From Streptomyces sp. NBC_00102 (lineage in GTDB: Bacteria; Actinomycetota; Actinomycetes; Streptomycetales; Streptomycetaceae), in contig NZ_JAPEMC010000001.1 in the NCBI RefSeq assembly GCF_026343115.1, forward strand, positions 4,669,501 to 4,733,500: a stretch of DNA of 64,000 bases. The letters are read 5' to 3'. Within the stretch, counting starts at the first letter, position 1; every line of letters begins with the position of its first letter. The position numbers and the translations under genes were made by a program. The notes beneath the pieces are model-generated. The model worked only from the letters and a program-made list of their open reading frames with translations, made no database searches and was not told the origin of the DNA. Positions 1-64,000 of the stretch are shown here, one piece after another.

Positions 1-204
1 GGTTCCTTGAGACGGGGGTGCTGATTCTCACGTCCGGAAAAGGGCGGATCGCTTGCTTTTTGTCCGTCCTGACAGTGTTAGCTGTCTTGGCTGGGCAGAG
101 CTGACGGCAGAACTGACGGCAGGGCTCACGAACGGACCGACGGCCCAGCCGGCGGGACCGAACGGGCCACGGGGGACCGACCGAGAAACAGGAGCGACAC
201 AGCG

Positions 205-2427
205 ATGGGGCGAGCGGATGAGCGACGTGCCCGCGGCCGCGAGGCGCGGGCCGGCAAGAAGGGCGGCATACGCGGCCTCTTCACCTGGAAGCGAGTCCTG
301 GGCACCTTCTTCGGTCTCTGCCTGCTGGTGATGGGTGCCTTCGTGGTGCTGTACCTCTACGTACCGGTGCCCGAGGCGAACGCCCAGGCCCAGAAGCAGA
401 GCAACGTCTACAAGTACAGCGACGGCACCGTCCTCGCCCGCACCGGCGAGGTCAACCGCGAGATCGTCGACCTCGCGCAGGTCCCGAAGGCGGTCCAGCA
501 CACCTTCGTCGCCGCCGAGAACAAGTCCTTCTACCAGGACAAGGGCGTCGACCTGAAGGGCACCACCCGTGCCCTGATCAGCACCCTGTCCGGCAAGGGC
601 AAGCAGGGTGGCTCGACCATCACCCAGCAGTACGTGAAGAACTACTACCTCACGCAGGACGCGACGGTCTCCCGCAAGCTCAAGGAACTGGTGATCTCGC
701 TCAAGGTCGACCAGAAGATGAGCAAGGACGACATCCTCGCGGGGTACATCAACACCGCCTTCTACGGCCGCGGCGCCAGCGGCATCCAGGCCGCCGCCCA
801 GGCGTACTACGGCGTGGACGCCTCCAAGCTCAACGTCTCCCAGGGCGCCTACCTCGCGTCGCTGCTCCAGGCCCCCAGCCAGTACGACTGGGCCACCGCG
901 ACCCCGACCGGCAAGCGCCTGGTCAAGGCACGCTGGGCCTACACCCTGGACAACATGGTGGAGAAGGGCTGGCTCAGCAGCGCCGACCGCCAGGGCCAGG
1001 AGTTTCCCGTCCCGAAGGCACCCAAGGCCGCACCCGGCATGGAGGGCCAGACCGGCTACCTCGTCGAAGAGGCCAAGGCCGAGCTCAAGGACCAGGGCGT
1101 CACCGAGGAACAGCTCGAAGCCGGCGGCTGGACCATCACGCTCAACATCGACAAGAAGCGCCAGAAGCAGCTGGAGAAGTCGGTCGACGACCAGCTGGAG
1201 TCGAAGCTCGACCGGAAGAACAACAAGGTCGACGCCACCGTCCAGGCGGGCGCCACCTCGGTCGACCCGAAGACGGGCGCGATCGTCGCCATGTACGGCG
1301 GGGTCGGCTACACCCAGCACTACTTCAACAACGCCACCCGCACCGACTACCAGCCCGCCTCCACCTTCAAGCCGCTGGTGCTCGCCTCCGCCCTGGAGAA
1401 CGAGTCCACCACCCAGGACGGCGACCTGATCGGCCTGAACACGACTTACGACGGCACCAGCGAGCGGCCGGTCGTCGGCAGCGACACCCCCTTCGCCCCG
1501 CAGAACGAGGACGACCAGAACTACGGCGACATCAGCGTGCAGAAGGCGCTGAACGCCTCGGTCAACTCCGTCTTCGCGCAGATGGTCGTCGACGTCGGTC
1601 CCGACAAGGTGAAGAAGACCGCGCTGAGCCTCGGCCTGCCGGACAAGAACTTCCCCGAGCGTCCCGCGATCACCCTCGGCACCATGAACGCGTCGACCAA
1701 GGACATGGCCGGGGCCTACGCCACCCTCGACAACCACGGCAAGAAGGTCACGCCGTTCATCGTGAAGTCCGCCGAGCACCGCGACCGCTCGGCGGACGAG
1801 GTGAAGGGCATCGGCAAGCAGGTGATCAGCCGCAAGTCGGCCGACACCGTGACCAAGGCGATGACCGGGGTCATCGACTCCGGGTCCGGACAGGCCGCCA
1901 ACACCACCGCGTACGAGGCGGCGGGCAAGACCGGTACGTCCGAGAACAACAAGGCCGCCTGGTTCGCCGCTTACACCCCCGAGCTGACCACCGTCGTGGC
2001 GCTCTACGGCGAGTCGACGAAGGAGGGCGGCGGCCAGGTCAGCCTGACCGGCACCGCCAACTCCGGCCGCGCCAACGGTGGTGGCTTCCCCGCCCGGATC
2101 TGGGCCGACTACACGCTGGGGGCGCTGAACGGCGGCTCCGACGCGCAGTTCGACCTGGAGGACGTGGAGAAGGGCGAGGTGCCCTACACCCCGCCGCCGA
2201 CCCCGACCGAGTCGGCCTCGCCCACCCCGACGCCGAGCGAGACGACCCCGACCCCGTCGGCGACGCCCTCGGAGGAGCCGACGGAGACCGAGACCCCGTC
2301 GCCCGACCCGAGCGAGTCGACCCCCGTCGAGCCCAGCGAGTCGCCCTCCGACGGGTACGACCCGGGGGACGGCGGCGCCACCGTCGAGCCGGGCGGACGC
2401 CCCGGCGGCACCGGCCTGCTGGGCTGA
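205..2427 (+). CDS. bifunctional penicillin-binding protein (transglycosylase/transpeptidase)
   Basis: Class A penicillin-binding protein of 740 residues that polymerises lipid II and cross-links peptidoglycan outside the membrane. A basic cytoplasmic tail is followed by one membrane anchor (about residues 31-52). The GT51 domain shows the catalytic Glu105 in AAENKSFYQDKG and the GGSTITQQ motif (135-142). The transpeptidase domain has SxxK at Ser386-Lys389 (STFK), SxN at 452-454 (SVN) and KTG at 575-577. The last 75 residues are a Pro/Thr/Ser/Glu-rich tail, probably wall-spanning and disordered. ATG at 205 has AGGAG about 10 bases upstream. The gene is monocistronic and converges on the catalase gene across a strong hairpin. 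It corresponds by position to SCO5039; which paralogue it is functionally cannot be told from sequence. Confidence 0.95.
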   Translation: MGRADERRARGREARAGKKGGIRGLFTWKRVLGTFFGLCLLVMGAFVVLYLYVPVPEANAQAQKQSNVYKYSDGTVLARTGEVNREIVDLAQVPKAVQHTFVAAENKSFYQDKGVDLKGTTRALISTLSGKGKQGGSTITQQYVKNYYLTQDATVSRKLKELVISLKVDQKMSKDDILAGYINTAFYGRGASGIQAAAQAYYGVDASKLNVSQGAYLASLLQAPSQYDWATATPTGKRLVKARWAYTLDNMVEKGWLSSADRQGQEFPVPKAPKAAPGMEGQTGYLVEEAKAELKDQGVTEEQLEAGGWTITLNIDKKRQKQLEKSVDDQLESKLDRKNNKVDATVQAGATSVDPKTGAIVAMYGGVGYTQHYFNNATRTDYQPASTFKPLVLASALENESTTQDGDLIGLNTTYDGTSERPVVGSDTPFAPQNEDDQNYGDISVQKALNASVNSVFAQMVVDVGPDKVKKTALSLGLPDKNFPERPAITLGTMNASTKDMAGAYATLDNHGKKVTPFIVKSAEHRDRSADEVKGIGKQVISRKSADTVTKAMTGVIDSGSGQAANTTAYEAAGKTGTSENNKAAWFAAYTPELTTVVALYGESTKEGGGQVSLTGTANSGRANGGGFPARIWADYTLGALNGGSDAQFDLEDVEKGEVPYTPPPTPTESASPTPTPSETTPTPSATPSEEPTETETPSPDPSESTPVEPSESPSDGYDPGDGGATVEPGGRPGGTGLLG

Positions 2428-2451
2428 GCCGCGGCGGGCGGGCCCGCACAC

Positions 2452-2500
2452 ACGGGTGAGGGGCGGTACCGGAGGTGATCCGGTACCGCCCCTCACCCGT
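2452..2500. terminator. bidirectional terminator between PBP and catalase genes
   Basis: Perfect 22-base inverted repeat (2452-2473 and 2479-2500) around a 5-base loop, lying between the ends of two convergent genes. There is no long T-run, which is usual for Streptomyces terminators. Confidence 0.85.
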
Positions 2501-2512
2501 TCGGGATGCCCG

Positions 2513-3976
2513 TCAGCCGCCGTTGACCTTCTTCGCGACCCGGTCGCCCAGGTCCTTGTCGACATTGCGCCAGTACTGGAGCGCGCGCTCCAGCACCGGG
2601 GCGCTCACCCCGTCCAGCAGATGGCCGGAGATGTTCGAGACGAGCCGCTCGCGCGCCGCGTCGTCCAGGACCTGGCGCACCAGCGTGCCCGCCTGGCCCC
2701 AGTCGTCGTCCTCGCGGTGCGGCTTGTAGGCCTCGTGGACCATCTCGCCCGCCGTCGCCCACCCGGCGGGGTCCCCGAACCGGGCGGTGTCCGCGTCCGG
2801 ACCGCCGTACGAGTTCGGCGCGTACACCGCTCCCGTCCGCGTCGGCTCGTACCGCATCGGGCCGTCCTTGGAGTACGAGTTCACGCCGTGCCGGGGCCGG
2901 TTCGGCGGGAGCTGCGCGTAGTTCGGACCGATCCGGTAGCGGTGCGTGTCCGGGTACGAGAAGAGCCGGCCGAGCAGCATCTTGTCCGGGGACGGGCCGA
3001 TGCCGGGCACCAGGTTCGACGGCTCGAAGGACGCCTGCTCGATGTGGACGAAGAAGTCCTCCGGGTTCTCGTTCAGCGTCATCCGGCCGACCTCGGTCAG
3101 CGGGTAGTCGCCGTGCGGCCACACCTTGGTCAGGTCGAACGGGTTGAACCGGTAGTCCGGCGCGTCCTCGAACGGCATGATCTGGACCCGCAGCGTCCAG
3201 CTCGGGTGATCGCCGCGCTTGATCGCCTCGAACAGGTCCCGGCGGTGCACGTCACCGTCGGTCCCGGCCATCGCGTCGGCGTCGGCCTGCGTGTAGAAGT
3301 CGATGCCCTGATCGGTCTGGAAGTGGTATTTCACCCAGAACCGCTCCCCGCCCGCGTTCACCCACATGTAGGTGTGCGAGCTGAAGCCGTCCATGTTCCG
3401 GTAGGTCTTCGGGATGCCCCGGTCGCCCATCAGCCAGGTGACCTGGTGGGCGGACTCCGGGGAGAGCGTCCAGAAGTCCCACTGCATGTCGTGGTCGCGC
3501 ACCCCGCTGTCCGGGCGGCGCTTCTGCGAGCGGATGAAGTCCTGGAACTTCATCGGGTCCCGTACGAAGAAGACCGGCGTGTTGTTGCCGACCATGTCGT
3601 AGTTGCCCTGCTCGGTGTAGAACTTCAGCGCGAAACCGCGCGGATCGCGCCAGGTGTCGGGCGAGCCCTGCTCACCGGCGACCGTCGAGAAGCGCGCCAG
3701 CATGTCAGTGCGCTTGCCCGGCTGGAACAGATCCGCCTTGGTGAACTGGCTCACGTCGTTGGTCACGACGAACGTGCCGTACGCCCCCGAGCCCTTGGCG
3801 TGCACCACCCGCTCGGGGACCCGTTCACGGTTGAACTGGGCCATCTTCTCGATCAGATAGTGATCCTGGAGAAGGATCGGGCCGTCCGCGCCGACGGTGA
3901 GCGAATGTTCGTCGCTCTCCACCGGAATTCCGGCGTTGTTCGTGGTGTACGGAAGCTTGCGGGTCTCCTCGGTCAC
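2513..3976 (-). CDS. monofunctional heme catalase
   Basis: Clade-type small-subunit catalase of 487 residues that dismutates hydrogen peroxide in the cytoplasm. Visible landmarks are the distal His59 in [15 protein letters not shown], the active-site asparagine region [12 protein letters not shown] (129-140) and the proximal heme motif with Arg337 and Tyr341 (RLFSY). The GTG start at 3976 was chosen because the family N-terminus ([11 protein letters not shown]) begins there; the open frame runs further upstream but without catalase similarity. The gene ends against the PBP terminator and lies 131 bases downstream of the PP2C gene on the same strand. No CatR-like operator was recognised upstream. 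Confidence 0.96.
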
Positions 3977-4107
3977 GAGCGTCCTCCCGTCGGTGTGGGG
4001 GGTGGGGTGGGCCGCTTCGTCCGTGACCGAGTCAACTCCGCGGCCCCGGGGTCGGCAACATGTGCACCGGCCCGCGACCGGGCCGATGCACCCCTCTTCC
4101 GCTCCCC

Positions 4108-6015
4108 TTACTGGGCCCCGGCCGCCATCGCCATCTCGAACCAGACCACCTTGCCCGAGGACAACCGCGTCGCCCCCCACCGCCGGGCCAGCCGGTTCAC
4201 CAGCATCAGACCGCGCCCGCCCTCGTCCGTCTCCCGGGCCCGCCGCTGCCGGGGAAGCTGCGGCGAGTCGTCGCCGACCTCGCAGCGCAGGATGTCGGTC
4301 CGCAGCAACCGCAGCGTCACCGGCCGCTCGGCGTACCGGACGGCGTTGGTGACCACCTCGCTGACCAGCAGCTCCACCTCGTCCGAGAGGTGCTCCATGT
4401 TCCAGCGCTCCAGCGCGCCCCGGGCCAGCTTGCGGGCCCGGCTCGGCGCCGAGTCCTCCGGGTCCAGCGACCAGTACGCCACGTCGTTCGGCGCGATCCC
4501 GTCGAAGCGGGCCGCCAGCAGCGCGATGTCGTCGTCCCGGTCGCCGGGCCCGAGCATGTCGAGCACGTCGTCGCAGAGCGCCTCCAGCGGCGGCGAGTGG
4601 TCCGGCCCGGTCAGCCGCGCGGTCGCGGCGAGCCGCTCCCGCAACTGCTCGATACCGGTCCACACGTCCCGCAGCCGCGATTCCACCAGCCCGTCCGTGT
4701 ACAGCAGCAGTGTGCCGCCGGCCGGCGCCTCCAGCTCCACCGCCTCGAAGTCGACACCGCCCACGCCGATCGGGGCGTTCGGCGGCACGTCGAGCACCTC
4801 CGCACGGCCGCCGAGGTGCAGCAGCACGGGCGGCGGATGCCCCGCGTTCGCGACGGTGATGCGGTGCGCCACCGGGTCGTACACCGCGTACAGGCAGGTC
4901 GCCATGCGGTTCTCGCCGAGCCGCTGCGCCTGCTCGTCGAGATGGTGCAGGACCTCCTGGGGCGGCAGGTCGAGACCGGCGAGCGTCTGCGCGGTGGTGC
5001 GCAGCTGCCCCATGATCGCGGCCGAGGTCATCGAGTGGCCCATGACGTCGCCGACGACCAGCGCGACCCGGCTGCCGGGCAGCGGGATCGCGTCGTACCA
5101 GTCGCCGCCGACCCGGGCGGTCTCGGCGGCCGGGAGGTAACGGGAGGCGAGCCGCACCCCGGTGGGCTGCGGCAGCGAGTCCGGCAGCATGGTGCGCTGC
5201 AGCTCGTCCGCGATGTACGCCTCGCGCCCGTACAGGACGGCCTTGTCGATGCCGAGCGCGGTGTGGGTCGCGAGCTGCGCCGCCACCAGCAGGTCGTTCG
5301 CCTCGAACGGGGTGCGGTCGGTGGCGCGCAGGAAGACCGCCGAGCCGATGACCCGCCGCCGGCCGCGCAGCGGGGCCAGGATCGCGCGGTGGCCGGTGGG
5401 CGCCGGCCGCCCGGCGCCGAGCAGCTCCGGCAGGGCCGCCCGGGCCGCCGCGTTGTCGCCGAAGACGGGACGTACGCCGCGCAGCACCTCGCCCAGCGCG
5501 CCGCCGGTACGGACCTCGCAGAGCTCCGCGACGGGCAGCAGATCGGGCCCGGGGTCGGTCACCGGCGGCCGCAGCCTCTCGGGGTCGTGGAGGCCGTCCG
5601 GCTCCTCCTCCGTCAGCCGCAGCCGGTCGCTGCGGCGCAGCCGCAGCACGAACGGCTCGACCGGACGCTCGTCGCCCACCGGCAGCGGATCGCGCAGGTA
5701 GATGAGGATCTCGTCGCAGAACGTCGGGACGCTGGCCCGGCAGAGGCCGAGCACGATCTCGTCGAGATCGATGCCCCGGGCGATCCGGCGGGTGGCGGCG
5801 CCGACGAACCGCAGCCGGTCGCCCTCGCGCCGGGACGCCGCCTGCGGGTCGGGCACGCCGACGGCGGCGGAGGCTCTGGGCGCTCCGGCGGGTCCCGGGA
5901 TGGCCGCGGGCGTCGCGGGGCCCGGCGCGGCGTCCTGCTGCCGGGGCCGGGTGCGTTCCTGCGGCCGGGCGGCGAGAGGCCGGTGGCCTTCGTGGGAGGT
6001 GGGGTGCTCCGTCAC
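4108..6015 (-). CDS. GAF-PP2C (SpoIIE-type) phosphatase with C-terminal HATPase domain
   Basis: Regulatory protein of about 635 residues. A poorly conserved N-terminus leads into a GAF-like sensor region (about 45-230). The SpoIIE/PP2C phosphatase core has metal-ligand motifs [14 protein letters not shown] and [13 protein letters not shown]. The C-terminal HATPase_c domain resembles RsbW/SpoIIAB anti-sigma kinases (N-box [15 protein letters not shown]-box [10 protein letters not shown]). Proteins of this build both dephosphorylate anti-anti-sigma factors and may bind or phosphorylate them. No transmembrane segment is seen, so it is likely cytoplasmic. The start is uncertain: GTG at 6015 (TEHPTSHEG) is preferred over an ATG at 6102, whose extension looks like untranslated leader. 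Confidence 0.9.
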
Positions 6016-6515
6016 GCGTGGGGTTCCGTCCGTCCGGGCCGGTTGTATGAGGCAGTCACCTCGTGGGGCGACACTCTGCCCCGGTGAGAGCGGTGGGAAC
6101 AACGGCGCTCACCCGTGACCTCCGCGCGCGGGGCCGAAACCGTGCGCACATGTGGCCGGGTACTGACAACGTTTTCGGTGCGCTCGGGGTGCGCGGCGGT
6201 CACGGTCCGTGGTGAAGCGGTCCGTGCGGTCGCGGTGCCCGTGCCGGGTACGGCCCGCGCCGGGTGGACCGCGCCGGCCGCGAGGGCGGCCGTACCGGTG
6301 TGTCCGCCCGCTCGTGCGAGCACCACGCCTCCACCCCCTCGTAGTGGCTTCCGCCGCCGTGCGGTCCGTCCGGGCCGAGCCCGTGCGGGGTGGTACGGCG
6401 TGTGCGGTGTCGCCTTTGACATGCGGTCAGGACCGTTGGCCGGTACGCGGGTTGTCGCGCACGGGCCCTCGGGAGGCTGATCCTACGGGCGCCCCCCACG
6501 GGTGATTCAAGAGTC
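6016..6515. other. 500-base gene-free stretch
   Basis: Leader and promoter region of the PP2C gene, plus sequence downstream of the DUF402 gene. The open frames here lack any protein family signature and follow GC-rich background. A short GGTGAG/CTCACC inverted repeat lies at about 6084-6114, close to the PP2C start. Nothing else is recognised. Confidence 0.4.
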
Positions 6516-7202
6516 TCACGACGGTGTACGCGCGCGGGTGCGGTCCCAGTCATCCGGCAGCGCCGGGACCGGCCAGGCCGGATCGGGCCGCCAGTGCTCC
6601 CAGCCGTCCCGGAACGGGGACCCCCACGCCTCGATCACCGAGACCGCCGCAAGCCCTGCCCTGCGCACCCGCTCGGCCGTTTCGGGGTCCATCAGGCCGA
6701 CCCGCTGGGCCTGCGCGAACTCGTCCTCGTCGAGCCACTTCCAGCTCCGGTCGGGGTTCACCGAGATGTCGAGGAAGTGGTCCTCCGATTCGACCCCGGA
6801 ACTCCAACGAGTGAGTGGCTCCTCGAAGTTGACATACCAGTTTCGGAAGACCCAGCCGCGGTCCCAGAAGAGCCAGACCGACCAGGGCTCGCCGGGCCGC
6901 GCCAGCTTCAGCACGCCCATGCCCCACCAGGTGTACCGGTCCGTGGTGCGTGGCACGGTGTAGCGGGTGGCGAGGGGTTCGGTGTGGACCTCGGCGCCGT
7001 TCGCGAGCACCGGCCGTACGCACTCGGTGCCCGGGGCCATCCACACGGCCAGCAGGTCCTCGGTGTCCTGGACGACCGTGACCGGACGGCAGATGCGCAG
7101 CGGTGTCGCGTCCGCGTGCCCGTCGTCGCTGCCCTTGTCCCGGTAGCGCCAGAGGATGTGGTCCCCGGGTGCCCAGCGTGTGTGCTCTCCCGTACCTGCC
7201 AT
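6516..7202 (-). CDS. DUF402 family protein (FomD-like hydrolase fold)
   Basis: Cytoplasmic protein of 228 residues. Its middle carries the DUF402 signature, WYVNFEEPLTR followed by a run of acidic and aromatic residues around DHFLDISVNPDRSWKWLDEDE. In characterised relatives (FomD, nucleoside diphosphatase NtdP) equivalent acidic residues bind divalent metals and hydrolyse nucleoside diphosphate-type substrates. Substrate here is unknown. ATG at 7202 lies 109 bases from the end of fumC, which is on the same strand upstream. A hairpin separates the two, so it probably has its own promoter. Confidence 0.85.
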   Translation of the reverse strand: MAGTGEHTRWAPGDHILWRYRDKGSDDGHADATPLRICRPVTVVQDTEDLLAVWMAPGTECVRPVLANGAEVHTEPLATRYTVPRTTDRYTWWGMGVLKLARPGEPWSVWLFWDRGWVFRNWYVNFEEPLTRWSSGVESEDHFLDISVNPDRSWKWLDEDEFAQAQRVGLMDPETAERVRRAGLAAVSVIEAWGSPFRDGWEHWRPDPAWPVPALPDDWDRTRARTPS

Positions 7203-7263
7203 GAACAGATCTTACGGACGCCGCCGCGCGGGCGCTGCGATACGGATCACCCCGGGGCCGGTA

Positions 7264-7303
7264 CCCCGACGGGCCGTCAGCTTTCGCCGGCGGCCCGTCG
7301 GGG
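7264..7303 (-). terminator. terminator downstream of fumC
   Basis: Perfect 13-base inverted repeat (7264-7276 and 7291-7303) with a 14-base loop, directly downstream of the fumC stop codon. Confidence 0.7.
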
Positions 7304-7311
7304 TGGAGGCG

Positions 7312-8715
7312 TCACGGCCTGGTCATGCGCAGGACGTCCAGCGCCTCGTCCAGCTGCTCCACCGTCAGGTCGCCCCGCTCCACGTGGCCCGAGGCGAGCA
7401 CGGTCTCGCGGATCGTGGTGCCGTCGGCCAGCGACTTCTTGGCCACCTTGGCGGCCTCCTCGTACCCCAGGTACTTGTTCAGCGGGGTCACCACCGAGGG
7501 GGAGGACTCGGCGTAGGCACGCGTCCGGGCGGTGTCGGCGGTGATGCCGTCCACCGTGCGGTCCGCCAGCAGCCGCGAGGCGTTGGCGAGCAGACGTACG
7601 GACTCCAGCAGGTTCTTCGCGATGACCGGCATCATGACGTTCAGCTCGAAGTTCCCCGCCGCGCCGGCCACCGCGACCGTCGCGTCGTTCCCCGTGACCT
7701 GCGCGGCGACCATCAGAACCGCCTCGGGGACCACCGGGTTCACCTTGCCCGGCATGATCGACGAACCCGGCTGTAGGTCGGGCAGCGCGATCTCGGCCAG
7801 ACCGGTGCGCGGCCCGGAGGCCATCCACCGCAGGTCGTTGCAGATCTTGGTCAGCGAGACCGCGACCGTGCGCAGCTGCCCCGAGACCTCCACCAGGCCG
7901 TCCCGGGCTCCCTGTGCCTCGAAGTGGTTGCGGGCCTCCGTCAGCGGCAGCCCGGTCGTGGCCGCGATCTCGGCGATCACCGCGGCGGAGAAGCCGGGCG
8001 GGGTGTTGATCCCGGTGCCGACCGCCGTGCCGCCCAGCGGGAGTTCGGCGAGCCGGGGCAGGGAGGCGCGCAGGCGCTCGACGCCGTAGGAGATCTGCGC
8101 CGCGTACCCACCGAACTCCTGTCCAAGGGTGACGGGCGTCGCGTCCATGAGGTGGGTGCGCCCCGATTTCACCACCTGGGCGAACTCCCGGGCCTTGCGC
8201 TCCAGGGACCCCGCCAGGTGTTCCAGGGCCGGTACCAGGTCGGCGGTCACGGCGGCGGTGGCGGCGATGTGGATCGAGGACGGGAAGACGTCGTTCGAGG
8301 ACTGCGAGGCGTTGACGTGGTCGTTGGGGTGCACGTCGCGGCCGAGCCGCTCGGAGGCGAGGGTGGCGATGACCTCGTTGGTGTTCATGTTGGAGGAGGT
8401 CCCGGACCCGGTCTGGAACACGTCGACCGGGAAGTGGTCGTCCCACCGGCCCTCCGCCACCTCCGCGGCGGCTCCCTGGATCGCCTCCGCCACCTCCGGG
8501 TCGAGCACCCCCAGACCGGCGTTGACCTTGGCGGCCGCGGCCTTGATCCGCGCCAGCGCCTCGATGTGGGCGCGCTCCAGCCGCTGGCCGGAGACGGGGA
8601 AGTTCTCCACCGCCCGCTGGGTCTGCGCCCGCCACTTGGCGTCCGCGGGGACCCTCACCTCGCCCATCGAGTCGTGCTCGACGCGGAATTCCGCCGGGTC
8701 CTGTTCATCGGTCAT
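7312..8715 (-). CDS. fumC: class II fumarate hydratase
   Basis: Iron-independent fumarase of 467 residues that interconverts fumarate and malate in the TCA cycle, active as a homotetramer. The superfamily signature [11 protein letters not shown] puts the catalytic serine at about 319 and the conserved lysine at 324, matching the E. coli FumC numbering. [14 protein letters not shown] and the His of [11 protein letters not shown] are also present. ATG at 8715 starts the recognised N-terminus, with AGGAGG upstream on the coding strand. An iron-sulfur class I fumarase is encoded 2 kb upstream, so the organism carries both types. Confidence 0.96.
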
Positions 8716-8799
8716 GTTGTTCGAACCTCCTGTGCGGTTGAGCGCGCGCCGTGGCGGGGCTATTCCCCCTCGCCGCCCCCGGGGCCACCCTCTCCCGCG

Positions 8800-8836
8800 C
8801 CCGTACCCCGCGCGCACGCGGCACGCGGGGTACGGG
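8800..8836 (-). terminator. terminator downstream of M18 aminopeptidase gene
   Basis: Perfect 13-base inverted repeat (8800-8812 and 8824-8836) in the 166-base gap between the aminopeptidase stop and the fumC start. Confidence 0.7.
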
Positions 8837-8881
8837 CGGTGGTGGGCCCGGCCCGGGGAGGCGCGGTCGCGCGCCCGTCGC

Positions 8882-10186
8882 TCAGGCGGCGGCCAGTACG
8901 GCGCGCAGGGCGGCCGCCAGATGCCCGGGGTCCTCCGCCCCGCACAGCTCGCGCGCCGAGTGCATGGAGAGACCGGGGACCCCGACGTCCAGCGTGGTCA
9001 CGCCGAGCCGGGCGGCGGTGAGCGGGCCGATCGACGTACCGCAGGGCATCGCGTTGTTGGCGGCGAAGGACTGCCACGGGACCCCGGCCCGGTCGCACGA
9101 CTCGCGGAAGAGCGCGACTCCGGTGCCGTCGGTGGCGTACCGCTGGTTGGTGTTGACCTTCACCGTGGGGCCGCCGTTCGGCAGCGGGAGGTGGCCGGGG
9201 TCGTGCCGCTCCTGGTAGTTGGGGTGCACGGCGTGGGTCATGTCGGCCGAGACGCAGAAGGAGCCCGCCAGCGAGCGCGCCCAGTCCTCCGCACCGCCGC
9301 CGCGTGCCGCCACCGCACGGGACAGCACCCGCTCCAGCAGCGGGCTCTGCGCCCCGGTCTGCGAGGCGCTGCCGACCTCCTCGTGGTCGAAGGCCGCCAC
9401 CACCGGGATGCAGCGGGGCTGCTCGACGGAGGTGGCGGTGTCCACCAGCGCCGTGACGCCCGCGTGCACGGAGACCAGGTTGTCCAGCCGGGGCGCGACC
9501 ACGAACTCCTTCTCCACGCCCAGGTATCCGGGGGGCTGGACGTCGTGCAGCATCAGGTCCCACCCCAGCACGTCCGCCGGGTCCTCGCCGGCCGCCTCCG
9601 CGACCCGACGCAGCAGCGCGCCCTCCTCGGGGGCGCCGAGCGACCAGACCGGCGCCAGATGGCGCTGCGGGTCCAGCAGCGCGCCCTCGTTGACCTTGCG
9701 GTCGAGGTGGATGGCGAGCTGGGGCACCCGCAGCAGCGGCTCGTCGATACGCACCAGCAGGTCGCGCGGGGTGCCGGGGGTGCCGCCGCGCAGGGTGAGC
9801 CGGCCGCTGATGCCCAGGTCGCGGTCGAGCCAGGTGTTCAGGGGCACCCCGCCGTAGATCTCCACGCCGATCTGGCGCCAGCCGGCGGTTCCGGTGTCGG
9901 GGTTCGGTTTGACCCGCAGGTTCGGTGAGTCGGTGTGACAGCCGACGATCCGCAGGGGGGTGTGCGTGGGCGCGTTCTCGGGGACGTACCAGGCGATCAG
10001 CGCGCCGGCGCGGGCGACGTAACAGCCGCCGGTCGTGCCGCTCCAGTCGTCGGTGCCGCGCAGCTCGCGGAACCCCGCCTTCGCCAGGCGCGTCACGGCA
10101 CTCGCCACCGCGTGGTACGGGGAGGGGCTGGCGGCGATGAAGGCCAGCAGGTCGTCGGAGTGGCTTCGGTGGGGGGCCGGCGTCAT
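8882..10186 (-). CDS. M18 family metalloaminopeptidase
   Basis: Aspartyl-type aminopeptidase of 434 residues, two-zinc, cytoplasmic, removing N-terminal residues from peptides. Family motifs in order are [11 protein letters not shown] (first zinc ligand and Asp), [20 protein letters not shown] (catalytic Glu and zinc ligands), and [25 protein letters not shown] near the C-terminus is also typical. ATG at 10186 matches the usual family N-terminus ([19 protein letters not shown]); the frame extends upstream without similarity. It sits between the two fumarase genes on the same strand, but gaps and a terminator argue against one operon. Confidence 0.94.
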
Positions 10187-10794
10187 GCGTCGTCCGCCTT
10201 TCCGGTGGTGTGCGACCGCGAGGGTGGGGCACAGGGGGCTGTCGGCGATCTCCCCGACGCCCGCGGCACGCGGGTGCGCCCCTGCGCACACGGCCGTACG
10301 GGAGGTGGGGCGCCCGGCGGATCAGGGCCGGACGCGCTCAACCCATCCCAACCCGCGGGTGCGGCGCAAGCCCCGCACCGGGCCCGATGCGGGAAAGGGG
10401 CGGTGGTCCGGGCGCCGGTCCCCACCCGGACCACGGGGTACCCGGAGGTACCCGGGGACGGGACCCAGATGCCTGAAGCCCCCGCCCCGGGCCCGAAACG
10501 GCTGTCCGCGCCCGCCGGACCGGCCGGCGCGGGGGGCCGGCCGCCGGGTGCGCCGCTCCGCCCGCGCGCCGCCGGGCCGCCGCCCCCGGCACAGCGGCCG
10601 TCACCCGTCGTCATCGCGCGAGATTGGCTTGAATTCGCCGGTATGTGCCGGGGTGCTCCGGGCGGCGCTTCCGGGAAACGGACGGGGGCGCCCCGGCCGG
10701 ATGCCATCGGCCGGAACGCCCCCGGGTGAGCCTGAGGAGCAGGATCCGCGGATCGGGTGCCGCGGATCGGGCCCCGCGGATCGGGTGCCGCGGA
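10187..10794. other. 608-base gene-free stretch
   Basis: Separates the M18 gene from the class I fumarase gene. It contains proline/glycine/alanine-rich open frames on both strands with no family signature, a short less GC-rich segment near 10611-10645 and the 14-base tandem repeat at its right end. No RNA gene was recognised. Confidence 0.4.

Positions 10795-10800
<6 letters not shown>
10746..10800. repeat. four-copy 14-base tandem repeat at fumarase 3' end
   Basis: The unit CCGCGGATCGGGYS occurs four times with starts at 10746, 10760, 10774 and 10788. Each unit contains the self-complementary CCGCGG. The fourth copy overlaps the stop codon of the class I fumarase gene, so the array forms the beginning of its 3' untranslated region. 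Confidence 0.85.
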
Positions 10801-12471
<1,671 letters not shown>

Positions 12472-12665
12472 TCCTCACTCGGTGACAGCGGCTGACCTCC
12501 CTTGGACAGCGCACCCACCAGGGTAGGGCTCGGCGGGACGGCCGGGCTTGTGAGGTAAGGCTCACCGGTCGTCCATGCCGATGCGGGCCCGGTCCGCCTC
12601 CGGCTCGCGCCGATCCGGACGACAGCCCCTAGTCGCGATCTATCGCGTTTGGGTACGCTGGGCCG

Positions 12666-13361
12666 GTGGACCTCGAAAAGCAGCCTCAGCAGTCCCCGCG
12701 GCCGACGGCCACGGCCGCCGCCCCGTCCTCCGGGCCCTCCGGCTTCCGCGCGTCCGACGCCGACCGCGACCGGATCGCGGACATCCTGCGGGAGGCCGTC
12801 GCCGAAGGCCGGCTGACCGCCGAGGAGCACGCGGAACGGGTGGAACTCGTCTACCGCGCCAAGACCGTCGGCGAGTTGGAACCTCTGGTGAGCGACCTTC
12901 CCGCTCCCGGGAGCTCTTCGGCCGCCCGGGCCGCCGGCAGCTCCTTCGCGTACGAGACGGATGTCGCCTCCGCCGACGCGGAGAAGCTCGTCGCGGTCTT
13001 CAGCAGCGCGACACGCAGGGGCCGTTGGCGGGTCGGCGGGCGCACCCACGCCTTCGCGCTCTTCGGCACGGTGGAGATCGATCTGACCGAGGCGCTGTTC
13101 GGGCAGCGGCTCACGGTCATCAACGCGACGTCGATTTTCGGCAATGTCGAAGTCAAGGTTCCGGAGAACATCACCCTGCGCGGCAGCGGTACCGGGATCT
13201 TCGCCAACTTCGAGGTGGTGAACACCGAGTCCGCCGATCCGGAGGCCCCGGTCGTGGTCGTCAACGGCTACTCGGTCTTCGGAAACGTCGAGGCCAAGCC
13301 CAAGAGGGGCAAGCTCGTGGAGAACCTCCAGCGTCAGCTGCGCAAGCACCTCGGGCTCTGA
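12666..13361 (+). CDS. DUF1707 domain protein with LiaF-like C-terminus
   Basis: Protein of 231 residues. A low-complexity N-terminus is followed by a DUF1707 domain (about 27-80, FRASDADRDRIADILREAVA through TVGELEPLVSDLP), a small actinobacterial module. The C-terminal half (about 110-210) is a beta-rich repeat of the DUF2154/LiaF type (alternating TVINATSIFGNVEVKVPENI and VVVVNGYSVFGNVEAK). Relatives are often membrane-associated envelope-stress proteins, but no membrane segment is seen here. GTG start at 12666. It lies directly upstream of wblI on the same strand; the 232-base gap suggests a separate promoter for wblI. Confidence 0.85.
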   Translation: MDLEKQPQQSPRPTATAAAPSSGPSGFRASDADRDRIADILREAVAEGRLTAEEHAERVELVYRAKTVGELEPLVSDLPAPGSSSAARAAGSSFAYETDVASADAEKLVAVFSSATRRGRWRVGGRTHAFALFGTVEIDLTEALFGQRLTVINATSIFGNVEVKVPENITLRGSGTGIFANFEVVNTESADPEAPVVVVNGYSVFGNVEAKPKRGKLVENLQRQLRKHLGL

Positions 13362-13593
13362 GCGGCCGGCCCCCGCGCGCCCGCCGACGGGTGTGCGGCC
13401 GGGCCCGGGCGGGGGCGAAAGGCGGCGGAGGGACGGCGTGCGCGAGGCACAAGAGGCGCTATCCGGCCAGAGGTTGGGCCGAGCCCTCTTGCATGCCCCG
13501 TTCGGCGGTGCCACTCAGCGCATAGCCGTGCGTACAGCGGGTAAAGAATCCTGCATCGTCTCTCGCTCGCGAAGCCGTCGTCAGGAGTAGACC

Positions 13594-13968
13594 GTGCTGC
13601 AACTGCCTCATCAGCCCACGCAGGTCGCCGCTGTGCCCACTCAGCGAACTCCCGCGCGGGAAGACCAGGCGGGCCCCTGGCATTCCGAGGCGGTGTGCCG
13701 CCGGGACGAGGCCGGGCTCTTCTTCGCCCCGTCGAAGGAGCCGACCGCCGCCCGGCTGTCCCGTGAGGACGCCGCGAAGCGGGTCTGCGCCCGCTGCCCC
13801 GTCATGGTGGAGTGTCAGGAGCATGCCCTGATGCAGCCTGAGCCGTACGGGGTCTGGGGCGGTCTCACCGCCGCCGAACGCCGGGTCGTGCTCGCCCGCA
13901 GGCGCCGGCGCGACATGGAACTCAAGGCGGCCGCGGCCGCCAAGGGGCCGATCGCCGCCGCCGGCTGA
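13594..13968 (+). CDS. wblI: WhiB-family iron-sulfur regulator (WblI)
   Basis: Protein of 124 residues with the four Wbl cluster cysteines Cys35, Cys65, Cys68 and Cys74 (C-x29-C-x2-C-x5-C), the GVWGG turn (86-90) and a basic C-terminal segment (LARRRRRDMELK) used in DNA or sigma-factor contacts. Such proteins bind [4Fe-4S] and work with the principal sigma factor. GTG start at 13594 has AGGAG six bases upstream. The paralogue name rests on gene order (fumB - DUF1707 - wbl - glpX as in S. coelicolor SCO5044-5047) rather than on alignment. A strong terminator follows. Confidence 0.85.
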   Translation: MLQLPHQPTQVAAVPTQRTPAREDQAGPWHSEAVCRRDEAGLFFAPSKEPTAARLSREDAAKRVCARCPVMVECQEHALMQPEPYGVWGGLTAAERRVVLARRRRRDMELKAAAAAKGPIAAAG

Positions 13969-13980
13969 CCCGCGGACCGC

Positions 13981-14015
13981 GTGAAGGGGGCCACCCGCCC
14001 GGTGGCCCCCTTCAC
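13981..14015. terminator. terminator between wblI and glpX
   Basis: Perfect 15-base inverted repeat (13981-13995 and 14001-14015) with a 5-base loop, 12 bases after the wblI stop. It lies between convergent genes and may serve both. Confidence 0.85.
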
Positions 14016-14127
14016 GTTTCCCCGGTACGTACGCCCGGTGCGCGGCGTGCCTTCCTCGCGCGGTACGTCTTCCACCGCGCCCGGTCTACCGCGCCCGGTC
14101 TGCCGCGCCCGGTCTGCCGCGCCCGTT

Positions 14128-15159
14128 CTACTGCGCCCGGTCGAAGTCGATCGCGCTGTACGCGCGGAGCTTCGAGAGCCGGTGCGTGGAGGAGATGGTG
14201 CGGATCGTGCCCGACTTGGACCGCATCACGATCGACTCGGTGGTGGCGGTCTCGGCGCGGTAGCGCACCCCGCGCATCAACTCGCCGTCGGTGATGCCGG
14301 TCGCGACGAAGAACACGTTGTCGCCGCTGACCAGGTCGTCGGTCGACAGCACCCGGTCCAGATCGTGGCCGGCGTCCAGGGCCTTCTGCCGTTCGGCCTC
14401 GTCCTTCGGCCAGAGCTTGCCCTGGATGACACCGCCCAGGCACTTTATGGCGCAGGCCGTGATGATGCCCTCGGGCGTGCCGCCGATGCCCATGAGCAGG
14501 TCGATGCCGGTGCCCTCGCGGGCGGCCATGATCGAGCCGGCCACGTCGCCGTCCGAGATGAACTTGATCCGGGCGCCGGTGTCCCGGATCTCCTTCACGA
14601 TGCCGTCGTGGCGCGGGCGGTCGAGCACGACGACGGTGACGTCCTCGGGCGCGGAGTGCTTCGCCTTGGCGACGCGCCGGATGTTGACCGCGACGGGCGC
14701 GTTGATGTCGACGAAGTCGGCGGCCTCGGGCCCGGTCACCAGCTTGTCCATGTAGAAGACGGCCGAGGGGTCGAACATCGCACCCCGGTCGGCCGCGGCC
14801 AGTACGGCGATGGCGTTGGGCATCCCCTTGGCGTTGAGCGTGGTGCCGTCGATCGGGTCCACGGCGATGTCGACCTCGGCACCGGTGCCGTCGCCGACCC
14901 GTTCGCCGTTGAAGAGCATCGGGGCTTCGTCCTTCTCCCCTTCGCCGATGACGACCACGCCGTTCATCGAGACGGTGGAGACGAGGGTCCGCATGGCCTT
15001 CACCGCGGCCCCGTCGGCGCCGATCTTGTCGCCCCGCCCGACCCAGCGACCGGCGGCCATGGCGGCGGCCTCGGTCACCCGGACGAGTTCGAGGGCGAGG
15101 TTGCGGTCGGGGGCCTCCGGAGAGACCTCCAGCTGGGACGGCAGATGGTGCTCGGGCAT
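14128..15159 (-). CDS. glpX: class II fructose-1,6-bisphosphatase
   Basis: GlpX-type enzyme of 343 residues converting fructose-1,6-bisphosphate to fructose-6-phosphate in gluconeogenesis. Metal-binding motifs [10 protein letters not shown] (about 72-81) and DPIDGTT (101-107) are intact, as is the [20 protein letters not shown] region. Actinobacteria generally rely on this class as their main FBPase. ATG at 15159 begins the expected N-terminus. The 112-base gap from the wblI terminator holds a CGCGCCCGGTCT-like short repeat. It is divergent from the DUF4245 gene. Confidence 0.95.
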
Positions 15160-15315
15160 CGGAGCACGCCTTTCTGTACGACGACGACCGGAAATGAGCG
15201 CGCTTCGACTCTATCGGTAGGCCGATAAAATGAGCAGGGCGCCCCACGGATGAGCGCACCTTGCCCGGCCGGGGTCCCGGACGGCCGCCGGGAGGCCGCA
15301 TGCCACCATGTATCC

Positions 15316-15834
15316 GTGGCAAGCAAGCGAGGCAAGCAGACAATCCGGGACATGTTCCTGTCGTTGGTGTTGATCGTCGCCGCGGCCGGCGTCATCTACG
15401 TCTTCGTTCCGCACGACGACAAGGCCGACCCGGTCAAGGCCGTCGACTACCGCGTCGAACTCGCGACCGCGCGCCGCGCGGCCCCGTACCCGGTGGCGGC
15501 CCCGGCCGGACTTCCCGAAGGCTGGAAGGCGACTTCCGTCTCGTACAACGGTGCCGAGGACAGCAGTTGGCACCTGGGCTTCCTCGATCCGGACGGCAAG
15601 TACGTCGCGGTGGAGCAGTCCACGACGCCGGTGAAGGCGTACGTCCCCGACGTCAGTCAGGACGCCGAGGACACCGGCCGCACCGAGACGGTCGCGGGCC
15701 AGGAATGGCAGTACTGGAAGGGCGAGAAGTACGACGCCCTGGTGCTGCACGCGGGGGACTCCACCACGGTGGTCACCGGCTCCGCCCCCAGGAAGCAGCT
15801 GGCCGCGATGGCCGCCGCGCTCACCACGTCCTGA
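15316..15834 (+). CDS. DUF4245 membrane-anchored protein
   Basis: Protein of about 172 residues with a short basic N-terminus (ASKRGKQTIRDM), one membrane segment (MFLSLVLIVAAAGVIYVFV) and an extracellular DUF4245 domain rich in beta structure, ending in TVVTGSAPRKQLAAMAAAL. Function is unknown. The GTG at 15316 is chosen because it starts the basic pre-membrane segment. An in-frame ATG at 15250 would add 22 residues of little resemblance. The gene is paired with glpX in Streptomyces (SCO5048 position). Confidence 0.82.
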   Translation: MASKRGKQTIRDMFLSLVLIVAAAGVIYVFVPHDDKADPVKAVDYRVELATARRAAPYPVAAPAGLPEGWKATSVSYNGAEDSSWHLGFLDPDGKYVAVEQSTTPVKAYVPDVSQDAEDTGRTETVAGQEWQYWKGEKYDALVLHAGDSTTVVTGSAPRKQLAAMAAALTTS

Positions 15835-15945
15835 CGCCGGCTCCTGCCGCCGCGCCCTGTCCGTCGTCCCGGGGCGGTGCGGTTCCTCCGGGATCCGGAG
15901 AAGCCCGGGGCCGGAAAAGCCCGGAGACCGGAGAGCGCCGGAGAC

Positions 15946-15990
15946 CGGAAAAGCCCGGAACACCTGCATCAGGTGTTCCGGGCTTTTCCG
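15946..15990. terminator. 21-base-pair bidirectional terminator
   Basis: Perfect inverted repeat with 21-base arms (15946-15966 and 15970-15990) and a 3-base loop between the DUF4245 gene and the convergent nitroreductase gene. Its arm contains CCGGAAAAGCCCGG, which is present once more just upstream at about 15911-15924, so the region also holds a partial direct repeat. Confidence 0.9.
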
Positions 15991-16019
15991 TTGGACGGCG
16001 GCCGGTCGGGCCGGTCCGG

Positions 16020-16610
16020 TCAGACGGTGGTGACGACCTCGTCGTACGACAGGCGCGGCAGGCGCGGGAACCAGGCGTCCTCGCCCGGCTTGCCGATGTT
16101 GACGACCATGAGCACCTTGTGGTCGTCGTCCAGGAACTCCTTCTCGATGCCCGCGGCGTCGAAGCCGGTCATCGGGCCCGCGGCCAGACCGGCGGCGCGG
16201 ATGCCGATGATGAAGTAGGCGGCCTGGAGGGCGGCGTTCATCGCGGCGGACTGCTCGCGGACCGGGCGCTCGGAGAAGAACACGTCCTTGAGCTGCGGGA
16301 AGTGCGGCACGAGCGCCGGGAGCTCCTCGTGGAACTCGTTGTCGGCGGCGAGGATCGCGACCAGCGGCGCGGATGCGGTCTTCGGGCTGTTGCCCTCGGA
16401 CATGTGCTCGACGAGGCGGGCGCGACCCTCCTCGGAGCGGACCAGGACGACACGCAGCGGCGCCTGGTTGAAGGCGGTGGGACCGTACTTGACCAGCTCG
16501 TAGATCGCCTGGATCTGCTCGTCGGTCACCGGCTCGTCGGAGAAGGTGTTGGCGGTGCGGGCCTCGGTGAAGAGGAGGGCCTGCGCGGCGGGGTCGAGGG
16601 CGAGAGACAT
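16020..16610 (-). CDS. nitroreductase-family protein (malonic semialdehyde reductase-like)
   Basis: Flavin-dependent nitroreductase-fold protein of 196 residues, close in pattern to RutE/HadB-type reductases that use FMN and NAD(P)H. Visible features are the FMN-contact N-terminal region (LFTEARTANTFSDEPVT), the KYGPTAFNQAPLRVVLVRS segment and GIRAAGLAAGPMTGFD. Real substrate unknown; reduction of malonic semialdehyde is only the family annotation. ATG at 16610 fits the family start; an upstream ATG at 16682 would add a tail without similarity. Confidence 0.88.
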   Translation of the reverse strand: MSLALDPAAQALLFTEARTANTFSDEPVTDEQIQAIYELVKYGPTAFNQAPLRVVLVRSEEGRARLVEHMSEGNSPKTASAPLVAILAADNEFHEELPALVPHFPQLKDVFFSERPVREQSAAMNAALQAAYFIIGIRAAGLAAGPMTGFDAAGIEKEFLDDDHKVLMVVNIGKPGEDAWFPRLPRLSYDEVVTTV

Positions 16611-16798
16611 GGACGAACCACCTTCGGGCTTACGGGATCGGGCGACGCGGTCACCGTAGCCGAGAGGTAGATTAACTTTCAACTAAAAGTGGAGCTGAGT
16701 GACGCACACCACAGTACTTCGTGACTCCGGCCCTGAACCCCACGACCACCGATCACGTATACACCCGGGCCCGGCGGGGGGATCTCCCGTGCGCCGCT

Positions 16799-17053
16799 CT
16801 ACTCGGCCCCGGACGTGCCCTCGCGGCCCTCGTCCGGCCCCGCCAGGGCCGCGTCGAGGCGGGCGCGGGCACCCTCCAGCCAGCGGCGGCACACCTTCGC
16901 CAGCTCCTCGCCACGCTCCCAGAGCGCCAGCGACTCCTCCAGCGTGGTGCCGCCCGCCTCCAGCCGGCGCACGACCTCGATCAGCTCGTCGCGCGCCTGT
17001 TCGTAACCGGGCGTGCCGGCCGCCCCGGTGGTGGTCGTCCCGTCGTCCGTCAT
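16799..17053 (-). CDS. xseB: exodeoxyribonuclease VII small subunit
   Basis: Small helical subunit of 84 residues with the family pattern YEQARDELIEVVRRLEAGG then TTLEESLALWERGEEL. It wraps the large subunit to form the single-strand-specific exonuclease used in repair. ATG at 17053 is preferred over one at 17077. It follows xseA on the same strand after 72 bases and is presumably co-transcribed. Confidence 0.94.
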   Translation of the reverse strand: MTDDGTTTTGAAGTPGYEQARDELIEVVRRLEAGGTTLEESLALWERGEELAKVCRRWLEGARARLDAALAGPDEGREGTSGAE

Positions 17054-17125
17054 GCCGCCCACTCTATGTGCGCGCACCGACAGCGGCCCCGGTCCCGGGC
17101 CGCCCGCCCGGTGCCGCGGGTCCGC

Positions 17126-18337
17126 TCACCCCTCCACCCGTACCGTGAACTCGCCCTCCGACACCCGCGCCCGCAGCGGCTCGCCGGACGCGCCGGCCTC
17201 CTCGGGGGAGCGCACCACATGGCCGTCCGGCCGCTGGAGCACCGCGTAACCGCGCTCCAGGGTGGCCGCCGGGGAGAGCGAGACCACCCGGGCCAGGGTG
17301 TGTGCGATCTCCGATTCGGCCCGGTCCAGCAGATGCCCCAGCACCCGGCGGCTCCGTCCCGTCAGCGCCTCCACCTCGGCGGCCCGCTCGTCCACCAGCC
17401 GGTGCGGGTGCTCCATCGACGGCCGGCCGAGCGCGTGCGCCAGCCCCCGCTCCTCGCGCTCCAGCAGCCCGCGCACGGTTCGCAGCGCCCGGTCCCGCAG
17501 CTGCTGGACCCGGTCCAGCTCCTCGCCCACGTCCGGTACGACCTTCTTCGCCGCGTCCGTCGGCGTGGACGCGCGCAGGTCCGCGACCAGGTCCAGCAGC
17601 GGGGAGTCCGGCTCGTGCCCGATCGCGGACACCACCGGCGTACGGCACGCGGCCACGGCGCGGATCAGCGCCTCGTCCGAGAACGGCAACAGGTCCTCCA
17701 CACTGCCGCCGCCCCGCGCCACGACGATCACGTCCACCTCGTCCATGGCGTCCAGCTCCTGGACGGCCTGGACCACCTGGTTGACCGCGTGGACGCCCTG
17801 CACGGCGGTGTTGCGCACTTCGAACCGCACCGCCGGCCAGCGGCGGCGCGCGTTCTCCAGGACGTCGCGCTCGGCGGCCGACGCCCGCCCGCAGACCAGC
17901 CCGATCAGTTGCGGCAGGAACGGCAGAGGCCTCTTCCGGTCCAGCGCGAAGAGCCCCTCCGAGGCGAGCGACTTCTTCAGCTGCTCCAGCCGGACCAGCA
18001 GCTCACCGATGCCCACCGGGCGTATCTCCGTCGCCCGGAGCGAGAGCTGCCCGCGCGGCGCGTACCACTCCGGCTTCGCCAGGACCACGACCCGCGCGCC
18101 CTCCGTCACCACGTCCGCGATCCGGTCGAAGACCTGCCGGAAACAGGTGACGCTCACCGAGATGTCGTGGGCCGGGTCGCGCAGCGTCAGGAACACCACG
18201 CCCGCGCCGGGCCGCCGCGAGAGCTGCGTGATCTGCCCCTCGACCCAGATCGCGCCGAGCCGGTCGATCCAGCCGCCGATGAGCCGGGACACCTCACCGA
18301 CGGGCAGCGGGGCTTCCGCGGACGTGTTGAGAGCCAT
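17126..18337 (-). CDS. xseA: exodeoxyribonuclease VII large subunit
   Basis: Catalytic subunit of 403 residues. The N-terminal OB-fold (about 20-110) includes [14 protein letters not shown] and VFLTLRDP; the catalytic domain follows ([20 protein letters not shown] and [20 protein letters not shown]), then a helical region. It degrades single-stranded DNA processively without metal. ATG at 18337 starts [20 protein letters not shown], the usual N-terminus. First gene of a two-gene xseA-xseB unit. Confidence 0.95.
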
Positions 18338-18376
18338 ACGGGCGAGCGTAGCCGCCACCGCGGACAGCGGGCCCGT

Positions 18377-19771
18377 TCACGCACCGGGACGGGTGCCCCC
18401 GCCCCGGCCCATGGTCTCCTCGTCGCCTCCCGGGCGCCGTCCGCCCTGCACCGCCACCACCACGAGCCCCACCGCGAACCAGACGGCACCCACCACCTGC
18501 GCGCTCGTCGTCGCCTCCACGATCACCGCGACCAGCGCCGCCGCGCCCAGCACCGGCACCACCAGATGGCGCCACCAGCTCGGCTCGCCCTCCATCCGGC
18601 GGACCACGAACCAGCCGACCACCGAGGCGTGCAGCAGCACGAACGCGGTCAGCGCGCCGATGTTCACCACGGACACCAGATGGTCGAGCCCGTCGTCGCG
18701 CCGGGCCGCCCACACCGCCGCCACCAGCGTCACGACGGCCGCGCAGAGCACCGCCACCCTCGGCACCCCCGACCTCGCGTCGACCCTCGCCAGGAACGAC
18801 GGCAGCCGCCGCTCCCGCGCCATCGCGAACACCAGCCGACCCGCCGCCGCCTGCCCGGCCAGTGCCGCGAACGCCGCCCCGACCGCCTTGCTCGCCGCGA
18901 CCAGGTCGTGCAGCCAGGTGCCGACCGAGGCGTCCACCGCGTCGTAGAACGCCGACCCCTGCGCCTCCGGATCGGCCGCGAGAGCCGCCGAGGAGACCGG
19001 CTCCAGCAGCGCCGCCAGATACGACTGCGCCACGAAGAGCGCCCCCGCCATCACCAGGCAGAACAGCACCGCCCGCGCGACCTTCGCGGACCCGCCCGTC
19101 ACCTCCTCCGCGAACGAGGCGATGGCGTCGAAGCCCAGGTAGGAGAGGACGGCCACCGACACCGCCCCGATCACCGCCGTCGTCGAGAACCCGGAGTCAC
19201 CGGTCAGCGGCGTCAGCCAGCCGCGCTGTGCCCCGTCCCGCGCCAGCACCACCACCGCCGACACCACGAACACCAGCAGCACCGCGATCTCCAGCGCCAG
19301 CACCGCGAACCCGACCCGGGCGGCGGCCCGCACCCCCCACAGGTTGAGCGCCGTGGTCACCACCACCGCGATGGCCGTCCACACCCACCTCGACACCTCC
19401 GGGACCAGCGCGTTCATCGCGATCCCGGAGAAGAGGTAGGCCACCGCGGGGATCAGCAGATAGTCGAGCATCGCCATCCACCCCGCGATGAACCCGGGCA
19501 CCTCACCGAGCCCCTTGCGGGCGTACGTGAACACGGAGCCGGCCTTCGGGGCCACCCGGACCATCTGCGCGTAGCTGAACGCCGTGAACGCCATCACCAC
19601 CGTCGACACGACGTACACCAGCGCGACCGCGCCGCCCGACTTCGCGTCCAGCGTGCCGAACACACCCACCGGGGCCATCGGGGCGATGAACAGCAGCCCG
19701 TAGACCACCAGGTCCCTGAACCCGAGCGTGCGCCGCAGCTCCCGCCGCGCGCTGCTTCCCGTTTCCGGCAT
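18377..19771 (-). CDS. APC-family amino acid permease
   Basis: Inner-membrane permease of 464 residues with about 12 hydrophobic segments. The N-terminal helix pattern [20 protein letters not shown] and the second-helix [20 protein letters not shown] are typical of the APC superfamily. [13 protein letters not shown] is the conserved cytoplasmic motif. Substrate not predictable; amino acids or polyamines likely. ATG at 19771 is upstream of the first helix. The gene is divergent from ispH and precedes xseA on the same strand with 39 bases between, so read-through into xseA is possible. Confidence 0.9.
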
Positions 19772-19944
19772 CGGCCCTCCATGGTGTCCGGCAGCCCGCA
19801 GGCGATGGTTCCCCCGGTGGGCCGTGTCGCCGTGTCCTCGGCGGACCCGTGCCCGTGCCCCGTACCCGTACCTCGTGGATCACGGCCCAGTCTCCCGACC
19901 GGACGGAGCCCGCGCCTGTTCGGTACGGCCTTACGATGGGACGC

Positions 19945-20928
19945 ATGACTGCCACCCCTGCCCGCCGTGTCCTGCTCGCCGCGCCCCGTGGCTACTGCGC
20001 GGGCGTGGACCGTGCCGTGATCGCCGTCGAGAAGGCCCTGGAGCAGTACGGGGCCCCGGTCTACGTGCGCCACGAGATCGTGCACAACAAGTACGTCGTG
20101 CAGACCCTGGAGAAGAAGGGGGCCATCTTCGTGGAGACCACCGCGGAGGTCCCCGAGGGATCCATCGTGATGTTCTCCGCGCACGGCGTCGCGCCGACCG
20201 TCCACGCCGAGGCCGCCGAGCGCCGGCTCGCCACGATCGACGCCACCTGCCCGCTCGTCACCAAGGTCCACAAGGAAGCCGTCCGCTTCGCCAGGGAGGA
20301 CTACGACATCCTCCTGATCGGCCACGAGGGCCACGAAGAGGTCATCGGCACCAGCGGCGAGGCCCCCGACCACATCACCCTGGTCGACGGCCCCGAGGAC
20401 GTCGCCAACGTCCAGGTCCGCGACGAGTCGAAGGTCGTCTGGCTCTCCCAGACCACGCTCTCGGTCGACGAGACCATGGAGACGGTCGACGCCCTGAAGA
20501 ACAAGTTCCCGAACCTGCTCTCCCCGCCCAGCGACGACATCTGCTACGCCACGCAGAACCGCCAGGTCGCGGTGAAGAAGCTGGCCGAGGACGCCGACCT
20601 GGTCATCGTCGTCGGCTCCAAGAACTCCTCCAACTCGATCCGCATGGTCGAGGTCGCCCTGGACGCCGGAGCCCCCGCCGCCCACCTGGTCGACTTCGCC
20701 TCCGAGATCGACGAGGCATGGCTGGAAGGCGTCACCACGGTAGGCCTCACCTCCGGCGCCTCCGTCCCCGACGTCCTCGTCGACGGCGTGCTGGAGTGGC
20801 TCGCCGAGCGCGGCTACGCGGACGTCGAGACCGTCAAGACGGCCGAGGAGTCGATCACCTTCTCGCTGCCCAAGGAGCTCCGCCGGGATCTGCGCGCCGA
20901 GGCCGCGGCCCTGACCGCCCAGCAGTAG
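19945..20928 (+). CDS. ispH: 4-hydroxy-3-methylbut-2-enyl diphosphate reductase
   Basis: Last enzyme of the MEP isoprenoid pathway, an iron-sulfur reductase producing IPP and DMAPP. The protein of about 327 residues has the three conserved cluster cysteines Cys18 ([13 protein letters not shown]), Cys102 ([11 protein letters not shown]) and Cys200 ([11 protein letters not shown]), matching E. coli spacing. The [10 protein letters not shown] substrate-binding segment is present. An ATG at 19936 (adding MGR) competes with the ATG at 19945; neither has a clear ribosome site. Confidence 0.96.
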
Positions 20929-20961
20929 CACCTGCCTGCCCCGCGGCGGCACCTGCTCAGC

Positions 20962-20994
20962 GGCAGCACCCGTCCAGAGGCAGCACCCGTCCAG
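20962..20994. repeat. short direct repeat downstream of ispH
   Basis: GGCAGCACCCGTCCAG occurs at 20962-20977 and 20979-20994, with degenerate copies on each side between about 20943 and 21010. No coding role seen. Confidence 0.6.
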
Positions 20995-21163
20995 CGGCGA
21001 CACCCGGACGCGGCCGGCCGGAGCGCGCAAGCGTTCCCGGCCGGTCGCGTTCCGCGTTCCGGGTGTGGCCGGCGGGGCCTTCTACGCGCATCCAACAGGA
21101 CCTTTTCGTACGTACCGTCCGCTCGGGACGTGCGAGGCGCCCGCTGCCCTTACCGTGGTGCCC

Positions 21164-21907
21164 ATGGAGATCTTCGGCGTTGACATCGGCGGTTCAGGGA
21201 TCAAGGGCGCTCCCGTGGACCTGGATCGTGGGGACTTGGCGCAGGAGCGCCACAAGGTGCTGACACCGCACCCGGCGGTACCCGACGGCGTGGCCGACTG
21301 CGTGGCCGAGGTCATCGGCCACTTCGGCTGGTCCGGGCCGGTCGGCATCACCTTCCCCGGTGTGGTCACCGACGGCGTCACGCGTACCGCCGCCAATGTC
21401 GACAAGGGCTGGATCGACCTGGACGCCCGCGCGCTCCTCTCCGAGCGGCTCGGCTGTCCCGTGACGATCCTCAACGACGCGGACGCGGCGGGCATCGCCG
21501 AGATGACCTTCGGTGCGGGCAAGGGCCGCAAGGGGACGGTCATCACGCTCACCTTCGGCACCGGCATCGGCTCCGCCGTCTTCACCGACGGGCAGCTCGT
21601 GCCCAACACCGAGCTGGGCCACCTGGAGCTCAACGGCCACGACGCGGAGAAGCACGCGTCGACCAAGGCCAAGGACGACAACGACCTGAGCTGGGAGCAC
21701 TGGGCCCACCGGGTGCAGAAGTACCTCGCCCACGTGGAGATGCTGTTCTCGCCCGAGCTCTTCATCATCGGCGGCGGGGTCAGCCGCAAGGCGGAGAAGT
21801 TCCTGCCGCTCATCAAGCACGTACGGGCGGAAATGGTCCCGGCCCAGTTGCAGAACAACGCCGGCATCGTCGGCGCGGCCATGGCGGCCCGCGCGGCGGG
21901 GAAGTAG
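21164..21907 (+). CDS. ppgK: polyphosphate glucokinase
   Basis: ROK-family enzyme of 247 residues that phosphorylates glucose with inorganic polyphosphate or ATP. Phosphate-binding motifs are [13 protein letters not shown] (about 6-18) and [22 protein letters not shown] supplies the sugar-binding Asp. The insertion [19 protein letters not shown] is characteristic of actinobacterial PPGK. ATG at 21164 starts the domain directly. The gene is monocistronic, between ispH and a convergent DUF6542 gene. Confidence 0.95.
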
Positions 21908-21926
21908 CCGGGCCCTTTTCCGCAAC

Positions 21927-21993
21927 GGGCACGGCCCGCCGACTCCGCCCGGGCCCCGCGCCCTACGCCTGAGGAGTGCGGCGGGCCGTGCCC
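21927..21993. terminator. long-loop inverted repeat downstream of ppgK
   Basis: Perfect 15-base arms (21927-21941 and 21979-21993) with a 37-base loop. The right arm lies inside the 3' coding end of the convergent DUF6542 gene, so the hairpin would span its stop codon. It may act as a terminator for ppgK. Confidence 0.5.
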
Positions 21994-22739
21994 TGCCCCA
22001 CGGCACCGCCGCGCACCCCGGAAGCGGGGCGCCCCTTCGCCGGACGGGGACGCTCGCCCCGGCCGGACCGGTCCTCCGGATGCCCCTCGGAGCCTGCGCC
22101 CCGTTCCCCGGCCGCGGGGGACGCGGCGGGGCGGAGCGCTCTCGCCGCGAGCAGCAGCTGACGCTGCCGCATCTGCCGGACCTTGCGCACGGTCGCGATG
22201 AGTCCGGCGACCAGGGTGCCCCCGTAGAGCCAGCCCGCGTGCACCGCGAGCGCGGTGACCACCGCCATCAGCTGCCCGCCGAACCCCCCGTCGCCCCCGG
22301 CCACCGGCAGGACCCCGACGGCGAAGGCGATCGGCACACTGATCGGCGCGGTCACCAGGTCGGCGGGCCGCACCCAGAGCGCGGTCAGCGCGCTGACGGG
22401 CACGAACAGCACCCCGTAGACGAGCGTGGACGCGTCGAACAGCAACCGGACCAGGCAGGCGAGTACGAACATCACGGCGGTGGCGAAGAGCCCCGCGCCG
22501 ATGCCGGTCAGCCGGGGGCTGGGGAATCTGCGCAGCGCCAGCACCACAGGAGGCAGGCTCCGCCGCGCGGCGGACGTGCCGACCACCCGGTAGACGGCCG
22601 AACTCTCGGCCGGAGGGGCGCCGCCGCCCTGGGGGACCGGGGCCGCCGGGGGCTCCTGGGGATGCCTGCGCTGCGGGGGACGAGTCCTGTGCTGCTCCAC
22701 CTGGACAACGTAGGTCGCGGAACCGGGTGAATCAGGCAT
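21963..22739 (-). CDS. DUF6542 membrane protein
   Basis: Protein of about 258 residues with a Pro/Arg-rich cytoplasmic N-terminus, then a DUF6542-type core holding about four hydrophobic segments (VVLALRRFPSPRLTGIGAGL through FATAVMFVLACLVRLLF, VYGVLFVPVSALTALWV, VPIAFAVGVLPVAG, LMAVVTALAVHAGWLYGGTL) and a basic low-complexity C-terminus. Function unknown. ATG at 22739 is the first plausible start; GTG at 22700 (EQHRTRPPQRR) is an alternative. It is divergent from ychF, as in S. coelicolor. Confidence 0.82.
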   Translation of the reverse strand: MPDSPGSATYVVQVEQHRTRPPQRRHPQEPPAAPVPQGGGAPPAESSAVYRVVGTSAARRSLPPVVLALRRFPSPRLTGIGAGLFATAVMFVLACLVRLLFDASTLVYGVLFVPVSALTALWVRPADLVTAPISVPIAFAVGVLPVAGGDGGFGGQLMAVVTALAVHAGWLYGGTLVAGLIATVRKVRQMRQRQLLLAARALRPAASPAAGERGAGSEGHPEDRSGRGERPRPAKGRPASGVRGGAVGQGTARRTPQA

Positions 22740-23049
22740 TGAACACGCGCTTTGGCCGAGCTTGGGACTGCGTTCGACGTCACACGGCCGAATGCCGACC
22801 CTGTTCGGCGGGAGCGGTGAGGGAGCGGTGCGGGAAGGGTGCGGGAGCGGTGAGGGGCGGGTGCGTGACCGGCGCGGGGAGGGACGCCACCCACTTCCGT
22901 ACGGGCCGCGCGCCCCTCCCGTACCGCTCGTTCCCGGCGCCGTGACGGCACGGTCGGCCCCGCCCGTAAACTGGAGAATCGGTCCACTGCCGGGCCCGGC
23001 CCGGCACGCTCCGCCCACCGCCCCGTCCACACTCCAGGAAGTCGCCAAC

Positions 23050-24138
<1,089 letters not shown>

Positions 24139-24228
24139 GCGGATGGAATAACACCACGTCGTTGACGTGGCAAACATGCAGGTCGGATGGCGTCCACCTC
24201 TCCGGAGGTGGGCTCCTGGCCTTTCCCC

Positions 24229-24248
24229 GTGCTGGATGGGTGCTGGAT
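24229..24248. repeat. paired GTGCTGGAT repeat, site 1
   Basis: GTGCTGGAT at 24229-24237 and 24240-24248, an 11-base-period direct repeat preceded by CCCC. It lies 91 bases after the ychF stop. An 18-base CCACCT/AGGTGG inverted repeat is just upstream at about 24194-24211. Confidence 0.8.
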
Positions 24249-24293
24249 CGGCTGAGGCACCATCAGTCGATTCCTCTCGCAGATGACACCAAG

Positions 24294-24317
24294 AGTGGTA
24301 CGTTATTGAGTACCACT
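24294..24317. promoter_or_regulatory. operator palindrome of yefM-yoeB
   Basis: Perfect 8-base arms AGTGGTAC (24294-24301) and GTACCACT (24310-24317) around an 8-base spacer, 19 bases before the yefM ATG. YefM-type antitoxins autoregulate through palindromes at their promoter, so this is the likely operator. Confidence 0.75.
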
Positions 24318-24336
24318 TGATGGGAGGGGTGAAGTC

Positions 24337-24618
24337 ATGTCCATCACTGCGAGTGAAGCGCGCAAGGAACTGTTTCCGTTGATCAAAAAGGTCAACGAGA
24401 ATCATGAGGCCATCGAAATCGTCTCCAAGCACGGTAACGCGGTGCTTGTCTCGGCCGAGGACTACATGGCACTGCGCGAGGGCTCCTACCTGCTGCGCTC
24501 GCCAGCGAACGCCCGGCGGTTGCTCAAGGCGTACGAGAACGCCCTGTCGCACATCAACGTGTCGGAGCGTGAGCTGATCGATCCCGAGTCACCGGACGCA
24601 GGTGCGGGTGCCGCGTGA
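24337..24618 (+). CDS. yefM: YefM/Phd-family antitoxin
   Basis: Antitoxin of 93 residues. The N-terminal Phd/YefM fold (MSITASEARKELFPLIKKV then IVSKHGNAVLVSAEDYMAL) dimerises and binds DNA; the C-terminal acidic tail neutralises the toxin. GGGAGGGG precedes the ATG. The stop overlaps the toxin GTG by 4 bases (GTGA), indicating translational coupling. A perfect operator palindrome lies upstream. It is in the repeat-bounded island, so it is probably acquired. Confidence 0.93.
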   Translation: MSITASEARKELFPLIKKVNENHEAIEIVSKHGNAVLVSAEDYMALREGSYLLRSPANARRLLKAYENALSHINVSERELIDPESPDAGAGAA

Positions 24619-24869
24619 GGCTCGTCTTCGAGGATCAGGGTTGGGAGGACTACACGTCCTGGCTCAGGAACGACCGTAAGATGCTCGCCCGGATCAACAA
24701 GCTCATCGAAGATGTCAGGCGTGACCCCTTCCTGGGCATCGGCAAGCCGGAGCCGCTGAAGTACCACCTGCCTGGGGCCTGGTCGCGACGGATCGACGAA
24801 GAGCACCGCCTCGTCTATCTGGTGACGGACAATGAGATCGTCATCCTCGCTGCCCGGTATCACTACTGA
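24615..24869 (+). CDS. yoeB: YoeB/Txe-family mRNA interferase toxin
   Basis: RelE-superfamily toxin of 84 residues, ribosome-dependent mRNA endonuclease. The pattern WEDYTSWLRNDRKMLARINK, PLKYHLPGAWSRRIDEEHRL and the C-terminal VILAARYHY matches YoeB, including the catalytic Glu, Arg and terminal His-Tyr. GTG start overlaps the antitoxin stop. Length and motifs look intact, so it is probably functional. Confidence 0.93.
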   Translation: MRLVFEDQGWEDYTSWLRNDRKMLARINKLIEDVRRDPFLGIGKPEPLKYHLPGAWSRRIDEEHRLVYLVTDNEIVILAARYHY

Positions 24870-24982
24870 TCGGTGAATGTCCGGTGTGCTGGGGCGATAT
24901 CCAGTGGCGCCGCCGGGCGGACCTTTGTTCGCAGGAACGAACTTCCCGCGTCACGAGGGATCTCCGTCAGTTGGGGGTGTAC

Positions 24983-25064
24983 CTACCGCTCGGAAGACCG
25001 TCCGGGGGACTCACTCACCGGCTACCAGGGTCTCCCTCAGGGTGCCCTCGATCGGGTGGCAGCG
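24983..25064 (-). pseudogene. remnant of a RelE/Phd toxin-antitoxin junction
   Basis: On the minus strand the sequence reads HPIEGTLRETLVAGE-stop (from about 25058 to 25011), which parallels IPIEDIMRETLARSE-stop at the end of the intact antitoxin in the next module. A GTG at 25018 follows with the same 8-base overlap, starts MSE like the intact toxin, keeps the CGGTCTTCCG stretch, then stops after 11 residues. This is the decayed junction of a related pair; the rest of both genes is missing. Confidence 0.7.
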
Positions 25065-25089
25065 GGCAGATTCCGTGTCGCGGTCGCGG

Positions 25090-25138
25090 GTGCTGGATGT
25101 GCTGGTTGACCTTGCACCGTGCTGGATCGGTGCTGGAT
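25090..25138. repeat. GTGCTGGAT repeats, site 2
   Basis: A degenerate pair (GTGCTGGAT 25090-25098, GTGCTGGTT 25099-25107) is followed by an intact pair (25119-25127 and 25130-25138). They lie 50 bases before the second ychF-end copy. Confidence 0.8.
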
Positions 25139-25187
25139 GCCACCTGCGGAAACCGCGTTTTCGCAGGTGGGAGCCCTGTACTACAGA

Positions 25188-25204
25188 TTCCGCTTCAACG
25201 TGTA
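25188..25204. repeat. ychF-end repeat, copy 2 (candidate att site)
   Basis: TTCCGCTTCAACGTGTA, matching the ychF end for 16 bases and differing at the last position of the stop codon. About 50 bases on its left side also resemble the sequence left of copy 3, but not the ychF coding sequence. Confidence 0.75.
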
Positions 25205-25257
25205 GTCGCGCGCTGTTGCCGCATGTGAGGCGTTGAGTCACACGTGCGCGTCGGAAG

Positions 25258-25287
25258 GGGTCGGGCTTTGTCGAGCCCGACCCTTTT
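25258..25287 (+). terminator. rho-independent terminator in the island
   Basis: Perfect 10-base stem (25258-25267 and 25274-25283), 6-base loop, then TTTT. Follows the second ychF-end copy. Confidence 0.8.
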
Positions 25288-25296
25288 GTCGTCCCC

Positions 25297-25316
25297 GTGC
25301 TGGATGGGTGCCGGAT
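25297..25316. repeat. paired GTGCTGGAT repeat, site 3
   Basis: GTGCTGGAT at 25297-25305 and GTGCCGGAT at 25308-25316, preceded by CCCC as in site 1 and 93 bases after the second ychF-end copy, the same spacing as site 1 has to copy 1. Confidence 0.8.
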
Positions 25317-25340
25317 GTTCTGACGCGCGGCCGCCGGTGG

Positions 25341-25604
25341 TCAGGTGTCGTGAACGGTGGACCGGTGCCCCACGTGAACGACCCAGACCACCAGTTCCCC
25401 GTTGTCGATCGTGTAGACGACGCGGTAATCGCCGACTCGTAGGCGGCGGCGATCCGGCTGGGACACGAGTGCGGTGGTGTTGAAGCCGAGTGGATCGCTT
25501 TCCAGCTCGGTCAGCTTGGCCAGGATGCGCAGTGCCGTCTCGCGCGGGAGCTTCCGAAGCTCGGCCTGCGCCTCGGGGCGGAAGACGGTTCGGTACTCAC
25601 TCAC
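25341..25604 (-). CDS. RelE/ParE-family toxin
   Basis: Toxin of 87 residues with the RelE fold pattern FRPEAQAELRKLPRETALRI, the core RRLRVGDYRVVYTIDNGEL and VWVVHVGHRSTVHDT at the end. Arg and His residues expected for RNA cleavage are present, so RelE rather than ParE activity is more likely. GTG at 25604 overlaps the antitoxin stop by 8 bases. Partner of the antitoxin upstream; both lie in module 2 of the ychF island, opposite in strand to yefM-yoeB. Confidence 0.92.
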   Translation of the reverse strand: MSEYRTVFRPEAQAELRKLPRETALRILAKLTELESDPLGFNTTALVSQPDRRRLRVGDYRVVYTIDNGELVVWVVHVGHRSTVHDT

Positions 25605-25866
25605 TGCGCGCCAGCGTCTCCCTCATGATGTCCTCGATCGGGATGCCGGGTGCGGGGTTGGCCATGCGCTCATCGATGATCCGATTGATCTCGCGCTCTT
25701 CCCATTCCTGGTACTTCCGCAGTACCTCGATGGAGACGACGGCGGCGACCTCCTTGCCGCGGCGTGTGATCACGGTGGGTACGTCGTCGCGGTCGGCGCG
25801 ATCCACGACCTCCGCCAGATGTGCGCGCACGTTGCGGATGGTCTCTATGGGCAGCGGCTGCGTCAT
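25597..25866 (-). CDS. Phd/YefM-family antitoxin
   Basis: Antitoxin of 89 residues: TIRNVRAHLAEVVDRADRDD, VPTVITRRGKEVAAVVSIEV form the Phd DNA-binding fold, and a long C-terminal helix (WEEREINRIIDERMANPAPG) binds the toxin. ATG at 25866 is taken as the start because it follows directly on a palindromic operator; an ATG at 25989 would cover that operator. The C-terminus is the intact counterpart of the remnant in module 1. Confidence 0.92.
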   Translation of the reverse strand: MTQPLPIETIRNVRAHLAEVVDRADRDDVPTVITRRGKEVAAVVSIEVLRKYQEWEEREINRIIDERMANPAPGIPIEDIMRETLARSE

Positions 25867-25876
25867 GCGCTCAAGT

Positions 25877-25908
25877 GTACCGAGTGTTCCATGTGTACAC
25901 ATCGGTAC
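25877..25908. promoter_or_regulatory. operator of the RelE/Phd pair
   Basis: Arms GTACCGA (25877-25883) and TCGGTAC (25902-25908) flank a perfect 12-base palindrome ATGTGTACACAT (25891-25902). It lies 11 bases upstream of the antitoxin start. Central TGTACA-type cores are known for YefM operators, so autoregulation is likely. Confidence 0.75.
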
Positions 25909-25958
25909 GGGGTGGCGGGTGGCGTCCTTCGGCTCGGCTCTCCGTGTGAACTCGCACC

Positions 25959-25978
25959 GTGCCGGATCAGTGCTGAAT
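25959..25978. repeat. paired GTGCTGGAT-like repeat, site 4
   Basis: GTGCCGGAT at 25959-25967 and GTGCTGAAT at 25970-25978, preceded by CGCACC as site 2b is by TGCACC. It lies 50 bases before the third ychF-end copy. Confidence 0.75.
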
Positions 25979-26027
25979 GTGGGCTTCAAAACCGACGTTT
26001 CCGCAGGTCGCAGCTGTGCGTTACAGG

Positions 26028-26045
26028 TTCCGCTTCACCGTGTGA
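26028..26045. repeat. ychF-end repeat, copy 3 (candidate att site)
   Basis: TTCCGCTTCACCGTGTGA, one mismatch to the ychF end. Right border of the island. Confidence 0.75.
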
Positions 26046-26100
26046 CGGACTGACGCCATGATCGGCCGAGGTGCTGGTCGGACAGTGGAGCCCCAGGTCA

Positions 26101-26130
26101 GGGGCCAGACCTTCAGGTCTGGCCCCTTCT
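26101..26130 (+). terminator. rho-independent terminator, probably ancestral ychF terminator
   Basis: Perfect 11-base stem (26101-26111 and 26116-26126), 4-base loop, followed by TTCTT. Positioned just beyond the right border of the island, where the original ychF terminator would lie if the island were removed (inference). Confidence 0.8.
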
Positions 26131-26252
26131 TGATCTCTCTGGCTGGATCAGGCTGCTTTCTGGCCCTGCGCTGACGTGGTACCGACCCTCGGCGCAGGTC
26201 TGTACGTGCGTTGAGCCGACGGTCGCCGCCGGGGCTCCCACCGACCGGGGCC

Positions 26253-27467
26253 TCAGTGGGCGGCCCGCGTGGGGATCGGCTCGTCGGTGTCCACGTCGTC
26301 GAGCGGGCCCGGGGTGAACATCGGGTCGAACTCGCAGTCCTCGTCGTCGGGGACGTACGGGAGGAAGCCGTCACGGGCCGTGCGGGCTGCGGTGGTGAGG
26401 AGGCGGGCGAGGACCTGCTGTTCGGTGGTCGGGGGAAGGATGAGGGCGGCCAGGAGGCGGTCGCGGAGCTCGGGGTGGTCCGGGTGGTCGGCGAGGTGGT
26501 CGGCGCCGAGGGCCGGTGGGCGGAAACCGGCCAGGGCGTCGTGCCAGGAGGGCAGGACGATGGCGAGCGTCAGTGCCTCGGCGAGGGATTCGGCGATCAG
26601 CGAGGCCCGGCCCTCGGAGTCGGTGTAGAGAACGGGGCGCGGGGCGCCCGGGACGGCCGGGCCGCAGAGGTAGTGGGTACCGCCGGCGTTGCAGCCGGCC
26701 ACGGGCTCGACGGGGAGGCCGTTGGGCAGGGCGATCGGCTCGTGAGGGTCGGTGCGTTCCAGGTCGAACTCGCCGTGTCCGGCCAGGTAGGAGGCGGCTT
26801 CGGGATGTGCGGCGATCCTGCGCAGGAGCGCCTCGTCCGTGAGGGCGGCCGGGTTGAGGGCCGTGACGACGGCGGCGGTGAGGGGGTGTCCGGCGAGGAC
26901 GTGGCGGACGGCGTCCAGCGGTACGGGGCGCTCGTAGTAGTCCTCGAAGTACGCCTGGACGGCCTCGGGGGTGCGGTCGGTGAGGAGACGGAAGAGGTAC
27001 GCGGATCCGTCGGGGTCCTCGACGCCCGGCGGGAAGTCGACGGCCGAGCCGGAGTGCCACGCGGTGTCGCCGTTCGTCCACCACAGGCAGGTGGTGACGC
27101 GGGGGACGTCGATGCCCTCGTCGAAGAAGGCGGGTTCGTCCAGGAGCGGGCTCAACGCGGCGGGCACCTCGTCGATGACGCCGGGCCAGACCTCCTCGTC
27201 CTCCGTGGCGTACGGGCTCATCCTCGACTCGTGGTCGAAGCCGCGTATGAGCGTGCCGGCCGGGGTGAAGAGGACGGAGAAGTCGTCCCCCGAGCCGTTG
27301 TCCATCAGCGCCGCCTCCTCCTTCGGGCCCCAATGGGCGTTGAAGGTGTAGCAGCTGAAGCGCGGATCGTCGCCGATGGTCGCGTCCAGAACGGCCAGCG
27401 CCCGCAGGTGCGCGCGGAGTTGGGCGGGGTCGGGAAGGCGGGCTGCGGTCTCGCGGACGGTGCTCAT
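26253..27467 (-). CDS. hypothetical protein
   Basis: Protein of 404 residues of unrecognised family. It is acidic, rich in Trp and aromatic residues in the first half (CYTFNAHWGPKEEAALMDNG, TTCLWWTNGDTAWHSGSAVD), with helical middle and no signal peptide or membrane segment. The pattern resembles uncharacterised actinobacterial proteins found beside immunity/SMI1-type genes, but no assignment is made. ATG at 27467 fits. Codon use is like the host core. It is followed on its left by the ychF island and on its right by a small ORF on the same strand. Confidence 0.75.
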   Translation of the reverse strand: MSTVRETAARLPDPAQLRAHLRALAVLDATIGDDPRFSCYTFNAHWGPKEEAALMDNGSGDDFSVLFTPAGTLIRGFDHESRMSPYATEDEEVWPGVIDEVPAALSPLLDEPAFFDEGIDVPRVTTCLWWTNGDTAWHSGSAVDFPPGVEDPDGSAYLFRLLTDRTPEAVQAYFEDYYERPVPLDAVRHVLAGHPLTAAVVTALNPAALTDEALLRRIAAHPEAASYLAGHGEFDLERTDPHEPIALPNGLPVEPVAGCNAGGTHYLCGPAVPGAPRPVLYTDSEGRASLIAESLAEALTLAIVLPSWHDALAGFRPPALGADHLADHPDHPELRDRLLAALILPPTTEQQVLARLLTTAARTARDGFLPYVPDDEDCEFDPMFTPGPLDDVDTDEPIPTRAAH

Positions 27468-27534
27468 GGAGTCATGGAAGCATCCGCCACTGACAACACC
27501 GGTGCCACCGGCATCACCGACACCGCCGGCGTCC

Positions 27535-27831
27535 TCAGCCGACGATCTGGCTGAACAGCGGATAGATCTTCGGCCTGGCGTCGGGCACGCCGAGCTCGCG
27601 CAGGATCGGCAGGATGGTTTCGCCGAACTGGTCGAACTCCTCCTGGGACTCCCAGACGTCGACCACGAGCCAGCCGTTGTCGGTGGGGGCGGCGGTGTGG
27701 GAGAGGAGGCCGGTCACCGGCCAGTCGGAGGGGCTGGTCACGGGGCCGGACCGGCCGGACATCCGCTCCAGGCTCTTCTCGTAGTGCGCCTGGGTCATTC
27801 CCGGGAGGTCGAAGACCACGACGATCGGCAT
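27535..27831 (-). CDS. small dimeric alpha/beta-barrel-like protein
   Basis: Protein of 98 residues beginning MPIVVVFDLPGMTQAHYEKS and containing GWLVVDVWESQEEFDQFGET. This alternating strand/helix pattern is seen in antibiotic biosynthesis monooxygenase-like (ABM) and related ferredoxin-fold proteins. No catalytic assignment can be made. ATG at 27831 with AGGGG upstream. It lies between the PP2C gene and the 404-residue hypothetical gene, all on the minus strand. Confidence 0.75.
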   Translation of the reverse strand: MPIVVVFDLPGMTQAHYEKSLERMSGRSGPVTSPSDWPVTGLLSHTAAPTDNGWLVVDVWESQEEFDQFGETILPILRELGVPDARPKIYPLFSQIVG

Positions 27832-27930
27832 GGTGAGCCCCTTCTGCGAGCGCGGTACGAAAGTCCGGTCCAGTCGACCACCCCGGAGATCCGTACGCGT
27901 GGGGGCCTGGGCCGAACGGGGCCCGACGTC

Positions 27931-29205
27931 TCAGGTGCGGGGCGGCGCGCCGGCGTCGGGGGCAGGTACGCCCAGGGCGAGCAGGGCGGTGTCGTCGGAG
28001 ACGCCCTCGCCGAGGCTGTCCAGCAGATCCGTCAGAGCGGCGACGAGGGCGGGGGCGGGGTCGCCGGCCCGGCTCCGGGCGAAATCGCGGAGTGCCTCCT
28101 CCCCGTAGAGAGCGGACCTGTCGCGGCCGGTACGAGCCTCGGTGAGGCCGTCGGTGTACAGCAGGAGGGTGTCGCCGGGGGCGAGCCGGGTGTCGGCGGT
28201 GACGAAGTCCGCGGTGGGCAGGACACCCACCAGGAGGCCGCCGGGGGTGGGCAGGTAGTCGGCGCGGCCGTCGGCGCGCAGGACCAGCGCCGGCGGGTGA
28301 CCGCCCGACGCGAGGTGGACGTCGACCTCGCCGGCTGCGGGGCCGGGTTCGAGTACGCCGAAGACGGCGGTGCAGTAGCGGGGGTCCGGGCCGCCGGAGT
28401 AGCGCTCGTACAGCACCGTGTTGAGCGTGGAGAGCGCCGATACGGGATCGGGGTCGTGCAGGGCCGCGGCGCGCAGGGTGTGGCGGGTCAGCGCGGTGAC
28501 GGCGGCGGCCTGGGGGCCCTTGCCGCACACGTCGCCGAGGAAGAAGGCGAAGCGGGTGGCGTCGACGGGGAAGACGTCGTAGAAGTCGCCGCCGAGCCGG
28601 TCGGGGGAGGCGGTGTGGTAGTGCGCGGCGGCCTCCATGCCGGGGACCGGGGGCAGGGTGTCGGGCAGCAGCGCCTGCTGCAGTACGGCGAGGGCGTCCT
28701 GCAGCCGGGTGCGGTCGGCCTGGGCGCGCCGGGTGGCTTCCTCGGCGGCTCGGCGTGCCCGCAGGAGTTCTTCCTCGTAGCCGCGGCGGTCGCGGGCGTC
28801 GAAGACGGTGATGCGGATCAGCAGCGGGTCGCCGGAGGCGTCGTGCTTGACCACGGCCGAGACGAGCACCGGCATCCGGCCTCCGCCGGGCTGCCTGATG
28901 TCGAGGGCTATGCCGCTGATCCGGCCCCGCATGCGCAGCAGCGGGGCGAAGTGCGTCTCGTGGTACAGCCTGCCACCGACGGTCAGCAGGTCGACGAAGC
29001 GCATCCGGCCCACCACCGCCTCCCGCGCGAGGCCGGCCCAGTCCAGCAGCGTGGTGTTGATTTTCGCGACCGTGCCGTCCATCAGCGTGGACAGGTAGCC
29101 GCACGGGGCGCTCTCGTACAGTTCCTCGGCGCTGGGCTCCAGGAGAGCCGCGAACGCGTCGGCGCCGCGGGACGGGTCCGGTTCCGGCCCCGCTCGGTCC
29201 GTCAT
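27931..29205 (-). CDS. PAS-PP2C phosphatase (RsbP-like)
   Basis: Protein of 424 residues: N-terminal PAS domain (about 20-140, ESAPCGYLSTLMDGTVAKIN, VVGRMRFVDLL), a helical linker (EEELLRARRAAEEATRRAQA) and a SpoIIE/PP2C domain (LGGDFYDVF, FFLGDVCGKG, GVSDDTALLAL). Order and length parallel B. subtilis RsbP, which dephosphorylates the anti-anti-sigma factor RsbV under energy stress. Its ATG overlaps the stop of the RsbQ-like gene by 4 bases (ATGA), as expected for a coupled RsbQ-RsbP pair. No HATPase domain is attached, unlike the other two PP2C proteins here. Confidence 0.92.
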   Translation of the reverse strand: MTDRAGPEPDPSRGADAFAALLEPSAEELYESAPCGYLSTLMDGTVAKINTTLLDWAGLAREAVVGRMRFVDLLTVGGRLYHETHFAPLLRMRGRISGIALDIRQPGGGRMPVLVSAVVKHDASGDPLLIRITVFDARDRRGYEEELLRARRAAEEATRRAQADRTRLQDALAVLQQALLPDTLPPVPGMEAAAHYHTASPDRLGGDFYDVFPVDATRFAFFLGDVCGKGPQAAAVTALTRHTLRAAALHDPDPVSALSTLNTVLYERYSGGPDPRYCTAVFGVLEPGPAAGEVDVHLASGGHPPALVLRADGRADYLPTPGGLLVGVLPTADFVTADTRLAPGDTLLLYTDGLTEARTGRDRSALYGEEALRDFARSRAGDPAPALVAALTDLLDSLGEGVSDDTALLALGVPAPDAGAPPRT

Positions 29206-30005
29206 CCCAGGCCGGCCAGGAACTCGGTGATCGCGGCGTTGGTGGCGTCGGGCGCCGACAGCTGGGGGCAGTGGCCGGTCGCGTCGAGGGTGACCAGGAC
29301 CGAACCGGGAACGGCGCGGTGGACGTACGCGCCGACCTCCGGCGGGGCGATCATGTCCTGGGCGCATTCCAGGACCAGCGTCGGCACCGTCACGCCCGCC
29401 AGGTCGGCGCGGCTGTCGGACAGGAAGGTGGTGCGGGCGAAGACGCGCGCCATGTCCGGGTCGGTCGCGCAGAAGCTGTCGGTCAGTTCCTGGCCCAGAG
29501 AGGGCCGGTCCGGATTGCCCATGATCAGCGGTGCCATCGTGGCGGACCAGCCCAGATAGTTCAGCTCCAGCGAGGTCAGCAGTTCGTCGATGTCCTCGGC
29601 GCTGAAGCCGCCCCGGTAGCCGTCCTCGTCGATGTAGCGGGGCGAGGGGGTGACCATCACCAGCGCGCCGATCCGGTCGGGTGCCTCCCGCGCCGCCAGG
29701 ACCCCGACCATGGCGCTGACCGAGTGCCCCACGAACACCGCCCGCTCCAGATCCAGCTCCTCGCAGACCTCCACCACGTCCTGGGCGTACCCTCGCATGG
29801 ACGAGTAGCGCTCCTCACTCCACTCCGAGAGGTCGGAGCCGCCCGACCCGACGTAGTCGAAGAGCACCACCCGGTAGTTCTCGGCCAGAGCGGGCACGGT
29901 CAGGCGCCACATGTTCTGGTCGCACCCGAAACCGTGCGCCAGCACCACCACGCGCCCCCGCGGGTTGCCGGTGACGGTGACGTTGTTCCTGCGCCGGATG
30001 TCCAT
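29202..30005 (-). CDS. alpha/beta hydrolase, RsbQ-like
   Basis: Hydrolase of about 267 residues. The oxyanion region is LAHGFGCDQNMWR, the nucleophile elbow GHSVSAMVG, and the late Asp and His are in LECAQDMIAPP and DATGHCPQL. This pattern matches RsbQ (269 residues in B. subtilis), which is needed to activate RsbP, probably by supplying a small hydrophobic ligand. ATG at 30005 is chosen because GGGAGG is 9 bases upstream; the ATG at 30014 touches that ribosome site. Overlap with the PAS-PP2C gene makes the functional link strong. Confidence 0.93.
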   Translation of the reverse strand: MDIRRRNNVTVTGNPRGRVVVLAHGFGCDQNMWRLTVPALAENYRVVLFDYVGSGGSDLSEWSEERYSSMRGYAQDVVEVCEELDLERAVFVGHSVSAMVGVLAAREAPDRIGALVMVTPSPRYIDEDGYRGGFSAEDIDELLTSLELNYLGWSATMAPLIMGNPDRPSLGQELTDSFCATDPDMARVFARTTFLSDSRADLAGVTVPTLVLECAQDMIAPPEVGAYVHRAVPGSVLVTLDATGHCPQLSAPDATNAAITEFLAGLG

Positions 30006-30091
30006 GTCGGCCATCCTCCCAGCACCGGCGGCAGGCTTCGACCCGTGGAGCGCACACGTTCCGGTGGCCCCGGCAGCCCCGGGTGCCGCTC

Positions 30092-32770
30092 CTACCGCAC
30101 CCCCAGCTCCGCGATCCCCGCCGGCCGTGCCGGGTCCGCCGAGACCACCGTCACCCGGACCTCCCGGGCCGGCGCGCCCGGTACGAACGGGTGCCAGGAG
30201 CGGCCGTCGGCCGAGGTCTCCACGGTGTGGGCGGCGGGCGGTACGGCGCTCCAGACCGGTTCCACCGAGGTGATCCGCAGTGTCCGGTCCAGCCGGACCG
30301 TCAGGGTGCCGGTGGCCCCGTCCGGGGACCAGGCGGTGGCGGGGGAGCCGTCCACCGCCGCCTCGGCGTAGAGCCCGGGCGCCTCGGAGTCGGCCGAGGC
30401 CGGGCGGCAGCGGGCCACGTCGCCGGTGGGAGCGGGACCAGTGCGGAGGGTGGGAGCGGGACCAGGGCGGAGGGTGGGAATGAGATCGGGGCGGCGGGTC
30501 GGCAGCACCAGGGTGCTGGTCAGACGCCGGGGCCCGGCCGGGGTGTCGACGGTGAACGGCGCGCCCGACACCAGCCGCACCGTGGTGGTGGCGGGCCCGA
30601 GCGCGATGTCGTAGGTACGTCCCCGGTACCGCAGTCCCTTCAGGGTGACGCCCGCGCGCAGCTGGGGCGGCAGCACGGGGTCGAGCCGGATTCCGTCCTC
30701 GCGGAGCCGCAGCCCGGTCAGGCCGTGGGTGAAGACCTGGAGGAATCCGCCCTTGCCGGTGAGGAAGTCCTCGGCGGGGAAGCCCGACAGCGGGTCCTCG
30801 GCGCCCGCCTTCGCGCCGCGTGCCTCGGAGAAGAGCCCGAACGGGCCGCGCATGAACGGCCGTACGGAACGCTGGAGGTAGGTGTACGCGGCGCACCCCG
30901 GCTCCCCGATGGCGGCGGCGTCGATCGCGTGCACCGAGTCCGTCATGGCCGGGCCGTCCGGATCGGTGCGGGCGGCGTAGAAGTTGAGGGTCGCGGCTGC
31001 GGCACCGGGCTCCATGGGCCACTCCAGCGGGTACGTCAGCAGCACGGTGTCCGCCTGCTTGATGGTCGAGCCGTCGTACCCCGCGTACTGGAGGTAGATC
31101 CGGCGCTCCGGGTCGTACGGGATGCGCAACCCGTCCGCCACCCGCTGCCAGGCGGCGGGGGCCGGGCGGCCGAGGAGCGCCGCGGCGCGTACGGCCTCGC
31201 GCAGGGCGGTCGCCGCGACCGCGTTGGTGAAGACCCCGTCGGTGACGCCGTTGCTGTACTCGTCGGGACCTGCGACGTTCACGACCGACCAGCTGCCGTC
31301 CGCGTTCGGGGTGGCCCGGGAGGCCCAGAAGTCGGCGATCCCGGAGAGCAGCGGCCAGCCGCGCTCCGCCAGCCACGTGCGGTCGCCGGTGGCCAGCCAG
31401 TACTGCCACACGGCGAGCGCCACATCGCCCTGGAGGTGGTTCTGGGTGAGGCAGTGCGGCGGGTCCCAGCTCTGGCACTCGGAGTCCAGCCGGCCCTGGC
31501 TCGCGCTGGTCCACGGGTAGAACAGCCCGTCGTACCCGAGTTTCTCCGCGTTGGCGCGGGCCGCGTCCCGGGTGCGGTAGCGGTACTCCACGACCGTGCG
31601 GGCGAGCTCGGGGCGGGTGGCCAGCAGCCCCGGGTACATCCAGGTCTCGGCGTCCCAGAACACCATGCCCGCGTAGTTGTCGCTGGTGGCACCGGCCGGC
31701 GCGATGCTGTCCGAGGCGCCGGGACGGGTGGCGGACAGCAGCCCGTACTGGGCCGCCCGCAGCCACCGCTGGAGGTCCGGGCTGCCCGGCACCAGCACGT
31801 CGGAGGACCAGTCCCGGCGCCAGGCGCCCGCGCTGTCGGCCAGCACCCGCGCCCAGCCGCGTCCGGCGGCCCGCCGGGAGGCCGCGCGCGCCGAGGCGAG
31901 CGGGGCGCGGGAGGTGAGGGCGGTGTCGACGCCGACGTACTTCTCGACGGTGTACGCCCGTCCCGCACGCACCCGCAGCTCGCGGGTGAGCGCCGGGCCC
32001 GGCCGCATGGTCTGGACGACCGCCCCGTCGACCCCGGTGCCGTGCGTGCGGAAGGTCCCGTCGTCCGCCACCGTCATCCGGCGCGCGCCGCGCGCGTCGA
32101 GCCGTCCGGTGACCGCCGCCGTGCCGGTCCACCGGGGCGTCAGCGTCAGCCGTACGGCCCCGGCGTGGACGTCCGAGCGATCCGTCAGCACCTCGTACAC
32201 CAGGTCGGTCGCCCTGCCGTCCGCCGAGGTCCACCGCAGCGAGGTGCGGACGAGGCCGCAGGCGAGGAAGAGGGTCTGGCGGTAGCGCGAGACCCGGCCG
32301 GGCGGAGTGTCCGCGCCGAAGGTCTCACCGCCGACGCGGACGTCGAGCGGGGTCCAGCTCGGCAGCGCCGCGAGCACCTCGCGCCCCTCGGTGGTGCCGG
32401 GCTCGGCCCCGTACAGGCCGGTGACGAACGCCCCGTCGTAGCGCGGGGTGTAGAGCGGCCAGCCGGTCTTCTCCGGGCGGACCGCGTACCCGGCCCCGGC
32501 CGGCGGGACGCGGTGGCCGAGGTAACCGTTGCCGACGTACGGGTCGTACCCCTCGGCCCCGCCGAAGCGGTCCGAGATCAGCTCCCACGGACCGTCGGAA
32601 CGCGCACCCGCAGCGGGATCCGGAGTCCGTGACGCCGAGCAGGAGGGCGGGGCCGGGGAAGCGCCGGGGGTGTGGGCGGACGCCTGGCCCGGCATTACGA
32701 TCATGGTCAGCAGGGCGGTGGTCAGGCAGCCGGCGAGGGGGGTGCGCGCATGTCTCACCCGGACGAACAT
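30092..32770 (-). CDS. secreted GH65-family glycoside hydrolase/phosphorylase with C-terminal binding domain
   Basis: Protein of about 892 residues with a signal peptide (cleavage near QASA-HTPG). An N-terminal beta domain, an (alpha/alpha)6 barrel and the GH65 general-acid motif GPDEYSNGVTDG (Glu504) are seen, with YAGMVFWDAETWMYPGLLA and IKQADTVLLTYPLEW typical of the trehalose/maltose group. About the last 130 residues resemble a discoidin (F5/8-type) carbohydrate-binding domain. Secretion favours hydrolysis, such as acid trehalase, over phosphorolysis. ATG at 32770 starts a basic signal sequence; GTG at 32758 is an alternative. Confidence 0.9.
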   Translation of the reverse strand: MFVRVRHARTPLAGCLTTALLTMIVMPGQASAHTPGASPAPPSCSASRTPDPAAGARSDGPWELISDRFGGAEGYDPYVGNGYLGHRVPPAGAGYAVRPEKTGWPLYTPRYDGAFVTGLYGAEPGTTEGREVLAALPSWTPLDVRVGGETFGADTPPGRVSRYRQTLFLACGLVRTSLRWTSADGRATDLVYEVLTDRSDVHAGAVRLTLTPRWTGTAAVTGRLDARGARRMTVADDGTFRTHGTGVDGAVVQTMRPGPALTRELRVRAGRAYTVEKYVGVDTALTSRAPLASARAASRRAAGRGWARVLADSAGAWRRDWSSDVLVPGSPDLQRWLRAAQYGLLSATRPGASDSIAPAGATSDNYAGMVFWDAETWMYPGLLATRPELARTVVEYRYRTRDAARANAEKLGYDGLFYPWTSASQGRLDSECQSWDPPHCLTQNHLQGDVALAVWQYWLATGDRTWLAERGWPLLSGIADFWASRATPNADGSWSVVNVAGPDEYSNGVTDGVFTNAVAATALREAVRAAALLGRPAPAAWQRVADGLRIPYDPERRIYLQYAGYDGSTIKQADTVLLTYPLEWPMEPGAAAATLNFYAARTDPDGPAMTDSVHAIDAAAIGEPGCAAYTYLQRSVRPFMRGPFGLFSEARGAKAGAEDPLSGFPAEDFLTGKGGFLQVFTHGLTGLRLREDGIRLDPVLPPQLRAGVTLKGLRYRGRTYDIALGPATTTVRLVSGAPFTVDTPAGPRRLTSTLVLPTRRPDLIPTLRPGPAPTLRTGPAPTGDVARCRPASADSEAPGLYAEAAVDGSPATAWSPDGATGTLTVRLDRTLRITSVEPVWSAVPPAAHTVETSADGRSWHPFVPGAPAREVRVTVVSADPARPAGIAELGVR

Positions 32771-32915
32771 AGGGACGCGACGGGCGTACTTCCGGTGCGG
32801 CGCGGCTGAACTCCCGCACGGCAGGCGGACGGCCGAAGGGCCGCCCGCCGGATGGAGCAGCAGCCGCTCCCGGTAACCGGTTCCGGGGCGGACGACGGAG
32901 ACAGGACGTGGACAC

Positions 32916-33401
32916 ATGTCGTATCCGGAGCCGCGGTACACGGACGGCCAGGGCGTCATCAACGCCACCTACCGGCCGGCGGGAACCGCCGCCGAACTGG
33001 CCGCCCCCAACGGCAACCGCACCCACTACCTCGCCAAGGGCACCGCCACACAAGGCGCGTTCGGCCTCTACCGGGTGGACATGACGCCCCGGGCGGGCGG
33101 CCCCGCCACCCATTTCCACCGGGCGATCTCCGAGTCCTTCTTCGTCCTCGGCGGGACTGTGCGGATCTACGACGGGGAGCGCTGGACCGACGCCGGCGAG
33201 GGCGACTTCGTCCACGTCCCGCAGGGCGGACTGCACGGCTTCCGCAACGACTCCGACGCGGACGCCTCGATGCTCCTGCTCTTCGCGCCGGGAGCGCCGC
33301 GCGAGGAGTACTTCGAGAAGGTGGCGGAAGCCGTCCACTGGTCCGAGGAGGAGCGGGCGGAGTTCTTCATCAAGCACGACACCTACTGGGTGGGCGACTG
33401 A
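32916..33401 (+). CDS. cupin-domain protein
   Basis: Protein of 161 residues with one cupin barrel: motif 1 PATHFHRAISESFFVLGG and motif 2 GDFVHVPQGGLHGFRN supply the usual His/Glu metal ligands. Likely a quercetin dioxygenase-like or small binding protein; reaction unknown. The gene ends 7 bases before the convergent threonine synthase-like gene. It is divergent from the GH65 gene, with 145 bases between. Confidence 0.9.
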   Translation: MSYPEPRYTDGQGVINATYRPAGTAAELAAPNGNRTHYLAKGTATQGAFGLYRVDMTPRAGGPATHFHRAISESFFVLGGTVRIYDGERWTDAGEGDFVHVPQGGLHGFRNDSDADASMLLLFAPGAPREEYFEKVAEAVHWSEEERAEFFIKHDTYWVGD

Positions 33402-33408
33402 GAGCCGG

Positions 33409-34536
33409 TCACGCGGCCATCCCCGTCTTGAGCCCCGCCCCGCACACCGGGACCACGATGCTGCCCTCCGTCCACCCGCCGACCGCCGCCCAGCAGGCCG
33501 CCGCCGTCGTCTCCGCGTAGAGCCCGCGGCGGGCCAGGTCCCGCTGGGCCTCGCGGAGTTCGTCCTCCGTCACGGTGAGGAAGGTGCCGCCGGACTCGCG
33601 TACGGCGGCCAGGATCTGCGCCGCGCGCGGCGGGTCCGCGATGGCGATGCCCTCGGCGAGCGTCGGCGCCGGGGCCGCCGGATGCCGCAGGGAGGCCGCA
33701 CCGGCGCGGAAGGCGGCGGCGAGCGGGGAGACCGCCTCGGCCTGGACGGCGATCAGGGCGGGGCGCCGCTCGATGAGCCCCTGCGCGAGGAGTTCGGCGG
33801 TGGCGAGGGCGGCGCCGAGCAGCAGGGTGCCGTTGCCCACCGGTACGGCCAGCGCGTCCGGGAGCCGGCCGCCGAGGTCCTCCCAGAGTTCGTACACGTA
33901 CGTCTTGGTGCCGTGCAGGAAGTACGGGTTGAAGACGTGCGAGGCGTAGAAGGTGCCCGGTTCGCCGGCGGCGGCGCGGGCCGCGAGCGCGGTCGCCGTC
34001 CGGTCGCCGGGGACGATCTCCAGCCGGGCGCCGTGGGCCCGGATCTGCTCGGTCTTCTTGGTGGAGGTGCCCTCGGGGACGTACACCGTGCAGGGCAGTC
34101 CGGCGCGGGCGCAGTAGGCGGCGACGGAGGTGCCCGCGTTGCCGCTGCTGTCCGCGACGACCCGGGCCGGGCCGAGGCGGCGCGCGAGTTCGGCCAGCAT
34201 CACCGCGCCCCGGTCCTTGAAGGAGAGCGTCGGCATGAGGTGGTCCAGCTTCGCCGAGACGGTGCCGGTGAGCTCGACCAGCGGGGTACGCCCCTCCCCG
34301 AGTGAGACGGCGGGGTCCGCGAGCGGCAGCGCCTCCCGGTAACGCCACAGGGAGTTGACGCGCCGGGCGAGGGCGTCCCGGTCGAGCGGCCCCGAGGGGG
34401 TGAAGTCGAGGTCCCAGGGACCGCCGCACCGCGGGCAGCACCAGCCGGTGCCGGCGGCCTCGGCCCGGGTCCCGTCCAACGGGCAGCGGTACGGCGGCAG
34501 CGGCGGGGGCAGGGGCGCGGTCACGGGCATGGGCAT
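33409..34536 (-). CDS. threonine synthase-like PLP enzyme
   Basis: Fold type II PLP-dependent enzyme of about 375 residues. A small N-terminal zinc-ribbon segment (Cys18, Cys33/34, Cys37 in GWCCPRCGG) precedes the core with the PLP lysine Lys107 in PTLSFKDRGAVM and the phosphate loop SSGNAGTSVA. PVGNGTLLLG is the second PLP loop. The zinc ribbon plus the SFKDRG motif place it with threonine synthases, but it may be a paralogue with other function, since it stands outside a hom-thrB context. ATG at 34536; ATG at 34530 is possible. Confidence 0.88.
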   Translation of the reverse strand: MPMPVTAPLPPPLPPYRCPLDGTRAEAAGTGWCCPRCGGPWDLDFTPSGPLDRDALARRVNSLWRYREALPLADPAVSLGEGRTPLVELTGTVSAKLDHLMPTLSFKDRGAVMLAELARRLGPARVVADSSGNAGTSVAAYCARAGLPCTVYVPEGTSTKKTEQIRAHGARLEIVPGDRTATALAARAAAGEPGTFYASHVFNPYFLHGTKTYVYELWEDLGGRLPDALAVPVGNGTLLLGAALATAELLAQGLIERRPALIAVQAEAVSPLAAAFRAGAASLRHPAAPAPTLAEGIAIADPPRAAQILAAVRESGGTFLTVTEDELREAQRDLARRGLYAETTAAACWAAVGGWTEGSIVVPVCGAGLKTGMAA

Positions 34537-34883
34537 GGGGCCATCCTGCCAGCCGGTTGGAGGGCGGCCCGGGGGCGTCCCGGCCGGAAAGAGGCGGTGC
34601 CGTCCGGGGGCCGCGCACGTTCCGCACACGGCGTCGCGGGCGACGGGCCCGGGTACGCCGGGGCTCTTCCGAGGGGAGGCACGTGTCACTTCGTGCGGCC
34701 CATGGGGCTTGCGGGGGGCGCCGAGTGGGCAGAGAACGGCCGGAAGAGCTGTGGTGATGGCAGTCCCGGTATGCGTCGAGCACCCCCGAATCACCACTTC
34801 GAGTGAAACTCTGGCCATTGCTTGTCTTGTGCCACTCACGGTTGCGACCCTGTTGCGGTCTGTCAACTTGTTGGGAGTGGCCA
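34537..34883. other. 347-base divergent promoter region
   Basis: Between the threonine synthase-like gene and the GntR gene. GC content falls near 34780-34875, a likely promoter and operator region for the GntR gene. GAGTGG...CCACTC-type complementary pieces occur (GCCACTC near 34832, GAGTGGCC near 34876), but no strong palindrome was found. Confidence 0.4.
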
Positions 34884-35636
34884 GTGACGTTCGGTGAGCA
34901 GCCCGCCTATCTGCGCGTGGCGAGCGATCTGCGGGAGAAGATCGTCAAGGGTGCGCTGCCGCCCCATACCCGTCTGCCGTCCCAGGCGCGCATCCGCGAG
35001 GAGTACGGCGTCTCGGACACCGTCGCTCTGGAGGCCCGGAAGGTCCTCATGGCCGAGGGGCTGGTGGAGGGTCGCTCAGGCTCCGGCACGTACGTCCGGG
35101 CGCGACCGGTGCCGCGCAGGATCGCCAGATCGGGCTACCGCCCGGGGATCGGGGCGAGCCCGTTCCGCCAGGAGCAGAGCGCGGAGGGCGTCCGCGGCAC
35201 CTGGGAGTCACGGAGCGAACAGGAGGAGGCCGGCCCCGAGGTCGCCGCGCGCCTCGGCATCCAGCCGGGGGACCGGGTGATGCGCACCCGGTACGTCTTC
35301 CGGGACGCGGGCGAGCCGATGATGCTCTCGACCTCCTGGGAGCCGCTCTCGGTCACCGGGCGGACCCCGGTGATGCTCCCCGAGGAAGGGCCGCTGGGCG
35401 GCTGCGGGGTGGTCGACCGCATGGCGGCGATCGACATCGTGGTGGACAACGTGACCGAGGAGGTCGGCGCCCGCCCGGGCCTCGCCGACGAACTCGGCGA
35501 CCTCGGCGGGGTGCCGGGCCACGTGGTCATGGTCATCGCGCGCACCTACTACGCGGGCGGGCAGGCGGTCGAGACCGCCGACGTGGTCGTCCCCGCCGAC
35601 CGCTACCGCGTCGCCTACCACCTGCCCGTCAAGTAG
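34884..35636 (+). CDS. GntR-family transcriptional regulator (HutC/UTRA type)
   Basis: Regulator of 250 residues: N-terminal winged helix (about 4-75, PAYLRVASDLREKIVKGALP, PSQARIREEYGVSDTVALEA) and a C-terminal UTRA ligand-binding domain (about 95-245, with GDRVMRTRYVFRDAGEPMML and VVVPADRYRVAYHLPV). GTG at 34884 has GGGAG six bases upstream. Ligand unknown. It stands alone on the plus strand, ahead of the NCS1 permease gene with 291 bases between, so the permease could be a target (inference). Confidence 0.93.
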   Translation: MTFGEQPAYLRVASDLREKIVKGALPPHTRLPSQARIREEYGVSDTVALEARKVLMAEGLVEGRSGSGTYVRARPVPRRIARSGYRPGIGASPFRQEQSAEGVRGTWESRSEQEEAGPEVAARLGIQPGDRVMRTRYVFRDAGEPMMLSTSWEPLSVTGRTPVMLPEEGPLGGCGVVDRMAAIDIVVDNVTEEVGARPGLADELGDLGGVPGHVVMVIARTYYAGGQAVETADVVVPADRYRVAYHLPVK

Positions 35637-35927
35637 CCGCCGGACCGCCCGCCCGTGAGCCGCCGACCGGTCCGCCGGACCGCCTGCCGAGGAGCCGCCG
35701 ACCGGTCCCGCGCACACGCCGCCGGTCGGCCCGTTACCGCCCGCGACGCGAGCCGTCGCGGGCGGCCGACCGCTGGGCGGTGCGGTGTGTCCGAGGCGGG
35801 AGACGCAGACGTAACCCCCCGTCGGCCGCCGTAACGCCGGGGCAATGCCCGCGGCCTGCGGCTTGTCATGTTCAGCTCCTACCTTCCTCTCCGTTGCCGC
35901 ACCGACGGACCGAGGGACGGGACCCCC

Positions 35928-37706
35928 ATGACGGACATCGCACCGCCCACCACGGCCGGGACGACGCAGTCCCCGCCGCAGCCCGACCGCCGGCCGTCCG
36001 GGGGCGCCGGCCCCGACGGGCCGGCCCGCAGCTACGCGGCGCTCGCCGCCGACGAGAGCCGCGAGGACTACTCGCTGCGCTATGCCCCGCACTCCTTCCG
36101 CCGCTGGTCGCCCGGGACGGTCGCGGGTACCGCGCTCGGCGGCATCGCCTACCTCGCGGACTTCGCGATCGGCGCGTCGATCGTCTTCACCTACGGCTTC
36201 ACCAGCGGTTTCGCGTCGATCCTGACCGCCGCCACGATCATCTTCGTCACCGGCATCCCCATCGCCCGGGCCTGCGCGAAGTACGGCCTGGACATGGACC
36301 TGGTCACCCGGGGCGCGGGCTTCGGCTACTTCGGCTCGACGCTGACCTCGCTCATCTACGCGTCGTTCACGTTCATCTTCTTCGCGCTCGAAGGCTCGAT
36401 CATGGCGCAGGCCATGCACCAGGCGATCGGGCTCCCGGTCCAGCTCGGCTATCTCCTCACCACGCTGATCGTGATCCCGATCGTGTTCCGGGGCATGGGC
36501 GCGCTCGCCAAGGTGCAGGCGTGGACCCAGCCGGTCTGGATCATCGGCATGATCCTGCCGTTCCTGGTGCTCGCCTTCGAAGCCCCGGACGCCTGGGGCT
36601 CGTTCAGTTCCTTCGGCGGTACGGAGGGGGCCGGTGCGGGCTTCCACTGGCTCGGGTTCGGTCTGGGTACGGGGGTGGCGCTCTCGCTGATCGCGCAGAT
36701 CGGCGAGCAGGCGGACTATCTGCGCTTCATGCCGGCGAAGACCGAGGGGAACAAGCGCCGCTGGAACCTCGCGGTGCTGGCCGCCGGGCCCGGCTGGGTG
36801 ATCATCGGCGCCGCCAAGCAGCTCGGCGGCGCGTTCCTCGCCTTCGTCGCGCTGGAGGCGGTCGGCAAGACGCACGCGCTGGAGCCGATCGCCCCGCAGA
36901 TCGAGGCGCTGAAGCCGTGGCTCGGCGGATTCGCCCTGCCGGCCGCGGCGATCTTCGTCATCGTCTCCCAGGTCAAGATCAACGTGACGAACGCCTACAG
37001 CGGCTCGCTCTCCTGGTCGAACTTCTTCTCCCGCGTCACCCACCGGCACCCCGGCCGGGTCTGGTACATCTTCCTCAACCTCGCCATCGCGCTGACGCTG
37101 ATGGAGATGAACATGTTCGCGGCCCTCAACAAGCTGCTGGGGTTCTACTCCAACGTCGGCATCGCCTGGATCGCCGCCGTCGCCGCCGACCTGGTCATCA
37201 ACAAGCGGATCGGGCTCAGCCCGCCGTACATCGAGTTCAAGCGCGCGTACCTCTACGCGGTGAACCCGGCCGGGTTCGGTTCCATGGTGATCGCCTCGAC
37301 CGTCTCGATCCTGGCATTTTTCGGCCTCTTCGGTGATTACGCGGAAGCCTTCTCGACCTTCATCGCCGCCGGGCTCGCGGTGACCCTCTGCCCGCTCATC
37401 GCCTGGGCGACGAGGGGCAAGTACTACCTGGCCCGGCCCAATCCGGTGAACGGGCCGGACGTGGTGGTCGATGACATCACCGCCACCCACACCTGCGCGG
37501 TCTGCGACACGGCGTACGAGCTGCCGGACATCGCCGACTGCCCCGCCCACGCGGGTCCCGTCTGCTCGCTCTGCTGCTCGCTGGACGCCACCTGCGGCGA
37601 CGTCTGCCGGAAGGCGCCCGCCGCCGGACCGGTGCTGATGCCGCTGCCCACGGTGCCGCCGGCCGGTTCCGCAGCGGCCGCCGGAGGGGGCTCGCGGCTG
37701 GTGTGA
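35928..37706 (+). CDS. NCS1-type (purine-cytosine) permease with cysteine-rich C-terminal domain
   Basis: Protein of 592 residues with about 12 hydrophobic segments between residues 65 and 495. The loops YLRFMPAKTE and QVKINVTNAYSGSLSWSNFF are typical of NCS1/cytosine permeases. The C-terminal tail (523-560) has eight cysteines, TCAVC, DC, VCSLCC, TCGDVC, and looks like a metal-binding or redox module. As recalled, the same tail links a permease to a histidine kinase in sensor proteins; here the protein stops after it. ATG at 35928 precedes the cytoplasmic N-terminus. A hairpin follows. Confidence 0.88.
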   Translation: MTDIAPPTTAGTTQSPPQPDRRPSGGAGPDGPARSYAALAADESREDYSLRYAPHSFRRWSPGTVAGTALGGIAYLADFAIGASIVFTYGFTSGFASILTAATIIFVTGIPIARACAKYGLDMDLVTRGAGFGYFGSTLTSLIYASFTFIFFALEGSIMAQAMHQAIGLPVQLGYLLTTLIVIPIVFRGMGALAKVQAWTQPVWIIGMILPFLVLAFEAPDAWGSFSSFGGTEGAGAGFHWLGFGLGTGVALSLIAQIGEQADYLRFMPAKTEGNKRRWNLAVLAAGPGWVIIGAAKQLGGAFLAFVALEAVGKTHALEPIAPQIEALKPWLGGFALPAAAIFVIVSQVKINVTNAYSGSLSWSNFFSRVTHRHPGRVWYIFLNLAIALTLMEMNMFAALNKLLGFYSNVGIAWIAAVAADLVINKRIGLSPPYIEFKRAYLYAVNPAGFGSMVIASTVSILAFFGLFGDYAEAFSTFIAAGLAVTLCPLIAWATRGKYYLARPNPVNGPDVVVDDITATHTCAVCDTAYELPDIADCPAHAGPVCSLCCSLDATCGDVCRKAPAAGPVLMPLPTVPPAGSAAAAGGGSRLV

Positions 37707-37748
37707 GAGGCCTCCGCCCGGCGCGGTAGGGTCCCGTTCTCCGCTGTG

Positions 37749-37774
37749 GGGGCGCATCCGGACGGATGCGCCCC
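37749..37774 (+). terminator. terminator downstream of permease gene
   Basis: 12-base inverted repeat (37749-37760 and 37763-37774) with minimal loop, 43 bases after the stop. Confidence 0.75.
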
Positions 37775-37931
37775 GTGTATGGCCGGTTCCGTATCCCTTT
37801 GTGTGATTCCGCATTCGCTGAGTGAAGGTCAGGCGTACGCTCCGGCATATGCGCACAGCGATTTCCTGGGGATCGTCCTATGAGATGTGCAGACCGGTGG
37901 GGAGAGGGGCAGCATGCTCGGGAGGAGCACG

Positions 37932-38114
37932 ATGAGTGACAGCGCAGCTGTCCTCCCGTGGCTGGTGATACGGCAGGACATCAACGGCAGTACGTACCGC
38001 GTCGGCCGATACGCCACGCAGGAAGAGGCGCAGAAGGTCGCCGACGGGTTCGACACCAGGGAGCACCAGCAGCTCTACTGGGTCGAACGCGCGGGTGAGA
38101 CCGCCCGCCCCTGA
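37932..38114 (+). CDS. small SPOR-like protein
   Basis: Protein of 60 residues, VLPWLVIRQDINGSTYRVGR then YATQEEAQKVADGFD and QQLYWVER, resembling a minimal SPOR-type fold seen in many Streptomyces genomes. ATG at 37932 has GGAGGAG well placed; an in-frame ATG at 37914 lacks one. No signal or membrane segment, so peptidoglycan binding is doubtful. Function unknown. Confidence 0.85.
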   Translation: MSDSAAVLPWLVIRQDINGSTYRVGRYATQEEAQKVADGFDTREHQQLYWVERAGETARP

Positions 38115-38127
38115 ACGACCCGCGTCC

Positions 38128-38171
38128 CGACGGCCGGACACCCTCCCTGACCAGGGGGTGCCCGGCCGTCG
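38128..38171 (+). terminator. terminator downstream of SPOR-like gene
   Basis: Near-perfect inverted repeat (CGACGGCCGG on the left, CCGGCCGTCG on the right) with inner ACACC/GGTG-type pairing; one mismatch in the stem. Confidence 0.7.
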
Positions 38172-38321
38172 TCGTACCCCCGTCGGTGCCGCGGCGGCTC
38201 GGCGCGCGGCCCTCACGCATCCGCGCCGGCGTGCGCCCCCGGGCTCGGAACGTGCCGCCGCGCGAAGGTAAGGTCCGGCCTGACCGGCCTGACAGCCAGG
38301 CCGGGGAACGAAGGCGGAGCG

Positions 38322-38723
38322 ATGCCGGCCCTGATCGACACGGTGGCGTGGGTACGAGTGGAGAGCGGCAGGATTCTCTGCGCGCGGTCGAAGGGGAAGG
38401 ACGTCTTCTACATCCCCGGCGGCAAACGTGAGGCGGGGGAGAGCGACCTCCAGACCCTGCTGCGCGAGGTCGAGGAGGAGCTGGCGGTGACCCTCGACCC
38501 GGCGACCGTCGTGCACGCGGGCGTCTACGAGGCGCAGGCGCACGGGCACGCGGACGGCGTGGTGGTGCGGATGAGCTGCTACTACGGCGACTGCGAGGGC
38601 ACCCCGGTGGCGAGCAACGAGATCGACGAGGTGGCCTGGTTCACCTACGCGGACCGGCCGCTCGTCGCCCCGGTCGACCAAGTGCTCTTCGACGACCTCC
38701 ACGCGGCCGGTGTGCTGGCCTGA
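38322..38723 (+). CDS. NUDIX hydrolase
   Basis: Protein of 133 residues with the NUDIX box GGKREAGESDLQTLLREVEE followed by EL (G-x5-E-x7-RE-x2-EE-x-L). Cleaves nucleoside diphosphate-linked compounds with metal; the substrate cannot be assigned. ATG at 38322 with GGAG upstream (GGCGGAGCG). Monocistronic, between the SPOR-like gene and an ATP-binding regulator. Confidence 0.92.
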   Translation: MPALIDTVAWVRVESGRILCARSKGKDVFYIPGGKREAGESDLQTLLREVEEELAVTLDPATVVHAGVYEAQAHGHADGVVVRMSCYYGDCEGTPVASNEIDEVAWFTYADRPLVAPVDQVLFDDLHAAGVLA

Positions 38724-38883
38724 GCCGCCGGGCCGGGCTCCTTCCCGCGGCGGGCCGAAACGGTGCCCCGTGCACCCGTACGACCTATTGGGCGCGATCA
38801 GTGGTAATTCATCACTTATCGCGGGTATGTCGGGTACATCCATGTTGACCCTCGCGTGACGCATCCGCTGTCGGCCCCGGGAA

Positions 38884-39324
38884 GTGATCGGCGTGATCGA
38901 TACCGAAGGCGGCAGCGCCGAGTGGTCCTTCCCGGCGGAGCCGGGCTCCGTGCGCGGCGCGCGGAACGCGGTCCGCGAGACGCTGCGGGCCTGGGACCTG
39001 GGCCCGCCGGTCATCGATCTCACGGTGCTCCTCGTCAGCGAGCTGGTGACCAACTCGCTCCGCCACGCCACCGGCCCCATCGGGGTGCGCCTGGCCAGAC
39101 CCGGCGGCACCCCCGCGGACGCGCCCGACGCCGCTGCGGACGGGCACGGTCTGCTGGTGGAAGTCTCCGATCCGCTTCCGGATCTCCCCACCCGGCGCAC
39201 GGCCGGCCCCGACGACGAAGGCGGCCGCGGACTCCAGCTGGTGGCCTGTTCCGCACACCGCTGGGGAACCCGCACAGGAAAGAGTGGCAAGACGGTGTGG
39301 TTCGAGCTGCCTCTGTCTGGTTAG
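38884..39324 (+). CDS. ATP-binding anti-sigma-factor-type protein (HATPase)
   Basis: Stand-alone HATPase_c protein of about 146 residues resembling RsbW-type kinases. N-box VLLVSELVTNSLRHA and G-box DDEGGRGLQLVAC are present, and the C-terminus GKTVWFELPL matches the HATPase domain fused in the adjacent large PP2C protein. GTG at 38884; GTG at 38893 is an alternative, and neither has a strong ribosome site. It lies 157 bases upstream of the PAS/GAF/PP2C gene on the same strand, so a shared pathway is likely. Confidence 0.88.
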   Translation: MIGVIDTEGGSAEWSFPAEPGSVRGARNAVRETLRAWDLGPPVIDLTVLLVSELVTNSLRHATGPIGVRLARPGGTPADAPDAAADGHGLLVEVSDPLPDLPTRRTAGPDDEGGRGLQLVACSAHRWGTRTGKSGKTVWFELPLSG

Positions 39325-39481
39325 GAGTGGAGGGGGACGCACAGCGATCACCTGAGGTCGGGGCCGCCGACGAGAAGGACTGAGACCTTGCTGTGATCGT
39401 GAACGCCGTGCCGGGAGTGGTCGTAGTGCTGAATACTGCGCACAGGACCGGTCCGGTGTGTGAGCTGGAGGGGACGGTCGC

Positions 39482-42121
39482 GTGAGCGAGATACCTGGGA
39501 CTGCGGGCGAGATCGTGTGGCAGAGCAGCCCGCCTGGCTCGATGTACGAGTACATCAGGGTCGCCTCCTTCTCGATCGGCCCGGACGGCCTGATCGAGCA
39601 GTGGAGCGGAAGGGCCGCCGATCTCTTCGGCATGGGCCCGCACGAGGTGATCGGCCGCGATCCCGTGGAGGCATTCATGCCTCCCGAGCTGCGGCGCGGG
39701 GGGCACCGGCAGATCCGCGAGATCCTGGACGGCAAGGAATGGACGGGCCTCGTCCCGTTCCGGATACCCGGCGAACAGGCCGTACGCGGGCTGGCCGAGG
39801 TCTACGTCATGCCCAGCGTGACGCCCACCGGGCAGCGGGCGGCGCTCTGCATCGTGGTGGACGTACGGGCGCTGCGCGCCATCGAGACGGACCTCGCCGC
39901 TTCGCAGGCAATTTTCGGCCAATCCCCCTTCGGGTTCGTCCTGTTCGGCAAGGACCTCTCCGTGGTCCGTGCGAACGAACGATTCGCCACCGTCTTCGGC
40001 GGCATGGCCGCCGACCACCGGGGGCGCCGGGCCGAGGACTATCTGACCCGCCCCGAGGCCGACCGGCTGACCGAGACCCTGAAGCGGGTGCTGGAGACCG
40101 GTGATTCCGTCACCGACCTCCGGCTCATCGGCACGGTTCCCGGCGACACCGACCGCCGCCACTGGTCCATGAACCTCTACCGGGTCCACAGCGGATCGGG
40201 GCGGCCCACCGGTGTCGCCGGACTCGCCACCGACGTCACCAGCCGGCACATCGCCGCTCGCGAGGCGGCCAGCGCCCGGCGCAATCTCCGGCTGCTCAAC
40301 GAGGCCAGTGCCCGCATCGGCAACTCCCTCGACCTGGAGACCACCGCTCGCGAACTGCTCGATGTGGCCGTACCCGGCTTCTGCGACCTCGCCACCGTCG
40401 ATCTCTTCCCCGCCGTGCTCACCGGCGCGGAGGCCCCGCCCGCGGGTGGCCCCGCGGCCGAGCCCGGGTCGGCCTCGCCGGAACTGCGCCGGGTCGCCCA
40501 GGCCAGCGCGGTCTCCGACGCCCACCCCCACGTACCCGCACCGCCGGCCGCGCAGGTGCCGTCCGCGCGGTCCGGCGAACCCCCGGCCGGCGAACCCCCG
40601 GCCGCCCGGACCGGTGCGGACGCGGAGGAGCCCGCCCTCGGAGCCGTACACCGCTACCCGCACGCCTCCGCCTGCGCCACCGCGCTGCGCACCGGGCGCG
40701 TCCACGAGGCACCCGGCGACGGTCTCGGGTTCGTCCGGTCCACGCTCGCGGTGCCGATGGTCGCCCACGACACCGTGGTCGGCCTCGTCCGCTTCTCCCG
40801 TACGAAGGGCAGTGAGCCCTTCGGCGAACGCGACCGGGACCTGGCCGGCGAGCTGGCCGCCCGCGCCGCCGTCTGCATCGACAACGCCCGCCTCTACCGC
40901 CGCGAGCACGAACGCGCGCTGATCCTCCAGCGCAGCCTGCTCCCGCCGGGCGCCCCCGAGGCGGCGGGCCTGGACATCGCCTGCCGTTACCTCCCCGGCA
41001 ACGCGGCCACCGAGGTCGGCGGCGACTGGTTCGACGTCATCGAACTGCCCGGACACCGCACGGCACTCGTCGTCGGCGACGTCATGGGGCGCGGGCTGCG
41101 CGCCGCCGTCGCCATGGGCGAACTCCGCACCGCCGTGAGGACGCTCGCCCTGCTGGACCTGGAACCCGCCGAGGTGCTCTCCGCGCTGGACGAGGTCGCC
41201 CGCGGCCTCGGCACCCCCGGTGGCGGCGACCGGCCCGAGGGCGGGGGCACCCAGTGGCCCTCCCGCGCCCTCCAGAAGTCCCGCGAGGCCGACCTCTCCG
41301 AGGTGTACCTCGCGACCTGCGTGTACGCGGTCTACGACCCGGTCACCCGGCGCTGCACCTTCGCCAACGCGGGCCATCTGCCGCCCGCGGTCGTCGAACC
41401 CGGCCAGGAGGCCCGGCTCCTCGACGTACCGCCGGGGATGCCCCTCGGCGTCGGCGGCGAGCCCTTCGAGGAGGTGGTGGTCGAGCTCGCCGAGGGTTCC
41501 CTGCTCACCCTCTACACGGACGGCCTCGTGGAGTCGAGGGACCACCCGCTGGACGAGGGCCTCGAAGCGCTCCGTACCGCCCTCACCGGACCCCGGATGC
41601 GGCTGGAGGCGGCCTGCGACCACGTGCTGGCCGCCCTGGACACCCGGCACGGCGAGGACGACATCGCCCTGCTGATGGCCCGTATCCAGGGGCTGCCCGA
41701 AGAAGCGGTCGGCGACTGGACGCTGCCCCGGGAGCCGCGTTCGGTCGGCCGGGCCCGCGAACTGGCCCGCCGGCGGCTCACCGAGTGGAACCTCGACGAC
41801 CTGGTGGACACCACCGAACTCCTGGTCAGTGAGCTCGTCACCAACGCGCTGCGCTACGGCGAGGGCGAGATCCGGCTCCGGCTGCTGCGCGACCGCACCC
41901 TGGTGTGCGAGGTCTGGGACGCCGGCCTCGTCCAGCCGCGCCGCCGCCGGGCCCGCGACACCGACGAGGGCGGCCGGGGGCTCCAGCTCGTCGGGCTGCT
42001 CAGCGCGGCCTGGGGATCCCGGCGCACCCCGCGCGGCAAGACCGTCTGGTTCGAACTCGCCCTGCCGGACGGGCAGCCGGCCGCCGAGCTCTCGGTCGAA
42101 CAGCTGCTCAGCATGTACTAG
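39482..42121 (+). CDS. PAS-PAS-GAF-PP2C-HATPase signalling protein
   Basis: Large cytoplasmic regulator of 879 residues. Two PAS regions (about 15-130 and 140-260), then a GAF domain (about 275-475) interrupted by a proline/alanine-rich insertion, then the SpoIIE/PP2C domain (about 480-735; [30 protein letters not shown]) and a C-terminal HATPase (about 750-865; TELLVSELVTNALRYG, DEGGRGLQLVGLL). GTG at 39482 has GGAGGGG upstream. The combination gives opposing phosphatase and kinase-like domains in one chain. It may act with the free HATPase upstream. Confidence 0.93.
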   Translation: MSEIPGTAGEIVWQSSPPGSMYEYIRVASFSIGPDGLIEQWSGRAADLFGMGPHEVIGRDPVEAFMPPELRRGGHRQIREILDGKEWTGLVPFRIPGEQAVRGLAEVYVMPSVTPTGQRAALCIVVDVRALRAIETDLAASQAIFGQSPFGFVLFGKDLSVVRANERFATVFGGMAADHRGRRAEDYLTRPEADRLTETLKRVLETGDSVTDLRLIGTVPGDTDRRHWSMNLYRVHSGSGRPTGVAGLATDVTSRHIAAREAASARRNLRLLNEASARIGNSLDLETTARELLDVAVPGFCDLATVDLFPAVLTGAEAPPAGGPAAEPGSASPELRRVAQASAVSDAHPHVPAPPAAQVPSARSGEPPAGEPPAARTGADAEEPALGAVHRYPHASACATALRTGRVHEAPGDGLGFVRSTLAVPMVAHDTVVGLVRFSRTKGSEPFGERDRDLAGELAARAAVCIDNARLYRREHERALILQRSLLPPGAPEAAGLDIACRYLPGNAATEVGGDWFDVIELPGHRTALVVGDVMGRGLRAAVAMGELRTAVRTLALLDLEPAEVLSALDEVARGLGTPGGGDRPEGGGTQWPSRALQKSREADLSEVYLATCVYAVYDPVTRRCTFANAGHLPPAVVEPGQEARLLDVPPGMPLGVGGEPFEEVVVELAEGSLLTLYTDGLVESRDHPLDEGLEALRTALTGPRMRLEAACDHVLAALDTRHGEDDIALLMARIQGLPEEAVGDWTLPREPRSVGRARELARRRLTEWNLDDLVDTTELLVSELVTNALRYGEGEIRLRLLRDRTLVCEVWDAGLVQPRRRRARDTDEGGRGLQLVGLLSAAWGSRRTPRGKTVWFELALPDGQPAAELSVEQLLSMY

Positions 42122-42152
42122 GCACGTACTGACACGAGGAACGCGAGGGACG

Positions 42153-42196
42153 AAAGGGGCGGGACGGGCGGTTCATCGCGCCCGTCCCGCCCCTTT
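42153..42196. terminator. bidirectional terminator between PP2C and PspA genes
   Basis: Perfect 18-base inverted repeat (42153-42170 and 42179-42196) with an 8-base loop; the T-run lies on the plus side. Confidence 0.88.
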
Positions 42197-42205
42197 TCCC
42201 GCGTG

Positions 42206-42274
42206 TCCCCTGCGGCCGTTCCGTCCCGTCCCCTGCGGCCGTTCCGTCCCGTCCCCTGCGGTCGTTCCGTCTCG
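42206..42274. repeat. three-copy 23-base tandem repeat
   Basis: Units begin at 42206, 42229 and 42252 (TCCCCTGCGGCCGTTCCGTC plus CCG); the third has two or three substitutions. It lies between the convergent PP2C and pspA genes, just past the terminator. Confidence 0.85.
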
Positions 42275-42294
42275 CGCGCGGTCCGCCGGGCGTG

Positions 42295-43008
42295 TCAGGA
42301 GGGCGACTTCAGCGCGGCGAGGCGCGCCTCGACCTCCGCGCTGTCGCCCATGCTGTCGAGCTGCTCGAACTGCGCGTCGAGCGAGGACGCGGCCAGCTCC
42401 TGCTTGCCCACCGCCTTCGCCTCCTCGCGCCGGACCTTGTCCTCGAAGCGGTTCAGCTCGCTGGTCGGGTCGAGTACGTCGATGGACTTCACCGCGTCCA
42501 TCATCCTGTTCTGGGCCTGCGCGGACTTGGCGCGGGCCACCAGCTCGTCCCGCTTCGCCTTCAACTCGCCGAGCTTCGCCTTCATCTGGTCGAGCCCCGA
42601 CTTGAGCTTGTCCACCACCTCGGTCTGCGAGGCGATGGTCGGCTCGGCCGTCCGCGCCTCCTTCTCCGACTGGACCTGACGGCCCAGGGCGACCTTCGCG
42701 AGGTTGTCGAACTTGTCCGCCTCCGCCACCGAGCCGGCGGCCCGCAGCTCGTCCGCCTTCCGGCTGGCCGCGAGTGCCTTGCCGCCCCACTCCTTCGCCG
42801 CCGCCACGTCCTCCGCGTGGTCCTGCTCCATCAGCCGCAGATTGCCGATGGTGGCGGCGACCGCCTGCTCGGCCTCCGCGATGTTGTTGGTGTAGTCGCG
42901 GATCAGCTGGTCCAGCATCTTCTGCGGGTCCTCGGCCTGATCGATGAGCGCGTTGATGTTGGCCTTCGCGAGCTGGGTGACCCGGCCGAGAATCGTCTGC
43001 TTCGACAT
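42295..43008 (-). CDS. pspA: PspA/IM30-family membrane stress protein
   Basis: Coiled-coil protein of 237 residues matching PspA/Vipp1: N-terminal amphipathic region (KQTILGRVTQLAKANINALI), DQAEDPQKMLDQLIRDY and a long heptad-rich body to about 215. Such ESCRT-III-like proteins polymerise on damaged membranes. ATG at 43008 has GGAGAG upstream. It follows the TPM-domain gene on the same strand with 142 bases between, and co-transcription is plausible. Confidence 0.93.
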   Translation of the reverse strand: MSKQTILGRVTQLAKANINALIDQAEDPQKMLDQLIRDYTNNIAEAEQAVAATIGNLRLMEQDHAEDVAAAKEWGGKALAASRKADELRAAGSVAEADKFDNLAKVALGRQVQSEKEARTAEPTIASQTEVVDKLKSGLDQMKAKLGELKAKRDELVARAKSAQAQNRMMDAVKSIDVLDPTSELNRFEDKVRREEAKAVGKQELAASSLDAQFEQLDSMGDSAEVEARLAALKSPS

Positions 43009-43150
43009 GGGAGCTTCTCTCCTGGAGTGGGACGGGCGGTGCGGTGGGACGTGCGGTGCAGGTGGTGCAGGCGGTGCCGGTGGTGCAGGTAGTGCGGGAG
43101 TACGGGACCGGGGCTGCCGCGCACCGGCGCCACCGGGCGCGGGCCGCCGG

Positions 43151-45289
43151 TCAGAAGCGGCCACCGCCGCCTCTGCGGCCCCGCGTCCCCCCGCCGCCGA
43201 AGCTGCCGGGCCCGGCGCCGCCGAAGCCGCCGCCTCCGAACCCGCCGCCACCGCCGAACCCGCCGCCGAACCCGCGCCCGCCCCGCCCGCCGCCGAGCAT
43301 TCCGCCGAGGAGGATGCCGCCCAGGACCGCTCCGCCCATACCGCCGCCACCGCCCCGCGTCCCGCCCGGACCGGACCGGCTGTCGAAGGCGCGTACGTCC
43401 TGTTCGGCGAGGGCCTGGGCCTGCCCGGCGAGCGCGTCGGCGCGCTGCGCCTCGGCGAGGGCGCGCTGCGGATCGCCGCCCGCCGCCAACTGCCCGGCCT
43501 GCTCCGCGTGGCGCTGGGCCTCCGCGAGCCGGGTACGGGCCGTGCTGCCGACCGCGCCCCGGTGGGTGGTGATGTAGTCGGCGGCGGCCGAGATCGCGGA
43601 GCGCGCGGTCAGCATCGCCTGGTCCAGCAGCGGACGGGCCCGGGTGTTGCCCTGGTCCCGCTCGCGGGCCCCCGCCAGCGACTCGTCCAGCGCCGCGTCC
43701 GTCTCCTCCAGCCTGCGCAGCGCGTCGATCGGGTCGTACGCTCCGGCCGCCACCTCACCGCGTACGTCCTCCAGCACCGCCTCCGCCCGGCCGATCCGCC
43801 CCTGGAGATCGGCCGTGGACACGCCCTGCGCGGTACCCCGCAGCAGCCCGCGCGCGTCCGCGAGGTCCGTCTCCATCTCGGTGAGCGCGGCCGGGATGCG
43901 GGACGCCGCCTCGTCCAGCTCGGTGGCCCGCCGCTCCACGGCGTCGACCAGGGTGGCGGCCTGGCGTACCGCGCTCTCCGCCGCCCGTACGAACACGGCG
44001 GCCCGCGCGTTGTCGCCGCCGTCCACCGCCTGGCGGGCCTGGTTGAGCGTGGAGGTGGCGAAGACCAGCCGCTCCTTGGCCTGTTCGACATCGCCCGCGA
44101 CGGGGGCGGCGGCCGACGGCGCGTACCGGACGCGCATCGCGTCCAGCGTCGAACTCGCCGTCGCGGTGCGGCCGGCGAGGTCGCGGAAGGTCGCCTCCAC
44201 CTCCGCCAGTGCCTGCGGGGCGTTCTGCTCCAGGGCCCGCAGCCGGTCGAAGTCGGCCGACACCGCGTCGAGTTGCTCGTCGGCCGCGGTGCAGCGGCTG
44301 ATGATCTCCGCCAGCATCCGGCGCTGGGTCGGCTCGTCCTCCGGGATCGCGTCGTCGAGTTGCTGACGGAGCCGGAAGGACGCGGTCAGCTCACCCTTGG
44401 CACGTGTCACCGCAGCGGCGAACGGGGCCGCCGCCTCTTCGCCGAACTGGGCCGAAGCGAAGCCGAGTTCCTCCTCGCTGGTGCGGACCGCGTCGTCCGT
44501 GTCGACCAGCAACTCCTTGGCGCGGGCGTCCAGCTCGGGCAGCGGGACCGGCGGTTCGGCGGGCGCCGCCGCCCCGGGAGCCCCCGGGCCCCAGCCGGTG
44601 GCGGCAGGCGTCGTGCGGCTCCGGGCGCGCCGCTTGCGCCGGGAGAAGGCATACACCGCGACCAGGAGCACCGCGACGAGCAGGACCGCGGGAAGCAGGA
44701 AGTCCCCGGCGTCCGTACCGCCCGAACCGCTCGAACCGGGGTCGGCCGGGCCGGGGGAGAGCGAGGGGGAGGGCACCGGCTGGTCCGCGAGCACCGCCGT
44801 GTAACCGTTCGCCGCGCCGATCGCCGCTCCCGCCCAGTCGTTGACCCGCAGCGCCGGCACGATGGCGGTGCTCGCCACGTCCCGCAGCTGCGCGTCGGTG
44901 AGCCGGGACGCCTCGTCCACGGAGTACGCGTACTGCCGGTCGTGGGTCGCGACCGCCAGCAGCACGTCGTCCTGGCCCAGGCCGTTACGGGTGGCGGTCT
45001 CGTCGGCCCAGCTCTGCGAGGAGCGGCCGGAGAAGTCGCGCACGTACACGACGAAGAGCTGCACCCGCCGCTCGTCGAAGAGCCGGTCGAGAGCCGCCTC
45101 CACCTCCCCGGTACGGTCCCCGAGCGCCCCGCTCCGGTCGGTGATCTGCCCGTCCCTGGAGAGCGTGACGGGGTTGTCGGCCCACGCGGGGGCGGTGGTC
45201 CCGGCGGCCAGCCAGCAGGCCGCGAACAGCACGCCGAGCAGGGCCCGGCAGGGCCGGGAGCTGCGGATTCGACTCGCGGGAGGCGTCAC
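43151..45289 (-). CDS. TPM-domain membrane protein with coiled coil and glycine-rich tail
   Basis: Exported protein of about 712 residues. Signal peptide or anchor near residues 12-38, a TPM (DUF477) domain outside the membrane (about 45-175; DDVLLAVATHDRQYAYSVDE), a transmembrane segment (FLLPAVLLVAVLLVAVYAF), then a long cytoplasmic helical region rich in Ala/Glu/Arg and a 70-residue Gly/Phe-rich tail (GGGFGGGGGFGG). GTG at 45289 is preferred over ATG at 45334, whose extra residues do not look like a signal. Neighbouring pspA suggests a membrane-stress role. Confidence 0.85.
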   Translation of the reverse strand: MTPPASRIRSSRPCRALLGVLFAACWLAAGTTAPAWADNPVTLSRDGQITDRSGALGDRTGEVEAALDRLFDERRVQLFVVYVRDFSGRSSQSWADETATRNGLGQDDVLLAVATHDRQYAYSVDEASRLTDAQLRDVASTAIVPALRVNDWAGAAIGAANGYTAVLADQPVPSPSLSPGPADPGSSGSGGTDAGDFLLPAVLLVAVLLVAVYAFSRRKRRARSRTTPAATGWGPGAPGAAAPAEPPVPLPELDARAKELLVDTDDAVRTSEEELGFASAQFGEEAAAPFAAAVTRAKGELTASFRLRQQLDDAIPEDEPTQRRMLAEIISRCTAADEQLDAVSADFDRLRALEQNAPQALAEVEATFRDLAGRTATASSTLDAMRVRYAPSAAAPVAGDVEQAKERLVFATSTLNQARQAVDGGDNARAAVFVRAAESAVRQAATLVDAVERRATELDEAASRIPAALTEMETDLADARGLLRGTAQGVSTADLQGRIGRAEAVLEDVRGEVAAGAYDPIDALRRLEETDAALDESLAGARERDQGNTRARPLLDQAMLTARSAISAAADYITTHRGAVGSTARTRLAEAQRHAEQAGQLAAGGDPQRALAEAQRADALAGQAQALAEQDVRAFDSRSGPGGTRGGGGGMGGAVLGGILLGGMLGGGRGGRGFGGGFGGGGGFGGGGFGGAGPGSFGGGGTRGRRGGGGRF

Positions 45290-45450
45290 ATCCAGGAGGC
45301 TATGGCCAGGTTTCGGCCCCCGCGACCCGAGCATCCGGCGGGGCGCCGGGCCTGGGAGGGGCCGGCGCGAGCGGGGCGGTCCACAGGGGTGAGTACGTGA
45401 CGTACGTGACGGGTGGCGTCATTCTGGTGAGGAAGCTGGAGGAGGGCTAC

Positions 45451-45867
45451 GTGTCCGCAGTGCACTACGAGAGCTACACGGAAGCGCGCACGCACTTCAA
45501 GGATCTCCTCGATGCGGCAGGCGAGGGTCGAGTGGCGACAGTCCGCCGGGATTCCGGCCGGGCCGCCGTGGTCGATGCCGAGCGACTCCGTCACCATCTG
45601 TCATTGGTCTGCCCGAGGAAGGCGCAGACCATCGCGGAGGCCGGAGGCTGGTCGATCTTCATTCCGGGGCTCCCGGTAGCGGCGGACGGAGCGACCTTCG
45701 ACGAGGCCATCAATGAAATGGTCGACGCTCTGCGTGAGTACGCCGAGGACTGGCAGGATCGACTGAGTACTGCACCCAATCACCGTGACGACTGGGGTCT
45801 GGTGCAGCTGATCGGTCTGAGTGACGACCAGCAGCTTGCCGCCTGGCTGGTCGGACGGGGCCGGTGA
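45451..45867 (+). CDS. Phd-like antitoxin of a toxin-antitoxin-type pair
   Basis: Protein of about 138 residues. The first 50 residues (VHYESYTEARTHFKDLLDAA, VATVRRDSGRAAVVDAERLR) form a Phd/YefM-like fold; the C-terminal half resembles HicB-type helical sequence (GATFDEAINEMVDALREYAE). GTG at 45451 is chosen for its strong GGAGGAGGG site; an upstream start at 45397 is possible. The stop overlaps the partner's GTG by 4 bases. Confidence 0.82.
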   Translation: MSAVHYESYTEARTHFKDLLDAAGEGRVATVRRDSGRAAVVDAERLRHHLSLVCPRKAQTIAEAGGWSIFIPGLPVAADGATFDEAINEMVDALREYAEDWQDRLSTAPNHRDDWGLVQLIGLSDDQQLAAWLVGRGR

Positions 45868-46289
45868 ACCGGCCGCAGCCGGACCGTGAGCGCCATGAGA
45901 AATTCTGTGTGGTCGAGAAGTGGGAGCGGGTTCGCGATGCGCGCGGGCCTACGGGTACGCATCACCTCACCTACGAACTGACGCTGCACGACGCGCGGGT
46001 CCTGCGCACGAGGATCTCCCATCCGGTGGACCGCACGGTCCATGGCGCGGGGATGTGGGAGCACATCCTTCGCGATCAGCTTGACGTCTCCGAGGACGAA
46101 TTCTGGGACTGCGTGCTTGACGGCCGACTCCCGGACCGGGGAGTCCCGGCAATGCCGAAGGAAGCTCTGCCTGCCGAGCTGGTGTACTTGCTGATCCACC
46201 GGGCCGGTCTGGCGGAGGAGACGGTGGCCGGGCTCACCAAGGAAGAGGCGGTGGACCGGCTCCGTCGGTACTGGGCCGAGGGGCCCTGA
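45864..46289 (+). CDS. putative toxin (cytotoxic translational repressor annotation)
   Basis: Protein of 141 residues beginning NRPQPDRERHEKFCVVEKWE, with THHLTYELTLHDARVLRTRI and a helical C-terminus. It has no RelE, MazF or VapC motif. Streptomyces homologues paired with this antitoxin type are annotated as cytotoxic translational repressors, as I recall. GTG at 45864 overlaps the antitoxin stop (GTGA), so translational coupling is expected. Toxicity is unproven. Confidence 0.75.
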   Translation: MNRPQPDRERHEKFCVVEKWERVRDARGPTGTHHLTYELTLHDARVLRTRISHPVDRTVHGAGMWEHILRDQLDVSEDEFWDCVLDGRLPDRGVPAMPKEALPAELVYLLIHRAGLAEETVAGLTKEEAVDRLRRYWAEGP

Positions 46290-46562
46290 GCGCAGGCGGG
46301 TAGGGCAACCCGCCCGGGAGTGTGCGGGGGATGGCTGTAGGCGCGCCTGCCCGTACCGAACCGCCGCCCCAAGCGCGGGCAACCCCGGCGGCGCGTGGCG
46401 GACATGCCGACGGCGCGGCCGGAGTGTGGGCTTCGGCCGCGCCGGGGCGTGGTTCGGTGGAGGCCGGCGGCGGGTCAGGACCGTCGTCCGCACCGGGTGG
46501 GGAGCCGGTCAGGAACTCCCCTGTTCAGGGGCGGCGGCGCCAGTGGGCCGCCGGTGCCGGGA

Positions 46563-47765
46563 TCAGCCCGCGAGGCGCGGGAGTTCGCGGGTGCGGCCCA
46601 GCGAGCCCAGCCACTTCGCGGAGTCGCGGGCGGTGCGCTCGAAGGTCTCCAGGTCCACGGCGATCAGGCCGAAGGTCGGCTTGAACGAGCCCCACTCGTA
46701 GTTGTCGAGCGCGCTCCACGCCAGGTAGCCCTGGATGTTGAGGCCGTCCTCCAGACCGGCGGCGACCTCGTTCAGCGCACCGGCGTAGTAGTCGGCGCGG
46801 CGGGTGTCGTCGTCGGTGGCGATGCCGTTCTCGGTCACGATCAGCGCGACGTCGGGGCCGACCAGCTCGGCGGTGTGGCGCAGCGCGTGGCCGACCGCGC
46901 TGGGGTAGTACTCCCACTGGGTGAGGGTGCGCTCGACGTCGGCGGGCGCCGGGATCGGGCCGTCGGTGCCGATCTTCGTACGGGTGTAGGACTGCACGCC
47001 GATCCAGTCGTCGCCGCGCGAGGCCTCGATGAAGACGTCCTCGCGGGGCTGGCGGTACGCGGCGGTGACGGCCTCGGCGCCCGGCTCGGCCTGGTAGACC
47101 TGGTTGGCGACGGACCAGCCGACCTTGATCGCCGGGTCGATCGCGCGGACCTCCTTCACGGCCGCGTGGTGCGCGGCGACGACGGCGACGGTGGTGTCCT
47201 CGTCGGGGAAGGGCAGACCGGCCGGCGGGAAGCCGATCTCGCCGCGCTTGGCGAGTCCCGCCATCACGGCGATCATGTTCGGCTCGTTGATGGTGCAGAC
47301 GTGGCTGACGTCCGAGGCGATGACCGGGGCGCAGGCGGAGACGTACCGGGCGAACAGCTCGACGGCACCCTCGGCCGTCCAGCCGCCGCGCGCCTCGAAC
47401 CACTGCGGCACGGTGAAGTGGTGCAGGGTGATCATCGGGCGCAGGCCGCGGGCGACGGCGCCTTCCACCATGCGGCGGTAGTGGGCCAGTTCGGCGCGGG
47501 AGAAGTGGCCCTCGGCCGGCTCGATGCGCGCCCACTCGATGGAGAACCGGTAGTCGGTGAAGCCGAGGGAGGCCAGGAGGTCCATGTCCTCGTCCCAGCG
47601 GTGGTAGCTGTCGCACGCGTCCAGGCTGGGCTCCTGGATGTTGGTGCCGGCGGAGTGCTCCTTGACCCACCAGTCGCTGTTGGTGTTGTTGCCCTCGATC
47701 TGGTGGGCGGCGGTGGAGGCGCCCCACAGGAAGCCTTCGGGGAACTGGACCGGGGTGTGCGTCAT
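46563..47765 (-). CDS. GH1-family beta-glucosidase
   Basis: Protein of 400 residues without signal peptide, so cytoplasmic. GH1 landmarks are FPEGFLWGASTAAHQIEGNN at the start, the acid/base Glu in CTINEPN and the nucleophile Glu in LIVTENGIA. Likely hydrolyses beta-linked disaccharides imported by the adjacent ABC transporter. ATG at 47765. It is somewhat shorter than the common 450-480 residues. It is the last gene of the cluster, 173 bases after the second permease gene. Confidence 0.93.
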   Translation of the reverse strand: MTHTPVQFPEGFLWGASTAAHQIEGNNTNSDWWVKEHSAGTNIQEPSLDACDSYHRWDEDMDLLASLGFTDYRFSIEWARIEPAEGHFSRAELAHYRRMVEGAVARGLRPMITLHHFTVPQWFEARGGWTAEGAVELFARYVSACAPVIASDVSHVCTINEPNMIAVMAGLAKRGEIGFPPAGLPFPDEDTTVAVVAAHHAAVKEVRAIDPAIKVGWSVANQVYQAEPGAEAVTAAYRQPREDVFIEASRGDDWIGVQSYTRTKIGTDGPIPAPADVERTLTQWEYYPSAVGHALRHTAELVGPDVALIVTENGIATDDDTRRADYYAGALNEVAAGLEDGLNIQGYLAWSALDNYEWGSFKPTFGLIAVDLETFERTARDSAKWLGSLGRTRELPRLAG

Positions 47766-47827
47766 CGCGGAGTGTCTTTCTGGTGCGTGAGGGGGCGGGC
47801 TCGCGGCTCTCCGTGCGCGGCCCGTGC

Positions 47828-47879
47828 GGGGTGGTGCGTGGTGGTGCGGGTGGTGCAGGTGGTGCGTGGTGGTGCGGGT
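47828..47879. repeat. GGTGGTGC-type short repeat
   Basis: GGTGGTGC recurs about five times with 1-3-base spacers in the gap between the second permease gene and the GH1 gene. A similar but looser series is seen at about 43060-43095, between the pspA start and the TPM gene end. Confidence 0.7.
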
Positions 47880-47938
47880 GTCAGGGGGTCCGCGCCGGGC
47901 GGGGCGCGGACCGGGGCGGCCGGACGTGCGGGCGGGCC

Positions 47939-48850
47939 CTACTTCATGCCGGCGGTGGCGATGCCCTGGGTGAAGTGGCGCTGCAGGGCGATGAAGAGGA
48001 TCAGCACCGGCAGGACCACGAGGAAGGCACCGGCCATCAGTACGCCGTTCGATCCGCCGGCCTTGTTCGGGTCGGTGGCGAAGGTCGCGAGCGCGACCGG
48101 CAACGTGTACTTGTCCGGGTCGTTGGTCGCGATCAGCGGCCAGACGAAGTTGTTCCAGGAACCGAGGAAGGTGAAGATCGAGAGCGTCGCGAGGGCGGGC
48201 TTCACCAGCGGCATCACGATCCGCCAGAAGATGTACCACTCGCTCGCGCCGTCCATCCGGGCCGCTTCCAGCAGCTCGTCCGGGATCGCCTGCATGAACT
48301 GCCGCATCAGGAAGACCCCGAAGGCGCCCGCCGCGAACGGCAGCACCAGACCCGCGTACGAGTCGATCAGGCCGAGCTTGCTCATCAGGACGAAGAGCGG
48401 CAGCAGCATCAGGTTGCCGGGCACCATCAGCGCACCCAGCACGAGGCCGAAGATCTTGTTCTGGCCGGCGAACTTCAGCTTGGCCAGCGCGTAGCCGAGC
48501 ATCGAGCAGAACACCAGATTGCAGACGGTGACCAGCACCGCCACGATCACGGAGTTCATGAAGTAGAGCGGCAGGTCCAGCTTGTCGAGCAGTTCGCGGA
48601 AGTTGTCCAGCGTCCAGTGGGACGGGATCCAGACCGGCGGGCTGGCCGAGAGGTCGGCCGTCGTCTTGAAGGACGAGAGCGCCATCCAGAGGAACGGCGC
48701 GGACATGACCAGCAGTCCGACCGAGAGCAGCACGTAGACGAGGGCGCGGCCGGGACGCAGGCCCTTCCCCTTCGGCGCGGAGCCCGTGGACGGGGACCGT
48801 CCCTCCGTCGGCGCCGTCCGCAGCGTGCCGGGTGCGTTGGTGGCGCTCAT
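47939..48850 (-). CDS. sugar ABC transporter permease, MalG-type
   Basis: Carbohydrate permease of 303 residues with six hydrophobic segments and the EAA loop (IPDELLEAARMDGASEWYIF). Pairs with the MalF-type permease. Start ATG at 48850 overlaps the upstream gene's stop by 4 bases. No ATPase is in the cluster, so a shared MsiK-type ATPase is probably used, as in other Streptomyces sugar importers (inference). Confidence 0.94.
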   Translation of the reverse strand: MSATNAPGTLRTAPTEGRSPSTGSAPKGKGLRPGRALVYVLLSVGLLVMSAPFLWMALSSFKTTADLSASPPVWIPSHWTLDNFRELLDKLDLPLYFMNSVIVAVLVTVCNLVFCSMLGYALAKLKFAGQNKIFGLVLGALMVPGNLMLLPLFVLMSKLGLIDSYAGLVLPFAAGAFGVFLMRQFMQAIPDELLEAARMDGASEWYIFWRIVMPLVKPALATLSIFTFLGSWNNFVWPLIATNDPDKYTLPVALATFATDPNKAGGSNGVLMAGAFLVVLPVLILFIALQRHFTQGIATAGMK

Positions 48851-49845
48851 TTGGTGTTGTCCTTCAGCAGTCGGAGCTGGAGCACCGTGATGGCCATGAT
48901 CACCACGAACAGGACGTACGCCATGGCACTGGCGTAGCCCATGTGGAAGAAGTTGAAGCCTTCGCGGTACATGTTCAGCGAGACGGTGAGGGTCGAGTCC
49001 GAGGGCCCACCCTGGGTCATCACGAAGGGCTCCTCGAAGACGTTGAGGTAGCCGATGGTGGTGATGACGGTGGCGTAGAGCATCGTCGGCCGCAGCAGCG
49101 GGACGGTGATGCCCTTGAACTCCGCCCAGACACCCGCGCCGTCGAGGCGCGCGGCCTCCCGGACCTCGGTCGGGATGGCCTGGAGTCCGGCGATGAAGAG
49201 CACCATGACCGTACCGACGTTCCGCCAGACCGCCATGGCGATCATCGACGGCATGGCGAGCGCCTCGGACCCGAGGAAGTCCGGCCCGGTCAGGCCGACT
49301 TCGGAGAACAGGCCGGAGATCAGGCCGTCGCTCGGGTCGAGCACGAAGCGCCACACCACGGCGACCGCGACGATGGTGGTGACCACCGGGGCGTAGAAGC
49401 CCACCCGGAAGAACGTCCGGGCGCGGTCGATGCCGTTGTTCAGCAGTACGGCGACGACCAGGCCGATCACGATGGTCAGCGGCACGCCGACGACCACGAA
49501 GTACCCGGTGTTCAGCAGCGACCGCAGGAACTTCTCGTCACCGAAGAGGTTGACGTAGTTCTCGAAGCCGATGAACTTCGCGTCCAGCGGGTGCGTCACG
49601 TTGCGCAGCCCGAAGTCGGTGAAGCTCATCACCAGGGTGGCGAGGATCGGGAAGGCCATGAAGACGAGGAACAGGACGAGGAACGGGGTGGAGAAGAGCC
49701 AGCCCGCCGCGTTCTGCCTCCCCAGCGGCTTCCTGCGGACCTGACGGCCCTGCGATGCGCCGGGCCCGGCGGCGGGCGACTTCGCGGTCGCCCGCCCTTC
49801 CGGTCCCTTGGCCGTCTGCGCGGCCTTTCCGGTCACGGTGCTCAT
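48847..49845 (-). CDS. sugar ABC transporter permease, MalF-type
   Basis: Permease of 332 residues with a basic cytoplasmic N-terminus, then six hydrophobic segments. The EAA loop reads IPTEVREAARLDGAGVWAEF. ATG at 49845 follows the binding-protein stop by 5 bases. Second gene of the SBP-permease-permease-GH1 unit. Confidence 0.94.
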   Translation of the reverse strand: MSTVTGKAAQTAKGPEGRATAKSPAAGPGASQGRQVRRKPLGRQNAAGWLFSTPFLVLFLVFMAFPILATLVMSFTDFGLRNVTHPLDAKFIGFENYVNLFGDEKFLRSLLNTGYFVVVGVPLTIVIGLVVAVLLNNGIDRARTFFRVGFYAPVVTTIVAVAVVWRFVLDPSDGLISGLFSEVGLTGPDFLGSEALAMPSMIAMAVWRNVGTVMVLFIAGLQAIPTEVREAARLDGAGVWAEFKGITVPLLRPTMLYATVITTIGYLNVFEEPFVMTQGGPSDSTLTVSLNMYREGFNFFHMGYASAMAYVLFVVIMAITVLQLRLLKDNTK

Positions 49846-49850
49846 GGCTC

Positions 49851-51098
49851 CTACTTCACGAGGCTTTCGATCTGGGACTGCGCGGTCTTCAGCGCGTCCT
49901 CGGCCGAAGCCTTGCCCTGGGTCACCTTGGCGATGGCCTGGTCGACCTTGTCGGTGATCTCCGTCAGGTTCGAGAGGGTCGGCGACGCCTTGGCGGTGTC
50001 CATCTGCTTCTTGAAGACCTGGAGGTCGGCGTCGTCGGCGAGGGTGCCGGAGGTCCACGCGTTCGTGTTCGCCGGCAGGTCCTTGGTGCGCTCGTACCAG
50101 TCGGCCTGGCCCTCGGTGCCGGTCAGGTACTTGATGAACTCGGTGGCCGCGGCCTTGTGCTCGCTGTCCTTGGAGATCACCAGGGAGGAGCCGCCCGCCA
50201 TCGAGGTGGAGGAGGCGTCGGCCGGTACGTTCGCCACGGCCCACTTGCCCTTCAGCTGCGGCTGGCCCTCGTCGAGGAGGGTCACGTGCCACGGACCGCC
50301 GAAGAACATCGGGACGCGGCCGTTGCCGAAGTCCTTCACCACGTCGTAGCCGGGCTGCACCGACTTGTTGGAGAGGCCCTTGTCGAAGTAGGAGCCGTAC
50401 TCCTTCAGCGCCTTGACGGCGGCGGGGCTGTCGATGACGACCTTGCCCTTGCCGTCGATGATGTCGCCGCCGGCCGAGTACAGGAACGGGTAGAAGTTCT
50501 GCACCGTGTCCAGACCGCTGGGCTGGATGGAGAGGCCCCACTTGGTGCCCGCGTCCTTCTGGTACGCGGTGGCGAGGGCCTGCATCTCCTTCCAGGTGGT
50601 CGGAGCCTTGGTGATGCCGGCCTTCTTCGCCAGGTCGGTGCGGTAGTAGAGGACGCGGGTGTCGACGTACCACGGCACGCCGTACGCGGTGCCGTCCACT
50701 TCGCCCTGGCTCCAGCCCGCCGGGAAGTAGTCCTTCTCGGCGAAGGTCTTGGTGTCGACCGGCTCCAGCACGCCGAGGTCGGAGAACTCGCCCATGTAAC
50801 TGCCGCCCATCTGGGCCACGTCCGGCATGGTGCCGGCGGCAGCGGCGGAGACCAGCTTCTGGTGGGCGACGTCCCAGCCGACCGGAGTCACCTTCACCGT
50901 GACGTTCGGGTGGGCCTTCTCGTAGACCTTGGCGACGTCGGCGAGCTTCTCACCCTCGGCACCCATGGCCCAGACGGTCAGCGTCTGCTTCTTGTCAGCG
51001 GCGACGGAGCCGCTTCCGGAGCCGCCGCAAGCGGTGATGCCGAAGGCGAGAGCGGCCGCTATCCCGGCGGAGACGGTGATTCTGGCGGTGCGGGGCAT
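49851..51098 (-). CDS. sugar-binding lipoprotein of ABC importer
   Basis: Extracellular solute-binding protein of 415 residues with a lipoprotein signal ending in the lipobox FGITACGG. The family-1 pattern (LTVWAMGAEGEKLADVAKVY, TMPDVAQMG, PMFFGGPWHV) fits oligosaccharide binding. ATG at 51098. First gene of the importer and beta-glucosidase unit; a LacI-type double operator lies 30-55 bases upstream. Beta-glucosides or related oligosaccharides are the likely cargo given the GH1 and esterase neighbours. Confidence 0.94.
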   Translation of the reverse strand: MPRTARITVSAGIAAALAFGITACGGSGSGSVAADKKQTLTVWAMGAEGEKLADVAKVYEKAHPNVTVKVTPVGWDVAHQKLVSAAAAGTMPDVAQMGGSYMGEFSDLGVLEPVDTKTFAEKDYFPAGWSQGEVDGTAYGVPWYVDTRVLYYRTDLAKKAGITKAPTTWKEMQALATAYQKDAGTKWGLSIQPSGLDTVQNFYPFLYSAGGDIIDGKGKVVIDSPAAVKALKEYGSYFDKGLSNKSVQPGYDVVKDFGNGRVPMFFGGPWHVTLLDEGQPQLKGKWAVANVPADASSTSMAGGSSLVISKDSEHKAAATEFIKYLTGTEGQADWYERTKDLPANTNAWTSGTLADDADLQVFKKQMDTAKASPTLSNLTEITDKVDQAIAKVTQGKASAEDALKTAQSQIESLVK

Positions 51099-51125
51099 GG
51101 AGGGCTCCTCCTTGAGCAATCCGAA

Positions 51126-51152
51126 TGTATGCGCTGCCTGTAAGCGCATACA
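51126..51152. promoter_or_regulatory. LacI-type operator upstream of sugar-binding protein gene
   Basis: An 11-base inverted repeat (51125-51135 and 51143-51153) holds TGTATGCGCT and TGTAAGCGCATACA (51139-51152). The latter is one base from the general LacI-family palindrome TGTAAGCGCTTACA. Position just upstream of the binding-protein gene fits a repressor site. Confidence 0.8.
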
Positions 51153-51244
51153 TCACTTTGCGACACACGCTCAGAAATCCGCAAGAGGGTTCTGCGTCAC
51201 ATTCCGGCAAAGTCCCGGACATGAGGAAGCTGCGGCTTTCGAAG

Positions 51245-51262
51245 GTAAGCGTCATGTATGCG
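51245..51262. promoter_or_regulatory. possible second LacI-type half-sites
   Basis: GTAAGCG (51245-51251) and TGTATGCG (51255-51262) repeat the half-sites of the first operator, on the side of the divergent esterase gene. Suggestive only. Confidence 0.45.
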
Positions 51263-51342
51263 AAAGATGAACTCTTGTGACCGATTAGTCAGGCTTGAGC
51301 GGGTGGCCGGGGTCCGTGCGGGCGGGTCGTACTGTCGGGCGT

Positions 51343-52350
51343 ATGCCCTCACCTGCCCACGCGTTCCCCTTCGACCCGCGCCACGGCCACACCCGCGAAA
51401 CCCTGTTGGGCGTCCCCGCCCCCACCGCCCCCGAGGACTTCGAGGCGTTCTGGCGCGGCCGGTACGAGGAAGCCCTCGCGGTCGACACCGCGCCGGAGCT
51501 CGGCCCCGTGGAGGCGGAGCGGGACGGGGTACGTGTCCACGGGGTGACGTACACCTCGGTCGGCGGGGTACGGCTGGGCGGCTGGGTCGCCCTCCCGGAC
51601 GGCACGCCTTCGCCCGGGGGCGGGGGCGCCGCCCGGTACGGCTTCGTCGTCGGGCACGGCTACGGCGGGCGCGACCGGCCCGGCCCGGACCTGCCGCTCC
51701 CGCTGCCCGGGGCGGCGGCGATCCTGCCCTGCGTACGAGGGATGGGCACCCGGGGGCTCGTCCCGGGCATCCCGGACACCGCGGACGCGCACGTCCTCAC
51801 CGGCATCGGCGCCCGCGACACGTACGTCCTCGGCGGGTGCGTGGCCGACCTCTGGTGCGCCGCCTCCGCGCTGCTCACGCTCGTACCGGAGCTGGAGCTG
51901 CCGGGAGCGCCGCGCCTCGGCTACCTCGGCGAGAGCTTCGGCGGTGGGCTCGGCGCCCTCGCGCTGCCCTGGGACGAGCGGTTCGGCGCCGCCCAGCTCA
52001 CCGTGCCGACCTTCGGCAACCACCCGCTGCGCCTCACGCTCCCTTGCACCGGAAGCGGCGAGGCGGTACGCGCCCACCACCGGGAGCACCCCGGAGTCAC
52101 CGAGGTGCTGGCCTACTTCGACGCGGCGACGGCGGCGACCCGGCTGACCCTGCCGACGCTGGTCGCCGCGGCCCTGTTCGACCCGGCCGTACCGCCGCCG
52201 GGCCAGTTCGCCGTGTACAACGCGCTGGCCGGGGTGCGGGAGCTCCGGGTGCTGACCGCGGGGCATTTCGCGTACCGGGGCATCGCGGAGGAGATCCGCG
52301 AACTGCGCGCGCACCGGGAACGGTTCTTCCGCGAGCACCTCGGGGAGTGA
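51343..52350 (+). CDS. acetylxylan esterase (CE7-like)
   Basis: Esterase of about 335 residues without a signal peptide. The start FPFDPRHGHTRETLLG then APEDFEAFW is family-typical. The oxyanion loop is VVGHGYGGR, the nucleophile elbow GESFGGG and the late His in TAGHFAYRG. CE7 members deacetylate cephalosporin C or xylo-oligosaccharides in the cytoplasm. ATG at 51343 is chosen; upstream in-frame starts give unrelated residues. It is divergent from the sugar importer and shares its operator region. Confidence 0.9.
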   Translation: MPSPAHAFPFDPRHGHTRETLLGVPAPTAPEDFEAFWRGRYEEALAVDTAPELGPVEAERDGVRVHGVTYTSVGGVRLGGWVALPDGTPSPGGGGAARYGFVVGHGYGGRDRPGPDLPLPLPGAAAILPCVRGMGTRGLVPGIPDTADAHVLTGIGARDTYVLGGCVADLWCAASALLTLVPELELPGAPRLGYLGESFGGGLGALALPWDERFGAAQLTVPTFGNHPLRLTLPCTGSGEAVRAHHREHPGVTEVLAYFDAATAATRLTLPTLVAAALFDPAVPPPGQFAVYNALAGVRELRVLTAGHFAYRGIAEEIRELRAHRERFFREHLGE

Positions 52351-52374
52351 GGCGCCGCACGGGAGGGGGCCGCG

Positions 52375-52683
52375 TCACCGGCCCCGGCGGACACCGCCCG
52401 CGCGCCGGCTCACGCCCATCAGGGCGAGCCCTGCCGGCAGGACCGGGCTCCAGACCGGGTAGACCGGCGGGAGGGCCCTGGACGTGCCGCCCGTGAGCAG
52501 CAGGAAGGCGCCCTGCCCGAGCAGCGAGAGGGCCACCAGTGTCTGTCCCCAGCCGAAGAGGCGGACGTTGCGGACCCGCCCCCGGTTGAAGGGGAGCACC
52601 CAGCCGCGCGCGACCGCGGCGATGCCTGAAGCGCCGAATGCCAGAGCGAGTGCGACGAGCGGTATGCCCACGTAGAACTTCAT
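52375..52683 (-). CDS. small membrane protein
   Basis: Protein of 102 residues with two to three hydrophobic segments (IPLVALALAFGASGIAAVA, GQTLVALSLLGQGAFLLLTG, PVLPAGLALMGVS) and a basic C-terminus. Family not recognised. It lies between the esterase (convergent) and the lacI gene. Confidence 0.75.
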   Translation of the reverse strand: MKFYVGIPLVALALAFGASGIAAVARGWVLPFNRGRVRNVRLFGWGQTLVALSLLGQGAFLLLTGGTSRALPPVYPVWSPVLPAGLALMGVSRRAGGVRRGR

Positions 52684-52774
52684 GATCCCCCCAGGCGTGC
52701 CGGAACCCGTGCCCGGCCGACGGCGTGATCATGGCACCCGCCGTACCGGGCGTCCACGGGCTTCGCGGTTCCCG

Positions 52775-52838
52775 AACGGCGAGACGGCGAAACGGCGAAA
52801 CGGCGAGACGGTGAAACGGCGAAACGGCGAAACGGCGG
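52775..52838. repeat. eight-copy 8-base tandem repeat
   Basis: The unit AACGGCGA (first base A or G) is repeated eight times, one copy with a C-to-T change, and the last ending CGG. It lies 50 bases downstream of the lacI stop codon and is likely to vary in copy number between strains. Confidence 0.88.
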
Positions 52839-52887
52839 GTGCGCGCCTCGCGACCCCGCCCGCCCCGCCCCGCGACCCCGCCCCGCG

Positions 52888-53961
52888 CTACCCGCAGCCG
52901 CAGCTCTCGCGGCGGGCCAGGGCCACCGGGAGCTCCACCGAGACCGGGTCGCGGTCGCGGTCGCCGAGGCGCTTCACCAGCAGCTCCGCGGCCTCCTCGC
53001 CGAGCCGCCGGATGGGCTGGCGGACCGTGGTCAGGGCCGGGCGTACGAGACGGCTCAGCGGGATGCCGTCGAAGCCGGTCACCGCGATGTCCTCCGGCAC
53101 CCGCACCCCCCGGCGCTCCAGCGCCTGGAGGGCCCCCACGGCCATCTGGTCGTTGGCGAAGAGCATCGCCTCGGGCCGGGCGGTCCCGGCCCCGTCCGCG
53201 CGGTCGAGCAGCGCCTCGGCGGCGCGGGCACCCTCCGCCTGGGTCATCATCGCGACGCGCAGCTCCGGCTGGTCCGGTACCGGCAGCCCGGCTTCCCGGC
53301 ACGCCTGCCGGAAGCCCTCGAAGCGGGCCTCGGCGTCCGGGGAGTCCGCCTCGCCGCCGACGAAGACGAGCCGGCGCAGTCCGTGGTCGTCGATGAGGTG
53401 CCGGGCGAGTTCGCGTTCCCCGTCCCTGTTGGCCACCTCGACATGGTCGAGGTGGTCTATCTCGCGGGGGCCGGCCAGCATCACGACCGGGAGCCGCCGC
53501 GAGATGACGTCGAGGTCCTCGGTCGGCACGGTCCGCGCGAGGACGGCGAAGCCGTCGACCCGGCCGGCGACCTTCGCCACCAGGCTCTCCGGCCCGCCGT
53601 CCAGCGAGGCGGCGATCAGCAGGGCGTAACCGTGCCTGCGGGCGGCCCGTTCCATGCCCCGGATGATCTGGTCGGAGTAGAGCATCACGGCGTTGTCGTC
53701 GTCGCCGTCGTCGGTGAGCGCCGCCGCGCTCTCGGCATCGGGGTCGGCGTAGTCGGGGAAGCAGAGCCCGAGCACGCCCGTGGTGCGGCTGGCCAGGCCC
53801 CGGGCGTTCCCGCTCGGTACGTAGCCCAGCTCGCGCGCCGCCGCCAGGACCCGTTCCCGGGTCTGGGCCCGGACCGAGTCCGGGGTGCGGTAGACGCGGG
53901 AGACCGTGGCGATGGAGACGCCGGAACGCTCCGCGACGTCGTACACCGTGGGGGCACTCAC
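52888..53961 (-). CDS. LacI-family transcriptional regulator
   Basis: Regulator of 357 residues: helix-turn-helix TVYDVAERSGVSIATVSRVY with hinge (about 4-60), then a periplasmic-binding-like sensor domain (about 65-335; TGVLGLCFPDYADP, AMLFANDQMAVGALQAL, EDIAVTGFDGIPLSRLV). The C-terminal RRESCGCG is a usual ending. GTG at 53961 fits the HTH start; the frame continues upstream in GC-rich leader. A palindrome matching the importer operator lies upstream, so it probably represses itself and the sugar operon. Confidence 0.93.
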   Translation of the reverse strand: MSAPTVYDVAERSGVSIATVSRVYRTPDSVRAQTRERVLAAARELGYVPSGNARGLASRTTGVLGLCFPDYADPDAESAAALTDDGDDDNAVMLYSDQIIRGMERAARRHGYALLIAASLDGGPESLVAKVAGRVDGFAVLARTVPTEDLDVISRRLPVVMLAGPREIDHLDHVEVANRDGERELARHLIDDHGLRRLVFVGGEADSPDAEARFEGFRQACREAGLPVPDQPELRVAMMTQAEGARAAEALLDRADGAGTARPEAMLFANDQMAVGALQALERRGVRVPEDIAVTGFDGIPLSRLVRPALTTVRQPIRRLGEEAAELLVKRLGDRDRDPVSVELPVALARRESCGCG

Positions 53962-54072
53962 TCGACCGGGACCGTCCGCTTCTTCGTTTTCTTCGTTCGC
54001 GGCCGCATGCCCGAAGGGTGCGCCGACTCTGCCTCTGATGTCGCACCGCACACGATCGAAAAAAATGGGCGA

Positions 54073-54086
54073 TGAAAGCGCATTCA
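54073..54086. promoter_or_regulatory. candidate LacI operator upstream of lacI
   Basis: TGAAAGCGCATTCA matches TGTAAGCGCATACA at the sugar operon in 12 of 14 positions; the two differences preserve the outer symmetry. It lies 112 bases upstream of the lacI start. Confidence 0.7.
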
Positions 54087-54265
54087 CCCTAGATCGCGGG
54101 GTGCTGAGGCACAAGGTGACGTTCCGGACATCACCCGAACCGGGCAGGCCGGACGGCCTGTGCCGCGGTCGTCCCGAGGTCCACGGAATGCCGTCGGCCC
54201 GCAGCCCGTGAGATGCCCGCGCGGGGCCGGGCCGGGGTGCGGCCGAGGAGGTGGCGAGAGAGATT

Positions 54266-54295
54266 GACAGGCAAACTTGCAAGATGGTCTACCCA
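54266..54295 (+). promoter_or_regulatory. candidate promoter of marR-MFS operon
   Basis: TTGACA at 54266-54271 with a weak -10 (TCTACC, 54290-54295) 18 bases later. The palindrome CTTGCAAG lies between. Confidence 0.5.
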
Positions 54296-54301
54296 TCTTC
54301 T
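54283..54301. promoter_or_regulatory. candidate MarR operator
   Basis: Perfect 7-base arms AAGATGG (54283-54289) and CCATCTT (54295-54301) with a 5-base spacer, ending 11 bases before the marR ATG and overlapping the candidate -10. Fits autorepression. Confidence 0.65.
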
Positions 54302-54312
54302 ACGGTGAAGAT

Positions 54313-54792
54313 ATGCCCGATACGACCGAAACCCCAGCCACGCAGCCGACCACGCCCCCTGCGGACGACCCCGCTCCGGACGTGCTGGCCGTGCGGCTCG
54401 CGGCGGTGGTCAGCCGGCTCCTCCGCAAGCTGCGCACCGAGTCCGCGGAGAGCCTGCTCACCCCGTCGCAGCGGTCCGTACTGGCCCGGCTGGAGAGCGA
54501 CGGGCCCGCCACCACGGCGGCTCTCGCGCGTGCGGAGTTCGTACGCCCGCAGTCGATGCGCCTGACGCTCGCCGCACTGGAGAGCCAGGAGCTGGTCGAC
54601 CGGGCACCCGACCCCGAGGACGGGCGCAAGTCGCTCGTCTCCGTCAACGCCGCCGGTCGGGCCACGCTGGCCGGTCTCCGGGCCGCCAAGCACGACTGGC
54701 TGACCGAGGCCCTCGGCGCCGAGATGGACGAGGCCGAGCGCCGGGCCGTGGCGAAGGCGGTCACCCTTCTCGACCGGCTGGTGGAGCAGTGA
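54313..54792 (+). CDS. MarR-family transcriptional regulator
   Basis: Winged-helix regulator of 159 residues (LAAVVSRLLRKLRTES, TPSQRSVLARLESDGPATTA, FVRPQSMRLTLAALESQELV, PEDGRKSLVSVNAAGRATLA). ATG at 54313 with GGTGAAG upstream. It overlaps the MFS gene by 4 bases, so it probably controls that exporter in response to its substrate. Confidence 0.94.
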   Translation: MPDTTETPATQPTTPPADDPAPDVLAVRLAAVVSRLLRKLRTESAESLLTPSQRSVLARLESDGPATTAALARAEFVRPQSMRLTLAALESQELVDRAPDPEDGRKSLVSVNAAGRATLAGLRAAKHDWLTEALGAEMDEAERRAVAKAVTLLDRLVEQ

Positions 54793-56270
54793 GCGCGGCG
54801 CGCGGCACGCAGGCCGCGACCCCGCCGCTCATACCCTCGGCGGTGACCGGCACCTCCGGTCCCGCCACCCCGGTCAAGGGCAAGGGCGGCACCGGCGGCG
54901 CCCCCGGGACGCCCGGCTTCGGCGCCCGGCTGACGGCGCCCCTGCTGATCGGCTCGCTGGTCAACCCGCTCAACACCACCATGATCTCGACCGCCCTGGT
55001 CGCGATCGGGCACAGCTACTCCGTGGGCGCGGCCGGAACCGCCTGGCTGATCTCCGTCCTCTATCTCACCAGCGCCGTCGCGCAGCCGGTGCTCGGCAAG
55101 CTCGCCGACTCCATCGGTCCGCGCCGGGTGTTCATCGCCGGGCTGATCGTGGTCCTGATCTCCGGACTGGTCGGCGCCTTCGCCCTCTCCTTCGGCTGGC
55201 TGCTCGTCTCCCGGCTGCTGCTGGGCATCGGCAGCGCCGCCGCCTACCCGGCCTCGATGTCGATCCTCCGCCACGAGGGCCTCCGGGTCGGCCGTACCCC
55301 GCCTCGGCCGGTCCTCGCCCGGCTCTCGTTCGCCGCGGTCGGCAGCACCGCCGTCGGCCCGACGCTCGGGGGTGTGCTGGTGATGCTCGTCGGCTGGCGG
55401 GGCATCTTCGCGGTCAACGTGCCCGTGGCGCTGATCGCGCTCGTCACCGCGATTCTGTGGATTCCGGCCGACCGGTCCCGGGTGCCCGCCGCTGACGGCA
55501 GCCGCCCGAAGACCGACATCGACCCGCTCGGCATCGGGCTCTTCTCCACCGCGCTGACGCTGCTCGCCTTCTTCCTGCTCGACCTGGAGCACCCGCAGTG
55601 GTGGCTGCTGCTGCCCTTCGTGGTGGTCGGCGCCCTGCTGGTCCGGTGGCAGCTGCGGACCCCGTCGCCCTTCATCGACCTGCGGGCGCTCGTCTCCAAC
55701 GGCGCGCTCACCCGCACGTACCTGCGGCACGGGCTCGGCTATCTGCTCGTCTACTGCGTGATGTACGGACTGACGCAGTGGCTGGAGGAGGTCCGCGGGT
55801 TCTCGTCCGGCGAGACCGGTCTGCTGATGCTCCCGATGTCCATCGCCGCCCTGGCCTGCTCGCTCCTCGCAGCCCGTACGAAGGGCATCCGGGGGCCGCT
55901 CACGCTGGCCTGTCTGCTCCTCGCCGCCGGCTCCGTGCTGCTGGGCTTCCTCTCCGGGAGCTCCCCGCTCGTGCTGCTGCTGATCGCGGGCGCCTGCTTC
56001 GGCATCCCGCAGGGGCTGATCGGTACGAGCAACCAGGCGGCGGTCGCGCAGTTCTCGCCGGCCGAGTCCATCGGCTCGGCGGCCGGGCTCCAGCGCACCG
56101 CGCAGTACATCGGCGCGATCACCGCCTCCAGCATGATCGCCCTCGCCTACGGCCAGGCCGCCACGGACGCCGGTCTGCACCTCATGGCGTGGATCGCGGC
56201 CGGGCTCGGGGTATTGCTGATCGTCCTGACCCTCACGGACCGGGCGCTGCGCACCCCGCACGCCTCCTGA
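54789..56270 (+). CDS. MFS drug-efflux-type transporter (DHA2-like)
   Basis: Transporter of 493 residues with about 14 hydrophobic segments. Motif LYLTSAVAQPVLGKLADSIG then PRRVFIAG is the MFS loop 2-3 signature. GTG at 54789 overlaps the marR stop. Antibiotic or metabolite export is expected from the MarR pairing; the substrate is unknown. Confidence 0.93.
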   Translation: MSAARGTQAATPPLIPSAVTGTSGPATPVKGKGGTGGAPGTPGFGARLTAPLLIGSLVNPLNTTMISTALVAIGHSYSVGAAGTAWLISVLYLTSAVAQPVLGKLADSIGPRRVFIAGLIVVLISGLVGAFALSFGWLLVSRLLLGIGSAAAYPASMSILRHEGLRVGRTPPRPVLARLSFAAVGSTAVGPTLGGVLVMLVGWRGIFAVNVPVALIALVTAILWIPADRSRVPAADGSRPKTDIDPLGIGLFSTALTLLAFFLLDLEHPQWWLLLPFVVVGALLVRWQLRTPSPFIDLRALVSNGALTRTYLRHGLGYLLVYCVMYGLTQWLEEVRGFSSGETGLLMLPMSIAALACSLLAARTKGIRGPLTLACLLLAAGSVLLGFLSGSSPLVLLLIAGACFGIPQGLIGTSNQAAVAQFSPAESIGSAAGLQRTAQYIGAITASSMIALAYGQAATDAGLHLMAWIAAGLGVLLIVLTLTDRALRTPHAS

Positions 56271-56349
56271 AGACCACCGCACACGAAGAACCGCACCGCC
56301 CCGGCCCCCGTACCCCACGGGCCGGACCACACATCAAGGAGCACGTCCC

Positions 56350-56901
56350 ATGACCGCCACCACCCTCGACGCGAAGACCGCGCTCGTCGTCATCGACCTG
56401 CAGAAGGGCATTCTGGAGCTCCCGATCATCCACTCCGGCGAGGAGATCGTCGCCAAGGCCGCCGAGCTCTCCGAGGCGTTCCGCGCCAAGGACCTGCCCG
56501 TCGTGCTGGTCCGCGTCACCGGCGGTGCCCCGGGCCGCACCGACGCCGGTCACGGCGGCGGCCGGCCGCCGGCCGACTTGGCCGACCTGGTCCCCGGCCT
56601 CGGCCGCCAGGACAGCGACATCGTCGTCACCAAGCAGCAGTGGGGCGCCTTCTACGGCACCGACCTGGACCTCCAGCTCCGCCGCCGCGGCGTCACCCAG
56701 ATCGTGCTGCTCGGTGTCGCCACCAGCATCGGTGTCGAGTCCACCGCCCGCTTCGCCCACGAGTACGGCTACAACGTCACCGTCGTGACCGACGCGATCA
56801 GCGACATGGACGCCGGCTCGCACGCCAACTCCGTCGAGAAGATCTTCCCGCGCCTCGGCGAGACCGCCACCACCGCGGAGATCATCAAGCTCCTCGGCTG
56901 A
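56350..56901 (+). CDS. isochorismatase-family hydrolase lacking the usual cysteine
   Basis: Isochorismatase-fold protein of 183 residues. Asp in TALVVIDLQKGIL and Lys in IVVTKQQWGAFYGTDLDLQL are the first two triad residues. The third motif reads GVATSIGVESTAR, with glycine where amidohydrolase members have cysteine, so it is not a cysteine hydrolase of the nicotinamidase type. This replacement is seen in isochorismatase-like members. ATG at 56350 with AAGGAG nine bases upstream. It follows the MFS gene after 79 bases and may be co-transcribed. Confidence 0.88.
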   Translation: MTATTLDAKTALVVIDLQKGILELPIIHSGEEIVAKAAELSEAFRAKDLPVVLVRVTGGAPGRTDAGHGGGRPPADLADLVPGLGRQDSDIVVTKQQWGAFYGTDLDLQLRRRGVTQIVLLGVATSIGVESTARFAHEYGYNVTVVTDAISDMDAGSHANSVEKIFPRLGETATTAEIIKLLG

Positions 56902-57237
56902 TCCCTCCCCGCCACCTGCCGTACGCGCCTCCTCCCGCGTACGGCCGGTGCGCGCGCACCCGTGCCCCGGGCCCCGGCGAAACCGCCGGACCCGGGGCAC
57001 GGGTGTGTCCGGAGCCCGGAGCCCGGTCGCGGGCCCGGACGGCCGTATGCCGCTGCCTCCGGGCGGGTGAGGTTTCCCGGCCGGCCGACGTGTCGGTGAC
57101 GACCCACGCGCGCAGGCGCCTTCAGTGGAAAGGCGTCAGCGGTGTGATCAACCGCTAATGCCATCAGATCGTCAGATAACTGTCATCCGGTCCATTCCGG
57201 TACGGGGTGGTCCGTTCCGGCCCCGGAGGTACCAGCC
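56902..57237. other. 336-base gap between isochorismatase-like and binding-protein genes
   Basis: Holds the terminator at 56958-57004 and a promoter region of lower GC near 57150-57190 (GATCAACCGCTAATGCCATC). No gene recognised. Confidence 0.5.
56958..57004 (+). terminator. terminator downstream of isochorismatase-like gene
   Basis: Perfect 14-base arms (56958-56971 and 56991-57004) with inner CCGGCG/CGCCGG-type pairing. Confidence 0.8.
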
Positions 57238-59700
57238 ATGTCCCACGTCGGCGTCCCGCGCGGGACCGTCCGCAAGCGCCGCACCCTCGCGCTGTTCACC
57301 GCGGGTGTACTCACCATCCCGGCGCTGGCCGGCTGTGACTCCGGCGGGGAGAAGACCGCCACCGGCGTCCCCCAGGACATCGCCCCGGCAGTCCGGGGAG
57401 CGATCGCCCAGGGCTCCACCCTGAACTGGGCCGTCGACGCGGTGCCCGCCACCCTCAACACCTTCCAGGCGGACGCGGACGGCTCCACCACCCGGATCAC
57501 CGGCGCGCTCCTGCCGAACCTCTTCCCGCTCGACGCGGCAGGACAGCCGAAGCTCAACCCGGACTACCTGGAGTCCGCGAAGGTCATCGACCGGGAGCCG
57601 AAGCAGGTCGTCCTCTACAAACTCAACCAGCGGGCGGTGTGGAGCGACGGCCGCGAGATCGGCGCCCCGGACTTCGTCGCCCAGTGGCGCGCGCTGAACG
57701 GCAAGGACACCGCCTACTGGACCGCGCGCAACGCCGGGTACGAGCGGATCGAGAAGATCGAACGCGGCCACGACGACCTCCAGGTCCGGGTCACCTTCTC
57801 GAAGCCCTACGGCGACTGGCGCTCGCTCTTCTCCCCGCTCTACCCGAAGGAGGTCATGGGCTCCCCGGACTCCTTCAACGACGGCGCGCGCACCACCCTG
57901 AAGAACACGGCCGGCCCCTTCAGGCTCGGGTCCGTGGACAAGGACACCAAGACCGTCACCGTCGTCCGCGACCCCCGCTGGTGGGGCGGCGGGGCGAAGC
58001 TGGACAAGATCGTCTTCCGTGCGGTCGCCCCCCGGGACCGGGGCAAGGCGCTCGCCGCGGGCACCGTGGACGTGGCGGACATCGACGGGACCGAAGCGCA
58101 GCGCATCCGCCTCGCCGCCCGTGACGACAGCCGCAACGGCCGCCCTCTCACCCACGGCCCCCAGGCCGACCTCAGCCCCGCCGCCGCCCTGCGCTCGTGG
58201 GCGCTCGCCCACGGCTCCGACGAGGAGGCCGCCGAGATCGCGCAGGCCTCCCGGGAGAAGGCCAAGGAGGCGGTCGAGGCGTACGAGGCCGAGCAGGCGG
58301 GGCTGCGCTCCTACGTCGTCCGCAAGTCGCTGGAGCCCGCCTACACGCAGCTGGCGCTCAACGGGGAGTCCGGCCCGCTGGCCGACGAGCGGGTGCGCCG
58401 GGCGGTGGCCCGCGCGCTGGACCGCCAGGAGATCGCCGACTCCGTCCTGAAACCGCTGGGGCTGCCGTCCGAGCCGCTCGGCAGTCACCTCGCCATGCTC
58501 GGCCAGCCCGGTTACACGGACAGCAGCGGCGCCATCGGCGACCAGGACACCGCGGAGGCCCTGGCGCTGCTCGCGGACGCGGGCTGGACCCCCGGCGGCG
58601 CCCGGAAGCCCAAGGGCACCGAGGCCGGCAGCGAGGCGGAGAAGTCCGCGGCCGCGAAGGCCAGCGCCTCGGCGGACGCCGACGACCCGGAGGAGGAGAC
58701 GGACGGCGCGGCGGGTGCGGAAGCGACGGAGACCGCGGAGGCCGCGGAGGCGACGGAGAGCGCGGAGGCCACCGGGAGCACGGACGCGGCGAAGACCGAC
58801 TCCGGGAGCACGGACGCGGCGAAGACCGACTCCGGGGGCACCGGGCAGAGCGGCACCGGGAGCACCGCGACGGCGGACGGTACCGGCACGACCGGCACCG
58901 CGAAGGCGGACGGTACCGGCACCGACAAGACCGCGGCCGACGAGAAGGCCGACGCCGGGAACGCCGGGCGCTACGTCGTCGGGGACGACGGGAAGCCGGG
59001 CGACGACGACTCCGCCGCACAGGTGTCGCTCCAGGATCGCAAGGCCGGGGGCGCCCCCGGCCTGTACGCCCCCGTGGGCACCGCCGCGCCGCGGCCCGCG
59101 GCCCCGGCCCGGCACGCGCCCGTACGCGCCCGGATCGGCAAGGACGGAAAGACGCTGAGCCTGCGGTTCGTCCTCCCCTCGGGCCCCGAGTCGGCCTCCC
59201 TGCGCAAGGTCGGCGAGAAGATCGCCGCGATGCTCGACTCCGTCGGCATCTCCACGGTGATCACCAAGGTCTCCGACGCGAGCTACTTCAAGGACCACAT
59301 CGCCTCCGGCGCGTACGACCTCGCCCTCTACTCCTGGCCGGCCAGCGCCTACCCCGCCACGGACGGCCGCCCCATCTTCGCCAAGCCGGTGCCGGCCTCC
59401 GACGGATCGCTGGTCGTCGAGCAGAACTACACGCGGGTCGGCACCGACTACATCGACCAGCTCTTCGACCGGGCCGTCGCGACCCTGGACCAGAAGACGT
59501 CCCGCGACCTGATGAAGCAGGCGGACGCCCGGATCTGGGCCGCCGCGGGCTCGATCCCGCTCTACCAGCGCCCGCAGCTGGTGGCGGTGGACAAGAGGCT
59601 CGTGAACGTCGGCGCCTTCGGCTTCGGGACGCCGCGCTACCAGGACATCGGCTTCAAGGACAAGAAGGCCGCGGGCGCCCCGGCGCGTCTGACCGAGTAG
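57238..59700 (+). CDS. family 5 (peptide-type) substrate-binding lipoprotein with low-complexity insert
   Basis: ABC-type binding protein of 820 residues with lipobox LTIPALAGCDSGG. Family 5 core (LNWAVDAVPATLNTFQADAD, NQRAVWSDGREIGAPDFVAQ, VRRAVARALDRQEIADSVL) is split by an insert of about 110-150 residues (around 455-605) made of Ala/Thr/Gly/Asp/Glu with repeats such as GSTDAAKTDSG. Core length without the insert is normal. ATG at 57238 follows a GGAGG site. No permease is adjacent, so it is an orphan binding protein or a partner of the peptide transporter 5 kb downstream. Confidence 0.9.
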   Translation: MSHVGVPRGTVRKRRTLALFTAGVLTIPALAGCDSGGEKTATGVPQDIAPAVRGAIAQGSTLNWAVDAVPATLNTFQADADGSTTRITGALLPNLFPLDAAGQPKLNPDYLESAKVIDREPKQVVLYKLNQRAVWSDGREIGAPDFVAQWRALNGKDTAYWTARNAGYERIEKIERGHDDLQVRVTFSKPYGDWRSLFSPLYPKEVMGSPDSFNDGARTTLKNTAGPFRLGSVDKDTKTVTVVRDPRWWGGGAKLDKIVFRAVAPRDRGKALAAGTVDVADIDGTEAQRIRLAARDDSRNGRPLTHGPQADLSPAAALRSWALAHGSDEEAAEIAQASREKAKEAVEAYEAEQAGLRSYVVRKSLEPAYTQLALNGESGPLADERVRRAVARALDRQEIADSVLKPLGLPSEPLGSHLAMLGQPGYTDSSGAIGDQDTAEALALLADAGWTPGGARKPKGTEAGSEAEKSAAAKASASADADDPEEETDGAAGAEATETAEAAEATESAEATGSTDAAKTDSGSTDAAKTDSGGTGQSGTGSTATADGTGTTGTAKADGTGTDKTAADEKADAGNAGRYVVGDDGKPGDDDSAAQVSLQDRKAGGAPGLYAPVGTAAPRPAAPARHAPVRARIGKDGKTLSLRFVLPSGPESASLRKVGEKIAAMLDSVGISTVITKVSDASYFKDHIASGAYDLALYSWPASAYPATDGRPIFAKPVPASDGSLVVEQNYTRVGTDYIDQLFDRAVATLDQKTSRDLMKQADARIWAAAGSIPLYQRPQLVAVDKRLVNVGAFGFGTPRYQDIGFKDKKAAGAPARLTE

Positions 59701-60032
59701 CCCGGAGCCGTACCCCGCGAAGTGCCCGCCGGATCTCCCGGCGGGCACTTCCGCGTTCCGGCGAGGTGACCGGGCAGTGCCCGGAGGACGGCCGTGGCGG
59801 GGTCCGGGCGGCCTTCGCGGGGGCCGCTCCGGCCCCGCCGCGGCCCTCCCGGTCCTGAATATCCGTTGAATCCTCGGGGAAGAGCGGTCTCGCGGATCGG
59901 GCCGGGAAGCCCCCCGCGCGGCTGGCCCGTACCATGGGACGAGCCGTGGCGTGTAAGCCCGGCGGGGCGTACGAGGACCTGAGACCGACTGCGACGCCTG
60001 ATCCCACGATCCGAGAGAAGCGCATTCCACCC
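59701..60032. other. 332-base gap before typA
   Basis: Contains the terminator at 59719-59751 and the typA promoter and leader region. GAATATCCGTTGAATCC-type lower GC sequence near 59855-59875. No gene recognised. Confidence 0.45.
59719..59751 (+). terminator. terminator downstream of binding-protein gene
   Basis: Perfect 14-base stem (59719-59732 and 59738-59751) with a 5-base loop. Confidence 0.85.
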
Positions 60033-61904
<1,872 letters not shown>

Positions 61905-61970
61905 TCACATCCGGCCACGGCCGGAGCTGATCGACAACGGGTTTGAAACCCGATCACATGCATTGACATG

Positions 61971-62009
61971 AGGCTCGGCCTCCCGCGGATACTGCGGGAG
62001 GCCGAGCCT
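61971..62009 (+). terminator. terminator of typA
   Basis: Perfect 16-base arms (61971-61986 and 61994-62009) with a 7-base loop. Confidence 0.9.
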
Positions 62010-62356
62010 TCGTCAATTGATTTTCGTCACTTCCGCGTCCGGTTATCGGGCGTTGCTCTCCGAAACCTGTGTTAACAGTCCGTTTCGGGGGTGTCTGTCT
62101 GGACTCAGTTTGTCCGGATTTCGGTCACACGGCCCGTATCGATGTTGTCAAACCGAGACCCTTTAAGTGTGGTTTACGGTCCACTCGTACTTAATAGTTG
62201 GCTGCATTGAGCTCGGGTCAATGGGTCACGCACTGTGGGGAGTGTCGACCCGCGAGCACACGGGGCACACAGATCTTCCGCCGCCAGGGGTGTCGGCGTA
62301 AGACCGCTGGTGCCCGCTTCGTATGGAAGAACAAGTGGACTCATGAGGAGGAACCC

Positions 62357-62461
62357 ATGCACGGTGCCGCAAGCGCCCAGTGGGTCACGTCGTCCGGCCG
62401 GCGCACCAGACGCCCACGATCCCTGGCGGTAAGTCAGGGGTCGGTGCGATCGCTGCACTGA
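62357..62461 (+). CDS. possible small leader peptide
   Basis: A 34-residue basic ORF (start MHGAASAQWVTSSG) with a strong AGGAGGAA site 5 bases before its ATG, 232 bases before the permease gene. No homologue recognised. A second overlapping short ORF begins at 62343. The strong ribosome site is the only support. Confidence 0.25.
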   Translation: MHGAASAQWVTSSGRRTRRPRSLAVSQGSVRSLH

Positions 62462-62693
62462 TCCGCCCGGCGCCCGATCTCCCGTATCGGTTCTCCGGGG
62501 TGAGTCCACCCTGGCCGCGGTCTACCCGCGCAGATCAGCCTCAGGCCTGCTCGCCGCTCCGTACGTTCCCGCACCCGCCCTCTCGTTCGGGCAACCCGGT
62601 GCAGGCGCAGTGCGGTTGACTCTTCGCATACTGCTGAAGAGGCGGCACGTGCGCGGGCCGGCGGCCATCAATTACATGTGAAACGGACGAATC

Positions 62694-63716
62694 ATGACGA
62701 GTCCAACTGGGATTCAGGCCGAGGCCTCGGCTTCGGTTCTCGAGAAAGAGCCCGAGAAGCCGACCGGCCCCGCCAAGGTCGAGGGGCGCTCGCCGGGCCA
62801 GCTGATGTGGCGCCGCTTCAAGCGGGACAAGACCGGCATCGTGTCCGCGGTCGTGGTGATCGTGTTCTTCCTGGTGGCAGCTCTCGCCCCGGTGATCACC
62901 AAGCTGTACGGCAAGGACCCGTACACGCTCTACGGCCAGGACGACCCGAACCTGCTGGACATGTTCAACATGCCCTCCGGCGGTATGGGCGGCATGTCCC
63001 CCGAGCACTGGTTCGGCATCGAGCCGACGCTCGGCCGCGACGTCTTCGCCCAGCTGCTGTACGGCATGCGCACCTCGCTGTACACGGCGGTCGTCGCCAC
63101 CGTGGCCATGGTGGTCATGGGCGTGCTGATCGGTCTCATCGGCGGGTACTTCGGCGGTAAGACCGACTACTGGATCGGCCGGGTCACCGACTTCTTCCTC
63201 GCGCTCCCGAGCCAGCTCTTCTTCGTCGCGGCGATGCCGGTCATCACGACCGTCTTCGTCGCCCCGGACGAGGAGACCCCGACGTACGTGCGCACCTGCG
63301 CCATCATCGCCGTGATGTGGCTGCTCGGCTGGATGGGCCTGGCCCGTCTGATCCGCGCCGTCACCCTCTCGCTCAGCGGACGCGAGTTCGTCGAGGCGGC
63401 CAAGGTCGCCGGAGCCTCCCCGTGGCGCATCATCCGCAAGGAGCTGCTGCCGAACCTCGTCACCCCGATCCTGGTGCAGTCCACGTACATGCTGCCCAGC
63501 ACCATCCTCTCGGTCGCCTTTCTCTCCTTCGTCGGCGTCGGCTACGTCGAGCCGACGCCGGACTGGGGCCGGATGTTCTCCGTGGGCGCGAACGTCTACG
63601 AGCAGGACCCGGTCTACATGTTCTTCCCGGGTGTCGCCATGGTCGTCTTCGTTGTGGCGTTCAACCTCCTCGGGGACTCCGTACGGGACGCCTTCGACCC
63701 GAAGACGGGACGCTGA
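62694..63716 (+). CDS. bldKA: peptide ABC transporter permease (likely BldKA)
   Basis: DppC/OppC-type permease of 340 residues: cytoplasmic N-terminus, an OppC N-terminal segment (GQLMWRRFKRDKTGIVSAVV), and six hydrophobic segments with the EAA loop (GREFVEAAKVAGASPWRIIR). GRDVFAQLLYGMRTSL is typical of DppC. ATG at 62694. Gene order permease then binding lipoprotein, next to typA, fits the start of the S. coelicolor bldK oligopeptide importer needed for aerial growth. The symbol rests on position and order, not alignment, and the rest of the operon lies outside. Confidence 0.8.
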   Translation: MTSPTGIQAEASASVLEKEPEKPTGPAKVEGRSPGQLMWRRFKRDKTGIVSAVVVIVFFLVAALAPVITKLYGKDPYTLYGQDDPNLLDMFNMPSGGMGGMSPEHWFGIEPTLGRDVFAQLLYGMRTSLYTAVVATVAMVVMGVLIGLIGGYFGGKTDYWIGRVTDFFLALPSQLFFVAAMPVITTVFVAPDEETPTYVRTCAIIAVMWLLGWMGLARLIRAVTLSLSGREFVEAAKVAGASPWRIIRKELLPNLVTPILVQSTYMLPSTILSVAFLSFVGVGYVEPTPDWGRMFSVGANVYEQDPVYMFFPGVAMVVFVVAFNLLGDSVRDAFDPKTGR

Positions 63717-63814
63717 TCCGAACCGCGGGGGAGCTGCCTCCCGGGCGCCGGCACCGACCGGACGTGCAGGGCAGCACAGTTGATCACTACTCACAGGCAG
63801 GTGGACTCGACTCC

Positions 63815-64000
63815 ATGTCTATGCTCAAGAACCGTACGGCGAGAGCCGCACTGGTCGCGGTCGCGGCGGGCGCACTGACGCTCACCGCCTGCGGCGGCAA
63901 CGACGACAACGCGGCCAAGGACAACAGCAAGACCAAGAAGGACGCGTCCTCGCAGTCCAACGCGGTCGTCCTCGGTACCGCCGCGGACTCCACCGGCCCG
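63815..64000 (+). CDS. peptide-binding lipoprotein, 5' part only (likely BldKB)
   Basis: First 62 codons before the window ends. Basic start (MSMLKNRTARAA), hydrophobic core and lipobox LTLTACGG, then a Asn/Asp/Lys-rich linker (NDDNAAKDNSKTKKD) and the start of a binding-protein domain (AVVLGTAADSTGP). It follows the permease gene on the same strand after 98 bases. By order it would be BldKB. The ATG at 63815 is taken; ATG at 63821 is equally possible. Confidence 0.85.
   Translation, partial: MSMLKNRTARAALVAVAAGALTLTACGGNDDNAAKDNSKTKKDASSQSNAVVLGTAADSTGP

Follow-up and report, generated by a model that had tools for sequence, protein, structure and literature searches.

Tandem toxin-antitoxin modules at the ychF 3' end of Streptomyces, a probable target site of a phage-type tyrosine integrase

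Within the 64,000-nucleotide stretch of Streptomyces sp. NBC_00102 analysed here (the window), two small toxin-antitoxin modules lie in tandem behind ychF, each closed by a copy of the end of that gene. We read this locus, with a probability of roughly 86%, as a series of small elements integrated in tandem at the ychF 3' end, a site-specific target of a phage-type tyrosine integrase. The modules themselves, judged from their sequence, would be attL/attR-framed mini-elements without an integrase, resembling both CIMEs and pdif modules. Across related genomes such ends recur with a common geometry and a single orientation, are linked to integrase genes and have their borders at the core, and collinear cassettes without an integrase occur in many species, having spread horizontally. 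With the recombination sites of a phage family of the same insertion spot still around them, the modules have the appearance of minimal mobile cassettes dependent on a borrowed phage integrase.

The locus thereby describes, with its integrase family and its anatomy, an insertion hot spot in a large antibiotic-producing genus, at which toxin-antitoxin pairs spread as very small att-framed units; no earlier report of an attachment site at the ychF end was found in the open-licence literature. Were the cassettes moved in trans, elements of very small size would be living off a phage integrase, and through them the reason for the high mobility of toxin-antitoxin systems could be approached directly. 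New site-specific integration tools for Streptomyces may also be drawn from the conserved core, the arm pairs and the integrases.

Anatomy of the array

The initial annotation had noted that the last 18 bases of ychF recur at 25188 and 26028, that repeat pairs lie about 90 bases after copies 1 and 2 and about 50 bases before copies 2 and 3, and that each interval carries a toxin-antitoxin locus and no integrase. These descriptions are borne out by the features collected in Table 1. At up to two mismatches the core has three matches in the window, against a mean of 0.00 in 100 shuffles; given their mismatches, copies 2 and 3 are not exact. Four GTGCTGGAT pairs are present where 0.01 were expected (none of 100 shuffles had four), the fourth being worn, as its three mismatches indicate. 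The gap from core to left arm is 90 bp at core 1 (24138 to 24229) and 91 bp at core 2 (25205 to 25297), and that from right arm to core is 49 bp before both core 2 (25138 to 25188) and core 3 (25978 to 26028). Both right ends share a 97-nt repeat, 74% alike (25107-25203 and 25947-26043). Every border of the two modules is hence a core plus an arm pair at recurrent distances, such that attL and attR are retained in the manner of a CIME, the right arm of element 2 with its three mismatches included.

Table 1. Features of the ychF locus in the window; attachment-site roles are putative
Feature	Position	Strand	Details
ychF, target gene	23050..24138	+	TIGR00092 YchF equivalog, 441.6 bits (cut-off 279.2)
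Core copy 1, attL core	24121..24138	+	TTCCGCTTCAACGTGTGA; last 18 bp of ychF, encodes FRFNV-stop of YchF
Left arm-type pair, element 1	24229..24248	+	GTGCTGGATGGGTGCTGGAT, 0 mismatches; core at offset -108 from arm, a recurrent offset
YefM antitoxin (PhdYeFM), element 1	24337..24618	+	PF02604 4.2e-13; TIGR01552 37.2 bits (cut-off 20.8)
YoeB toxin, element 1	24615..24869	+	PF06769 8.3e-41; TIGR02116 127 bits (cut-off 51.8)
Stretch like ParE/Phd-cassette DNA of relatives	24946..25056	.	72-81% alike (blastn matches); direct repeat D3
Right arm-type pair, element 1	25119..25138	+	0 mismatches; 69 bp (start to start) before core 2
Core copy 2, junction of elements 1 and 2	25188..25205	+	2 mismatches; arm-core-arm, attP-like
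Terminator-like hairpin between core 2 and left arm of element 2	25255..25286	+	inverted repeat I10
Left arm-type pair, element 2	25297..25316	+	1 mismatch
ParE/RelE-superfamily toxin, element 2	25341..25604	-	PF05016 2.3e-14
Phd-family antitoxin, element 2	25597..25866	-	PF02604 6.3e-13; TIGR01552 41.4 bits (cut-off 20.8)
Right arm-type pair, element 2	25959..25978	+	worn, 3 mismatches of 20
Core copy 3, right border of element 2	26028..26045	+	1 mismatch
Probable decayed left end of a third element	26046..26192	+	hairpin 26100-26127, worn C-type arm; 74% over 169 bp to G072 (L116)
d404, 404-aa gene of no recognised family	26253..27467	-	part of ychF-end elements in relatives

The cargo is YefM/YoeB in the first interval and of ParE/Phd type in the second, as assigned by Pfam and NCBIfam. 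The YefM of element 1 stays below the cut-off of NF008499 (58.9 bits against 121), and the toxin of element 2 falls just short of that of TIGR02385 (27.4 against 27.9). Both genes of each module match toxin-antitoxin families only, so that, as in a CIME, integration and transfer genes are lacking inside; a tblastn search at E<=1e-2 with the integrase of ychF-end elements (described below) found no similar stretch in either module, and PADLOC gave no defence match for either. The stretch behind YoeB, where the direct repeat D3 pairs 25006-25067 with 25592-25653 at 76%, is probably the remnant of a lost ParE/Phd copy. A perfect stem of at least 7 bp, such as that of the hairpin at the left end of element 2, is found in 54 of 110 distinct left ends and in 17 of 550 shuffles that preserve base composition only. 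Scanning the region for promoters and terminators yielded none of the former and one terminator-like site with 0.9 expected, and is not informative.

To the right of the array, the initial annotation had anticipated empty sites in which a terminator at 26101 follows ychF directly. This arrangement is matched, among the matches listed, in G072 alone, at 74% over 165-169 bp; the stretch itself looks like the left end of a decayed third element, and the DNA directly after ychF in G072 (locus L116) carries GTGCTGACTTCGTGCTGACT. The adjoining d404, with no match in Pfam or NCBIfam, is found together with ParE/Phd between one pair of attachment ends at L084/L181, L087, L172, L200, L215 and L068, from 40 end pairs counted for such gene content without de-duplication.

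Recurrence in relatives and linkage to phage-type integrases

Within a sample of 199 genomes of the genus, ychF is present in 197 and the arm pattern in 41, the reversed control being found in none. In 34 of these 41 (a tally made by eye, as was the union count of 62 of 199 genomes), ychF and the nearest copy of the pattern share a contig, with the copy 0.1-30 kb downstream of the gene; in two (G064 and G166) the pattern is on the contig of ychF but far from it, in three (G002, G085 and G097) it is on another, and in two (G123 and G156) ychF was not placed. A second sample of 27 other genomes of the same genus held the exact pattern in none. The core was sought at up to four mismatches within 400 bp of exact arm pairs, of which there were 93 in the 80 loci listed (L125-L204, out of at least 120 stretches); it stood at -106 to -109 for 42 and at +58, +68 or +69 for 32; for four it was elsewhere, three of them being second arm copies, and for 15 there was none, five of these in unrelated bacteria. 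Besides these loci, the analyses took in L205-L224. Some loci are the same DNA fetched twice, and counts called distinct were de-duplicated by sequence. It is worth noting that two of 20 relatives chosen by ychF likeness rather than by arms (G114 and G179) hold a close Phd near ychF with no recognisable arm of GTGCTGGAT type beside it; since the arm pattern served to retrieve most of the other loci, the sample favours intact arms.

Orientation and borders are equally regular. Where a locus includes the ychF 3' end as well, its attachment ends lie on the ychF strand, in 141 of 141 cases (not de-duplicated), and 29 distinct arm-core-arm junctions like core 2 occur across the collected loci. In at least five loci, the DNA behind the YefM/YoeB cassette aligns from the first base of the core, at 88-90%, with DNA that directly follows ychF; relatives lacking one of the modules, as the initial annotation had called for, do exist, with their borders at the core. 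Element families with GTGCTGGAT, GTGCTGGGA and GTGCTGACT arms differ in arm sequence, sharing the core and nearly the same spacing.

The same annotation had named an integrase gene beside the same repeats elsewhere as further support, and such genes were found in relatives. Among 66 distinct right ends of the A family, 23 have a phage-type tyrosine integrase immediately on their inner side, near full length in 12 and partial by tblastn in 11 (some of them partial because the locus is cut); 30 of the 66 have ParE/Phd inside. A PF00589 protein adjoins the right arm of two elements of about 54 kb in G191, one of which encodes ten proteins matching structural or excisionase families, and S. albospinus has a 54-kb prophage at the ychF end. 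From a protein search alone, with the repeats unused, relatives of the integrase were located 1.5-54 kb downstream of ychF and on its strand in 11 of 13 genomes, the integrase of the remaining two not being placed relative to ychF. The integrase stretches beside A-type arms are about 42-100% identical and the one beside a C-like arm 67%; none of the nine distinct family-B right ends has a relative of the enzyme within 3 kb. The best-scoring match in the strain's own genome is 28% identical, leaving it with no close integrase, and among INPHARED phages identity is 30% for the top-ranked match and below 60% throughout the 381 matching records. The ends thus show what defines a tyrosine-integrase attachment site with arm-type sites, namely repeats flanking the core on the side of the element and an integrase gene next to one end, the arm-type role of the repeats being putative.

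Six viral contigs carry the arm pattern, with the core at the right distance only in the IMG/VR contigs L120 and L124, where an integrase right end, near the contig's end, is followed directly by ParE/Phd; the first 6 kb of each showed no ychF, core or arm. The cassette is in tandem with an element of matching integrase in both contigs and, with another element between, at L202; in L124, the ParE/Phd unit behind the prophage has a worn left arm.

Stacked site-specific integration, as first suggested, is strongly supported by the recurrent geometry, the uniform orientation, the borders at the core and the integrase beside the repeats. Mobilisation in trans by an unknown recombinase stands in part: the kind of recombinase is identifiable as a phage-type tyrosine integrase, to whose arm-type sites the repeats fit, and movement in trans is one option beside mobilisation in cis with a neighbouring prophage or the past decay of larger elements.

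Minimal cassettes and how they might spread

In the mechanism we propose, the ychF end (FRFNV-stop) would serve as core and the GTGCTGGAT pairs as arm-type sites of a cognate enzyme, the phage-type tyrosine integrase of Streptomycetaceae elements, prophages included, that use the same core; full elements would keep its gene just inside the right arm pair. Each window element appears to retain both its ends, the left one consisting of core, hairpin and arm pair and the right one of arm pair, spacer and core, with one toxin-antitoxin pair as its only recognisable genes. Integration would preserve the last codons and stop of ychF, add element DNA behind them and remake the core for the next insertion, and it is through this remaking that elements would stack. 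We infer that a ychF phage, whether co-resident or incoming, may supply the integrase that moves the cassettes, in trans (alone) or in cis (with the prophage), and that the toxin-antitoxin cargo may stabilise the array.

Sixteen distinct ParE/Phd cassettes of about 0.84 kb, all without an integrase, are collinear from core to core. Their arms are 92-94% identical, as conserved as the genes, against 59-70% for the spacers, which together with the common layout gives them the look of one mini-element lineage rather than of separate deletions. In an AU test the cassette tree rejects that of ychF (p 1.7e-48), a conflict of which homologous recombination between arrays could be another source, and YefM/YoeB reaches 98% between genomes whose ychF is 85-88% alike, in pairs not de-duplicated except for identical ones. 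The plasmid collection gave no match to the ParE/Phd cassette, and in phage records both modules together match only 84 bp of toxin gene, in two Gordonia phages. Tentatively, and at somewhat under even odds, the minimal cassettes may constitute a mobile class of their own: satellites of about 0.84 kb in which a complete attachment site is divided by one addiction pair, mobilised in trans by ychF-phage integrases and stacked at the end of one housekeeping gene, in families that differ in their arms and share the core.

Rather more doubtful is that the modules are dead remnants, left when a larger ychF prophage or island lost its integrase and most of its cargo, and kept, immobile, by toxin-antitoxin selection. 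The partial integrases at 11 of the 23 integrase-bearing A-family right ends (some of them cut loci), the probable ParE/Phd fragment within element 1, the want of a close integrase in the strain's own genome and the pair without recognisable arms in G114 and G179 would all agree with decay, which the CIME definition, as worded in a passage of PMC5704250, itself presumes. Such an origin is at odds, however, with the single layout and conserved arms of the 16 cassettes, with a cassette tree that rejects that of ychF, and with the larger elements themselves, since neither of the two G191 elements (tblastn, E<=1e-3, in all stretches fetched) nor the end stretches of the G157 element match either toxin-antitoxin pair.

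Spread by homologous recombination in ychF and between arrays, with the attachment sites a mere matter of history, we consider improbable. The common ends and flanks of arrays would permit exchange, and shared blocks can stop inside a cassette, as between the window and L204; the YefM/YoeB block common to the window and S. sulfonofaciens stops inside the cassette and not at a core. Yet the overall likeness of the window's ychF is 85.3% to that of S. sulfonofaciens and 86.8% to that of S. seoulensis, falling to 67-75% in troughs, and values of 94-100% are not reached until about 150 bp past the end of ychF; moreover, every counted end points the same way and the borders fall at the core. Integron cassettes, insertion sequences or XerCD dif modules are a very remote prospect: small cassettes with repeats do recall attC and pdif modules, but the ychF-linked enzyme is a phage-type integrase (phrog_1, 1.3e-47) that scores far under the curated cut-offs for XerC (51 bits against 335), XerD (51.5 against 330) and the integron integrase (TIGR02249, 47.6 against 265), the last speaking against an integron gene cassette. 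Tandem duplication of a chromosomal segment, or chance, is rejected, since for all the 74% likeness of the two right ends the cargoes differ and lie on opposite strands, shuffle expectations for core copies and arm pairs are near zero, and the same cassettes occur singly and in other orders in other genomes.

Relation to known systems

An integrated array of this kind has several counterparts. Firstly, CIMEs of streptococci and of Streptomyces scabiei TR1 similarly keep attL and attR and have lost integration and transfer genes, and passages in PMC5704250 and PMC8369830 describe their accretion in tandem with an integrase-bearing element at one site. Here, by contrast, the only partner whose genes were examined one by one is a prophage instead of an ICE, the small element met most often is a conserved 0.84-kb toxin-antitoxin cassette of many species and not one decayed island, and the site is ychF where the S. 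scabiei CIME uses aviX1. Bearing on an origin by ICE or IME decay are the partial integrases at other right ends, the prophage nature of that partner and the single collinear set of minimal cassettes. Secondly, pdif modules of Acinetobacter plasmids, as outlined in part of PMC6449649, include sub-kilobase toxin-antitoxin modules between recombination sites, such as the 768-bp 'add dif' module, with several modules per replicon and near-identical copies in different species; those use host XerCD and dif-like sites on plasmids, whereas a phage-type tyrosine integrase, arm-type sites and one chromosomal gene end are concerned here.

Temperate siphoviruses and other integrase-bearing elements at the Streptomyces ychF 3' end share the core, the arm offsets and the orientation, and are likely the source of the enzyme for the modules; they reach about 54 kb and carry an integrase, whereas the modules have neither integrase nor recognisable phage genes. 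Actinomycete ICEs (AICEs) also integrate site-specifically by tyrosine integrases in actinomycetes; those with tyrosine recombinases are mostly found in tRNA 3' ends, according to a passage of PMC3218068. The window has no tRNA gene at 20000-32000, by which a tRNA-type attachment site is rejected, and neither module holds a stretch like the ychF-element integrase, so that AICE membership is rejected as well. A pneumococcal prophage between dnaN and ychF, whose 14-bp site is placed on the ychF promoter side in part of PMC6375853, adjoins the same gene, but at the opposite end from the 3' site used in Streptomyces.

Modules behind ychF

The initial annotation held that the 3' end of ychF recurs twice downstream, that paired repeats accompany the copies, and that each interval carries a toxin-antitoxin locus within one common layout, all of which was borne out. 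The last 18 bp of ychF (the core) gave 0 copies over 100 shuffles of the window, and the repeat pair GTGCTGGATNGGTGCTGGAT (the arm pair, read as an integrase arm-type site) occurs four times at ≤3 mismatches where 0.01 are expected, the fourth pair being worn. The order core, 90–91 bp, pair, cargo, pair, 49 bp, core is present twice, the cargo being YefM/YoeB and then a ParE/RelE-superfamily toxin with a Phd antitoxin (ParE/Phd). Between the two, the order pair-core-pair is that expected for an attP site or a tandem junction. A probable remnant of a ParE/Phd pair within the YefM/YoeB element hints that neighbouring elements fused or were internally deleted.

DNA behind the third core is 74% like that after ychF in a relative (G072) where a C-type arm is present, A, B and C types being element families that differ in arm sequence and have the core in common. 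The next gene after this core, d404, matched nothing in Pfam or NCBIfam and is cargo of elements in other genomes; the array probably once held at least three elements. Across several species, d404 accompanies ParE/Phd in ychF-end elements. Further right lies what is probably the genuine chromosomal flank on the right of the insertion site, a stretch that six relatives also have at differing distances downstream of ychF.

Features at the ychF end (window coordinates)
Feature	Position	Strand	Remarks
ychF	23050-24138		TIGR00092
ychF-end copies	25188, 26028		2 mismatches; 1 mismatch
GTGCTGGATNGGTGCTGGAT pairs	24229, 25119, 25297, 25959		
YefM/YoeB		+	first module
ParE/RelE-superfamily toxin with Phd antitoxin		-	second module
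Probable ParE/Phd remnant	24946-25056		
Pair-core-pair	25107-25326		
CGTTTNCGCAGGT	25156-25168, 25996-26008		
d404	26253-27467		404 aa
Probable right flank	30098-31976		

Attachment ends and a linked integrase

The division of these repeats into arm and core is taken from lambda-type tyrosine integrases, which we take to apply here. A scan of named genomes for the arm pattern gave at least 120 stretches, of which the 80 listed are Streptomyces nearly throughout, plus Kitasatospora, Streptacidiphilus, Actinacidiphila and five unrelated bacteria. These 80 loci hold 93 exact arm pairs, around which a core (≤4 mismatches, within 400 bp) lay at -106 to -109 in 42, at +58, +68 or +69 in 32, and at other offsets in four (-172 twice, -183, -88), those at -172 and -183 being further copies of the left arm. 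The remaining 15 had no core, among them those of the five unrelated bacteria and some at cut loci. Wherever a locus included the ychF 3' end, its attachment ends lay on the ychF strand (141 of 141), and the core encodes FRFNV-stop in 78/81 left-end, 27/29 junction and 33/50 right-end distinct copies. A hairpin whose stem is perfect over ≥7 bp stands between core and left arm in 54/110 distinct left ends (17/550 composition-keeping shuffles), and insertion can therefore supply ychF with a new terminator. Two left-end haplotypes occur (e.g. L077, L144); TGA-stop cores are mostly paired with GCGGATGAAATAACACCACGTC, and TAG-stop cores differ in the first 45 bp, often with the arm offset shifted by 1 bp.

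An integrase beside the same repeats, which the initial annotation had named as support, was found in S. albospinus (G191), where two elements, each of ~54 kb, have a 419-aa PF00589 protein immediately within their right arm pair. One of these elements adjoins ychF and, judged by its gene content, is a siphovirus-type prophage: all ten proteins compared with PHROGs matched, nine to structural families (tape measure, major head, portal, large terminase, head protease, minor tail, distal tail, head-tail adaptor and tail terminator) and one to an excisionase. Neither element matched either toxin-antitoxin pair. Going inward from each of 66 distinct A-family right ends, the first tested gene was the integrase in 23 (12 near full length, 11 partial), ParE/Phd in 30, YoeB in three and only ychF in one; in nine, the first 3 kb contained no tested gene. 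A protein search independent of the repeats found close integrases (E≤1e-100) in 13/199 genomes; in 11 of the 13 the integrase is encoded on the ychF strand, 1.5–54 kb downstream of that gene, and for the integrase-bearing G043 and G121, ychF was not among the matches listed. In the ychF element of G157 the left arm is of C type, the right arm precedes the core by 69 bp, and the integrase lies immediately inside.

Integrase-less cassettes and their probable movement

Collected loci gave 40 left-right pairs, of which 31 were distinct and <3 kb; none of these 31 contained the integrase, and their cargo was ParE/Phd (17), d404 with ParE/Phd (5), YefM/YoeB (4) or other (5). Core-to-core alignment was possible for 16 distinct ParE/Phd cassettes (repeat unit 819–857 bp), with mean pairwise identities of 94 and 92% for arm pairs, 91% for genes, 89 and 85% for cores and 59–70% for spacers; right-arm identity was 93% in 11 cassettes picked by exact left arm. 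Within the right spacer CGTTTNCGCAGGT is conserved in most of the 16, while the remaining spacer is not, and it is perhaps an additional, putative protein-binding site. Elements with other arms carry, by Pfam, VapB/PIN (L041), another PIN gene (L107) and Uma2 (L202), so the ychF end gathers both toxin-antitoxin and nuclease genes. L101 and L161 hold the same kind of small element by likeness to L107.

States lacking one of the modules occur at the ychF ends of relatives, which the initial annotation had proposed comparing, with borders that fall at the core. Window DNA behind the YefM/YoeB cassette matches, at 88–90% and from core base 1, the DNA directly after ychF in L144, L210, L135, L218 and L168 (among the matches listed), and there the matched DNA is the start of a ParE/Phd unit. 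G065, with no arm pair in the 12 kb after ychF, represents an empty-like state. A 7.5-kb interval in G057 has a B-type left and an A-type right end, and is perhaps more than one element for that reason; to its right, 418 bp are 96% identical to DNA directly after ychF in G052, with divergence past ~0.5 kb. Among 20 relatives picked by ychF likeness, a close Phd occurs only in G114 (YchF 98% identical), where ParE/Phd lies directly behind ychF, and G179, where the pair is further downstream, neither with a recognisable arm.

ParE/Phd identity hardly follows ychF identity (r 0.27, 775 pairs) and that of YefM/YoeB does not (r -0.08, 34 pairs). For 35 taxa the ychF tree was rejected by the ParE/Phd alignment (delta lnL 837, AU p 1.7e-48), and the ParE/Phd tree was likewise rejected by the ychF alignment. 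Between the window and S. sulfonofaciens, ychF is 85.3% identical and the DNA ~150 to 750 bp behind it 94–100%; this common block stops inside the cassette, so internal rearrangement also occurs.

The stacked site-specific integration originally proposed is strongly supported by these observations: on this reading, the attachment ends that frame the modules belong to a ychF-specific phage-type integrase family, and serial integration at the ychF end stacked the modules. Being integrase-less, framed by attachment ends and stacked, the window modules are CIME-like by anatomy, resembling cis-mobilizable elements as described in PMC5704250 and PMC8369830; the nearest functional likeness is to pdif modules, the XerCD-type toxin-antitoxin modules of Acinetobacter plasmids (PMC6449649). 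Further comparison was drawn from PMC3218068 (actinomycete ICEs) and PMC6375853 (a pneumococcal prophage near ychF). The literature searched, which excludes most subscription papers, yielded no mention of a Streptomyces ychF attachment site.

Prophages at ychF most likely helped the modules move, in trans or in cis. Integrase right ends precede ParE/Phd ends in three loci: in IMG/VR contig L124 the next thing after it is a ParE/Phd unit that has a right end of its own and a worn left arm; in IMG/VR contig L120 it is directly followed by a ParE/Phd left end, which continues to where the contig stops; and in L202 a Uma2 element comes first and a right end of ParE/Phd after that. As the last arm is worn and the own genome has no close integrase (of its four distant matches, the best-scoring is 28% identical), the window copies may now be fixed in place.

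Distribution and further copies

The GTGCTGGATNGGTGCTGGAT pattern (≤1 mismatch) occurs in 41/199 genus genomes (reversed control, 0 matches). In 34 of these the copy closest to ychF shares its contig and lies 0.1–30 kb downstream; in the other seven it is far off on the ychF contig (2), on a different contig (3), or ychF is unplaced (2). Arm pairs of a second family, GTGCTGGGANNGTGCTGGGA at 0 mismatches, are present in 29/199 (control 0); the two families together account for 62/199, a tally made by eye. Among 120 further genomes sampled at family level, GTGCTGGATNGGTGCTGGAT (0 mismatches) was found in 4/93 from other genera and 0/27 from the same genus.

The 8.6-Mb own assembly holds 10 copies of GTGCTGGATNGGTGCTGGAT (≤3 mismatches), four of them in the window. 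Four more, with 2–3 mismatches, have no core (≤3 mismatches) inside their 3-kb loci, and two adjoining copies lie at position ~288 kb of the same contig, C1 (L011:4038-5310, -). There, a ychF-end near-copy (1 mismatch over 18 bp), which includes more of ychF than the window copies, precedes two left arm pairs and then a gene with a match to PADLOC PDC-S18; a right end was not found. Upstream of this near-copy, inspection by eye suggests a CRISPR array and a transposase of IS-like type. A possible secondary attachment site in G166 is L071:9951-10140, where a right end accompanied by an integrase fragment lies on the contig of ychF, at a great distance from that gene.
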